Origin: a virus
IMG/VR virus record: IMGVR_UViG_3300037628_000508
Span: 1 to 30,869 of that record
DNA: 30,869 bases
Reading direction: 5' to 3' (one strand)
This document shows, piece after piece, positions 1 to 30,869 of this stretch. A model generated the notes under the pieces. The model saw nothing but the letters and a program-made list of their open reading frames with translations. It was not told the DNA's origin and searched no databases. The position numbers and the translations under genes are program-made. How positions within the stretch are numbered: the first letter of the stretch is position 1; each line of letters starts with the position of its first letter.

Positions 1-1
1 G

Positions 2-103
2 TTGACGAAAGCGTTCAAGTTCGCCCTGGGCCTCGCGCGGGCTAAACCCCACCATACCCCTCAATGTGGGCGCGGCCGGGGCGATTCAGTGAGGGAATGT
101 TAG
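2..103 (+). CDS. possible 3' end of an upstream gene (partial)
   Basis: This frame is open from the left edge and ends at TAG 101-103, giving 33 residues ending in Arg-Glu-Cys. The product has no recognisable motif. The last codons (GAA TGT TAG) coincide with the first copy of the GGGAATGTTAG repeat, exactly as in the gene ending at 1489. That parallel is the main reason to list it. It could equally be a chance open frame in a GC-rich stretch. Confidence 0.25.
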   Translation: MTKAFKFALGLARAKPHHTPQCGRGRGDSVREC

Positions 104-160
104 ATGTGCACCTACTCGGCTCGGGGGAATGTTAGCAAACTGAGCCTGCGGGAATGTTAG
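93..160 (+). repeat. three direct copies of GGGAATGTTAG
   Basis: Exact 11-bp copies lie at 93-103, 125-135 and 150-160, spaced 32 and 25 bp. Two more copies occur at 1479-1489 and 1505-1515. Both clusters end shortly before a gene whose start codon directly follows GGATAGGG. The arrangement suggests a protein-binding or promoter element controlling both genes. The binding protein is unknown; the short HTH protein at 1540 is one candidate. Confidence 0.75.
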
Positions 161-168
161 CAATAGTA

Positions 169-176
169 GGATAGGG
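169..176 (+). promoter_or_regulatory. GGATAGGG box touching the start codon
   Basis: GGATAGGG lies immediately before the ATG at 177, where a Shine-Dalgarno sequence would be too close to work. The same octamer precedes the ATG at 1540 by 1 nt. It resembles in concept the start-associated sequences of cluster K mycobacteriophages, which also contain GGATAGG, but no relationship is shown. Confidence 0.4.
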
Positions 177-371
177 ATGGAACACGCATACGAACCTGTC
201 ACAGACCTGGAATCCCACAAAAAGCGGCACGAGTATCTACACAGGAGGCTGGATGAACTTCTGGCCGACTGGATCGACCACACCGGGGGGCTTCCTTCGG
301 AGTGCAGCCTGGACGCATTTCTGAAGTGGGCCTACGAGCAGACGGAGAACCCGACAGGACCGCACGAATGA
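177..371 (+). CDS. small hypothetical protein
   Basis: The 64-aa product is charged and mostly helical, with heptad-like spacing around residues 12-32 and no membrane segment. I do not recognise a family. The start follows three GGGAATGTTAG repeats and a GGATAGGG box, so the gene probably heads a transcription unit. Its TGA lies 47 bp before the preferred start of the next gene, or overlaps an alternative ATG at 368 as ATGA. No canonical Shine-Dalgarno is visible. Confidence 0.6.
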   Translation: MEHAYEPVTDLESHKKRHEYLHRRLDELLADWIDHTGGLPSECSLDAFLKWAYEQTENPTGPHE

Positions 372-418
372 CAGGCGGGCCTGGCTTTGTATTTTCGAGG
401 GAGGAAGCGGAGGGGGCC

Positions 419-634
419 ATGCCCAACGGGACGCTGGTAGAGAAGCAAAATACTGAAGCGGGAGACGGTCACCCGGATGGAGAGCGAGGAGAGATCGTAG
501 GAAGTATGGGACCGCTGGATGATCCGGTCCTGGGGTGTCGGTACGGGTATTTCGTGATGTGGGATGGAACGCCAGGGATTCCGGTGTTTGTGATGGAAAC
601 CAAGGTCAAGAAGTACGAAACCAAGCTCAAATGA
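419..634 (+). CDS. conserved small phage protein, unknown function
   Basis: The 71-aa product contains NGTLVEKQN, GDGHPDG, GSMGPLDDP and YGYFVMWDGTPGIPVFV. From memory this resembles a widespread small phage and prophage protein of unknown role that begins near the (N/V)GTxVEKxN element. I chose ATG 419 because a GGAGGGGG tract precedes it and the conserved part begins there. ATG 368, overlapping the previous stop as ATGA, would add 17 residues. The TGA overlaps the next start (ATG 631) as ATGA, indicating translational coupling. Confidence 0.7.
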   Translation: MPNGTLVEKQNTEAGDGHPDGERGEIVGSMGPLDDPVLGCRYGYFVMWDGTPGIPVFVMETKVKKYETKLK

Positions 635-759
635 GAATCAACATCACTCTGCTCCTTTGGTTCCTTCTGCTGGTTCTGTCGAGTGCCGGGATTTGGTGTC
701 CTGCACCCGATATTAAAACACCTGAATCGGATATTAAAATGCGGATTGGAGATATTTGA
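631..759 (+). CDS. short single-span membrane or exported peptide
   Basis: The 42-aa product has a short polar N terminus (MRIN), a strongly hydrophobic stretch at about residues 5-23 and a hydrophilic tail. A Cys follows the hydrophobic stretch but does not fit a good lipobox. ATG 631 overlaps the previous stop as ATGA, and the next gene starts immediately after the stop. Small phage proteins of this shape can be exported or membrane-anchored, for example in lysis, but nothing specific supports that here. Confidence 0.5.
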   Translation: MRINITLLLWFLLLVLSSAGIWCPAPDIKTPESDIKMRIGDI

Positions 760-963
760 ATGTACCTTGTGGTCGTGTATGAGGATGGGAAGTGCAAGAA
801 GATTCGCTTGCCGATGCCAGTGGTAGTGACGGAGGGGAAGAACCTGGACAAGATCAAATGTGCCAACGGGACCGAATATTTCTTCACCAAGGAGGGGTAC
901 TATGACGGGTGGGGTCGCTCAATGACGGGTGATCCGGACAAGCTCGAAGTAATTGACCCGTAA
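760..963 (+). CDS. small hypothetical protein
   Basis: The 67-aa product starts with a likely beta strand (MYLVVVYEDGK) and continues with alternating strands and turns. It has two cysteines and no known motif. The ATG directly follows the upstream TGA, so translation is probably coupled. Its stop codon lies in the AAGGAGG region that serves as ribosome binding site for the next gene. Confidence 0.6.
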   Translation: MYLVVVYEDGKCKKIRLPMPVVVTEGKNLDKIKCANGTEYFFTKEGYYDGWGRSMTGDPDKLEVIDP

Positions 964-973
964 GGAGGACGAT

Positions 974-1159
974 ATGGAATTGAAAGATCGACTGACTCTC
1001 TTGGTGGACAAGGATGGCGACGACTGTATCCCTCAGTTGATGCTGGAACAGATACTCCAGCTCGAGCGGCTGAATGAGAACCTGGAGCGGGGGATAGTGA
1101 CTTACCAGGGGGGGGATGCTGAAGACGTGGAGGAGGAAGCCCCCCGGGATTTCGAGTGA
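974..1159 (+). CDS. small acidic coiled-coil protein
   Basis: The 61-aa product has an acidic C terminus and a central leucine-rich helix at about residues 22-42 (LEQILQLERLNENLE) likely to dimerise. ATG 974 is preferred over the in-frame start at 953 because AAGGAGG at 962-968 is ideally spaced. It is the last gene of the first small-gene cluster; about 95 bp of repeat-containing non-coding sequence follow. The function is unknown. Confidence 0.65.
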   Translation: MELKDRLTLLVDKDGDDCIPQLMLEQILQLERLNENLERGIVTYQGGDAEDVEEEAPRDFE

Positions 1160-1191
1160 ATATCACATAATTGTTATATCCCCGGTGAATC

Positions 1192-1247
1192 CTGGCAAAT
1201 ATGGGTAAAAACGGGAATTTGTGCGGGGAAAGCTGGCAAATATGGGT
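1192..1247 (+). repeat. two direct copies of CTGGCAAATATGGGT
   Basis: Exact 15-bp copies lie at 1192-1206 and 1233-1247, 41 bp apart, in the non-coding gap before the gene at 1256. The flanks are also similar (GGTGAATCCTGG before the first and GGTGAAACCTGG after the second). Tandem placement about four helical turns apart just before a gene suggests a regulatory element or a translation-related leader. Confidence 0.65.
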
Positions 1248-1255
1248 GAAACCTG

Positions 1256-1489
1256 GTGAAAATCGCTTACCTGGAAGACCTGGAGGACGCGGCTGCTAAG
1301 GGTTGTCAAACCCCTGGCTGTGACCACAAGCACGCTGGCCCTCTGTACCTCCATGCCTTCTGCCACGAATACACTGGCATGTCCGTCAGTTTTGAGTTCG
1401 GGAACAACTATCTCACTGTCGCTTGCTCCAGGTGCGAGAAGGAAGTGATCCGGATCCAGATTGAGTCGAAGGGGAGAGGGGAATGTTAG
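1256..1489 (+). CDS. small putative zinc-binding phage protein
   Basis: The 77-aa product carries CQTPGCDHKH, LYLHAFCHE and CSRC, a Cys/His set able to bind zinc. From memory this is a common small phage protein of unknown function. Translation probably starts at GTG 1256, just after the CTGGCAAATATGGGT repeats; no strong Shine-Dalgarno is visible, so the start is uncertain. The final codons Glu-Cys-stop are part of a GGGAATGTTAG repeat, so coding and possible regulatory sequence overlap. Confidence 0.6.
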   Translation: MKIAYLEDLEDAAAKGCQTPGCDHKHAGPLYLHAFCHEYTGMSVSFEFGNNYLTVACSRCEKEVIRIQIESKGRGEC

Positions 1490-1515
1490 ATCCATTCTCC
1501 AACGGGGAATGTTAG
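1479..1515 (+). repeat. two direct copies of GGGAATGTTAG
   Basis: Copies lie at 1479-1489 (covering the stop codon of the preceding gene) and 1505-1515, 26 bp apart. They precede the HTH gene at 1540 and repeat the architecture seen at 93-176. Autoregulation by the HTH protein is a reasonable but untested inference. Confidence 0.75.
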
Positions 1516-1530
1516 ACCGCTTAGCTGAGA

Positions 1531-1538
1531 GGATAGGG
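1531..1538 (+). promoter_or_regulatory. GGATAGGG box before the HTH gene
   Basis: The octamer ends 1 nt before ATG 1540. Other exact copies at 169, 12911, 22695 and 24822 lie in or at the edge of intergenic gaps, more often than expected by chance for an 8-mer in 31 kb. Confidence 0.4.
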
Positions 1539-1539
1539 A

Positions 1540-1767
1540 ATGAAAATCACGAAAAGGCTGCTCAGACTACAGAAAAGGACCAAATGGAGTTGGGAGAGGA
1601 TGTGTCGGGAAATGCACCGCATCAACGGTGAGGAAGGCCCATCCCACACGACTCTCTTCCGGTATGCCAACAAAAGAGTCGCTCGGCCGAACAAACTCAC
1701 TCTGCGCTGGATTGAGAGCGCGATCGACGGGATTGAGGCTGAGTTGGTGAAGAAGGAGGTCGGATGA
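1540..1767 (+). CDS. short helix-turn-helix DNA-binding protein (Cro-like candidate)
   Basis: The 75-aa basic product reads as a compact helical domain: helix at about residues 3-13, helix 17-27 (WERMCREMHRI), turn, probable recognition helix 34-45 (SHTTLFRYANKR) and a last helix at about 54-70. This matches the shape of small phage HTH regulators of the Cro/C1 type, although no classic motif is perfect. It lies behind two GGGAATGTTAG repeats and a GGATAGGG box. Its TGA overlaps the next ATG as ATGA. Likely role: a regulator of early transcription (inference). Confidence 0.55.
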   Translation: MKITKRLLRLQKRTKWSWERMCREMHRINGEEGPSHTTLFRYANKRVARPNKLTLRWIESAIDGIEAELVKKEVG

Positions 1768-2102
1768 ATTTAGCCAAAGACCTGACAACCGAAGAGTGCT
1801 ACAAGCCTGCCCTGGAGATAACCGATCCCGACAAGGCCAAGGAATATCTGGAAGCTCTCATCGAAAGAAGCATGGAGCATTTCGACAACAGCCGAGAGGA
1901 AGCGGAGCGCATCGAGAAAGGGAACCTGGGGTACTACAGTGGCTACTACGGAACGGAAGCCATGATCCGGGTCCACAAACTGTTCGACTGCGAGCATCCC
2001 GTATTCGGTAAAGTGGAATCGGCTGACGACTTACCATCCGCTGAAGAGATCTTTGAAATGGGTAGGAAGTGGGCCGAGGAGTCTGGGATAGGCTCGTCAT
2101 GA
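1764..2102 (+). CDS. conserved hypothetical phage protein
   Basis: The 112-aa product is acidic and helical, with an N-terminal DLTTEECYKPALEI element, a charged helix (SREEAERIEKGNLGYYSGYY), CEHPVFG and a C-terminal SAEEIFEMGRKWAEE helix. I recall similar proteins in many uncultured phages, without a function. It starts inside the previous stop (ATGA), so it is co-translated with the HTH protein, which hints at a related early role. Confidence 0.65.
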   Translation: MNLAKDLTTEECYKPALEITDPDKAKEYLEALIERSMEHFDNSREEAERIEKGNLGYYSGYYGTEAMIRVHKLFDCEHPVFGKVESADDLPSAEEIFEMGRKWAEESGIGSS

Positions 2103-2104
2103 CG

Positions 2105-2129
2105 TATAATTCAGTACAGACGCCTGTAC
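2105..2129 (+). promoter_or_regulatory. TATAAT followed by near-palindrome GTACAGACGCCTGTAC
   Basis: A perfect TATAAT at 2105-2110 is followed at 2114-2129 by a 16-bp dyad (GTACAG/CTGTAC arms, 4-bp spacer), one base before ATG 2131. This layout resembles a -10 box with an operator over the transcription start. No convincing -35 is present, and no Shine-Dalgarno precedes the ATG. The same 16-mer occurs on the opposite strand orientation at 17520 and 27916. Confidence 0.45.
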
Positions 2130-2130
2130 C

Positions 2131-3087
2131 ATGAACCTGAAAGACCTCCTTCCAAGCGACGACCTGGATGAGATGTTCGCGCTCCTGGATGCAAAGGACC
2201 ATTGGCTCCTTCTGATCGTTGATTTCCTACCTGTCACAGCGATCATAGGAGCATTATCCAAAATGATGCTTCACCCGCCCAAGTCCTACCGTGTGAAAGG
2301 CCTGCCTCCGGTAATTGCCCTTCCGAAAAGAGACATATCCACGAAGGCTCTGGCCGGGATCATGAGTACGGCCGGGGGGGGTCCGATTCCGGAAGAACTC
2401 CTCCAGCGAATGATAGGGGACCGGAGCGTGATCCTGTGCGCGGAGCCCAAGTCGCTTCAGTTGGGAATTGAATCCATGGAAAGGTTCATGAAGCTGCACC
2501 GGGAGTGGAAGACGGAGAGGTACGGAATCCAGCTGTTCTTCATCACCAACCGGCTCTACAAGGAAGATTACGAATCGGCCATGGATTTCTTGGCCTGGCT
2601 GCTGGCCGGCGTGGTCTGCTACACGGCCAACGACAAATATAAAACAGATGTGGAGATCGTGACGAACATTGCCGAACAGGTCTGGCACGGAGCCACTGGA
2701 GGAGGTAAAGAGAAGGCAGATAAGACCGCCAAGGCGATCAAAGATCAGAGTCCCCACATGGAAGAATCCCTGAAGGTCCTGGATGGCGTGGCGCAGGACC
2801 TGGAGGCCAAGGATCGGGCCATCTGCGTCTTGCACCAATGGATGAGGGCCGACGTGCTTCCCTCAGAGTGTGCACAGTGGGCTGCATCGAACATGGGGTT
2901 GTGCCTGACGCTGCTTGGAGGGGATCTCAATGGACAGATCGCGGAGGTCTCCGAAAAGATCCTGGTCCGGATCCGGGACAGAACTTTTGCGACGAACCTC
3001 TGGGTGAAGCAGCGGACCTCAGTTCCCCTTGAGAAATTGGGTGGACCCCTTGACGAGCGTCAGAAAATAGAACCAGACAAAGATTAA
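2131..3087 (+). CDS. large hypothetical protein, unknown function
   Basis: The 318-aa product is not recognised. The N-terminal part has a hydrophobic stretch at about residues 26-45 (LLLIVDFLPVTAIIGALSKMM) that may be a buried helix or a membrane span. A mixed alpha/beta middle follows (SVILCAEPKS, GIQLFFITNRLY, a hydrophobic FLAWLLAGVVCY). A Gly-rich GATGGGKEKADK lies near residue 190, but it lacks the spacing and Ser/Thr of a Walker A loop. The C-terminal half is helical. It has its own upstream dyad and is followed by the holin candidate. Confidence 0.6.
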   Translation: MNLKDLLPSDDLDEMFALLDAKDHWLLLIVDFLPVTAIIGALSKMMLHPPKSYRVKGLPPVIALPKRDISTKALAGIMSTAGGGPIPEELLQRMIGDRSVILCAEPKSLQLGIESMERFMKLHREWKTERYGIQLFFITNRLYKEDYESAMDFLAWLLAGVVCYTANDKYKTDVEIVTNIAEQVWHGATGGGKEKADKTAKAIKDQSPHMEESLKVLDGVAQDLEAKDRAICVLHQWMRADVLPSECAQWAASNMGLCLTLLGGDLNGQIAEVSEKILVRIRDRTFATNLWVKQRTSVPLEKLGGPLDERQKIEPDKD

Positions 3088-3108
3088 CCACCAAAAAGGA
3101 GGTAAATC

Positions 3109-3333
3109 ATGGAAGGACTTTTGAAATGGATTGCAGCTAGGCTGAAGGAGCCGAGCAGCTACCAAGGCATTGCGACTATCCTCACGGCCGCAGGGATCTT
3201 TCTATCCCCTGAGCTGTGGCTTGGGATCGGTACAGCGGGTGCTGCCATTGTCGGCCTCATTCAGCTGATCAAGAAGGAACTGCAACCGCCGCCACCGCCC
3301 ATGCGTCCAGGAGGCCCAGGAGGGACCGTATGA
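3109..3333 (+). CDS. holin-like two-helix membrane protein
   Basis: The 74-aa product has an amphipathic charged N terminus (WIAARLKEPSSY), two hydrophobic segments at about residues 18-32 and 36-53, a basic IKKE turn and a proline-rich tail. Size, the KEPSSYxG start and the LSPELW linker match small phage holins that pierce the inner membrane to trigger lysis. An excellent AAGGAGG lies 7 nt upstream. The stop overlaps the next start (ATGA), coupling it to the exported FN3 protein. No endolysin is recognised beside it. Confidence 0.65.
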   Translation: MEGLLKWIAARLKEPSSYQGIATILTAAGIFLSPELWLGIGTAGAAIVGLIQLIKKELQPPPPPMRPGGPGGTV

Positions 3334-3821
3334 GAAAGCTATTACTTCTGCTTTTCTTTGTAAGCTGTCCAGCGTTTGGGCAAGGGCAACAGATTCAATT
3401 TCCAGCTCCGCTCTTTTGGGACGCGAACACAGATGGGGTGACAGTAGAGTATGGGGCGTACAGTTCCTCGACCTCATGCACGGACCCGAATCCGAGTCCA
3501 GCAAACTGCGTGGCCTTCACCAAGGTAGCGACGGTTTCTCATACTCCGCTGACTATCTGCACTCCCGACTGCATCACCTGGACCGATCCCGGTCCGGTCG
3601 TGTTCGACCAAAGCACGTTCTATCGTGTAACGGCTTTGAACAGCAGCGGGAATGAAAGCGCGTTCTCGGATGAACTGGAGCTCATCTGGCTGGAACCGAC
3701 ACCTGATGTTCCGGGTAAACCTAGAACAACCACCACGCTCACTTTCATCATTCGAGAGAACGGGCCACAGGTGGATGAGGTCGTTGGGCAATTCGTCAGA
3801 GGTTTGAGAACATCGCCCTAG
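3330..3821 (+). CDS. exported FN3-like protein with signal peptide
   Basis: The 163-aa product begins with a textbook signal peptide (MRKLLLLLFFVSCPAFG). A Cys at residue 13 leaves a lipoprotein possible, but the lipobox is imperfect. The rest is beta-rich and ends its domain with YRVTALNSSGNESAFSDE, typical of the last strands of a fibronectin type III fold. Two close Cys pairs suggest disulfides. Coupled to the holin candidate by ATGA, it may act in the periplasm or envelope, in lysis or in surface interactions (inference). Confidence 0.65.
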   Translation: MRKLLLLLFFVSCPAFGQGQQIQFPAPLFWDANTDGVTVEYGAYSSSTSCTDPNPSPANCVAFTKVATVSHTPLTICTPDCITWTDPGPVVFDQSTFYRVTALNSSGNESAFSDELELIWLEPTPDVPGKPRTTTTLTFIIRENGPQVDEVVGQFVRGLRTSP

Positions 3822-3822
3822 C

Positions 3823-3840
3823 TGTCAATTATAATTGACA
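3823..3840. promoter_or_regulatory. 18-bp perfect palindrome TGTCAATTATAATTGACA
   Basis: A perfect 18-bp inverted repeat starts 1 bp after the stop codon of the preceding gene. It shares its TTGACA arm with the first unit of the tandem repeats that follow. It looks like an operator for a dimeric repressor or activator. Confidence 0.65.
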
Positions 3841-3886
3841 ACTTGAAGTCGGTTTATTGTCAACTTCGAGTCGGTTGATTGACAAC
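3835..3886 (+). repeat. 22-bp tandem repeats (iteron-like), 2.4 copies
   Basis: Units start at 3835, 3857 and 3879 with exact 22-bp spacing. Each begins TTGACAAC or TTGTCAAC; the first two continue through CTT(G/C)(A/G)AGTCGGTT. The period is close to two helical turns, so bound proteins would lie on one face. Iterons of replication origins and clustered operators both look like this. No replication initiator is recognised in the window. Confidence 0.7.
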
Positions 3887-3896
3887 TATTTTCATG

Positions 3897-3934
3897 GGGG
3901 GTCCTGGGGACCCCCTCTTAAATTCTTTTAACGA
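3897..3934 (+). terminator. GC-rich hairpin GGGGGTCC/GGACCCCC followed by AT-rich tract
   Basis: An 8-bp perfect stem (3897-3904 with 3908-3915) closes a 3-nt loop and is followed by TCTTAAATTCTTTT. It probably ends transcription of the lysis-type genes upstream. The T-tract is broken, so efficiency is uncertain. Confidence 0.55.
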
Positions 3935-4089
3935 CATACACACACGCCTGTGGTAGTATCCCCGGTGGGAGTCACTCACGGTTATTGTTCACGCAGACCG
4001 TGTCCGGGACTTCACAGGTAGGGGAGTCGTCGGGGGTGAGAGTTCGGCGGCTCCCCGTTATATCGCCAAAATCGTTCAAAGGAGTGGAT
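3935..4089 (+). other. non-coding leader before the 4090 operon
   Basis: About 155 bp without a credible gene. It begins with alternating CACA motifs (ACACACACGCCTGTGG) and ends with AAAGGAG before ATG 4090. No clear -35/-10 pair is visible, although a promoter is expected here because a terminator-like hairpin lies upstream. Confidence 0.4.
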
Positions 4090-4401
4090 ATGGGATTGAG
4101 CGAATCAGACCTTACGGCAGCAAAAGAATCAGGGTCGATCGAACTCGTCACGAAGCACTTGTTCCAAGTTGCGGAGGAGTTGGAAAAACAGACCGAGGCT
4201 TTTACGAAAAGGATGGGGCCGATCCTCAGAGAGCGTAATCCTGAAATTGAAGAGGACAGGGCAAAGATGGTCCCCGCCAACATTCATATCTCACCCGTCA
4301 CTGGCAAGTGCGCCCTGGCCGTTGAGTTGGTGACGGTCTTTCAGAAACTGCGACTGGTCGAAATACAGAACGAAGCGATTTTGAGAAACCTGGACCTCTA
4401 A
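4090..4401 (+). CDS. small helical hypothetical protein
   Basis: The 103-aa product (from ATG 4090) has a charged helix at about residues 18-46 (ELVTKHLFQVAEELEKQTEAF) and a second helix at the end (KLRLVEIQNEAILRNLDL). I chose ATG 4090 because AAAGGAG lies 6 nt upstream and sequence 5' of it lacks coding character; an in-frame ATG at 3985 exists. Its TAA overlaps the next ATG (TAATG), so the pair is co-translated. The function is unknown. Confidence 0.6.
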   Translation: MGLSESDLTAAKESGSIELVTKHLFQVAEELEKQTEAFTKRMGPILRERNPEIEEDRAKMVPANIHISPVTGKCALAVELVTVFQKLRLVEIQNEAILRNLDL

Positions 4402-4877
4402 TGGGCCGCTATGCTTCCAACACCAAAGTCTCATCCGAGAAGTCCCGAAACGAAATTGAACGGACTCTTCAGCGATATGGGGCTAGTGGGTTCGGGTTCT
4501 GGATCGAGGACAACAAGGCTCTTGTCCAATTCCAGATCGAGAACCTCAAAATCGCCTTTAACCTTCCCATGCCTGATCGCAAGAGCGAGGAATTTACCAT
4601 GAGCAGCCATGAAAACGACTGGCAGCGTAAGCCCCTGGCAGCGGAGACCGCTCATAAGCGTTGGGAGCAAGCCTGTCGGCAGCGGTGGAGAGCCCTGGCC
4701 CTCGTCATAAAGGCGAAGCTGGAGGCTATAGATTCCGGGATCAGCACCTTTCAAGAGGAGTTCATGGCCCACATCATGCTACCCGATGGGGTGACCGTGG
4801 GCGAAAAGCTGGTCCCGGGACTGACCGAACTGATGGAAACGGGCAAAATGACCAATAAACTACTCACCGGAAAATAG
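4401..4877 (+). CDS. conserved hypothetical phage protein (MGRYAxNT family)
   Basis: The 158-aa product starts MGRYASNTKVSSEKSRNEIE and continues with RTLQRYGASGF, a central PMPDR motif, and a C-terminal region with WEQACRQRWRALALVIKAKLEAI, FMAHIMLPDG and TVGE. I recall this block order from a family found in many phages and prophages, with no assigned function. The product is hydrophilic, probably cytoplasmic, and coupled to the preceding gene by TAATG. Confidence 0.75.
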   Translation: MGRYASNTKVSSEKSRNEIERTLQRYGASGFGFWIEDNKALVQFQIENLKIAFNLPMPDRKSEEFTMSSHENDWQRKPLAAETAHKRWEQACRQRWRALALVIKAKLEAIDSGISTFQEEFMAHIMLPDGVTVGEKLVPGLTELMETGKMTNKLLTGK

Positions 4878-4878
4878 T

Positions 4879-4977
4879 ATGATGAACGTGGCCGCTTCAT
4901 TTCGTTTGGACCTTCTCTCCTCCAGTCAGAAAGCCCAACGAGTGTTTACATCGACACACCCCGAAGCGGCCACTTAA
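4879..4977 (+). CDS. possible 32-aa peptide inside an inverted repeat
   Basis: An open frame of 32 codons starts 1 nt after the preceding stop (ATGATG) and ends at TAA 4975-4977. No Shine-Dalgarno is evident. It spans both arms of the 11-bp inverted repeat described next, so the frame could be a by-product of a structural DNA or RNA element. Confidence 0.25.
   Translation: MMNVAASFRLDLLSSSQKAQRVFTSTHPEAAT
4888..4973. repeat. 11-bp inverted repeat GTGGCCGCTTC ... GAAGCGGCCAC
   Basis: Perfect arms at 4888-4898 and 4963-4973 are separated by 64 bp. A transcript could close a stem with a large loop. It lies between two genes and just before the Shine-Dalgarno of the gene at 4998, so an effect on translation or RNA stability is possible. 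Confidence 0.6.
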
Positions 4978-4997
4978 CCCCCAAAAAGGAGAACCAA

Positions 4998-5255
4998 ATG
5001 ACACCGACAGCAACCCTTGAGAAACCGAAACACACACTGGCTTTCATGGACATTAAAGAAGGGGACGTGAAGCTCCAGTGGGACCCAGACGACAAAGACG
5101 AGATCGCAGCAGCGCAGCTCACCTTCGACAAGCTGAAGAAGAAAGGCTACGCCTTCTTCAAGATGAACTTTGGAGGGAAGAAGGGCGAGAAGATATCCTC
5201 ATTCGACCCGCAGATTGAGAGCATCCTGGGAATCCCTCAAACCGTTGGAGGGTAG
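4998..5255 (+). CDS. conserved small phage protein
   Basis: The 85-aa product contains GDVKLQWDPDDKDEIAAAQ, FDKLKKKGYAFFKM, GKKGEKISSFDP and a C-terminal IPQTVGG. This resembles, from memory, a small protein common in phages and integrative elements (GDxKxxWDxDxxDEV and FDxxxxKGY blocks), of unknown function. It has an excellent ribosome binding site (AAAAAGGAGAACC). The GGAGGG near its 3' end can serve the TTG start of the next gene. Confidence 0.7.
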   Translation: MTPTATLEKPKHTLAFMDIKEGDVKLQWDPDDKDEIAAAQLTFDKLKKKGYAFFKMNFGGKKGEKISSFDPQIESILGIPQTVGG

Positions 5256-5257
5256 CC

Positions 5258-6259
5258 TTGGGCTTCTGGCAGAACTTACTCGGCTCAATGGGCGCAGGAG
5301 CCCTGTTTGGAGGGAAACGAGTGGCAGGTGATCATCCAGTTACTCCCGTAGGCGCAGCTGCTGGCGGGAATCTCAACCTCGCACAGTACACAACAGCGAC
5401 CACCAACAATCCCGGTACAGCGAACATTTCCTGGGATACTGGCGGGGCTCTGTCTGTGATGACCAACAACAACTTCTACATTGAGCCGGGAGCGAATGTG
5501 ACCATCCAGCCAGGGGCCTTGGGTGGATCTGCCACGATCAGGACCCACTATGACAACAACACAATGGACCGCCTGATCTACTTCGGCAACGGAACGAGGG
5601 GAGCTGGCACGGCGGATACCATCTTTACCAACGGGACAACGACCACAGCAGCTATACAGGACCTCCGTATCCATGAGCACGAATGGCGGATGCAGGAGAC
5701 CGCGAGACACGCGCAGCGGTATATCCAGGGCAGGATCAATGACCATCTGAATCAGCACATCGACAACCAACTTGGAGCGCAGCTTCAGGGACAGCCTCAA
5801 CAGAGATTCAACACGGACAACTATGAGGCCGCTCTGAATGCTCATGCTCTCCGTCAGCAAGCCGATATCTACCGTCCCTTCGGAGGCGGTTTGGTCGGTC
5901 GGCATCCCGCACCGCCCACTCTGGACACTCCCCGCGCTATTGCCGAGGTCCGCGGAAATAAACTCCTGAAGAATATCCTGGGCGATATCCTTCACCGGCA
6001 CTACGAAAAGCACGGATATGTGGACTTGCCGAGCATCCAAAAGCCAGGGGTAGGCTTTAGGCTCAGAGCGCACCGAAGAATTGGACTTCTGAAACAGGAC
6101 CGCCAGGGTAAATGGATCGAGCAGAAGGAGAGCCTCTGTATTCATGCTGCTGGCGGTTATTGGGTCGAGGGAGATCAGGTCGGTATCCACTACATGCTCT
6201 GTCAGTGTGACGAAACGAAACTCTGGAAACAGGCAATCGTTCATCGGGTAGCAGCATGA
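5258..6259 (+). CDS. hypothetical protein, possibly virion-associated
   Basis: The 333-aa product starts at TTG 5258, 2 nt after the previous stop, with GGAGGG about 8 nt upstream. Residues 10-150 are rich in Gly, Asn and Thr, as in virion or fibre-like proteins. Residues 155-215 are rich in Gln/His with a helical look. A more compact basic domain follows from about residue 230 (LLKNILGDILHRHYEKHGYVDL). I recognise no family. Its TGA overlaps the RHH gene start (ATGA). Confidence 0.6.
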   Translation: MGFWQNLLGSMGAGALFGGKRVAGDHPVTPVGAAAGGNLNLAQYTTATTNNPGTANISWDTGGALSVMTNNNFYIEPGANVTIQPGALGGSATIRTHYDNNTMDRLIYFGNGTRGAGTADTIFTNGTTTTAAIQDLRIHEHEWRMQETARHAQRYIQGRINDHLNQHIDNQLGAQLQGQPQQRFNTDNYEAALNAHALRQQADIYRPFGGGLVGRHPAPPTLDTPRAIAEVRGNKLLKNILGDILHRHYEKHGYVDLPSIQKPGVGFRLRAHRRIGLLKQDRQGKWIEQKESLCIHAAGGYWVEGDQVGIHYMLCQCDETKLWKQAIVHRVAA

Positions 6260-6426
6260 CCAAAGACTCAGTCCACATGATCAAACCAGGGCGTACGATG
6301 GTGCGCCGAAACTACTTCATAGAGCTTCGACAGTTGCCCCTACTCGAGAAGGAAGCGAAAAAGAAAAACGTCAGCCAGGGCGAGATTGTCAGGAGGGCGA
6401 TTGACGCTTACCTTGTCGGGTCTTAG
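6256..6426 (+). CDS. ribbon-helix-helix (Arc/CopG-type) DNA-binding protein
   Basis: The 56-aa product fits the ribbon-helix-helix fold: a basic lead, a beta strand (RRNYFIEL), helix one (LPLLEKEAKKKN), the turn VSQGE and helix two (IVRRAIDAYLV). RHH proteins bind DNA as dimers through the paired strands. ATG 6256 overlaps the upstream TGA, and the 3' end overlaps the next gene by 26 bp. Likely role: transcriptional repressor or copy-control type regulator acting on one of the dyads in this window (inference). Confidence 0.8.
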   Translation: MTKDSVHMIKPGRTMVRRNYFIELRQLPLLEKEAKKKNVSQGEIVRRAIDAYLVGS

Positions 6427-6694
6427 TTACGCCATCGTCCACGAACTCGATGCTGCAACCGGGCGGGAACTCACAGGGATCAAGTGTCTCGTCTGCGAAC
6501 GAACCAGCTGGTATGACGCAGACGTACAGAATCTGTACTGCGCCAACTGCAATATCTTTCACCGGGACCATGTACCCTTCGGGCTGAGGGCTCCTTTCAT
6601 CTACAAGAAGCCGGGGCTACTGGAAAGACTATGGCGGGTAACAGATCCCTTGAGACAGAGAGTGGTGCGGTGGTGCATGAAATCCAAAGTATGA
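6401..6694 (+). CDS. small zinc-ribbon protein
   Basis: The product (97 aa from TTG 6401) has CLVC and CANC pairs about 16 residues apart followed by FH, a treble-clef or zinc-ribbon arrangement common in small phage proteins. AGGAGG at 6391-6396 lies 4 nt before TTG 6401; TTG 6386 and TTG 6413 are in-frame alternatives. The C-terminal part is basic (LERLWRVTDPLRQRVVRW). It overlaps the RHH gene at its start and the next gene at its end. Confidence 0.65.
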   Translation: MTLTLSGLSYAIVHELDAATGRELTGIKCLVCERTSWYDADVQNLYCANCNIFHRDHVPFGLRAPFIYKKPGLLERLWRVTDPLRQRVVRWCMKSKV

Positions 6695-7023
6695 AAAAAC
6701 GACGGTACGTTAAAACCGCCAAGAAGGTATCCAACGTCAGCCAGGGCGAACGACATTTGGCTGTCAGCATAATGCTGCAAGCCATCAAGGATGCCAAAGA
6801 GGATCCCACTCACCACAAGTGCAAGAACAAGCAAACCGAATCAGAAATCTACAGGAACGATGCTCGGCATTGGTTGATGGACGACAAAGAGTGGGGCTTC
6901 ATCTTTTGGTCGTCGATCCTGGGTCTGAATCCCTACGCTATGCGAGAGCGGATCATGAAGCAACTGAATGGTGATATCGAATCACCAAAACTGCCTCACA
7001 GAGCGACAGCAGCTTTTCGATGA
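6691..7023 (+). CDS. conserved small phage protein
   Basis: The product is 110 aa from ATG 6691, which overlaps the previous TGA; ATG 6631 in the same frame would add 20 residues. It has a basic N terminus (MKKRRYVKTAKK) and a recognisable block ARHWLMDDKEWGFIFW followed by LGLNPYAMRERIM. I recall the pattern (ARxWxxSDD...CExLGLDPxxVR) from small phage proteins of unknown function, in some cases near packaging genes. Confidence 0.6.
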   Translation: MKKRRYVKTAKKVSNVSQGERHLAVSIMLQAIKDAKEDPTHHKCKNKQTESEIYRNDARHWLMDDKEWGFIFWSSILGLNPYAMRERIMKQLNGDIESPKLPHRATAAFR

Positions 7024-7024
7024 A

Positions 7025-7330
7025 ATGCCCCTTGCCTGCAAATACTGTATCGCCCTGAAGGGCCTTACAGCTGAAGACATTAAGAATCTCCCCAAGACTG
7101 AAAACGATCTCTACGATCACATCGAAAACGATCATCATATCCCCGTCCAGAGGGAAGGTGAATCGGATCAGGAAGCCTATGACCGCTTTCGGAAGTCTCA
7201 TCCGGAAGCGGGATCGAAAAAGTGTAAGTGTCCCACCTGTACGGGCGGTGACGCGATTCTCGATAAAATCGGTTACTTCCTCAGAAGCGCAAAAGCCCAT
7301 GACGGTGAGGCTCCAGATGATAGAGCGTGA
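7025..7330 (+). CDS. small zinc-finger-like protein
   Basis: The product from ATG 7025 is 101 aa. CKYC near the N terminus is followed by DHIENDHH about 27 residues later, a C2H2-like zinc site of the kind seen in small phage proteins. A second Cys cluster (KCKCPTC) lies near residue 70. ATG 6968 in frame is an alternative start. No good Shine-Dalgarno precedes either. It overlaps the next gene. Confidence 0.6.
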   Translation: MPLACKYCIALKGLTAEDIKNLPKTENDLYDHIENDHHIPVQREGESDQEAYDRFRKSHPEAGSKKCKCPTCTGGDAILDKIGYFLRSAKAHDGEAPDDRA

Positions 7331-7523
7331 AGTACCTCCTGTTACGGCATGGTCTATCGTTGATCCTGTCGGCCGCATTTGCTACCGTTATATCGGTCCT
7401 CACAGACACCTAGTTCTCCAAGAATTTAGAGCAACCAACAAAAGCCTGGACAATCTTAAAGACTACAAAGCCGTTGAGGTTCTGATATGTCTGAAAGAAA
7501 GCACATTGCCAAGCGATTCGTGA
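7317..7523 (+). CDS. small hypothetical protein
   Basis: The product from ATG 7317 is 68 aa, mixed alpha/beta, with a basic YIGPHRHLVLQEF segment and no known motif. A GGTGAGG tract precedes this start; ATG 7299 would add six residues. The 5' end overlaps the previous gene and the 3' end overlaps the membrane protein at 7487 by 37 bp, a typical dense phage layout. Confidence 0.5.
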   Translation: MIEREVPPVTAWSIVDPVGRICYRYIGPHRHLVLQEFRATNKSLDNLKDYKAVEVLICLKESTLPSDS

Positions 7524-7855
7524 TCCACTACTTCTCAGCTTTCGGAGTGTGGATGATGGTTTGGCGGTTCCTGGGCGAGCCGCTGTCCCATGCGGATCCG
7601 GGCATCCTGGGTCAAGTCATGGCTACAGCTTTCATGATGGCTGTGATTGCCGGCCGGGAGATCTTTGATGCCAATAAGCTGGCTAAGATTAGAGGACTGA
7701 TCTTAAAGGACCTCATCGACGATAGTGAAAGCACACAGGAGTTAGAGCAACGTGCGATCATCTCCTTGCAGGACCCGCGTTTCACCCTGAAGAAGTCCCT
7801 CTGGGACCTGGGTGGTTGGGGAGCGGGTATTGCGACGATGATCATTCTGCTTTGA
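7487..7855 (+). CDS. three-span membrane protein
   Basis: The 122-aa product has hydrophobic segments at about residues 11-29, 40-57 and 105-122, with a charged helical stretch between the second and third. The family is not recognised. Such proteins next to a lipolytic gene may act at the inner membrane in lysis or exclusion, but this is a guess. Its TGA overlaps a TTG that begins the phospholipase-like gene (TTGA). Confidence 0.6.
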   Translation: MSERKHIAKRFVIHYFSAFGVWMMVWRFLGEPLSHADPGILGQVMATAFMMAVIAGREIFDANKLAKIRGLILKDLIDDSESTQELEQRAIISLQDPRFTLKKSLWDLGGWGAGIATMIILL

Positions 7856-8196
7856 TAAAAACCGACTACGAGTTCCATTTCGATGGCTGTAGTAAGTGGT
7901 TTGATGGGAACTGGCGCCCATGCTGTTACGCGCACGACCTGGCCTACTGGATGGGCGGGACCTACTGGCAGCGCGTGAAGGCTGACGCTAAACTTGGTTG
8001 GTGAGTGTTCCTCACGCAGAGGGTCCCTCTGCTTAAACCCCGTGACCTCGGTAATTGGCGAAACTACCCGAAGGCCGTTCCTCGACTGGTGATGGCCCCG
8101 CTTATGTTCCTGGGTGTGCAGATCGGCGGCATGGGTATTATCCCGGCTCCGTTTCGATGGGGCTTTGGATGGAAGTGGCCCAGGACTGGCCCATAA
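7852..8196 (+). pseudogene. phospholipase A2-like gene with one in-frame TGA (8002-8004)
   Basis: Two open segments in the same frame, 7852-8001 and 8005-8196, are separated only by TGA. The first encodes DGCSKW, CCYAHDLAYWMGGT and ADAKLGW; CCxxHD carries the His-Asp pair of phospholipase A2 enzymes, which cleave the sn-2 acyl chain of phospholipids. The second encodes a hydrophobic helix and FRWGFGWKWP, which I recall as the usual end of these phage proteins. The TGA falls at X in ADxxLxxX, where the family usually has Cys. A 7-bp hairpin (8016-8032) follows. It may be a nonsense mutation, sequencing error, split gene (GTG 8005) or recoded codon. Confidence 0.7.
8016..8032 (+). other. hairpin GCAGAGGGTCCCTCTGC, 11 nt after the in-frame TGA
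   Basis: A 7-bp perfect stem closes a GTC loop; counted as a 6-bp stem, the loop reads GGTCC. The apical loop begins 18 nt after the TGA. Bacterial SECIS elements are hairpins in the coding region just after UGA with a G early in the apical loop. The well-studied fdhF element also has a GGUC loop at similar spacing, but it has a bulged U that is absent here. Confidence 0.4.
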
Positions 8197-8202
8197 AGGA
8201 AA

Positions 8203-8238
8203 AGAGGCGGTAGCCAGGACCAACCAACTACCGCCTCT
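8203..8238 (-). terminator. hairpin AGAGGCGGTAG / CTACCGCCTCT
   Basis: Perfect 11-bp arms (8203-8213 and 8228-8238) with a 14-nt loop lie 6 bp after the phospholipase-like gene. There is no T-run on the + strand side, while the minus-strand reading is followed by TTTTCCTTT. It may block antisense transcription, or stabilise or end the + transcript with Rho. Confidence 0.5.
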
Positions 8239-8292
8239 AGGATAGAAAAACTCAAACGAACGCCCAGAGTGTAGCATAAACCCTCTGACACC

Positions 8293-8311
8293 TTGACAGC
8301 TTTGCCATACT
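8293..8311 (+). promoter_or_regulatory. TTGACA-N7-CATACT box (copy A)
   Basis: TTGACA at 8293-8298 and CATACT at 8306-8311. Three other copies with identical 7-bp spacing lie at 8393, 12982 and 20555. It precedes the small RNA candidate by a few bases. The spacing is too short for a standard -35/-10 pair. Confidence 0.5.
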
Positions 8312-8315
8312 GAAG

Positions 8316-8388
8316 ATGGTGACCCACACCATGGCGAACTTTTCTCCCGCCATCGAAAGGAGCGGCTTCGGCTGCTCCTTTTCTTTTT
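8316..8388 (+). ncRNA. compact structured RNA candidate with terminator
   Basis: In 73 nt the sequence offers ATGGTG/CACCAT (8316-8321, 8327-8332), the mutually exclusive ATGGCG/CGCCAT (8331-8336, 8348-8353), and a terminal hairpin with T-run. CGCCAT could also pair with ATGGTG, so alternative folds exist, as in attenuators. A TTGACA box lies just upstream and a second just downstream, so this may be a free-standing small RNA. A 21-codon frame (ATG 8331) overlaps but has no ribosome binding site. Confidence 0.45.
8356..8388 (+). terminator. strong intrinsic terminator with UUCG tetraloop
   Basis: An 11-bp stem (8356-8366 with 8371-8381, one G-U pair) closes a TTCG loop and is followed by TCTTTTT. 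This is a textbook Rho-independent terminator. It separates the upstream genes from the basic-protein operon. Confidence 0.9.
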
Positions 8389-8392
8389 GGTG

Positions 8393-8411
8393 TTGACAAG
8401 CTACGGATACT
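8393..8411 (+). promoter_or_regulatory. TTGACA-N7-GATACT box (copy B), probable promoter region
   Basis: TTGACA 8393-8398 and GATACT 8406-8411 lie directly after the terminator and 39 bp before ATG 8432. Being the only sequence between terminator and operon, this stretch must hold the operon's promoter if it has its own. AGGAGG for the first gene follows closely. Confidence 0.6.
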
Positions 8412-8431
8412 GGACATAGGAGGAAGTCACC

Positions 8432-8788
8432 ATGGCTGAGACAGCAAAAAGGAAACCGCTCCCAAAAGGAGTGACCGAAGCTCAACGAGTCGCCGATATC
8501 CAGGCCGGTCGAAGTGAACGTGCCGGTCACGCAATGGTCAAGAGGAGCCCCCCACCCAAGCGAAGCGTTTCCGACATTGTCTTCGGCGCAGGCAGAGGCA
8601 TTGGTCAGGCACTTCGAGGAGCCGTGTTTCCCAAATCCGAAACAGAAAGGCAGAAGAAGCTCAAGGAAGCTAGAGAGGCAGCGAGAGGTGGAGCAGCCAG
8701 GGGAGCCACTGAATCGCTTCCTGTTGGCAGGGCCATGAAGAAGCGTAAATCCACCCGCAAGTCCAATCGAAACTCAGGGAGGAGGTAA
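8432..8788 (+). CDS. small basic-tail protein 1
   Basis: The 118-aa, strongly basic product ends in KKRKSTRKSNRNSGRR. The centre has a Gly/Ala-rich stretch (DIVFGAGRGIGQALRGAVF) and a charged helix (ETERQKKLKEAREAARGGAARGA). It is the first of five consecutive genes with related C-terminal tails. ATAGGAGG precedes the ATG. The last codons and stop (GGG AGG AGG TAA) form the ribosome binding site of the next gene, which starts 2 nt later. No known family; DNA binding or capsid incorporation is possible from the charge. Confidence 0.75.
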   Translation: MAETAKRKPLPKGVTEAQRVADIQAGRSERAGHAMVKRSPPPKRSVSDIVFGAGRGIGQALRGAVFPKSETERQKKLKEAREAARGGAARGATESLPVGRAMKKRKSTRKSNRNSGRR

Positions 8789-8790
8789 TC

Positions 8791-9180
8791 ATGGCTGGTA
8801 ATGCAATCAAGGCGTTTAGAGCGAAAGGGCAAGCAAAGAAGGCCGCAAAGCGAAGGGCCAAGACTGATCTCCCGCACGGCAGTTACCGAAAAATAGAAAT
8901 GCACCGGGGGAAAGAGATCATTCCAAAGAAGTCAAATCCGACTAGGGAAGCCTTTCTTGCTGAACATCAGGGAGCTGGCAGTTTGGCTGGATTCTATATG
9001 GCGAAGAAGTCCAAGCGAGAGCACAAAAAGTTCAGTCCTATCGGCTTAGGACGGACCAAGGAGGGCAGAACCCCCAGGAGTCCCAAAGTTCCCTTTGAGC
9101 GGGGTCGCATTGGTCTTAAGCCCATACGAAAGAAAACCCGCAAGTCCAGTCGTGACTCAGCCCGCAAGTCAGGGAGGTAG
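8791..9180 (+). CDS. small basic-tail protein 2
   Basis: The 129-aa product is basic throughout, with an N-terminal KAFRAKGQAKKAAKRRAK helix. Its tail has a doubled unit, RKSSRDSARKSGR. Middle residues (about 50-70, EAFLAEHQGAGSLAGFYM) are less charged and may form the folded part. The ribosome binding site is supplied by the 3' end of the previous gene, and its own GGGAGG tail codons serve the gene at 9184. The function is unknown. Confidence 0.75.
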   Translation: MAGNAIKAFRAKGQAKKAAKRRAKTDLPHGSYRKIEMHRGKEIIPKKSNPTREAFLAEHQGAGSLAGFYMAKKSKREHKKFSPIGLGRTKEGRTPRSPKVPFERGRIGLKPIRKKTRKSSRDSARKSGR

Positions 9181-9183
9181 CCA

Positions 9184-9378
9184 ATGACTCATGTACCGCG
9201 TGATCCAGGACCAGCAAATAATCCAAAGCATGAAATGTCGGGACCGCTTCGAATGGGACCTAAAAAGTTAGCCAAACGAATCTTTGGACCAAGGAAAGAT
9301 CGACAAGCAAAACGTGAGGCGAAACTCATGCCCAAGCGAGGATCGGGACGGAAGCCTATTCGCAAGCCAGGGAGATAG
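9184..9378 (+). CDS. small basic-tail protein 3
   Basis: The 64-aa product is the shortest of the set: a Pro/Asn-rich start (THVPRDPGPANNPKHEM), a basic middle (GPKKLAKRIFGPRKDRQAKR) and the tail SGRKPIRKPGR, a Pro variant of the SGR ending. It starts 3 nt after the previous stop, and its GGGAG codons precede the next ATG. It may be mostly disordered, and would be expected to bind nucleic acid or acidic proteins (inference). Confidence 0.7.
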   Translation: MTHVPRDPGPANNPKHEMSGPLRMGPKKLAKRIFGPRKDRQAKREAKLMPKRGSGRKPIRKPGR

Positions 9379-9381
9379 CCA

Positions 9382-9774
9382 ATGGCCGAGAAGCTCAGAA
9401 TCATGCCCAAGAGGAGAAGGAAGGGCCTGAAGCGTACCCCAACCAAGATCATGGCGAGTTCGGCCTCCCCGATCCCAGGTAAGGGCCTGTTCACCAGGGA
9501 CACCCGCCTTGTCAGCGTCACCGGAGGCAGGGGCAAAGTGGCCGTCAAAAAACGGTTCGAGGCACAAAAGGCCGGTGCACCAGGGCCAGTTCTTTCCGGT
9601 GAGCAAAAGGGTGTGATTAAACGAATGGACGCTCAAATTGCGCGGGATCAGCGCGTTCAATCGCTCAAGAAGCGAGCCGGTACTACAGTCTATGGCCGCG
9701 CTGCGAAGAAACAAAGAGAAGAACATAAGAGAGCGAAATCCCGCAAGTCCAGTCGCAAGTCAGGGAGACATTGA
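9382..9774 (+). CDS. small basic-tail protein 4
   Basis: The 130-aa product has a very basic start (IMPKRRRKGLKRTPTK), a less charged middle with IPGKGLFTRDTRLVSV, a helix (SGEQKGVIKRMDAQIARDQR) and the tail KSRKSSRKSGRH. The tail is encoded by the same DNA repeats as in protein 2. Its stop is directly followed by the next ATG. There is no family match that I know. Confidence 0.75.
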   Translation: MAEKLRIMPKRRRKGLKRTPTKIMASSASPIPGKGLFTRDTRLVSVTGGRGKVAVKKRFEAQKAGAPGPVLSGEQKGVIKRMDAQIARDQRVQSLKKRAGTTVYGRAAKKQREEHKRAKSRKSSRKSGRH

Positions 9775-10263
9775 ATGGCCGAAGAAACCCACAGCACCAC
9801 AGCACAAGAAGAAAAAAAGAAAAAGGGCAGTATCCTCGGCACAGTGGGCCGCGCCATTGGCAGGGGAGCGAAAAGGACCGCTGGTGCTGCAAAGAAAGCA
9901 GTCTTGACTGATCCCCGCGTCAAGCGCGTACGGGAAGTCTTCAAGGACACACCGGCAACGACAACGACAACTCCTCAACCTAAAGGCCCACTCACCAAGG
10001 AAAAGATTGAGGCCGCAAGGAAGAAGCCAGTCAGCAGGAGAAGAAAGATTATTGGAGGAGCTGCCCGAGGAGTAGGAGGAGCTCTCAGGACCAGGGAAAC
10101 AGGCCGCGAAATGGTAGGAGATGTGATCCCGAAAATCGCTGGAACAGCAGGAACACCTTTGGCTACCGCCTCAGAACGAACAATCCAAGAGTTAAACAGG
10201 CCCTTCAAAAGAAAAGCGACCAGGACCACCAGGCGGTCCACTCGGTCATCAAGTAGGAGGTAA
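9775..10263 (+). CDS. small basic-tail protein 5
   Basis: The 162-aa product has a lysine run (EEKKKKGS), Gly/Ala-rich basic segments (TVGRAIGRGAKRTAGAAKKAV and GGAARGVGGALRTR) and a Thr-rich linker. It ends in RTTRRSTRSSSRR, where Ser/Arg replaces the KSGR of its neighbours. The composition resembles chromatin-condensing proteins. Its end (AGTAGGAGGTAA) provides the ribosome binding site of the next gene at 10266. Confidence 0.75.
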   Translation: MAEETHSTTAQEEKKKKGSILGTVGRAIGRGAKRTAGAAKKAVLTDPRVKRVREVFKDTPATTTTTPQPKGPLTKEKIEAARKKPVSRRRKIIGGAARGVGGALRTRETGREMVGDVIPKIAGTAGTPLATASERTIQELNRPFKRKATRTTRRSTRSSSRR

Positions 10264-10265
10264 CA

Positions 10266-10598
10266 ATGGCAGTAGGAGAATTAGAAGTAGTCGTCAGCGC
10301 ACCGGGAACGCCCGTTCCACTTTCGGCTGTATCGAAAGTGGTCAATCATTTCACCATCCAGGCCGGAAAGACCGGAGCTTCTCCAGGAACCAACACTGGG
10401 GATATCTATGTCGGGAGTGAAGTTGTTGGGAATGGTTCAGGAACTCCCCAGGATGCTTTTGGAGTCAGGTTGGCAACCGGACAGTCCTACTCTCCTCCTC
10501 CTTCGGGAGTTGGACCCAATCCCTACAATCTGAGGGACTATTTCATCAACGCCGACAACGCCGACGACGGTGCGACCGTACTGTTCGATGTAAACTAA
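10266..10598 (+). CDS. virion-domain protein, VYVGDS-type copy 1
   Basis: The 110-aa beta-rich product contains PVPLSAVSKVVNHFTIQ, NTGDIYVGSEVV and YNLRDYFINADNADDGATV. The order (PLSA, FIQ, NTGxxYVG, L.d.FI, dG..V) is shared with the first 105 residues of the protein at 26935 and with the protein at 28492. From memory this domain is common in phage decoration or fibre-associated proteins. Its stop overlaps the methyltransferase start (TAATG). Confidence 0.65.
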   Translation: MAVGELEVVVSAPGTPVPLSAVSKVVNHFTIQAGKTGASPGTNTGDIYVGSEVVGNGSGTPQDAFGVRLATGQSYSPPPSGVGPNPYNLRDYFINADNADDGATVLFDVN

Positions 10599-11266
10599 TG
10601 CCGCGTGTAACGTGGGACACCGAAGCTGAGTTTGACGATCACTATCGGCAAAACATTCGGGATCCCAATCATCCTCAATTCGGGCAATGGGTAGGCTACG
10701 GGCGTCTGTTCGCTCAGCACTACAGCCAGCCCTACAACAGCGATATCACGGAGTACGAAGACCGGGCCAGCGAACTGATCGGCGCGTTCGGACTTGGAGC
10801 GACAGACCGGATCTGGGTGATGGGCTGCGGCCTGGGCTACCTGATCGAAGCCTTCATCGACCTGGGATTCACCAACATTTGGGGAGTGGACAGTAGTGCC
10901 CACGTCGCCAATATCCGTGCCGTTGAAGCGCGACCCGATGTGTCCTTTGCAGAGCGGGGCATCATGTCCATCACACCCGCAGAGATCAACGCCCTGACCG
11001 GAGGCACTCAGTTTGATTGGATCATTACTGAATCGGTCCTGGAAAGCTACGATGATATCGAGATGATTCCGTTCTTCAATACGACAGCTGCGCGGCTGTT
11101 TGGCCCGACACCGAACGATCATGTGATTCACATGATTAAGACTTTTGAGCCAGGGGATGATGACTGGAAGGTTGATCCTGTCTTCAACCGCAAATCGCTG
11201 GCAGATTGGAAGGCTCTGAAATCTGATCAGAGCTTCATTGACTATGTGACCTGGGACTTTCTGTAA
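10598..11266 (+). CDS. SAM-dependent methyltransferase (class I fold)
   Basis: The 222-aa product has motif I VMGCGLGYL at residues 74-82 and an acidic strand end GVDSS at 96-100, as in Rossmann-fold methyltransferases that bind S-adenosylmethionine. No DPPY, NPPY or PCQ motif of DNA methyltransferases is visible, so a protein or small-molecule substrate is more likely. It lies in the virion operon, coupled on both sides by TAATG, just after the lysine-rich tail proteins. The substrate is unknown. Confidence 0.75.
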   Translation: MPRVTWDTEAEFDDHYRQNIRDPNHPQFGQWVGYGRLFAQHYSQPYNSDITEYEDRASELIGAFGLGATDRIWVMGCGLGYLIEAFIDLGFTNIWGVDSSAHVANIRAVEARPDVSFAERGIMSITPAEINALTGGTQFDWIITESVLESYDDIEMIPFFNTTAARLFGPTPNDHVIHMIKTFEPGDDDWKVDPVFNRKSLADWKALKSDQSFIDYVTWDFL

Positions 11267-12864
11267 TGCCTTTTCCGACCACCATCACTGGCGTAACCGC
11301 CCTCGCTAGAGCAGCAGGAAAGAGCGGTCCCTTTGTGTCCAGCAGCGGAGCTGTCTATGGCGTGTTCCGCAACGACACAAACATAGGCGACCTGGATATC
11401 ATCAAGTTATCCTCTCCGGAGGACGGCTTCACTCTGGCAGCCAGTCTCACCATGACTGGAACGAACGCAAATATTTTCTCCTACGCAGCCACTCAAGTCG
11501 GGGACAACATTCATATCGCAACCTCAATCCTTGCTTCCGGTCCCACTGAGCCGATTCTCTATCACGTCTTTTCAATGTCCAGTGACACCTTCACCACCAG
11601 CAATGAGGACACTGGAGGAGAAGGCGTCACACCCGTGGATGCCAACAAGAACATCGACATTGCCGTGAGAAGCGGAGGGCCTGTCATCGGTTACAACGGT
11701 CCAACCGCAAACGTCATGGGGCAGAAGCAGAGAGCCAACTTCGCTCGTAAGGACGGGGCCGTATGGACTTCGGATATCGCCCTGGACGACGGTGGAGAGG
11801 TGAATTTTTTCTTTTGCGGCTGTGTCTTAGGGGCCGGTGATAAGGTGCATTTCGTCTATCACGACGACACCAACACCAATGCGGTCCACAAGAGCCTGAC
11901 TTCCGGGAATGTCCTTTCCGCTGCCGAAAATACCAACGATACCGCAACGGACACAGAAGATTTTATCCTTCCTCGTCCTGTCTTTTACGATGCTACCGGG
12001 GTGGAACGGATCACCACCGCACACATGACGAGTGGAGAACTGTTCTCCTCAGAGATCGACGCCGATGGAGTGCCAGGAGCTCAAGAACAGGTCAGCGATA
12101 GCTCTCCCGTTATCAACAACGAACAAGTGATGGCTTCCCTTTTCGTCAAATCCGATGTGGACCGAGTCTACGCCCTTTACGCGAGGCAGAGTGACGGTGA
12201 TTTGTACCGTGATGAGAACACCAACAGCGGAGGTTGGGGCGTAGATACCTCAGAGTTCGTCGGCTCGATTACCTTTGTCTCGGGTAATTTCTTCACCCGA
12301 GAGGGAAGACCGACGTTGGCTTATTTTGTCGTTGATGGCGGGGTCGTCAAGTACAACGAGCTGGCCGCCTTAGCGGATCTCACCGGAACCCTGGCCGACC
12401 TGACCGTAGAACAGAATATTGTCGATGGCGGGAAGGTTCTTGTCATTACCCTGACCAACGCGATCTGGGTTGCGGCCGGGGCCACGTTTGAAGCGCAGCG
12501 ACAGAACATCATCGACGGTATGGACTCCGCACAGTCGGAGCTGACCGGATGGAACAACGAGGTTCGAGACAAGGAAGTGGTCGGGGCTGTCGTGCGCACC
12601 AGCGATACGGTTGTGACGATCACCCTGACAGCATCCCCCGCCTACGATATTACCGTCAGCGAAGCCATCACTGTGACGATTCCTGGGACCGCCTACGAGA
12701 ACGATCCGTTCGATGGTGGTGACTTCCCCGCTGAACCCCTTGTGCAAGTTCAACGGATTCCAGTTCCAGGTGAATTTGATCCTTTCGCGTCAATAGGGGG
12801 ATCGGGGCTTGGGGGGATTTCCAGGAACCACACACCGCCTGGAACAATCGTTGACTACGGCTAA
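11266..12864 (+). CDS. large beta-rich virion protein with C-terminal phage domain
   Basis: The 532-aa product has an N-terminal 350 residues of repeated beta strands that resemble a propeller (FVSSSGAVYGVF, VFYDATGVERIT, RVYALYARQSDGDLY). A module at about residues 375-465 contains IVDGGKVLVITLTNAIW, FEAQRQNIIDGMDSAQSELTGWN and VGAVVRTSDTVVTITL. That module recurs, from memory, in phage tail and fibre proteins. Probable virion or host-surface component. It is the last gene of the operon, followed by a terminator. Confidence 0.65.
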   Translation: MPFPTTITGVTALARAAGKSGPFVSSSGAVYGVFRNDTNIGDLDIIKLSSPEDGFTLAASLTMTGTNANIFSYAATQVGDNIHIATSILASGPTEPILYHVFSMSSDTFTTSNEDTGGEGVTPVDANKNIDIAVRSGGPVIGYNGPTANVMGQKQRANFARKDGAVWTSDIALDDGGEVNFFFCGCVLGAGDKVHFVYHDDTNTNAVHKSLTSGNVLSAAENTNDTATDTEDFILPRPVFYDATGVERITTAHMTSGELFSSEIDADGVPGAQEQVSDSSPVINNEQVMASLFVKSDVDRVYALYARQSDGDLYRDENTNSGGWGVDTSEFVGSITFVSGNFFTREGRPTLAYFVVDGGVVKYNELAALADLTGTLADLTVEQNIVDGGKVLVITLTNAIWVAAGATFEAQRQNIIDGMDSAQSELTGWNNEVRDKEVVGAVVRTSDTVVTITLTASPAYDITVSEAITVTIPGTAYENDPFDGGDFPAEPLVQVQRIPVPGEFDPFASIGGSGLGGISRNHTPPGTIVDYG

Positions 12865-12869
12865 AATTA

Positions 12870-12897
12870 AAACAGGCCCTCCGAAGAGAGCCTGTTT
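12870..12897. terminator. hairpin terminator AAACAGGC/GCCTGTTT
   Basis: Outer arms 12870-12877 and 12890-12897, with an inner CTC/GAG pair across a CGAA loop. The 5' side is A-rich and the 3' side ends in TTT, so it can end transcription in both directions. It lies 6 bp after the virion protein. Confidence 0.75.
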
Positions 12898-12910
12898 CGT
12901 GTGCACCCCA

Positions 12911-12918
12911 GGATAGGG
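12911..12918 (+). promoter_or_regulatory. GGATAGGG box, intergenic
   Basis: An exact copy followed by AATATCTTAGG, in the 150-bp gap between the terminator and the terminase operon. No start codon follows directly, unlike the copies at 169 and 1531. Confidence 0.3.
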
Positions 12919-12981
12919 AATATCTTAGGGAACTTACATTACTATCTTAACCAATCCCCCTGACCAAGTTCAAGTTGACCC

Positions 12982-13000
12982 TTGACAGCCTCAGTATGCT
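12982..13000 (+). promoter_or_regulatory. TTGACA-N7-TATGCT box (copy C)
   Basis: TTGACA 12982-12987 and TATGCT 12995-13000, then CAGAATAGAG, 34 bp before ATG 13016. A 6-bp dyad AGCCTC/GAGGCT (12987-12992, 13008-13013) overlaps it. After the terminator at 12870 this is the best promoter candidate for the packaging genes. Confidence 0.55.
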
Positions 13001-13015
13001 CAGAATAGAGGCTGA

Positions 13016-13555
13016 ATGAACATATTGGCGACCGCCGTAGAGTATCCTGAACCGATCCCGCCTGAAGTAACGCAAAGGCATAGGTCAGTCAGCCAGGGAG
13101 AAGCGGCTGTACTCCTGGGAATCACCCGCGCCACACTCAGAAGGCTCATCAAAGAAGGCTTCGTTCGCGCTTTCCATATTCCCCACAGAATCGTACCGAA
13201 ACTCATCCGGGTTCGTCTTGAAGAACTGAATCGTCTCATGACTGAGAACGATTGCAGCAACGGACTCGTGGGTAGGAATCGCTCTGACTGGATCAATCCC
13301 CATACTGCACGGAAGATTCCGGTTTGTCTGGCAGCTCGTATCCTGGGAATGAAAGCAACGGCTGTGAGTGAAGCGTGCCAGCGCGGAACATTGGATCTAT
13401 CACCGGAAGGACTTCTCGAATACATCCTCCACCGACACAAGAAGGAGCTGACCACACAGATTCGGTTGAAATACAAAGCGAAAATCTTATTGCTGCAAAA
13501 GCAAGTGACGTACTCAAAAAGGAAGCTCAAAGAGTGCAGGAGAGAGAATGGCTAA
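13016..13555 (+). CDS. double helix-turn-helix DNA-binding protein
   Basis: The 179-aa product carries two excisionase or MerR-like HTH units: residues 24-75 (SQGEAAVLLGITRATLRRLIKEG, then RVRLEELNRLM) and about 102-140 (VCLAARILGMKATAVSEACQRG, then PEGLLEYIL). A basic coiled tail follows. Position just before TerS suggests a role in packaging-site recognition or late regulation. It overlaps the next gene by 8 bp. Confidence 0.65.
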   Translation: MNILATAVEYPEPIPPEVTQRHRSVSQGEAAVLLGITRATLRRLIKEGFVRAFHIPHRIVPKLIRVRLEELNRLMTENDCSNGLVGRNRSDWINPHTARKIPVCLAARILGMKATAVSEACQRGTLDLSPEGLLEYILHRHKKELTTQIRLKYKAKILLLQKQVTYSKRKLKECRRENG

Positions 13556-14198
13556 AAACAACGGAGCCCTGGCTCTTGCCGCCGATTACGAAGAACTGGA
13601 AAAACTGAGCGTAGCCGAAAACACGATGGCCGGGAAACGCTATCAACGCTACAGGAACGGGGAAACGATCGAGCAAATTGCCGTAGCAGACGAGGTCAAG
13701 GAAAGCACGGTAAGGGTAGATATTATTGCCTACGAAAAGAAGTTCGAGACCCTTGTTCAAAATGCAGTCATGCGGGACCGGCTCGACGGGGAGTTGGCTA
13801 ACGAGAAAATCCGCAAGCTGATCCGCGACAAACTTCACACCAAGGTTCTCAAGGCTCTGGATCATATGGTGACGGGCAATAAGAAGTTCGTTTTCTTTGA
13901 CCAAGCAAAAGGGAAGATCATCACCGCTACCGCGAAGGACTGGAATATGATGCTCCAGGCCGTAAAAGAATTTCAGAAGCTCGTCTCACTGGAGCAGAAA
14001 CCGGCTGTGGTTGGCACGGTCGTCAATGTGAATCAGACCAATAACTCCATAGTCGGTCAGGGCGAGGACTTCGAGGAACGGATTCGGAGGCTCCGCAAAG
14101 AACAGGAAGAGAGTATCGCCGCGGCCAAGGTTGTCGATATTGAATCCAATCCAGTCGAGGAAGTGGAAGAAGAGAAAGGACCCGAATGGGATTTCTAG
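13548..14198 (+). CDS. terS: terminase small subunit (putative)
   Basis: The 216-aa product has an N-terminal HTH-like region at residues 30-63 (KRYQRYRNGETIEQIAVADEVKES, TVRVDIIAYE), a central helical oligomerisation region and an acidic C terminus (EEVEEEKGPEWDF). This is the usual order for small terminase subunits, which recognise viral DNA and recruit the large subunit. The call rests on architecture and on TerL 600 bp downstream. A membrane protein, overlapping by 13 bp, sits between them. Confidence 0.65.
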   Translation: MAKNNGALALAADYEELEKLSVAENTMAGKRYQRYRNGETIEQIAVADEVKESTVRVDIIAYEKKFETLVQNAVMRDRLDGELANEKIRKLIRDKLHTKVLKALDHMVTGNKKFVFFDQAKGKIITATAKDWNMMLQAVKEFQKLVSLEQKPAVVGTVVNVNQTNNSIVGQGEDFEERIRRLRKEQEESIAAAKVVDIESNPVEEVEEEKGPEWDF

Positions 14199-14794
14199 CT
14201 GCACGAGCTTTCGTATCCAGACACCAGATATTGCAAGTGCTTCTCGGTGTGACCCTCACCGCTTGGTATTCCTTTACACCCTGGGAATGGTTGAAATCTA
14301 TCGGTAGATCGTTCGCGGGATCGGGCCTACCTAGAGTTGCCTTTTGGTGCTTCCTTTGGGGAACCCTCCTGTATGGTGCTTGGCTGGTCATGCCGGCGGT
14401 CTTATCGACGATAGTCGTGAACCTCGCTCAATTACCGCCGATACCCGCGTCAGCCAGCTGGTTTGTCCTGGCTATAGGAGTTGCGGGAGTAGGAGCTGGA
14501 ATCTTTTTCGCAGGGATAGCAGCCATTCTCTATACCAGCTGGTATTTCATCACAATCGCTCGATCCCTTGACGCGCAACTCGCCAGGGAATTTGGAGTCA
14601 CCCGCAAAGCGATAGATCAGTTTCACGGACGCCTGGTCCAGAGCGAGGGCAGTTTCACTCCTTTTGATGAGAAAACGGCAGGTATGCACGAGGAACTCGA
14701 CAAGCTGAAAGCGGAGAGCCCAAGCATGTCGGATGATGAGTACGAGGACCTGAAAGAGAAAATCGAAAAGATGGGCGTGGGAGCTGAAGTTTAA
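14186..14794 (+). CDS. membrane protein between terminase subunits
   Basis: The 202-aa product has hydrophobic segments at about residues 14-30, 50-80 and 91-123, enough for three or four spans, and a charged helical C-terminal domain of about 80 residues with a coiled-coil end (MHEELDKLKAE, YEDLKEKIEKM). It overlaps TerS by 13 bp and TerL by 1 bp (TAATG), so it is translated with them. A membrane protein at this position is unusual. The function is unknown. Confidence 0.65.
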   Translation: MGFLAARAFVSRHQILQVLLGVTLTAWYSFTPWEWLKSIGRSFAGSGLPRVAFWCFLWGTLLYGAWLVMPAVLSTIVVNLAQLPPIPASASWFVLAIGVAGVGAGIFFAGIAAILYTSWYFITIARSLDAQLAREFGVTRKAIDQFHGRLVQSEGSFTPFDEKTAGMHEELDKLKAESPSMSDDEYEDLKEKIEKMGVGAEV

Positions 14795-16740
14795 TGCCAC
14801 ACGTTGTTCAAAGGAAAGATAAATACGTTGAAGGAATCATCGAGCATTTCGATGAGAAGCTCAAAGGCTTCGATGGGGATAGCCGTGCGTGTTGGGAGAA
14901 CCTCCTTCCAGACGAGAGTAGAACGCTAAACGGGGAATTGGGACGTATCTACGGAAACGACCCGGAGAGTGTCCGCTATTACCTTGAAAATTATCACGTC
15001 ATTGCAACCAAGGGTGATGAGTTTGGCGCACCTAAGTTAATTACACTCTATCCATTTTGGGAGAGCCAGGAGATCCTCTGGGAAGATGTTGAAGAATCCT
15101 GGGTAGCCAACATTCCCATCAAATGGATTCTCCTTAAAGCTCGTCAAATCGGTTGGTCAACGATGGTCCAGGCCATGATCTTCTACCGGACCATTTTCAA
15201 CGAGCTGACGAATAGCCTGGTGATTGCCGACGAGCGGATTCGCTCCTCTCATATCTTCGATATGAGCCGCCTGGCCTACGATTGTCTGCCCTGGTGGTTG
15301 CGGCCTGAGATCCAGTACGAAGTGCATGGTGAGTTCATGCGGTTCGATCGGAAGGATAAGAGTCAGCGGTTGTTACGCCCAGGCCTTCGCTCTAACTTTT
15401 TTGTGGATGCGGCCAATAAACCGACTGGATCCAGTCGTGGCTTCACCCTGCAAAATGGACACCTGACAGAGATCAGTCTGTGGCGCGACCTGAAGATCCT
15501 CACTCGAGATCTGTTCCCCGCAGCTACCAAAGCGAACAGGCTGTCTGTCTGGGTCATGGAAGGAACTGCTGAGGGCATAGAAGATCCTTACCATCGTCTC
15601 TATCAACGTGCCGTGCAAGGAGCTTTGAGTTGGCGCCCGAAGTTCTGTCCCTGGTGGAAGCAGAAAGAATACAGCAAGCCGTTTCTCAATAGAGGGGAAC
15701 GAGATGATTTTAAGGCTACCGAAGATGAGAAGGATCTAGTCTTGAAAATCCGAGAAGACTACGAAGTAGATCTGACCCGAGAACAGTTGAACTGGAGAAG
15801 GGAAACCGCTGCTGACTTTGAGGCTGTCGACCAGGACCCCGAAATGGTTGAGCAGGAGTATCCGTCCTTCCCGGAAGCAGCCTTTCGAGTCCAGGGAACA
15901 ATCCCTTTCGAACAGAGGAAACTGCGACAGATCCAAAAGCGTTACATTCGCAAGCCGGTCTGGTTTGGAGATATCGAGCTGGTCACACAGAAGAATGGGC
16001 AGAAAACGCCTCAGTTGATTGAGTACGGGAATATGAATGATGCTCCTCTTTGGATTTGGGAATTTCCAAAGATGAACAAGGTCTATTACGGGGGAGCCGA
16101 CCCGGGCCATGGCGTTCCAGGCAAGGATTACTCAGCTGCTTCGATGTGGAGAGTCACACAAACCCACTTACCGATTCCCCAGGTCGCTGAGTACAGAGGC
16201 CACAAGGGGGGAACTCCCTTTGCTCGACGGATCGCAGCCCTGGGCTATCTCTACAACACCTGTCAGTTCTCCGTCGAGTACAACATTCAAACGGTTCTGG
16301 AAAGTTTACTTCACCACTTGAAGTATCCTAACCTCTACCGTTGGCGGTGGGCAGATAAAACGAAAGGGCATCTCACCAACTACTTCGGGTGGGTGACTCA
16401 GACGCGCAGCCGCAATGCTTTGATCGACAATTTCAAGACGATGATGGATGAAGATTTGCTCCACATTCGTTCCCAACGGCTGCTCAATGAGTGCTGGACC
16501 TTCATCGACTCAGGTGATAATCGCTACGAGGCCCGAGCGGGAACATTCGATGATGCTCTCTTTGCAGGAATGATCGCTACCAAGTGTCTCGGACAGGTCC
16601 ATCCGGATCTGTTGGAAGAAAAACAGAGCGTAGTTATGCGGGATCCCCGCAAGGACTTTCACAACACGGATTACTCTCCCATCCATGATCGCTTTCCAGA
16701 CAACGCATACGGGAAAGAATCCACATTCAATTTACTTTAG
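14794..16740 (+). CDS. terL: terminase large subunit (ATPase and nuclease)
   Basis: The 648-aa product is the motor that cuts and pumps DNA into the prohead. Visible are a Walker A variant KARQIGWST at residues 115-123, a Walker B-like GHLTEI near 222-227, and a coupling-type VMEGTAEG at 254-261. The nuclease domain has D436 in GGADPGHG, E496 in VEYN and a C-terminal DDALFAG near 586. Length matches large terminases. Translation is coupled to the upstream gene by TAATG. Confidence 0.92.
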   Translation: MPHVVQRKDKYVEGIIEHFDEKLKGFDGDSRACWENLLPDESRTLNGELGRIYGNDPESVRYYLENYHVIATKGDEFGAPKLITLYPFWESQEILWEDVEESWVANIPIKWILLKARQIGWSTMVQAMIFYRTIFNELTNSLVIADERIRSSHIFDMSRLAYDCLPWWLRPEIQYEVHGEFMRFDRKDKSQRLLRPGLRSNFFVDAANKPTGSSRGFTLQNGHLTEISLWRDLKILTRDLFPAATKANRLSVWVMEGTAEGIEDPYHRLYQRAVQGALSWRPKFCPWWKQKEYSKPFLNRGERDDFKATEDEKDLVLKIREDYEVDLTREQLNWRRETAADFEAVDQDPEMVEQEYPSFPEAAFRVQGTIPFEQRKLRQIQKRYIRKPVWFGDIELVTQKNGQKTPQLIEYGNMNDAPLWIWEFPKMNKVYYGGADPGHGVPGKDYSAASMWRVTQTHLPIPQVAEYRGHKGGTPFARRIAALGYLYNTCQFSVEYNIQTVLESLLHHLKYPNLYRWRWADKTKGHLTNYFGWVTQTRSRNALIDNFKTMMDEDLLHIRSQRLLNECWTFIDSGDNRYEARAGTFDDALFAGMIATKCLGQVHPDLLEEKQSVVMRDPRKDFHNTDYSPIHDRFPDNAYGKESTFNLL

Positions 16741-16748
16741 GAGGAAAC

Positions 16749-17294
16749 ATGGTAGAAGCGACAGGAAACATGGCCCAGATCAGTCCCGAAGAAGCTGGAG
16801 AACAGCCACAGAGAAAGACCAAGAAGGCTACCAAGACCAAGGCAGCGAAGCCAGCTGAGAAGGTTGAAACGGCAGCGGCCCCCGAACCGGAAGCAGCTCC
16901 AGTGACGACCAACGGGGCAAACAAGATCGACGAGTTGGAACCTGAAGTCAGTTCCACAACTAAGGAAACTCTTCCCGCCGTTGAGGACCCAACCGGACCT
17001 GGAATCCAGGAAAAGATCCGGAAGGAACGCCAGGAGTTGGCCGAGAAGATGCTGAGCGGTAAGGTTGATGAAGGGAAGTTGTTGAAAGTGACACCGCAGT
17101 ATATCGACGCTCCCATCTTCCCGGATGCCTATTGTCCCAAGTGTGGAATGAAGCTCATGGGAAACTCCAAGACGGGGTTCAAGCAGTCGGTTTACGTCCA
17201 TCCGTTTACCCCGGCAATCGCTCTTGGGAAGCCCTGTGAGTTGAAGGGAAAGAAACTGCGAGCACCCGTGGCGAGGATGGAAATCATCGAATAG
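16749..17294 (+). CDS. Cys-containing protein 1 of the post-terminase cluster
   Basis: The 181-aa product has a long disordered, Lys/Ala/Glu-rich N-terminal region (residues 1-75), a charged helix (QEKIRKERQELAEKMLSG) and a C-terminal CPKCGMKLM unit with a later Cys (GKPCELKGKK) that may complete a metal site. TTTAGGAGGAAAC supplies a strong ribosome binding site. The function is unknown. It is the first of four consecutive small proteins with CxxC-type elements. Confidence 0.65.
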   Translation: MVEATGNMAQISPEEAGEQPQRKTKKATKTKAAKPAEKVETAAAPEPEAAPVTTNGANKIDELEPEVSSTTKETLPAVEDPTGPGIQEKIRKERQELAEKMLSGKVDEGKLLKVTPQYIDAPIFPDAYCPKCGMKLMGNSKTGFKQSVYVHPFTPAIALGKPCELKGKKLRAPVARMEIIE

Positions 17295-17331
17295 GGGTTG
17301 ACGCAACACGCACAATTAAAGAGGAGACATT

Positions 17332-17931
17332 ATGCCCGGAGTAACCGTATCTGAAGTTCTTTGTCCAACATGCCGTTTCGGGGGCATGCATGAAAACTAT
17401 CTCAAAAACCGCGAGGGTGTCTTTGGGACTTTCTGTGACGCAGGCCACATGTTCAACGATACCGCCGATATGCAGGATGCCATCAAACGCGCCAACGCCA
17501 AGTTCGGGAAGCCTGAACCAGTACAGGCGTCTGTACCCGCAAAGCCGGATCCAACTCCGGAGGAGAAGAAGGCAGCCGCAACGCGAGAATTTAAGGCAGA
17601 GGTCCTGGTCGTGGATCAGGAGAACCGCAACCGGATCCAGAAGATCCTGGGAGTGAACATCACAGGCCCCTCTGACCTGTATGGCGCAATCTTCGCAATG
17701 AAGGAGGAGCTGAAGACTGCTCAAAAGTCTGTTGCCCAGGAAGTTCCCGGGCAAGGCCCCGTAGCTCTCCGGAAGGATCAAGTCGTGATCACCCTGCCCG
17801 AATGGTGCTCGGAATCATTCAAAGACTTCGCGCAGGGTATGGGGATTGAAATTGAGGAATTTGCCAATCAGCAGTTCGAGGAGTACCTGCGTGGCCTCTA
17901 TGTAGACACGCAATCGCAGAAGGTAGGCTAA
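17332..17931 (+). CDS. Cys-containing protein 2 of the post-terminase cluster
   Basis: The 199-aa product starts with CPTCRFGG and FCDAGHMF, together a plausible zinc site within the first 42 residues, then a Pro-rich linker and a charged helical region. The C-terminal part (VVITLPEWCSESFKDFAQGMG) resembles a small folded domain. GAGGAG precedes the ATG. One copy of the 16-bp dyad GTACAGGCGTCTGTAC lies inside the coding region at 17520-17535. Its TAA overlaps the next ATG. Confidence 0.65.
   Translation: MPGVTVSEVLCPTCRFGGMHENYLKNREGVFGTFCDAGHMFNDTADMQDAIKRANAKFGKPEPVQASVPAKPDPTPEEKKAAATREFKAEVLVVDQENRNRIQKILGVNITGPSDLYGAIFAMKEELKTAQKSVAQEVPGQGPVALRKDQVVITLPEWCSESFKDFAQGMGIEIEEFANQQFEEYLRGLYVDTQSQKVG
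17520..17535 (+). promoter_or_regulatory. near-palindrome GTACAGGCGTCTGTAC inside a gene
   Basis: This 16-mer is the exact reverse complement of 2114-2129 and identical to 27916-27931. Here it is read as Val-Gln-Ala-Ser-Val, and at 27916 in another frame, so protein constraint does not explain its recurrence. Confidence 0.5.
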
Positions 17932-18290
17932 TGCCCGTTTGGGATTTTGAGTGCTCAAAATGTGGACGTAAAGAACTCGACGTTCACAACGTACAGTTCG
18001 ATCCAGAACCGATCTGGCCTAGTTGCTGCGGGGAGCGTATGGAAATGCTTTTCAGTACAGCGGTCAACGCTCCCTTTGAACCTTTCACAACGACCCACAT
18101 TCATCCTGAAGGAAAACCGCTGAGAGTTCGTACTCAAAAAGATCTGAGTCACCTTCAAAATAGATTTGGAGTGCAGCAGGTCGCTGATCCCAACCTGATC
18201 TCCGAAGGAACCAAACCTCACAACCAGCGATTCAGGCACAAAGACACATCGAACCGCACTTACTTTGATGCGGGGAGAAGGGGCCGATGA
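17931..18290 (+). CDS. FmdB-type zinc-ribbon protein
   Basis: The 119-aa product begins MPVWDFECSKCGRKELDV and has PSCCGERMEMLFST about 30 residues on, the CxxC...CC layout of FmdB-type zinc ribbons. Such proteins are frequent between TerL and portal in phages; the role is unknown. The remaining part is basic and ends FDAGRRGR. It is coupled to both neighbours by short overlaps (TAATG upstream, ATGA downstream). Confidence 0.75.
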   Translation: MPVWDFECSKCGRKELDVHNVQFDPEPIWPSCCGERMEMLFSTAVNAPFEPFTTTHIHPEGKPLRVRTQKDLSHLQNRFGVQQVADPNLISEGTKPHNQRFRHKDTSNRTYFDAGRRGR

Positions 18291-18679
18291 CAAGACTGGT
18301 TCTTCACACCACAGCCCTGAAAATCACCAACAGCGGTGGGGGCCTGGTCGACCGTAAAGAAAAGTATAAGGACACCGTTACGGGCCGCATGATGAAACGG
18401 ATCATGCGGTACAAGGAAGAAGGCTCCGAATACATGACCTTCATCTGTCCCAAATGCGAACGACGACAAAAACGAGTCGCCTACGATGTGGTCTACCTCC
18501 GTGAAAATGGCGACGTAGTGTTCTATTGCAATCAGTATGGGTGTGATGCCGAAATAGAAGTGTCCAGACCTCCGAAGGCCGAGGAAATACCTGGCTCAAA
18601 GTTAATCATGAGCCCAGGTGAATACAGACAGGAACAGGAACAAGCAAAGAAATCTCATGGCAGTATTCGACAATCTTGA
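18287..18679 (+). CDS. Cys-containing protein 4 of the post-terminase cluster
   Basis: The 130-aa product has ICPKCERRQK and YCNQYGCDAEIEV, two CxxC-type knuckles about 30 residues apart typical of a zinc ribbon. The N terminus is basic with a helical MMKRIMRYKEEG segment. It overlaps the portal start region by 23 bp. It may be a small nucleic acid- or protein-binding factor in packaging (inference). Confidence 0.65.
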   Translation: MTRLVLHTTALKITNSGGGLVDRKEKYKDTVTGRMMKRIMRYKEEGSEYMTFICPKCERRQKRVAYDVVYLRENGDVVFYCNQYGCDAEIEVSRPPKAEEIPGSKLIMSPGEYRQEQEQAKKSHGSIRQS

Positions 18680-20558
18680 CGACTCAATTCCAGAACAGCC
18701 CTGGGAGCTGCTTCAGTACCAGCCAGGACTCGATCCAGCGAAGCAGGAGAAGAGGCTAAAGGACTATTGCCACACCGCCCATGAACAGGCTTGGCAATAC
18801 ATGTCGGCTTCTGAGGAAGTACGCCAGATAGATCAACACATCTCCTACTTGATGGGGAACCAGTGGCCGACCAAGAGGCCCTCTTACAAGGCTGCACCAA
18901 TCAACAACCGTCTACTGAGACAGCTTGAGGAAGTGACAGCCGTTCTGACCGATGTTCGACCCACCTTCGAAGTCCAGGCCCTCAATTCTATCTACCACGA
19001 ACAAGCTGAAATTTACTCAAAGACCACAAAAGCGTGGTGGCTCATGCAGGACAATGACCTGAAGCTGGCCATGGCGACCATTCACGCCTATCTCAGTACC
19101 GGTTTCTTGAGAATTGTCTGGAACTCCAGCCTTATGGGTGGGGAAGGTGACTTTCAGCTGGTTCCACTTGGTATCGCTGAAGTGATGCCAATAGGACCAA
19201 GCTATGAACTGCAAGATTGGGAAGGGGTTGTTTATAGAACGAGCCGATCGTTATCCTTTTTCAAAAGGCGGTTTCCCCTCGCCGGATGGAAAGTAAAACC
19301 AAGCGTTGAGCACAGCAGTTACGCTCGTCCGTTCTCGCGGCCAAAGTATGTCGGCCAACATGCCTTTGAGCTCCTGTCTCCTCAGATGAAGCGAGTTATT
19401 GGTGGAGTCCCTCAGTATCTCCCAGGTGTCCTTCAACAAGCACCATACACCGAGTTTTGGATTAAAGATTATCAACTCAATACCAGCGATAAGGCTGTGA
19501 TCATGGGTCCGGTTGATACAAATTGGGCCTATCGAGTTGAACCTGGGAACCAGCTCTACCCTCGTGGCAGACTCATCATCACGGGTGGGGACGAGTTCGA
19601 TCTGATGTACGATGGTCCCAATCCTTACTGGCACGGTCGTTACCCTTTCATTACGGTTCGACTCAAGCCGGTCCCCTGGCAATTTCATGGGGTCAGCGAA
19701 TTGCGTACCAAGATTCCGATGCAGGATATCGTCAACACGGTCCTGGCCGGGATATTGGATATGATCAAGAAGGCGGTCAACCCCCCACTGATCTTCCCGG
19801 ATAACGCATTCAGTTACGCGGTCAAGGCGCAGATGGATCCCAATATGCCCAACGCCAAGATCGGATACAGTCCACAGTCACCCGCTGCCCCGCAATATGC
19901 TCGGATCCCTGATCTACCAAGTTTTGTTCAAAACACACTTCTCTATGCTCAACAGGAAATGGATGACGATTCGGGCCTACTCGATGTTGGAGGATTGGCC
20001 CGCAAGAAAATCACGCCAGCTGGCAACACCTTGGAGCAGCTCAGAGAAAATCAACAGACCATCATGAGGCTCCGGGGTCGTTACATGGAAGTGGCACTGA
20101 GGGAGATGGGCGAACAGATGATCTCCAATTTCATGCAGTTCTATGACGTGCGCCGGCGAATGTTCCTTTTGGGTTCTGACGGAGTGACCTTCGAGGACGT
20201 TTTTGATTGGGATCCGGGAACGATGGTTCCCCATGGCATCCATCCCAGAGATCACAGAAAGCAGTTCGTCTTTCTGATGGCGCAAGGAAGCACACTCAAT
20301 GCCACCCGCGAGAAAGAAGCTCTTGTGGCTTTCGCCTTAGCCAAGGAAGGAAGGTACAGCACGCAAGCGTTGTTCCGGAAACTTGGAATGGAGAACGAAT
20401 ACAAGAGAGTCATGAAGGAGTTGGGCGAAGAAGAAGTAGCCATGATTCGCAGGATGGCTCTGAGTCAAATGCTCGCTCAACAGGCAGGAGGAGGACAGGC
20501 AGGCGGGCCCGGAGGAAAAGGCTCCCAAAACATAGGGAATTTACTGCAATTAGCTTGA
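18657..20558 (+). CDS. portal protein
   Basis: The product is 633 aa from ATG 18657; GTG 18618 would add 13 residues. Portals form the dodecameric ring through which TerL pumps DNA. Features include an N-terminal YMSASEEVRQIDQHISYLMGNQW, VTAVLTDVRPTFEVQ, a central region with PYWHGRYPFITVR, GVSELRTKIPMQDIVN, and a helical Gln-rich stretch (GNTLEQLRENQQTIMRLRGRY). Size and pattern match large P22-type or related portals. The stop codon lies inside a TTGACA box (copy D). Confidence 0.85.
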   Translation: MAVFDNLDDSIPEQPWELLQYQPGLDPAKQEKRLKDYCHTAHEQAWQYMSASEEVRQIDQHISYLMGNQWPTKRPSYKAAPINNRLLRQLEEVTAVLTDVRPTFEVQALNSIYHEQAEIYSKTTKAWWLMQDNDLKLAMATIHAYLSTGFLRIVWNSSLMGGEGDFQLVPLGIAEVMPIGPSYELQDWEGVVYRTSRSLSFFKRRFPLAGWKVKPSVEHSSYARPFSRPKYVGQHAFELLSPQMKRVIGGVPQYLPGVLQQAPYTEFWIKDYQLNTSDKAVIMGPVDTNWAYRVEPGNQLYPRGRLIITGGDEFDLMYDGPNPYWHGRYPFITVRLKPVPWQFHGVSELRTKIPMQDIVNTVLAGILDMIKKAVNPPLIFPDNAFSYAVKAQMDPNMPNAKIGYSPQSPAAPQYARIPDLPSFVQNTLLYAQQEMDDDSGLLDVGGLARKKITPAGNTLEQLRENQQTIMRLRGRYMEVALREMGEQMISNFMQFYDVRRRMFLLGSDGVTFEDVFDWDPGTMVPHGIHPRDHRKQFVFLMAQGSTLNATREKEALVAFALAKEGRYSTQALFRKLGMENEYKRVMKELGEEEVAMIRRMALSQMLAQQAGGGQAGGPGGKGSQNIGNLLQLA

Positions 20559-20573
20559 CAAGCTATTTATGCT
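20555..20573 (+). promoter_or_regulatory. TTGACA-N7-TATGCT box (copy D)
   Basis: TTGACA 20555-20560 and TATGCT 20568-20573, then GAGAATAGAAG, 31 bp before ATG 20586. TAGCTTGACAAGCTA (20551-20565) is a palindrome centred on one A. Copy C and copy D share TATGCTNAGAATAGA. Confidence 0.55.
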
Positions 20574-20585
20574 GAGAATAGAAGT

Positions 20586-20804
20586 ATGGCTAAACAACCG
20601 CCCAAAGGAAAAATGCCAGTTGGCCCGAAATTCAAGAGGGTCATGGGCGAGTATGGCAACAGAACACTTCACCATGGCGGTAGTGGTGAAATCGTCAGGG
20701 ACGTAAAGGTAGCTACCGCAATAGCCGCTTCCGAGCAGCGCAAAGCGACTCGGGAGACGCGACGGAAACCACGTCGCTCACAAGGGCGACACAACAGGAG
20801 GTAA
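20586..20804 (+). CDS. small basic-tail protein 6
   Basis: The 72-aa product is basic, with the tail TRETRRKPRRSQGRHNRR. The N-terminal part (PKGKMPVGPKFKRVMGEYG) is also basic. It is preceded by the TTGACA box, and its end (AACAGGAGGTAA) supplies the next ribosome binding site, as in the genes at 8432-10263. The function is unknown, but charge and genetic design tie it to that set. Confidence 0.65.
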   Translation: MAKQPPKGKMPVGPKFKRVMGEYGNRTLHHGGSGEIVRDVKVATAIAASEQRKATRETRRKPRRSQGRHNRR

Positions 20805-20810
20805 AAGCAA

Positions 20811-21038
20811 ATGGCTTACAGCGACAAGAAAGGCAAGATGGGCGGGCATGATCTCATTACCCCGGCCGCTTATCCAGGTCACGATCCAGGGACCTATCCT
20901 CCGGGATCGGCTCCGGATGGTTTCACTTCCCCTGCCGTTTTCTGCCCACACTCTCCTGAGCCGATTTCTGTGAACCAGAAGCGGCCAGGTGGTGAGAGAG
21001 GTGGAGACTCCGGTAAGGGAATGGGGAAGGGCTACTAG
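20811..21038 (+). CDS. small Gly/Pro-rich hypothetical protein
   Basis: The 75-aa product is rich in Gly and Pro, with no hydrophobic core, and ends in GGERGGDSGKGMGKGY. Disorder is likely. It lies between the basic-tail gene and a Pro/Ala-rich gene, before the scaffold and capsid genes. Ribosome binding site AACAGGAGG is at 20793-20801. No family is recognised; a minor virion or assembly role is possible from position only. Confidence 0.6.
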   Translation: MAYSDKKGKMGGHDLITPAAYPGHDPGTYPPGSAPDGFTSPAVFCPHSPEPISVNQKRPGGERGGDSGKGMGKGY

Positions 21039-21047
21039 GGAGCACCT

Positions 21048-21590
21048 GTGGCTTACACTGATCTAGGCATCCCGCCTCCACCGTCACTGGATGTGGCAGC
21101 GCAAATGCAGCCGGGAGTTCAAACTCCCGGAGCGCAGTTAGGTGCGCAACCAGCTCCAGCTCCAGCTCCAGCACCGCCAGGAGCGCAGCAACCCCCAGGA
21201 CTTCCTGGGGAAATTCCTGGAGAACCCAATCTGAATCTTATTACTTCGCTCGCCGCGAAACTCGTCCAAATGAAACCGGGACTTGCTCCCGTCGCCGATG
21301 GGTTAATCACGAAGCTGACGAAGAAGATATCGGCATCGGGGACTGCTGTACCGGCTACACCCCTGGATGCTATGCCAGATTCAGGTGGTGCGATACAGAC
21401 AGCGGTTGCTCTGGAAGCGGAACTGGCGAAGGTGGACTTTCCAGAACTTCTCCCTGATATTCGCTATTTTATCGCCACTATGAGAGAAGAGGTCAGTAGA
21501 GATCAGGCCGGTGGTGCTCCAGCTGAACAACCGCCGTTGGGTGCGATGCCAGCAGTAAATATGGGAACGAAGGTTCCTGTAAGCGTGTAA
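21048..21590 (+). CDS. Pro/Ala-rich protein upstream of scaffold
   Basis: The 180-aa product starts at GTG 21048 (AGGGAG upstream). Its first 60 residues are Pro, Ala and Gln-rich, with AP repeats near residue 37. A helical region follows (LNLITSLAAKLVQMKPGLAPVADGLITKLTKK, ALEAELAKVDFPELLPDIRYFIATMREEV). The order suggests a disordered arm and a helical bundle. It is a candidate accessory assembly protein by location only. Confidence 0.6.
   Translation: MAYTDLGIPPPPSLDVAAQMQPGVQTPGAQLGAQPAPAPAPAPPGAQQPPGLPGEIPGEPNLNLITSLAAKLVQMKPGLAPVADGLITKLTKKISASGTAVPATPLDAMPDSGGAIQTAVALEAELAKVDFPELLPDIRYFIATMREEVSRDQAGGAPAEQPPLGAMPAVNMGTKVPVSV
21111..21130. repeat. palindrome CCGGGAGTTCAAACTCCCGG within the gene
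   Basis: Arms of 9 bp around CA. In RNA it would make a stable hairpin about 60 nt after the start codon, encoding the repeated peptide PGVQTPG. It could slow ribosomes or be a chance product of the repeat. Confidence 0.4.
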
Positions 21591-21600
21591 AAGCGCAAAA

Positions 21601-21627
21601 GCCCCGGGGGAATGGTTCCCCCAGGGC
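21601..21627 (+). terminator. long GC-rich hairpin after the Pro/Ala-rich gene
   Basis: GCCCCGGGGGAA (21601-21612) pairs with TTCCCCCAGGGC (21616-21627) over a TGG loop, with one C-A mismatch. There is no T-run directly after it. It may be a terminator, a pause site or an RNA-processing or stability element. Confidence 0.5.
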
Positions 21628-21636
21628 AGTTGATCC

Positions 21637-21752
21637 GGAGAAGGACTCCAGATGGGCTAATAGGAAAACCCATCCTAGCACAGTCCTTCTCCAGATTAAA
21701 TATTTTTAATCCCTAACGCGCAACCTCTCGCGCAATCCCTTCGGGGAAAGCG
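21637..21752 (+). ncRNA. structured intergenic RNA candidate before the scaffold gene
   Basis: Successive stems are visible: GGAGAAGGACT/AGTCCTTCTCC (21637-21647, 21682-21692) enclosing GATGGG/CCCATC (21651-21656, 21669-21674); GATTAAA/TTTAATC (21694-21700, 21705-21711); and a CCC-TTCG-GGG hairpin near 21738-21747. With the hairpin at 21601, four or more stems fill the 187-nt gap. Likely a 5' leader controlling scaffold and capsid expression. Confidence 0.5.
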
Positions 21753-21777
21753 AAAGGAAGCTGAAGGAGTTGAAACG

Positions 21778-22692
21778 ATGCCTTTGAGACCGGAACTGAA
21801 AGAATTTATCGAAAAAACTGACATGACTGACGCTTATCGGAGCCAGCTCCTCAAGACTATGGAGAACGCTCCGGATGAACTTCAGGCTGGTTGGCTACGT
21901 CAGTCCGACTACGACCGGAAGATGAATGAGGGCAAGGAGGAGCTGAAGACCAAAGAAGAAGAACTCGTAAAGAAAGAGACCGAGGTCAATGACCGATCTG
22001 AAAAGTGGAGCAAATGGAAAGAGGATGCGGAAAAGGTCGTCAAGGACAATGTCTCTGCCCGAGAGGGCATGGAAACAAAGTTGACCGAAAGGGATGAAAA
22101 GATCACTGAGCTTGAAGACAAGATCCGCGCAGGTGACTTTTCCGAAGGTTCAGAAGGCGAGATGCTGAAGGAACTCACCACCCTTCGTTCGGAAGTCAAG
22201 GAACTGAAAACTGTTGCGTCCAATGGGGATGTTTTCACCCAGGAACAGGCTGAAAAAATGTTGATGGAGGGTGGTAATCGACTCGCAGGCAACATCTACG
22301 ACAATGTGTTCCTTTTGATGGATCTCAATCAAAACCACAGCACAGAGTTCAACGAAGCCCTGGACCGTGATGAGTTCATCAAGTATGCGACCGAAAGGAA
22401 GATGGTCAGCTCCCAGGAGGACTTTAAGAACGCTTACGATCTCTTTGTGAGCGACAAGCGAGTGGACGCAAAGATCGAAGCTGCCCGCAAGGACGAACGC
22501 ACGAAGATCGAGTCCAAGATGCAGTTTCCATTAGACAACGATGGGGCGGCAAGCATGGGTAAAGGCCCCGTTGAAACGAGACTAGAGCAGCTCGGCAAGG
22601 AAGCAGATGGCGGTAGCGCTATGACAACCAAGCAAGCGGCTATGGCCGCTGCTGCCGAGCTTCGGAAAGAAGGGAAAGTGTCACCCGAGTAG
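21778..22692 (+). CDS. scaffold protein candidate (coiled coil)
   Basis: The 304-aa acidic product has a long coiled coil at about residues 45-155 (KEELKTKEEELVKKETEVNDR, LTERDEKITELEDKI, LTTLRSEVKELK) and helical ends. Phage scaffolds are typically acidic, helical and encoded directly before the capsid gene, as here. They guide prohead assembly and leave before or during packaging. GAAGGAG precedes the ATG. No sequence-specific scaffold motif is known to me in it. Confidence 0.65.
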   Translation: MPLRPELKEFIEKTDMTDAYRSQLLKTMENAPDELQAGWLRQSDYDRKMNEGKEELKTKEEELVKKETEVNDRSEKWSKWKEDAEKVVKDNVSAREGMETKLTERDEKITELEDKIRAGDFSEGSEGEMLKELTTLRSEVKELKTVASNGDVFTQEQAEKMLMEGGNRLAGNIYDNVFLLMDLNQNHSTEFNEALDRDEFIKYATERKMVSSQEDFKNAYDLFVSDKRVDAKIEAARKDERTKIESKMQFPLDNDGAASMGKGPVETRLEQLGKEADGGSAMTTKQAAMAAAAELRKEGKVSPE

Positions 22693-22879
22693 AGGGATAG
22701 GGAAAAGGGACAGGTCTGCATGGCTCAGCCGTCGCAGCCCGTCGCCGCAAGCCAAGTGGGAAGGTCGTGGCTTCGAAAACCACCTCCGCAACCCACAGTG
22801 CAAGGCTGTTCGGGAAGTCGAAAGTGCCAAAGCAAGCCACTTTGTAGTTTGTTTTTTTATTAACTCAAGGAGGAAGTAA
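22693..22879 (+). other. intergenic leader of the capsid gene
   Basis: This 187-nt gap holds a GGATAGGG box (22695-22702), a GTGG/CCAC hairpin with loop CTTCGAAAA (near 22768-22785), and a weak stem AAAGTG/CACTTT (22821-22826, 22838-22843) followed by a T7 run at 22852-22858 and AAGGAGG before ATG 22880. The T-run after a weak stem could be a partial terminator or just an AT-rich ribosome-entry region. Confidence 0.4.
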
Positions 22880-23848
22880 ATGGCACTAACCTTTGATGAC
22901 ATTAGTTCGAAGACGAACCGATTCATCATCCCGCGGTTGGTGGACAACGTCTACGAGGCTTCTCCGGTCTTCACTCGCTTGCGTACTCGAAACGCCGAGC
23001 GTTTTGAAGGTGGTCGAACGATTCGTCATCCGATCATCTACGCCGAGCTGACTGGTGATGCCTTTAGCCGAGGTGGGACGTTTGATACGTCGTATGTTGA
23101 GACCGACACCGCTGTCGAGGTCAACGTCAAGTACTACTACGTCAACGTCACCCTCTTCGGTACCGACAATGTTCTCAATCGAGGTCCGGAAGCTGCTATG
23201 TCCTATGTGGAAAGCAAACTCGTCAATGCCGCAGGCAAAATGGCGAAGTTGTTGGCCACGGATATGTACCTGGATGGCCAGGGAACCGACAGTTCAACTC
23301 TCCAGTTGGATGGAATGTCGGCGGCTTTCGACAACGGGAATAATTTCGGTTCTTACGGCGGCATCGACAGGAGCGATATCGTTCCTGACGGGACGAACAA
23401 TGCAGGGATCAACGGCTTCCAGCTGTCGCTTCCGACATTGACACTGAGCGGGGTGCAAACCGCGTTTGGTGCGGCCTGGTTCGGTGCAGAGCACGTCGAT
23501 CTGATGACTTCAGACCAAGAAGTGTGGAATCTGTTCTGGAATAAAATCCAGCCGCAGCAGAGATTCCTCGAGGAATCTTCCGATGTGGCAAAGATCGGGT
23601 TCATGTCGCTTCGATGGAATGGAGCTCAGATGGTCGTGGATCAGTATCAACCTGCACAACAGCTTATTGGCATGAACACGAAACATGCGCAGTTCTGGAT
23701 CACCACCAACCGGAAGTACCAATTTGGGTTCACCGGATGGAAAGAGGCCCAGAACACGGATGACGTGGCCGGCCAGTACCTGTTCGCAGGAAACCTACTG
23801 TTCCCCGCTCCTCGCCTCAATTTCATTCTGACGGATATCGCCAACTAA
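22880..23848 (+). CDS. major capsid protein (HK97-fold type)
   Basis: The 322-aa product forms the capsid shell. It has RFIIPRLVDNVYEASPVFTRLRTRN, FEGGRTIRHPIIYAE, DAFSRGGTFDTSYVETDTA, VKYYYVNVTLFGTDN and GPEAAMSYVESKLVNAAGKMAKLLATDMYLDGQ, a block order I know from phage major capsid proteins. The scaffold precedes it and a decoration-like protein follows. AAGGAGGAAG lies 6-7 nt before the ATG. Length is typical for the fold without a fused scaffold. Confidence 0.88.
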   Translation: MALTFDDISSKTNRFIIPRLVDNVYEASPVFTRLRTRNAERFEGGRTIRHPIIYAELTGDAFSRGGTFDTSYVETDTAVEVNVKYYYVNVTLFGTDNVLNRGPEAAMSYVESKLVNAAGKMAKLLATDMYLDGQGTDSSTLQLDGMSAAFDNGNNFGSYGGIDRSDIVPDGTNNAGINGFQLSLPTLTLSGVQTAFGAAWFGAEHVDLMTSDQEVWNLFWNKIQPQQRFLEESSDVAKIGFMSLRWNGAQMVVDQYQPAQQLIGMNTKHAQFWITTNRKYQFGFTGWKEAQNTDDVAGQYLFAGNLLFPAPRLNFILTDIAN

Positions 23849-23870
23849 GGTGAAAGAAAGGAGCTAAATT

Positions 23871-24422
23871 ATGGCAGGCGAACGCTTTGGACTTTCACCG
23901 CAGACTACCCAGATCAGTACCGGGGACCCTCGCACGGTCAACGAGACAGAGAGATTCCAAGAGTCTCCTGGCTTGCCGGGAAGTATCTCACCGGGAGTCT
24001 TAGGGGCGATTGTCCGACATGAGGGCAACCTTTTCCGCTACGTTCTTCATGATGAAGGCGCGGGGGCTGTAGCCGTTACTGTTGGTGGTGTCGCGTATTT
24101 TTCGGTTTTGGATCCCGAGACCGGGGTCTATACCGTGACTTCCGACCAATCCGACAGTCTCGGTGGAGTGAATGCCGTTGCTGGAATCTATGGAAATGTC
24201 GTCACAAACGGCAATTTCTGTTACTTGCAGGTGGGTGGTGTGGCTTTGGTCAACACCGCTGCCTCCACGGTAGCTGGAGACAAGGTCATTGGTAGCACAA
24301 CCGACTTGGTGTTTGGAAGAAGTGTAGCGGGAGCTGCACCTATCGACACGATGTACGGCGGTGTGATCAGTGCGCGTGTAAGCAACCAGAACTCCGTGAT
24401 TCTCACGAATCTCGACTGGTAG
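23871..24422 (+). CDS. capsid decoration or cement protein candidate
   Basis: The 183-aa beta-rich product has a Gly/Thr-rich N terminus, then GVLGAIVRHEGNLFRYVLHDEG, GVYTVTSDQSDS, NVVTNGNFCYLQVGG and GDKVIGSTTDLVFGR. This layout resembles small proteins encoded just after the major capsid gene that bind the outer shell. Ribosome binding site AAAGGAG is at 23858-23864. The identity is inferred from position and composition. Confidence 0.6.
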   Translation: MAGERFGLSPQTTQISTGDPRTVNETERFQESPGLPGSISPGVLGAIVRHEGNLFRYVLHDEGAGAVAVTVGGVAYFSVLDPETGVYTVTSDQSDSLGGVNAVAGIYGNVVTNGNFCYLQVGGVALVNTAASTVAGDKVIGSTTDLVFGRSVAGAAPIDTMYGGVISARVSNQNSVILTNLDW

Positions 24423-24436
24423 GCTGCGCGCGCAGC
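24423..24436. repeat. palindrome GCTGCGCGCGCAGC
   Basis: A perfect 14-bp inverted repeat directly after the decoration-protein stop codon, 18 bp before the terminator hairpin. It could strengthen transcript-end structure. Confidence 0.4.
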
Positions 24437-24454
24437 GGTAAAGCAAGCACAACG

Positions 24455-24485
24455 GGAGGGGTCCTTGTGGCCCCTCCTACTTTAA
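24455..24485 (+). terminator. hairpin GGAGGGG/CCCCTCC after the decoration gene
   Basis: A 7-bp stem (24455-24461, 24471-24477) with a 9-nt loop is followed by TACTTTAAC. The position after a highly expressed head gene fits a terminator or attenuator; the T-tract is weak. Confidence 0.6.
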
Positions 24486-24503
24486 CAAGGGAGAGGTGTA
24501 ACT

Positions 24504-24827
24504 ATGCCTTTGACTTTTGCGAACCGAGAAGATCTGTCCGTAGGAAACGAGCGGGGTGTGAGGGTCGATATCACCTTCGATGCTTCCTATCCCACCGGTG
24601 GTGAGCCTCTGACCCCCGCCGATTTGGGGTTGGGTCGGATCAACCAGTTGATTTCCGATCAAGGTGGAATTGGAGCCAATGATGGAAGGGTCATCCAATA
24701 CGACCGTGTCAACGAGCTGCTCTTGGCCTTTCAGGGTCCAACCGCAGTAGGAGCGTTACCAGAGGTTCCAAACGCCACGGATCTAGCGGATCTGACCGTG
24801 CGCGTAACGGCTGTTGGTATTGGATAG
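24504..24827 (+). CDS. small virion-associated hypothetical protein
   Basis: The 107-aa product is acidic to neutral and mixed, with RVDITFDASYPTGGEPLTPADLGL and a C-terminal LADLTVRVTAVGIG strand pair. GGGAGAGG lies upstream. It sits between the decoration protein and the connector-type genes, so a minor head or completion role is likely by position. The stop codon lies inside a GGATAGGG box (24822-24829). Confidence 0.6.
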   Translation: MPLTFANREDLSVGNERGVRVDITFDASYPTGGEPLTPADLGLGRINQLISDQGGIGANDGRVIQYDRVNELLLAFQGPTAVGALPEVPNATDLADLTVRVTAVGIG

Positions 24828-24844
24828 GGGTTTCGGGGTGTTGA

Positions 24845-26011
24845 ATGCCAGGTGGACGGTTTCAAGAGAACTTTCGGGAGATGCAAGACCATGTTCTAAC
24901 GGTCTGCCCGAAATATCCCCCACAGCTGATACGCAGGAAGATCAACGATAACCTCCGCACCGTCATTTCCAAGCGTGTGTGGAGTGGTCTGACCAAACAA
25001 CTGATCCTATCCGTTCCCGCTGCCTTCGCTGACGGTACGATTGACGCTGTCACTGGCTCCAATGTGGTCATTGGAACGGCAACGGGCTGGCCTGTGGATG
25101 ATGTGGTCAGCACCACTCTTTCAGCCGATGTGATCTCAGCCGAGGTCCTCGACGCCACTCCCGTTTCAATGGTGGGGGTTGAACCCAACACCTATATGCT
25201 GATCGACGGGGGAGGGGCCAACGAAGAAGGCGTTTACGTCTATGACACTACGGCAACGACCTTCAAGGCCAGTTTCACTAAAACTCACCTTGCTGGCGAA
25301 ACGGTAACCAGATCTTCACTCAGCAACTTGCAGCTGAAGGTCGGAATCAACTCGCCGTTTTACACGGCCACCGGATTCTCCAGCCCGACTCGTATGCTCC
25401 TTAAAGACATTATTGCGCAGCCCTCCGAGCTAGGAGCAAGTTATTCACTCAGCTTGGTTTACACCAACTTTGCTCCTGACCTAAAAATGTTGATCTCCGT
25501 GGTCAACCTGGAGCGTCGGTATCGGATCATCATCCACATGCCCAAGGATACGATCGACTATTCGGATCCGCACCGGACACTGACCCAGACGACTTACATG
25601 GTGGTGAGTCATGAGGTTGATCCCGCTGGATCTCAACTCTACGAGCTTTATCCTCGTCCGGTTTCAGAGCAGGCCATCCCCTTCTTTTATCACTTTCAGG
25701 CCAAGCCGCTGGTGGACGATGGGGACATTCTTCCCAATGGGATCCGCTCCGACGTTTTGGTGCGACTGACCACAGCGGACGCTCTCGTTTGGCCCAAGCA
25801 CAAGATCATTGAGGGGGGGATCTATTACGATCCAGCGGAATCTACTCGGCTCAAACAACAAGCCGTTATGGACATAGAAGCAATGGAAATGGAAGACGAC
25901 AACACCATGATCATGCGGCAACAGTGGTCGTATGCGGATTGGCCCTTCGGAGGCTTCGGCGCCGATTGGCATCAAAGTCACGATTGGGATTCATACGCGG
26001 GATGGGTATAG
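24845..26011 (+). CDS. connector or neck-type virion protein
   Basis: The 388-aa product starts with a helical segment (FRENFREMQDHVLTVCPKYPPQLIRRKINDNLRTVIS), then a Gly/Thr/Val-rich beta insertion (residues 55-150), and later strands such as RRYRIIIHMPKDTIDY and YELYPRPVSEQAIPFFYHFQAKP. The C-terminal part is Trp/Asp-rich. The helical start plus beta core resembles phage head-completion or neck proteins, two more of which follow. Confidence 0.55.
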   Translation: MPGGRFQENFREMQDHVLTVCPKYPPQLIRRKINDNLRTVISKRVWSGLTKQLILSVPAAFADGTIDAVTGSNVVIGTATGWPVDDVVSTTLSADVISAEVLDATPVSMVGVEPNTYMLIDGGGANEEGVYVYDTTATTFKASFTKTHLAGETVTRSSLSNLQLKVGINSPFYTATGFSSPTRMLLKDIIAQPSELGASYSLSLVYTNFAPDLKMLISVVNLERRYRIIIHMPKDTIDYSDPHRTLTQTTYMVVSHEVDPAGSQLYELYPRPVSEQAIPFFYHFQAKPLVDDGDILPNGIRSDVLVRLTTADALVWPKHKIIEGGIYYDPAESTRLKQQAVMDIEAMEMEDDNTMIMRQQWSYADWPFGGFGADWHQSHDWDSYAGWV

Positions 26012-26014
26012 AAC

Positions 26015-26686
26015 ATGGCGATTTCAGGTTCGGAAGTGATCGACCTGGTCCTCAAAAGACTGGACGAGACGATTTCCCCTATTTTCTGGACTCGTCCCGA
26101 AATGCTCCTCTATCTCAACGAGGGCATGAAGGAGCTGAACAACTTAGCAGCTAAACTGCACCTGGAGAGTGGAGTCGTTACCGATTCTACCGACAACTTC
26201 TACGCACCACCTACCGACACAATCGCTGTCATGTCGGCTTCCGTTGGAGACAAGTCGCTGGAACGGGTCACGTTGGAGGACCTGGACCGCGAAGATCGTT
26301 TCTGGGAAGGCAAGACAGGGACCATCCTGAAGCGGTGGGCTCCGATCGGTTGCAACCTCTTTGCTGTTTTCCCCAGGCCCACGGTAGCGTCGTCCGTCAC
26401 GGTTGATTTTGTGGTCATGAAGCTCCCGGCCAGTATCGAAGACAACAATGATGCGATTGATATGGACGATGAGTTCATTGAGTCGATCGAGGATTACACC
26501 TTCCACATTGCCCGTTTCAAGGAAGGGGGTCCTGAGTTCGCACACGCTATGGCAGCTTTCAAAAACGCTTTAGAGCGTATGGGTGATGTGGCCCGGAAGG
26601 TTTACAGCCAACAGCCCGTCATTTGGACAGCGGAGCCAGCTCTGGATACAGGACCTTCCTACTCAACTCCGGATCGAGGGAGATAG
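26015..26686 (+). CDS. head-to-tail adaptor-like protein
   Basis: The 223-aa product has an N-terminal helical pattern (SEVIDLVLKRLDETISPIFWTRPEMLLYLNEGMKEL) typical of adaptor proteins that attach to the portal ring, then beta strands and a C-terminal helix (AHAMAAFKNALERMGDV). Its position after capsid genes and its similarity in shape to the C-terminal domain of the gene at 26935 support the call. The TAG is directly followed by the next start. Confidence 0.65.
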   Translation: MAISGSEVIDLVLKRLDETISPIFWTRPEMLLYLNEGMKELNNLAAKLHLESGVVTDSTDNFYAPPTDTIAVMSASVGDKSLERVTLEDLDREDRFWEGKTGTILKRWAPIGCNLFAVFPRPTVASSVTVDFVVMKLPASIEDNNDAIDMDDEFIESIEDYTFHIARFKEGGPEFAHAMAAFKNALERMGDVARKVYSQQPVIWTAEPALDTGPSYSTPDRGR

Positions 26687-26938
26687 ATGGTATCGAATAC
26701 AGGGGATATTCCAGGGACCTCCGGAGGGGGGGGGAGCTTACAAAGCTCTCTGGGGTCTACGGCCATGATCGGCATACCAGGAGATATGACTACCTCTGTA
26801 GGCCCTGGTCCGATTGCCAGAAAAAAGAGAAGGGGAGTCAGAAGCCGCAGTTTTTACAATGAAGCTGGACGGGTGAAGAAGCAGAAGCAGGAAAGAAGTA
26901 TGAAGCGGAAAGCGAGAAGGGTGAGCGGTAGAAGATGA
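26687..26938 (+). CDS. small basic-tail protein 7
   Basis: The 83-aa product has a Gly/Ser-rich first half (GDIPGTSGGGGSLQSSLGSTAM) and a very basic second half (ARKKRRGVRSRSF, KKQKQERSMKRKARRVSGRR). The VSGRR ending matches the SGR(R) ends of the proteins at 8432-9180. Its TGA overlaps the next ATG (ATGA). Clean folding is unlikely; it may bind DNA or pack inside the capsid (inference). Confidence 0.65.
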   Translation: MVSNTGDIPGTSGGGGSLQSSLGSTAMIGIPGDMTTSVGPGPIARKKRRGVRSRSFYNEAGRVKKQKQERSMKRKARRVSGRR

Positions 26939-27912
26939 CGCTGGCGACGATCAATAACTTTATTGCGACCACGGCCGGGACAGCCGTACCGCTCTCGGCC
27001 ACGTCGATCGAAACGAATTGGTGCTTCATCCAGGTGCTTCGGACCAACACTGGAAAGGTTTACGTTGGAGATTCCACAGTGGACAACACGAACCTGGGCG
27101 GGATCACTCTTGAAGCACCGCTTCCGAGTATGTCCCTGCCCTTTGAAGCCCTCGAAAGCAAGCGGTCAGACGCTCTCATTGACCTGAATGCGGTGTTCAT
27201 CGACGTGGATAATACCGGGGAAGGGGTCAATATCGTCTACGCCCAGTCTGTCGCTCCAGCTCTGGGACCGCAAACGGTTCAAGATATGCTCGATCAGATC
27301 ATCTTCATGACCCAGGAGGAAGATACGTTCTCATCGGGCTTCTGGACCGAGTCAGAGATTATCAGCTACATCAATGATATAGAGAAGGACTTTTTCGACA
27401 GAACGGGCTGTTTCAAGAGACAGGATACCGTTGGTGCGACAGCTGGCGATCGTGTGTTCTTAGAACCTAGCGATTCGATGAGTATTGATCGGATCACCTT
27501 CAACCAGGTCCCCCTGCACCGGACAGACCGTTGGATGCTCGATATGGAGAACCGGGACTGGAAGAACCAGCCAGCTGGTGTACCCAAGCAGTACCACCAG
27601 GACCTCCTTTTGACCAAGCGGTTTGAAGTGGATCGGGACGTTTCGCCCCCTGGCCAGGATTTCACCCTGACCTACACAATCCTGCCCGCTACGCTGACCA
27701 GCTCTGGGGACCTGTTGAACATCACTCCAGCCTTCTTTCACTACATCCTCTACGGTGTACTCGAGAAGATGCTTGGAAAGCAGGGCGAGGGCCAGGAATT
27801 GAGTAAGGAGAAATACTGTCACGCACGGTATGAGGCAGGAGTAGCCACTGTGCTGACTCTCATGAGATCACAAGCGAGGGCCATTGAAAGAATATTTGCG
27901 CAGTCAGCTTGA
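26935..27912 (+). CDS. fusion of VYVGDS-type domain and adaptor-like domain
   Basis: The 325-aa product has two parts. Residues 1-107 carry PLSATSIETNWCFIQV, TNTGKVYVGDSTVDN, LPFEAL and LNAVFIDVDNTGEGVN, the same domain as at 10266 and 28492. Residues 112-325 carry a helical start (QDMLDQIIFMTQEEDTFSSGFWTESEIISYIND), a beta core and a C-terminal helical region, like the adaptor at 26015. It probably links a decoration or fibre module to the connector. Confidence 0.65.
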   Translation: MTLATINNFIATTAGTAVPLSATSIETNWCFIQVLRTNTGKVYVGDSTVDNTNLGGITLEAPLPSMSLPFEALESKRSDALIDLNAVFIDVDNTGEGVNIVYAQSVAPALGPQTVQDMLDQIIFMTQEEDTFSSGFWTESEIISYINDIEKDFFDRTGCFKRQDTVGATAGDRVFLEPSDSMSIDRITFNQVPLHRTDRWMLDMENRDWKNQPAGVPKQYHQDLLLTKRFEVDRDVSPPGQDFTLTYTILPATLTSSGDLLNITPAFFHYILYGVLEKMLGKQGEGQELSKEKYCHARYEAGVATVLTLMRSQARAIERIFAQSA

Positions 27913-28180
27913 TGAGTACAGGCGTCTGTACGGGGACGAGATACCCGTTGAGTTTCTGGAGAAATTCGCGGTGGATAAATCGGAGGATCGAGACACCATC
28001 GACTGGCTCAAGGAACAGATCAAGAAGGACGGTATCAAAAGCTCGCTCCGTCTTGAATGCAGCGGTCCAAGGATTAAGAGGATGAACGTGGATGCCTTAT
28101 TGATTGAGGGCAACCATCGGCTGATAGCAGCGAGAGAACTTGGGATGCAAAGGGTCCCGGTTACCATAGTTTTACCTTAA
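27884..28180 (+). CDS. ParB/sulfiredoxin-fold protein
   Basis: The 98-aa product contains DTIDWLKEQIKKDGIKSSLRLE, then NVDALLIEGNHRLIAARELGMQRVPVTIV. IEGNHRLIAARELG matches the GxHRxxAAxxLG box of the ParB N-terminal domain, which in ParB binds CTP and in relatives acts as a nuclease or nucleotide-binding unit. No C-terminal DNA-binding HTH is present. Start TTG 27884 overlaps the previous gene by 29 bp. Its presence among virion genes is unusual. Confidence 0.7.
   Translation: MKEYLRSQLDEYRRLYGDEIPVEFLEKFAVDKSEDRDTIDWLKEQIKKDGIKSSLRLECSGPRIKRMNVDALLIEGNHRLIAARELGMQRVPVTIVLP
27916..27931 (+). promoter_or_regulatory. near-palindrome GTACAGGCGTCTGTAC inside the ParB-like gene
   Basis: Third copy of the 16-mer, 4 bp after the stop of the preceding gene and within the coding start of the ParB-like gene, where it encodes Tyr-Arg-Arg-Leu-Tyr. 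ParB relatives recognise palindromic parS sites, so a functional link can be considered, but this protein lacks an evident HTH. Confidence 0.5.
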
Positions 28181-28191
28181 AGGAGGAAACC

Positions 28192-28491
28192 ATGAGTCAC
28201 GCAGAAGGGAAACCAGGAAAAGTCACTCCGGGCAACGAAGACAGGTATAGCGACTACGCCGAAGTCGATACCACACAGGAGAAGTTCGACAATGATGAGG
28301 GGATCTTAACCACGGCCAAGCCGCTGGATATCAACTCTCAGACCGATGGGGAAGAAGGGATCCCGGTTCGCCAGCCGAATGAGGGGGATTACTTCTGCGG
28401 AAGCCGGTTTATCTACAAGTCCCACACGGACGGGAAAAATCCAGAAGAACCGGATGATCCATCCATTGATCTTCTCGGAGGACTTAGGTAA
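28192..28491 (+). CDS. small acidic hypothetical protein
   Basis: The 99-aa product is acidic and Gly/Asp-rich with little hydrophobic core, including YSDYAEVDTTQEKFDNDEGI and DGKNPEEPDDPSIDLLGGL. AAAGGAGGAAACC gives a strong ribosome binding site. It lies between the ParB-like gene and a VYVGDS-type gene and ends immediately before the next GTG start. The function is unknown. Confidence 0.6.
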   Translation: MSHAEGKPGKVTPGNEDRYSDYAEVDTTQEKFDNDEGILTTAKPLDINSQTDGEEGIPVRQPNEGDYFCGSRFIYKSHTDGKNPEEPDDPSIDLLGGLR

Positions 28492-28809
28492 GTGCCGATT
28501 CGTTTGCTCTCGAATGTCACCCTGCCAGCTTCTCCAGCGGCCACGGTCCTCAGTGGTCTGTCCATTGAGGCCGTTTGGGTCTTGCTCCAGGTCTTGAGGG
28601 GCAACGGCGGGAAGATCTTTGTCGGTGACAGTACGGTGCTCGCCGATGGACTGGCCGGTGTGGAGCTGCAAACTCCGATCATCGGCAATACGTTGCCCTT
28701 CACCACGCTTCCGGCCCCGGGCAATACGACGATCAACCTCAATGAGATCTTCATTCACGGTGAGGTCGGATTAGACGGTGTGAATGTGCAGTACCTGGCA
28801 TTGATATAG
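28492..28809 (+). CDS. VYVGDS-type virion-domain protein, copy 3
   Basis: The 105-aa product starts at GTG 28492, directly after the previous stop. It carries VLSGLSIEAVWVLLQVLRG, GGKIFVGDSTVLADGLAGVEL, NTLPFTTL, INLNEIFIHGE and GVNVQYLALI, aligning along its length with residues 1-107 of the protein at 26935 and more distantly with the protein at 10266. Probably a small decoration or fibre-base protein. The next gene starts 7 nt downstream. Confidence 0.65.
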   Translation: MPIRLLSNVTLPASPAATVLSGLSIEAVWVLLQVLRGNGGKIFVGDSTVLADGLAGVELQTPIIGNTLPFTTLPAPGNTTINLNEIFIHGEVGLDGVNVQYLALI

Positions 28810-28816
28810 GAGAATT

Positions 28817-30869
28817 ATGGGCGCAGTAGGCGGCGTAGCGATTTTAGGCGGGAATTTCGAGGCGGCAACCTTTCCAGAGGATAAGGTTGTCCAACGGTCT
28901 CTCACAGCAGGGACACAGGAAAGCTCGGCCATTGACGCGATCATTCTTGACGCATTGCCCCTTGGTGCGCCCGGACAGCTCGATTCCCATGCCTTCCTAT
29001 GGAAAGGCCACTCCCACAACGGAAGCCCTCACACGATTGACTGGAAAGCCTTTGTCAATGTAACCGCCGACGATGGGACAGGTTCGCTCTGGACCCTCCA
29101 GACTCGCATTGATGGGGCTCCTTACACCGACATTTTGACCGTCGACGACAACGGGCTCCTGACCGTCAGTGGTGCGACCCTCACCATGGACCAGCTCATC
29201 ATCGACACGGACAACACCGAAGCCGTGCTGATCCGTAAGGATGGAGATGCCGGGGACATTTTCATCGTCGATACAATCAACGAGACCGTAGTCGTTTCAG
29301 GGACCACTCAGACGAGTTTCCCCCCTGACACGAGAACTGTCTTAATTGATACGGCCGCTCGAAAAGTAACGATCTTTGGGACTCAAGCTGGATTTCTATT
29401 AGAAGGAAGAACAGCTAACCCTGGATTTGCCCCTCAAGCGAGCTTTACCAACGATGCTGGAGGACCGGATCGGGGAACTTCTATTGAACTTGGAATCACG
29501 ACATTTCCGATGGCAGCCATTGGTGGGGCTATGGGGGCCGGGACTTCTGAAGGGTATTTACGCCTGGATTCCAGAATCGGCAACGTACTGTCCGAGAAGG
29601 TCAGAATCGCTCCAGATGGATCTACGATCCATGGCCTACAATTACTCAGCCCTATAGACGCTATCGTTTTAGATGCTGTTGATCTTACGGGTGACGGTCA
29701 GCAAGATTCTCACTCGATCGTCTGGACAGGCAAGGGCTTCGAAACCTCCACTCCTCACGACATTGACTGGAAGTTCTTCGTGAACGTCACCGCCGATGAC
29801 GGAACGGGTTCGATCTTCACGCTGCAAACCAGGATCGACGTGGCTGGCTTCGTTACGGTCTTCGAGATCGACGATGCGGGAAACCTCACGATTCCAGGCA
29901 GCTTCACCGTTGATGGCCTGATCATCGACGTGACCTCTACTGAGGCTTTCCTGGTTCGCAAAGATGGTGATACGGAAGACATATTCATCGTCGACACGAC
30001 CAACGAAGCGGTAAGACTGTCTTCCGACGACACCTTTTTGGCCTTCGGTGTTTCCAGTGACGCCCAAATGCATAGAGGAGATGGCGCTGATATTATCGAG
30101 CAGCGGCGTGGGCTTAACCCCCAGGAGTGGAGGCTTTATGACCGATTCGTTTCCCACGCAGATTATGACCGGCTGGTGTTTTACGTCGGCGGCGGTCCTG
30201 TTCTGAAGACTGCGGAAATTGAAGCCCAATCTACAACCCTGAACCAACCTATTGATCTGATCCTGAGAAGTCTTTGGAACGGTTCCGAAGGCCAACTTCG
30301 TTTTTTTACTGGATCAAATCTCCTTTCATTTCGTGGTGATTCAGCCGGTCTATTGGCGACTCCTCCTGGCACATTTGATCTCTCCGGTTTTGACACGATC
30401 AGTTGCTCGGATGTGCTACTAGGACTTTTCGTTGCGACTCCTGGTGACGCAATTCGCATCGACATTGAACAACCAAGCACCCTTGGCGATTTTCGAGATT
30501 CTCATAAGATCGTCCAAATTGCGAAGGCTCGGCAAGATCCTAGCGGTTCGCAAAGGTCCATGAGATGGAATCTATTTGTCGATGCTCTGGATTCTGATGC
30601 CCTTTCTCAGTATGCAATTCAACGAGTAGATCCATTCACAGTTCAGACTGATGATCTATTCACGATCTCTGATGCGGGTCTAGTGTCCTTACCGTTTGCC
30701 GGTTCCGCCTTTGCCATCGGAACTTCGCCTGCTCAATCGGGCACAATCCGAATCCCAAATGCGGGCTCTATTGTGTTCCGAAACGCGAATAACAATGGGG
30801 ATCTGGAGATTGTTTCCAGTCCACAGTCCGATGAGATTGATATGTTCACTGGCCCGAGCATACCGAGAG
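28817..30869 (+). CDS. fibre-like virion protein with internal repeats (runs off window)
   Basis: The frame opens at ATG 28817 (AGGAGAATT upstream) and has no stop through the right edge, giving 684 codons. Residues 39-161 and 280-402 are a tandem repeat: both contain IDAI(I/V)LDA, DSH, IDWK.FVNVTADDGTGS, TLQTRID, (L/F)(I/V)RKDGD..DIFIVDT and a following N-E(T/A)V. A diverged third unit begins near residue 555 (DSHKIVQIA, MRWNLFVDALDSD). Such repeats are typical of beta-rich phage fibres or tailspikes that contact the host. The C-terminal part is missing. Confidence 0.75.
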   Translation, partial: MGAVGGVAILGGNFEAATFPEDKVVQRSLTAGTQESSAIDAIILDALPLGAPGQLDSHAFLWKGHSHNGSPHTIDWKAFVNVTADDGTGSLWTLQTRIDGAPYTDILTVDDNGLLTVSGATLTMDQLIIDTDNTEAVLIRKDGDAGDIFIVDTINETVVVSGTTQTSFPPDTRTVLIDTAARKVTIFGTQAGFLLEGRTANPGFAPQASFTNDAGGPDRGTSIELGITTFPMAAIGGAMGAGTSEGYLRLDSRIGNVLSEKVRIAPDGSTIHGLQLLSPIDAIVLDAVDLTGDGQQDSHSIVWTGKGFETSTPHDIDWKFFVNVTADDGTGSIFTLQTRIDVAGFVTVFEIDDAGNLTIPGSFTVDGLIIDVTSTEAFLVRKDGDTEDIFIVDTTNEAVRLSSDDTFLAFGVSSDAQMHRGDGADIIEQRRGLNPQEWRLYDRFVSHADYDRLVFYVGGGPVLKTAEIEAQSTTLNQPIDLILRSLWNGSEGQLRFFTGSNLLSFRGDSAGLLATPPGTFDLSGFDTISCSDVLLGLFVATPGDAIRIDIEQPSTLGDFRDSHKIVQIAKARQDPSGSQRSMRWNLFVDALDSDALSQYAIQRVDPFTVQTDDLFTISDAGLVSLPFAGSAFAIGTSPAQSGTIRIPNAGSIVFRNANNNGDLEIVSSPQSDEIDMFTGPSIPR

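Follow-up and report, generated by a model that had tools for sequence, protein, structure and literature searches.

The common view of lytic phages is that their programme proceeds whatever the state of the host, with few cases to the contrary, such as that of CtrA. The transcription of phage GIL01 is reportedly controlled by host LexA at sites in the phage genome, and phi29 with Spo0A is said to be another precedent for a phage using a host regulator. Direct repeats about two helical turns apart are also found as the iterons of plasmid and phage origins. For phages of Alphaproteobacteria, PMC9437464 describes focused CtrA sites, associated with 'lytic deferment', that unrelated phages acquired independently. 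On the bacterial side, PMC13373217 describes CapK and CapS, a pair in which ssDNA activates CapK, Ser54 of the STAS protein is then phosphorylated and immune operons are controlled. The phage locus considered here resembles a further kind of site, the operators of a bacterial family of wHTH-GHKL-DUF4325 regulators. Within the limits of the literature searched we found no description of DUF4325 operators or of their presence in phages, and one paper naming DUF4325 assigns the domain to a small prophage ORF, with no function given there. Phage sites for host regulators are already known; what appears to be new here is the match to DUF4325-regulator operators in phages.

The window, that is, the whole stretch of DNA analysed, comprises the 30,869 bases of one virus record, whose genes appear from their translations to include terminase-, portal- and coat-like ones, the terminase being backed by a further search. 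The original prediction described an 18-bp perfect palindrome, three TTGWCAAC boxes at 22-bp spacing and a GC-rich hairpin within non-coding sequence at 3823-3934, and all of these elements are present: the boxes start at 3835 (TTGACAAC), 3857 (TTGTCAAC) and 3879 (TTGACAAC), exactly 22 bp apart, the hairpin arms occupy 3896-3904 and 3908-3916, and the stretch lies between an upstream stop at 3821 and the next ORF start at 4090. The features of the locus are as follows.

3330..3821, plus strand: upstream gene, a signal-peptide-like small protein whose TAG stop abuts the palindrome
3823..3840, no strand: 18-bp palindrome TGTCAATTATAATTGACA, containing the box word twice, in inverted orientation and 13 bp apart
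3834..3844, minus strand: box 1, ATTGACAACTT on the plus strand and AAGTTGTCAAT on the minus strand, overlapping the right arm of the palindrome
3856..3866, minus strand: box 2, ATTGTCAACTT on the plus strand and AAGTTGACAAT on the minus strand, 22 bp past box 1
3878..3888, minus strand: box 3, ATTGACAACTA on the plus strand and TAGTTGTCAAT on the minus strand, 22 bp past box 2
3896..3916, plus strand: GC-rich hairpin, the acceptor-stem remnant of a tRNA-Glu(CTC)-like gene whose interior is lost here
3931..3959, plus strand: promoter-like sequence (ACGACA, 17 bp, TAGTAT), read by eye and conserved in relatives
4090..4401, plus strand: next downstream gene, about 103 aa, function not assigned

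The palindrome starts 1 bp past the upstream stop codon, and the first box doubles as its right arm. Since TTGACAA and TTGTCAA are reverse complements of each other, the three boxes represent one near-palindromic 7-mer, two of the three carrying the rarer central base. In orientation the array points away from the genes downstream, the next start codon being about 200 bp off, and it lies about 45 bp upstream of the promoter-like sequence, for which a consensus promoter scan of the window gave no match. Three TTGWCAA boxes 22 bp apart are more than chance would produce: a search for tandem triples of 10-mers with at most one mismatch and equal spacing of 15-40 found one in the window and none in 100 shuffles. 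The palindrome alone is not beyond chance, because 9 of 100 shuffles contain a perfect palindrome of at least 18 bp and the window itself has a second one of 18 bp, at 23561-23578 inside the coat-gene region. By itself the hairpin is only modestly unusual (-17.8 kcal/mol, z = -2.0; equally stable in 8 of 200 shuffles).

Relatives spanning this junction were collected via two anchors, the protein encoded at 4401-4874 (12 loci) and the downstream promoter-like sequence (16 stretches); one relative is a 108,390-bp record, which is probably complete since its ends share at least 100 bp. The exact palindrome is present in all 12 protein-anchored loci and in 14 of the 16 promoter-anchored stretches, the exceptions being L223 and L224, and many relatives have it lengthened to 22 bp (GCTGTCAATTATAATTGACAGC). 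The 22-bp array, on the other hand, is an optional part of the locus: boxes at this spacing follow the palindrome in four of the 16 relatives (L057, L059, L060 and L015), and the remaining 12 have no array at this place. L057 differs in spacer sequence but retains intact boxes and a spacing of exactly 22. In L062 the palindrome has no boxes beside it; about 1.3 kb downstream (L062 7361-7389) there is a TTGTCAACC pair at 22 bp, directly preceding the ribosome-binding site and ATG of a gene matching that at window position 4998; the window is without boxes at the corresponding spot. In a census of 463,487 bases (47 family and palindrome-bearing loci, duplicates included), all box pairs at 20-23 bp stood at 22 apart from a single pair at 23, in L214, a different virus. 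Preservation of the repeat spacing in relatives, on which the original prediction was to stand or fall, therefore gave a mixed answer: the spacing is always exactly 22 where repeats exist, but most relatives lack the repeats. Two other viral contigs (L214 9557-9607 and L212 8307-8335) bear the same 18-bp palindrome together with nearby TTGWCAA boxes. P26218 and three Manatee Spring records, which have related coat proteins, contain no TTGWCAA pair closer than 60 bp.

The alignment of relatives shows the hairpin to be the remnant of a tRNA-Glu gene. ARAGORN calls a tRNA-Glu(CTC) gene at its position in 10 of the 16 relatives (L056, L057, L059, L061, L062, L064, L065, L222, L223 and L224), and four more (L058, L063, L066 and L216) have alignable tRNA-like sequence with no such call. 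L060 and L015 share the short version of the window, in which ARAGORN found no tRNA and which retains the 5' part and the 3' acceptor strand, with the interior missing. As L223 and L224, which are without the palindrome, do have the tRNA, loss of the interior would be the simpler order of events. The hairpin therefore has no proven part in the control region, and what had been described as one compact control region holds all its parts but is a composite. An intrinsic terminator was also considered for the hairpin and rejected, given that the tail TCTTAAAT has no T run, that a terminator scan did not list the hairpin and that it is a tRNA remnant. The tRNA-Glu(CTC)-like gene of the relatives (L059 9453-9526 and others) has the anticodon loop CGCTCAA, with G at position 33 for the usual U in the copies inspected by eye, and is perhaps a non-standard tRNA of some kind, such as a decoy. 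L056, L061 and L062 have an additional cassette, about 200 bp long and containing a small ORF, between tRNA and promoter-like sequence. A CCCTCTTAAATT-like sequence flanks it on either side, as though the tRNA 3' end served as a recombination point.

A GTDB scan with the stricter word (TTGTCAAC/TTGWCAAC at 22 bp) yielded 32 bacterial stretches. Among those with diverged spacers, 11 of 14 adjoin a gene of one regulator family (L228, L229, L232, L234, L237, L243, L247, L248, L253, L255 and L256, as against L238, L245 and L254), compared with one of the 18 with near-identical spacers (L235). Going by record titles, the array-bearing bacteria include Acidobacteriota, Planctomycetota, Proteobacteria, Eisenbacteria and one cyanobacterium. 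All seven regulators scanned have DUF4325 (PF14213; E 1e-12 to 1e-16) and GHKL-ATPase matches and are 40-58% identical to the first; their architecture is an N-terminal winged helix (several weak Pfam matches), a GHKL ATPase and a C-terminal STAS-like DUF4325. The array sits just ahead of the regulator gene's own start codon and takes the form of TTGACAA at 21-22 bp spacing, usually in three copies, with flanks (T)AAGG...T/A. In a protein-only search covering 274 genomes of a single class, 28 proved to have a family member. Upstream of 23 protein-found regulators, exact TTGACAA pairs at 21-22 bp were present in eight (L257, L258, L259, L260, L266, L269, L271 and L278, L257 being the L253 gene again), a different word in a layout similar by eye in seven (CTTTAAGAAA in L261, L262, L264 and L265; TTGTCGA in L263; TTTACA in L268 and L270), and palindromes, nothing evident or a truncated region in the remaining eight. 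The recognition-helix residues change with the operator word, from SRQA-NKH with TTGACAA to TPQA-NSH with CTTTAAGAAA, as expected if the helix reads the DNA directly. Of 21 genomes with a regulator, 16 have no TTGACAA-N14/15-TTGWCAA match other than those at the regulator; matches elsewhere occur in G214, G320, G321, G323 and G324. PADLOC gave no convincing match to the regulator, and a PDB sequence search with it gave one match, at E 0.13. The ends of IS21-type transposons were suspected at one point, as L229 and L234, from one genome, share the array with different flanks, and were rejected because the side common to both is the start of the regulator gene. In two bacterial genomes (L256 3913-4788 and L317) a divergent, IS1-like transposase-related gene shares the operator array.

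In their GHKL kinase, STAS and (w)HTH domains, in wHTH autoregulation and in chromosomal control of stress or immunity, these regulators resemble CapK/CapS (PMC13373217). CapK and CapS are two proteins with TTAA palindromes, whereas the DUF4325 regulator is one chain with TTGACAA direct repeats and, from our reading of the alignment, its STAS helix is without a serine equivalent to the one needed for CapK/CapS signalling; the signal can therefore not be borrowed from CapK/CapS. The window array was also considered as a promoter regulated by CapK-CapS, and this was set aside, as its box word differs from the TTAA half-sites and the virus records searched have no wHTH-GHKL-DUF4325 gene.

The phage array shares with the bacterial wHTH-GHKL-DUF4325 operators the word, the 21-22 bp spacing, the three copies and the flanks. 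Using a matrix built from 13 operator units of six protein-found regulators (L258, L259, L260, L266, L269 and L271) and scoring triples at 21-22 bp, we found that the window array is the top triple of the window, at 34.7 bits on the minus strand, the best of 200 shuffles (first-order Markov sequences) reaching 19.6. The same array is top in the 108-kb relative (31.1 bits at 89026; best of 40 shuffles 18.4). Thirteen other phage arrays score 39-55 bits, which places the window array, judged by matrix score, as a real but weak member of the operator class, lower than all of these. It has the three boxes at 21-22 bp of a TTGACAA-class operator, but whereas the bacterial operators stand before the start codon of the regulator, the phage array reads away and is joined to a palindrome, and neither the window nor the 108-kb relative has a regulator gene; we therefore call it operator-like and not an autoregulatory operator. 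A search with a seven-sequence alignment, which recovered both positive controls, found no wHTH-GHKL-DUF4325 gene in 37 virus records, the window and the 108-kb relative included, and tblastn with one regulator likewise failed to find one among 50,697 phage and 72,556 plasmid records. Many virus records are fragments, so that absence means little for any one of them, though not for all together. With the gene absent from the virus records searched, a host chromosomal protein is the simplest candidate for the ligand, and the host's regulator is the likely ligand of the window array.

From these matches we infer binding, the host identity of the protein, and the direction and purpose of regulation; we give an even chance to the reading that palindrome and boxes together make up an operator cluster, one read by a host wHTH-GHKL-STAS (DUF4325) regulator and borrowed by the phage to sense its host. 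Dimers of the host regulator would lie side by side on the boxes, two helical turns apart, and dimer-dimer contacts would produce a repressing array, as they would on the regulator's own promoter. The promoter-like sequence at 3931-3959 would serve the genes from 4090 onward, and phage transcription of the neighbouring genes would be delayed or tuned by host state, for which CtrA and LexA provide precedents. The GIL01 case differs in its LexA/SOS boxes, its temperate phage and its helper protein gp7. Cooperative binding on one face of the helix and a regulatory role, both part of the original prediction, would fit this picture, as word, spacing and flanks equal those of the bacterial autoregulatory operators. 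Against it, the orientation of the window array and its distance from a start codon differ from those of the bacterial operators, its matrix score is low, its spacers are near-identical, and 12 of 16 relatives are without it at this place. The palindrome is tied to the regulator by the common half-site only, and may serve a different protein.

Rather unlikely, though the strongest of the alternatives, is that the array is the operator of a repressor or activator encoded by the phage itself, reading the same word by convergence, which would make the locus an ordinary phage switch. A candidate is at hand in the RHH_1 protein (E 1.4e-4) encoded at 6256-6426, 2.4 kb downstream in the window, and the occurrence of the palindrome in 14 of 16 relatives, even those without an array, is what a resident dimeric regulator would lead one to expect. 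However, array flanks and spacing match those of bacterial wHTH operators, and no record among the 37 virus records has a convincing match to that winged helix alone, the best (E 0.007, partial) falling within a 1,079-residue frame of G030. An unrelated winged-helix protein, phage- or host-encoded, could also read the same word.

The case for a host regulator draws further on arrays in other phages. A scan of IMG/VR for TTGWCAA triples at 22 bp returned 53 stretches, some of them coding or simple repeats, which we divided into diverged (spacer identity of at most 8 of 14 or 15) and tandem-like ones (the remainder), by the rule used for the bacterial stretches too. The diverged viral set comprises 24 loci with 22 distinct arrays, and over their 66 units the flanks, which the search pattern did not select, are biased towards A at -4 (65%), A at -3 (74%), G or A at -2 (88%), G at -1 (83%) and T or A at +1 (96%). 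By this rule the window array itself is tandem-like, with near-identical spacers, as are L009, L010 and L015; L008, L016, L020, L021, L030, L041 and L050 have genuine-looking flanks and fall just outside the rule, so are left out of the 22, and L003, L022 and L054 are inside it yet less motif-like. As controls, the same core at 25 bp gave six stretches, one of them diverged, and a scrambled core at 22 bp gave 23, of which 12 were diverged and seven of those one element, although this second control is not fully neutral, as related regulators may have TGTWACA arrays at 22 bp as their operators. A variable-gap scan was not used for counts, the matches listed being mostly multiples of three and simple repeats. 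TGTWACA triples at 22 bp occur in the viral contigs L342, L343, L346-L348, L352 and L354, among others, with one element in seven records, and may belong, as operators, to a different class within the DUF4325 regulator family.

In one large group of these phages the array fills the gap ahead of a late gene, with identities assigned from PHROGs families for representatives: a coat gene in L008, L012, L020 and L040, a portal gene in L023, L035, L042 and L047, and a terminase gene in L021, L034 and L053. In other phages the array faces away from the nearest gene or adjoins replication genes. As with CtrA, then, the sites recur in unrelated phages at focused places; the regulator there is of another class and its binding is shown by experiment in PMC9437464, whereas here the identity of the host regulator comes from sequence match alone. 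On this evidence it is possible, if on the doubtful side, that many unrelated phages carry one three-box operator of the host wHTH-GHKL-STAS regulator, often before packaging or capsid genes, and that it gates late expression. If so, late expression would be gated by what the ATPase and STAS domains report of the host (energy, stress or infection state), and the full-array targets of the regulator in the host would be its own promoter and almost no others.

The number and placing of the arrays also bear on the idea of a decoy, in which the array would titrate the host regulator and disturb its autoregulation or response, with no control of phage genes required. Each of the 31 records searched in full (G001-G031, picked by eye as non-coding-looking among array-bearing IMG/VR matches) contains a single triple and no further pair at 22 bp, and this is true of three records above 100 kb as well; the place of the array varies, also within the family of the window, and some arrays face away from any gene. 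Yet many arrays occupy the gap right ahead of a late-gene start codon, as an operator would, and a single array per genome makes a weak sponge, so that we consider a decoy improbable. More improbable still is an unselected remnant, a functionless tandem duplication of one palindrome arm: units 1 and 2 share 82% identity across 22 bp and most relatives have no array, but the intact boxes and spacing of L057 in the face of a different spacer, and the rise of the same layout in other phages and bacteria, speak against it. An iteron-type replication origin or partition site, as originally put forward, is suggested by direct repeats two helical turns apart beside an AT-rich palindrome, in one copy per genome, and is extremely improbable here, as the array is missing at this place in 12 of 16 relatives, has moved in L062 and, unlike iterons, coincides with no skew switch, the array at 89.0 kb in the 108-kb relative being about 4.7 kb from the GC-skew minimum at 93.8 kb.

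Should the arrays bind the host regulator, as we favour, they would offer a sequence-level handle on how phages of many bacterial phyla sense host state, and a first lead on the role of the uncharacterised DUF4325 family; being short and exact, they are easily found. For the window array itself, word and spacing suggest a response of the phage to a host protein and not to one that it encodes itself.

Two further features of the window were noted. The small ORFs in series at 8432-10263, 20586-20804 and 26687-26938 have similar basic Ser/Arg/Lys tails, for example RKSSRKSGR, which are possibly a common C-terminal tag or DNA-binding tail. Finally, the leader of the gene at 4090 contains a strong hairpin at 4021-4056 (GGGGAGTCGTCG...CGGCGGCTCCCC); an Rfam search gave zero matches, this hairpin included. 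It is possibly a regulatory leader RNA, and is highly conserved in relatives, with few changes among them and the pairing preserved.

Follow-up and report, generated by a model that had tools for sequence, protein, structure and literature searches.

Exchangeable C-terminal Arg/Ser tails on a variable cassette array of small basic phage proteins: a candidate tag for accessory head proteins

Why should consecutive genes of a phage encode small, very basic proteins that differ in their N-terminal parts and end in related tails? The question arises from the 30,869-base uncultured phage record IMGVR_UViG_3300037628_000508 from IMG/VR, here called the window. Its genes include those for a terminase, a phrog_9953 major capsid protein and a P22/SU10-like portal, besides two SU10-adaptor-like genes. 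A first-pass annotation had described five consecutive basic genes at 8432–10263 with histone- or protamine-like tails and had offered three roles, namely condensation of DNA in the capsid, a capsid-targeting tag, or binding of host nucleic acid.

All five frames were found, on the plus strand and back to back with a stop-to-start spacing of 0–3 bases. Gene A (8432–8788, 118 aa) consists of a conserved body (..PPPKRSxSDIVFGAGR..), a variable linker and the tail KKRKSTRKSNRNSGRR (codons 8738–8785), and leads the array in every record extending that far. It is followed by gene B (8791–9180, 129 aa; tail RKKTRKSSRDSARKSGR, about 9118–9177), gene C (9184–9378, 64 aa; tail PKRGSGRKPIRKPGR, 9331–9375, the most divergent of the array tails), gene D (9382–9774, 130 aa; tail AKSRKSSRKSGRH, up to 9771) and gene E (9775–10263, 162 aa; tail NRPFKRKATRTTRRSTRSSSRR, 10195–10260). 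The C-terminal ends read RKSNRNSGRR in A, RKSSRDSARKSGR in B, GRKPIRKPGR in C (the weakest fit), RKSSRKSGRH in D and RRSTRSSSRR in E. The right border of the array is formed by the 10266 gene (10266–10598, plus strand), which encodes a conserved 110-aa protein predicted to be beta-rich and lies directly 3' of the array in every relative reaching that side. Two further genes for which similar endings had been claimed are likewise present on the plus strand and end alike: 20586–20804 (72 aa, downstream of the portal) with the tail RRKPRRSQGRHNRR and the end RRSQGRHNRR, and 26687–26938 (83 aa, between the two SU10-adaptor-like genes) with the tail MKRKARRVSGRR and the end RKARRVSGRR; the counterpart of the latter in L051 has the tail RRVMRRSSRR. 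The predicted pI of all seven tailed proteins is 11.7–12.0 and their whole-protein net charge ranges from +15 to +31.

Several features of the surroundings were recorded. A beta-rich domain of ~100 aa occurs in three copies, alone at 10266–10598 and 28492–28809 and fused to the N-terminus of a SU10-adaptor-like protein at 26935–27270; structural matches to the beta-rich model of the 10266 protein were weak and mixed (E 0.01 or worse). The tailed genes E and 26687 directly precede two of the three copies, and the two SU10-adaptor-like genes (PF24175; 26015–26686 and 26935–27912) flank 26687. Past 10266 lies a methyltransferase-like gene (10598–11266) with a weak PADLOC mad2 match, which is also present in L003, L025 and L009; an unrelated 119-aa gene takes its place in L018. 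The large protein 3' of the array (11266–12864; L006 2452–4446; L018 2211–4472) carries a repeated module (..IIITL..IIDGLDSAQSE..GWNAEVRDKEVV..TSDTVVTITL..), the copy number of which differs widely between relatives. A small Cys/His-containing frame at 7816–8004 (DGCSKWFDGNWRPCCYAHDLAYWMGGT) gave no Pfam match; we take it to recall a phospholipase A2-like CC..HD motif.

As Lys and Arg abound along the whole of these proteins, resemblance between the tails was judged against shuffled versions of each tail. Over the last 30 residues of A–E the summed pairwise score is 390 versus 241 ± 17 for the shuffles, with 0 of 500 reaching 390. For the seven tails (A–E, 20586 and 26687) it is 832 versus 523 ± 26 (0/500). 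The bodies of A–E, with 317 versus 308 ± 20, exhibit no similarity. Differing N-terminal parts with related tails, as originally described, are thus borne out, the tails being alike beyond composition and the bodies not. Shuffling for charge only gave p values of 0.0012–0.023 for A, E, 20586 and 26687, 0.051 for B, and 0.25 and 0.23 for C and D, for which charge alone therefore makes the weaker case. Of the ~57 genes of the window, these seven are the only convincing ones with a tail net charge of at least +7. The same scan of the relative G001 (108 kb, 192 genes predicted from pieces covering nearly the whole record) returned four array genes, a 20586-like and a 26687-like gene, and one further match, an unrelated Lys-rich protein.

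Three genes of G001, all on the minus strand, were noted. One, between large structural genes, encodes a small protein whose end is Lys-rich (KKNGNKKQRKRKKAN; L038, 16098–16355) and of another kind than the Arg/Ser tails; this protein has no PHROG match. A 1196-aa protein (L038, 12118–15708) matches the internal virion protein family phrog_511 (E 5e-8), and a 1728-aa protein (L037, 14533–19719) matches phrog_9854 (E 2e-44), for which the function is given as unknown.

If "histone-like" is read as homology, it finds no support. Pfam, PHROG and NCBIfam gave no significant match for the five array proteins (in Pfam none at E up to 1, histone and HU families included), and a profile of gene A had no hit among PDB chains at that same limit. 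In the array bodies neither a recognised domain nor a defence-related match turned up; Cys is absent from them and Trp/Tyr nearly so. The structure model of gene E (pLDDT 53, very low confidence) is too poor for a structure search. The 20586 protein shares a weak alignment with DUF6496 (PF20106; residues 15–56, E 0.032), which at 15 bits stays below the curated Pfam cut-off of 24 and recurs in only one of six members of the 20586 family. Membrane-active amphipathic segments in the bodies, a reading prompted by GTVGRAIGRGAK and FGAILGGAKKLLGG, were rejected: the hydrophobic moments seldom exceed those of shuffles, and in the outlier, gene E (6/200), the segment concerned is its own basic tail. 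The T4-type prohead protease (Peptidase_S77), which removes the tag of the T-even internal proteins, had no match in the window or G001, the control genomes being unmatched as well; the other prohead protease family, S78, was not found, while its controls did match.

To see how the locus varies, relatives were collected with the terminase, the capsid protein, the 10266 protein, 20586 and genes A and E as queries. Counting the window, eight records extend to the array. The order A B C D E of the window recurs in L042/L024, where the record stops within E. L003 carries A B C D E F, L006 A B C E F', L025 A C E G and L009, which belongs to G001, A B D E H; gene C is accordingly absent from L009 and gene D from L006 and L025, and the gene D of L003 and L009 lacks the N-terminal insert and is 68 aa long. 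In the last two records the contig start cuts the array, leaving I J K in L018 and, in L019, one more tailed gene with a relative of F and a relative of K. The frames are therefore not peculiar to the window; their absence from related phages would have spoken against the initial description. When the last 22 residues are removed, BLAST sorts the 35 array proteins into 11 unrelated body families, and the last 20 residues carry a net charge of +5 to +10 in all 35. The last 14 residues comprise 32% Arg, 12% Lys, 19% Ser, 11% Thr and 11% Gly. Acidic and hydrophobic residues are nearly absent from the tails, with 0.46 hydrophobic residues per 14 versus 2.8 in the bodies. Such a make-up, rich in Arg, Ser and Lys with few hydrophobic or acidic residues, suggests that the tail would bind nucleic acid electrostatically.

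An array of this composition could also be a DNA-condensing core, in which the whole set neutralises the charge of the packaged genome, in the manner of protamine-like and core proteins of certain eukaryotic viruses, and delivers no specific job to the host; body variation would then reflect that bulk basic charge is all that counts. The bodies are indeed basic too, as the whole-protein charges indicate, besides being aromatic-poor and Cys-free, and the Arg bias of the tails matches the positive segments of many viral capsid proteins (PMC7096446). The individual families are conserved beyond what bulk charge would need, however, with pN/pS values of 0.26–0.59 for the bodies by family and with the alignments of genes A and E pointing the same way. 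The capsid-protein relatives lack such tails, and tailed phages that package by motor usually manage without such proteins. We consider a condensing core rather unlikely, though the chief alternative to our own reading.

A quite different origin of the tails is suggested by their DNA. The final 2–4 codons of each array gene double, in frame, as the Shine–Dalgarno sequence of the next gene. At the A/B junction, tca ggg AGG AGG taa tc ATG (8774–8793), the last two Arg codons of gene A (AGGAGG, 8780–8785, plus strand) serve gene B, and at the B/C junction, tca ggg agg tag cca ATG, the final codons GGG AGG of gene B serve gene C. The terminal GR, RR or GRH letters are thus partly forced. In the last four codons of the 35 array genes 40 of 47 Arg codons (85%) are AGG or AGA; this share is 37% at array codons 5–20 and 32% in other genes of the window. 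Owing to the same overlap, the unrelated window genes 17931–18290 and 26015–26686 end in RGR.

Taken further, these observations would make the tail peptides a by-product, with selection acting only on the ribosome-binding sites or recombination junctions and the peptides incidental to that DNA. The terminal bias towards AGR and the shared RGR ends speak for it, as does the fact that tail DNA is common to several genes and that cassette loss maps there (see below). The most telling case for the whole tail is the 20586 family. Seven of its sequences have the ribosome-binding site within the tail (AACAGGAGGTAA), and there the terminal Arg codons are AGG in 14 of 14 cases; in 11 others the site lies past the stop, the terminal Arg codons are CGN in 19 of 19, and the tail KRSSRRKSSRR is kept identically or nearly so. 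The change from AGG to CGN probably represents one evolutionary switch, the sequences forming two clades, and comparison of the two shows the basic end surviving without the overlap. A mere ribosome-binding site is thereby ruled out as an account of the tail, which is kept at the protein level in the absence of the site, contrary to the possibility that only the embedded sites are conserved. Purifying selection moreover reaches 25 codons inward: pN/pS over residues 6–25 from the end is 0.48 for A, 0.42 for B, 0.29 for C, 0.27 for D and 0.10 for E, with few differences behind each of the last three figures. Gene A of L006 retains SGRG using CGG, and genes having the site only, such as 26015, are without a 20-residue basic tail. 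As an account of the entire tail the by-product explanation hence falls for the most part, and we hold it very improbable; of the last 2–4 codons it stays true.

The tail DNA also records how the cassettes are related. Codons 6–25, excluding those of the ribosome-binding site, were compared with synonymous recodings using the codon usage of the window. The tails are more alike than the recodings for A–B (1/500), A–D (4/500) and B–D (0/500), and likewise for E–F in L003 (0/500) and L006 (1/500) and for E–H in L009 (0/500). The tails of C and of the window's E have no excess DNA similarity to A, B and D by the same measure. As the similarity exceeds that of synonymous recoding, the tails of A, B and D, those of E/F and those of E/H can be said to share DNA ancestry, not convergence alone.

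Gene E of the window is a chimera. Four relatives have a gene E with the end ...STRYGGR or STTRYGGR; a single additional tailed gene comes next in them, which ends in ...SSSRR or SPSRR directly 5' of the 10266 gene. In the window, gene E ends in STRSSSRR with the 10266 gene directly next. By this alignment, its body and proximal tail are those of E and run into the SSSRR end of a missing last cassette of the F/F' type, the join falling in about 35 bases nearly common to both genes. In L019 the DNA read as SSSRR in other records lies untranslated past the stop of the K gene (TCATCAAGTAGGAGGTAACAAATG), with a shorter version in L018; the L019 stretch looks like a scar of the same joining process. 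From these arrangements we infer that the cassette events run in the direction of loss, not gain.

The control region ties the array to the virion genes. A promoter-like motif, TTGACAnnCTnnnnATRCTG, often followed by agAATAg, occurs twice on the plus strand ahead of gene A, at 8293–8312 (TTGACAGCTTTGCCATACTG, 120 bases before the gene) and at 8393–8412 (TTGACAAGCTACGGATACTG, 19 bases before it). A terminator-like hairpin followed by CTTTTT (8355–8382, plus strand, −18.8 kcal/mol) also precedes the array, and the hairpin and both motif copies are conserved in six genomes. Two more plus-strand sites are found at 12982–13001 (one mismatch), before gene 13016 heading the packaging module, and at 20555–20574 (TTGACAAGCTATTTATGCTG), directly before the tailed gene 20586. 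Apart from 8293, the sites lie 10–25 bases 5' of genes. At up to one mismatch these four are the only sites in the window, the same four and no others occur in the G001 sequence analysed, and 40 random sequences with the dinucleotide make-up of the window contained none. A canonical −10 element at standard spacing is absent from the sites. The motif looks like a candidate late promoter, and as such it would tie the array and 20586 to the virion genes and the packaging module. From gene position and this shared motif we infer a virion location of the tailed products.

Alternatively, the proteins could be nucleic-acid binders that are never packaged and act on host RNA, ribosomes or DNA in the infected cell. 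Nucleic-acid-binding proteins are often highly basic, and packaging is itself a conjecture from sequence. Against this stand the tailed genes of this kind in G001, which occur in the virion region only, and the promoter-like motif, which the array has in common with the packaging module; such a role seems quite improbable to us. A further alternative is that these are minor structural or assembly proteins whose tails bind a head component, such as the scaffold, the inner face of the capsid, the portal or the adaptor: 20586 and 26687 adjoin portal and adaptor genes, and the array lies in the virion region behind a motif common with the packaging module. The tail of the 20586 family varies, though (pN 0.216 versus 0.075 for the body), with its charge kept, which is more in keeping with an electrostatic contact than with specific docking, and the gain and loss of cassettes sets them apart from core structural genes. 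We regard head-component binding as improbable.

Of the three roles originally offered, a targeting or anchoring tag fits best, since a single tail style is common to 11 unrelated bodies; a histone-like homology finds no support. We tentatively propose, giving it somewhat less than an even chance, that the array encodes accessory head proteins held on the packaged DNA by an exchangeable C-terminal tag. It would be a late-gene cassette array in which each gene joins a variable body to an exchangeable low-complexity Arg/Ser tail. The sequence evidence for this comprises the one tail style on many unrelated bodies, the retention of the tail at the protein level save for the terminal codons that serve as ribosome-binding site, the tail DNA common to several genes with at least one cassette seemingly lost by a join within the tail, and the confinement of tailed genes to the virion-gene region in the nearly wholly scanned G001, together with the promoter-like motif directly 5' of the array and of 20586. 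In the further steps the tail would bind the packaged DNA without sequence specificity and so load the bodies into the head; the acidic inner face of the head or the scaffold might be the target instead. That the nucleic acid bound is the DNA being packaged is what a late product of the virion region points to. The bodies would then enter the host with the DNA and might perform differing accessory jobs there, e.g. neutralising host defences.

The fuller version of this proposal, that the Arg/Ser tail is a C-terminal packaging tag by which the phage loads an evolving set of proteins on its DNA and injects them, while the tail DNA also acts as ribosome-binding site and as homology for cassette loss or exchange, is possible but doubtful. 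The domainless bodies and the poor gene E model would be as much in line with disordered DNA binders as with folded effectors, or more so. Because they suit a condensing core nearly as well, our confidence in the tag is restrained.

Among known systems the T-even internal proteins are the closest in principle; these are unrelated small injected proteins with only a packaging tag in common (PMC3012670, PMC12373910). As for IPI, IPII and IPIII, the content of the loci varies between related phages, and a variable gene set with only a tag in common is found here too, in the form of 11 bodies with one tail style. The T-even tag is N-terminal and about 10 residues long (PMC7697877), whereas the tag proposed here is C-terminal, about 15–20 residues long and Arg/Ser-rich; a shared N-terminal capsid targeting sequence is absent, the 11 unrelated families having no common start. 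The T4 tag works via the scaffolding core, and packaging and injection are shown for T4, whereas for the present phage both are proposed; the phrog_9953 major capsid protein of this phage is a further difference. By analogy, then, the array resembles the T-even loci in working principle and is not a member of them.

The protamine-like and core proteins of eukaryotic dsDNA viruses offer a second comparison (in part PMC6163548 and PMC7096446). Like the array proteins, with their high pI and Arg-rich tails, they are small, very basic, Arg-biased, Ser/Thr-containing and apparently unstructured. No sequence homology to them was found, and the tail here is one module on differing, conserved proteins. 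Adenovirus, baculovirus and ascovirus are examples of viruses with such proteins. Tailed phages pack their DNA with a motor.

All relatives belong to one clade (terminases at least 87% identical), known here from metagenomic fragments, so that the number of independent events is small. Phages whose capsid proteins or terminases are distantly related (Mx8, BUCT555, two spring-water phages and L064, a distant relative by its capsid) have no such tails, which makes the basic tails, as far as these genomes tell, a habit of this clade. When the 10266 protein, gene A, the capsid protein or 20586 was scanned for, further fragments of this clade came up, and L064 as the one distant capsid relative; no new arrays were among them. 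A degenerate DNA pattern for RKS[ST]RKSG, a narrow test with one exact pattern, was found among 2.9 million viral contigs in this clade and in unrelated phages only; the strings in the latter are out-of-frame translations of SQV-type repeats. A host search of 84,980 species genomes found relatives neither for the terminase nor for gene E, and a literature search of partial coverage returned no tailed phage with a C-terminal basic tag common to variable small proteins.

If the tag does load heads, it would provide a C-terminal handle by which injected phage proteins could be recognised from sequence alone, and this handle would serve for uncultured phages, where proteomics is impossible. A single stretch of DNA acting as peptide tag, ribosome-binding site and cassette junction would furthermore be a compact example of an exchangeable array, in which exchange would be possible without breaking the expression of the neighbouring genes.
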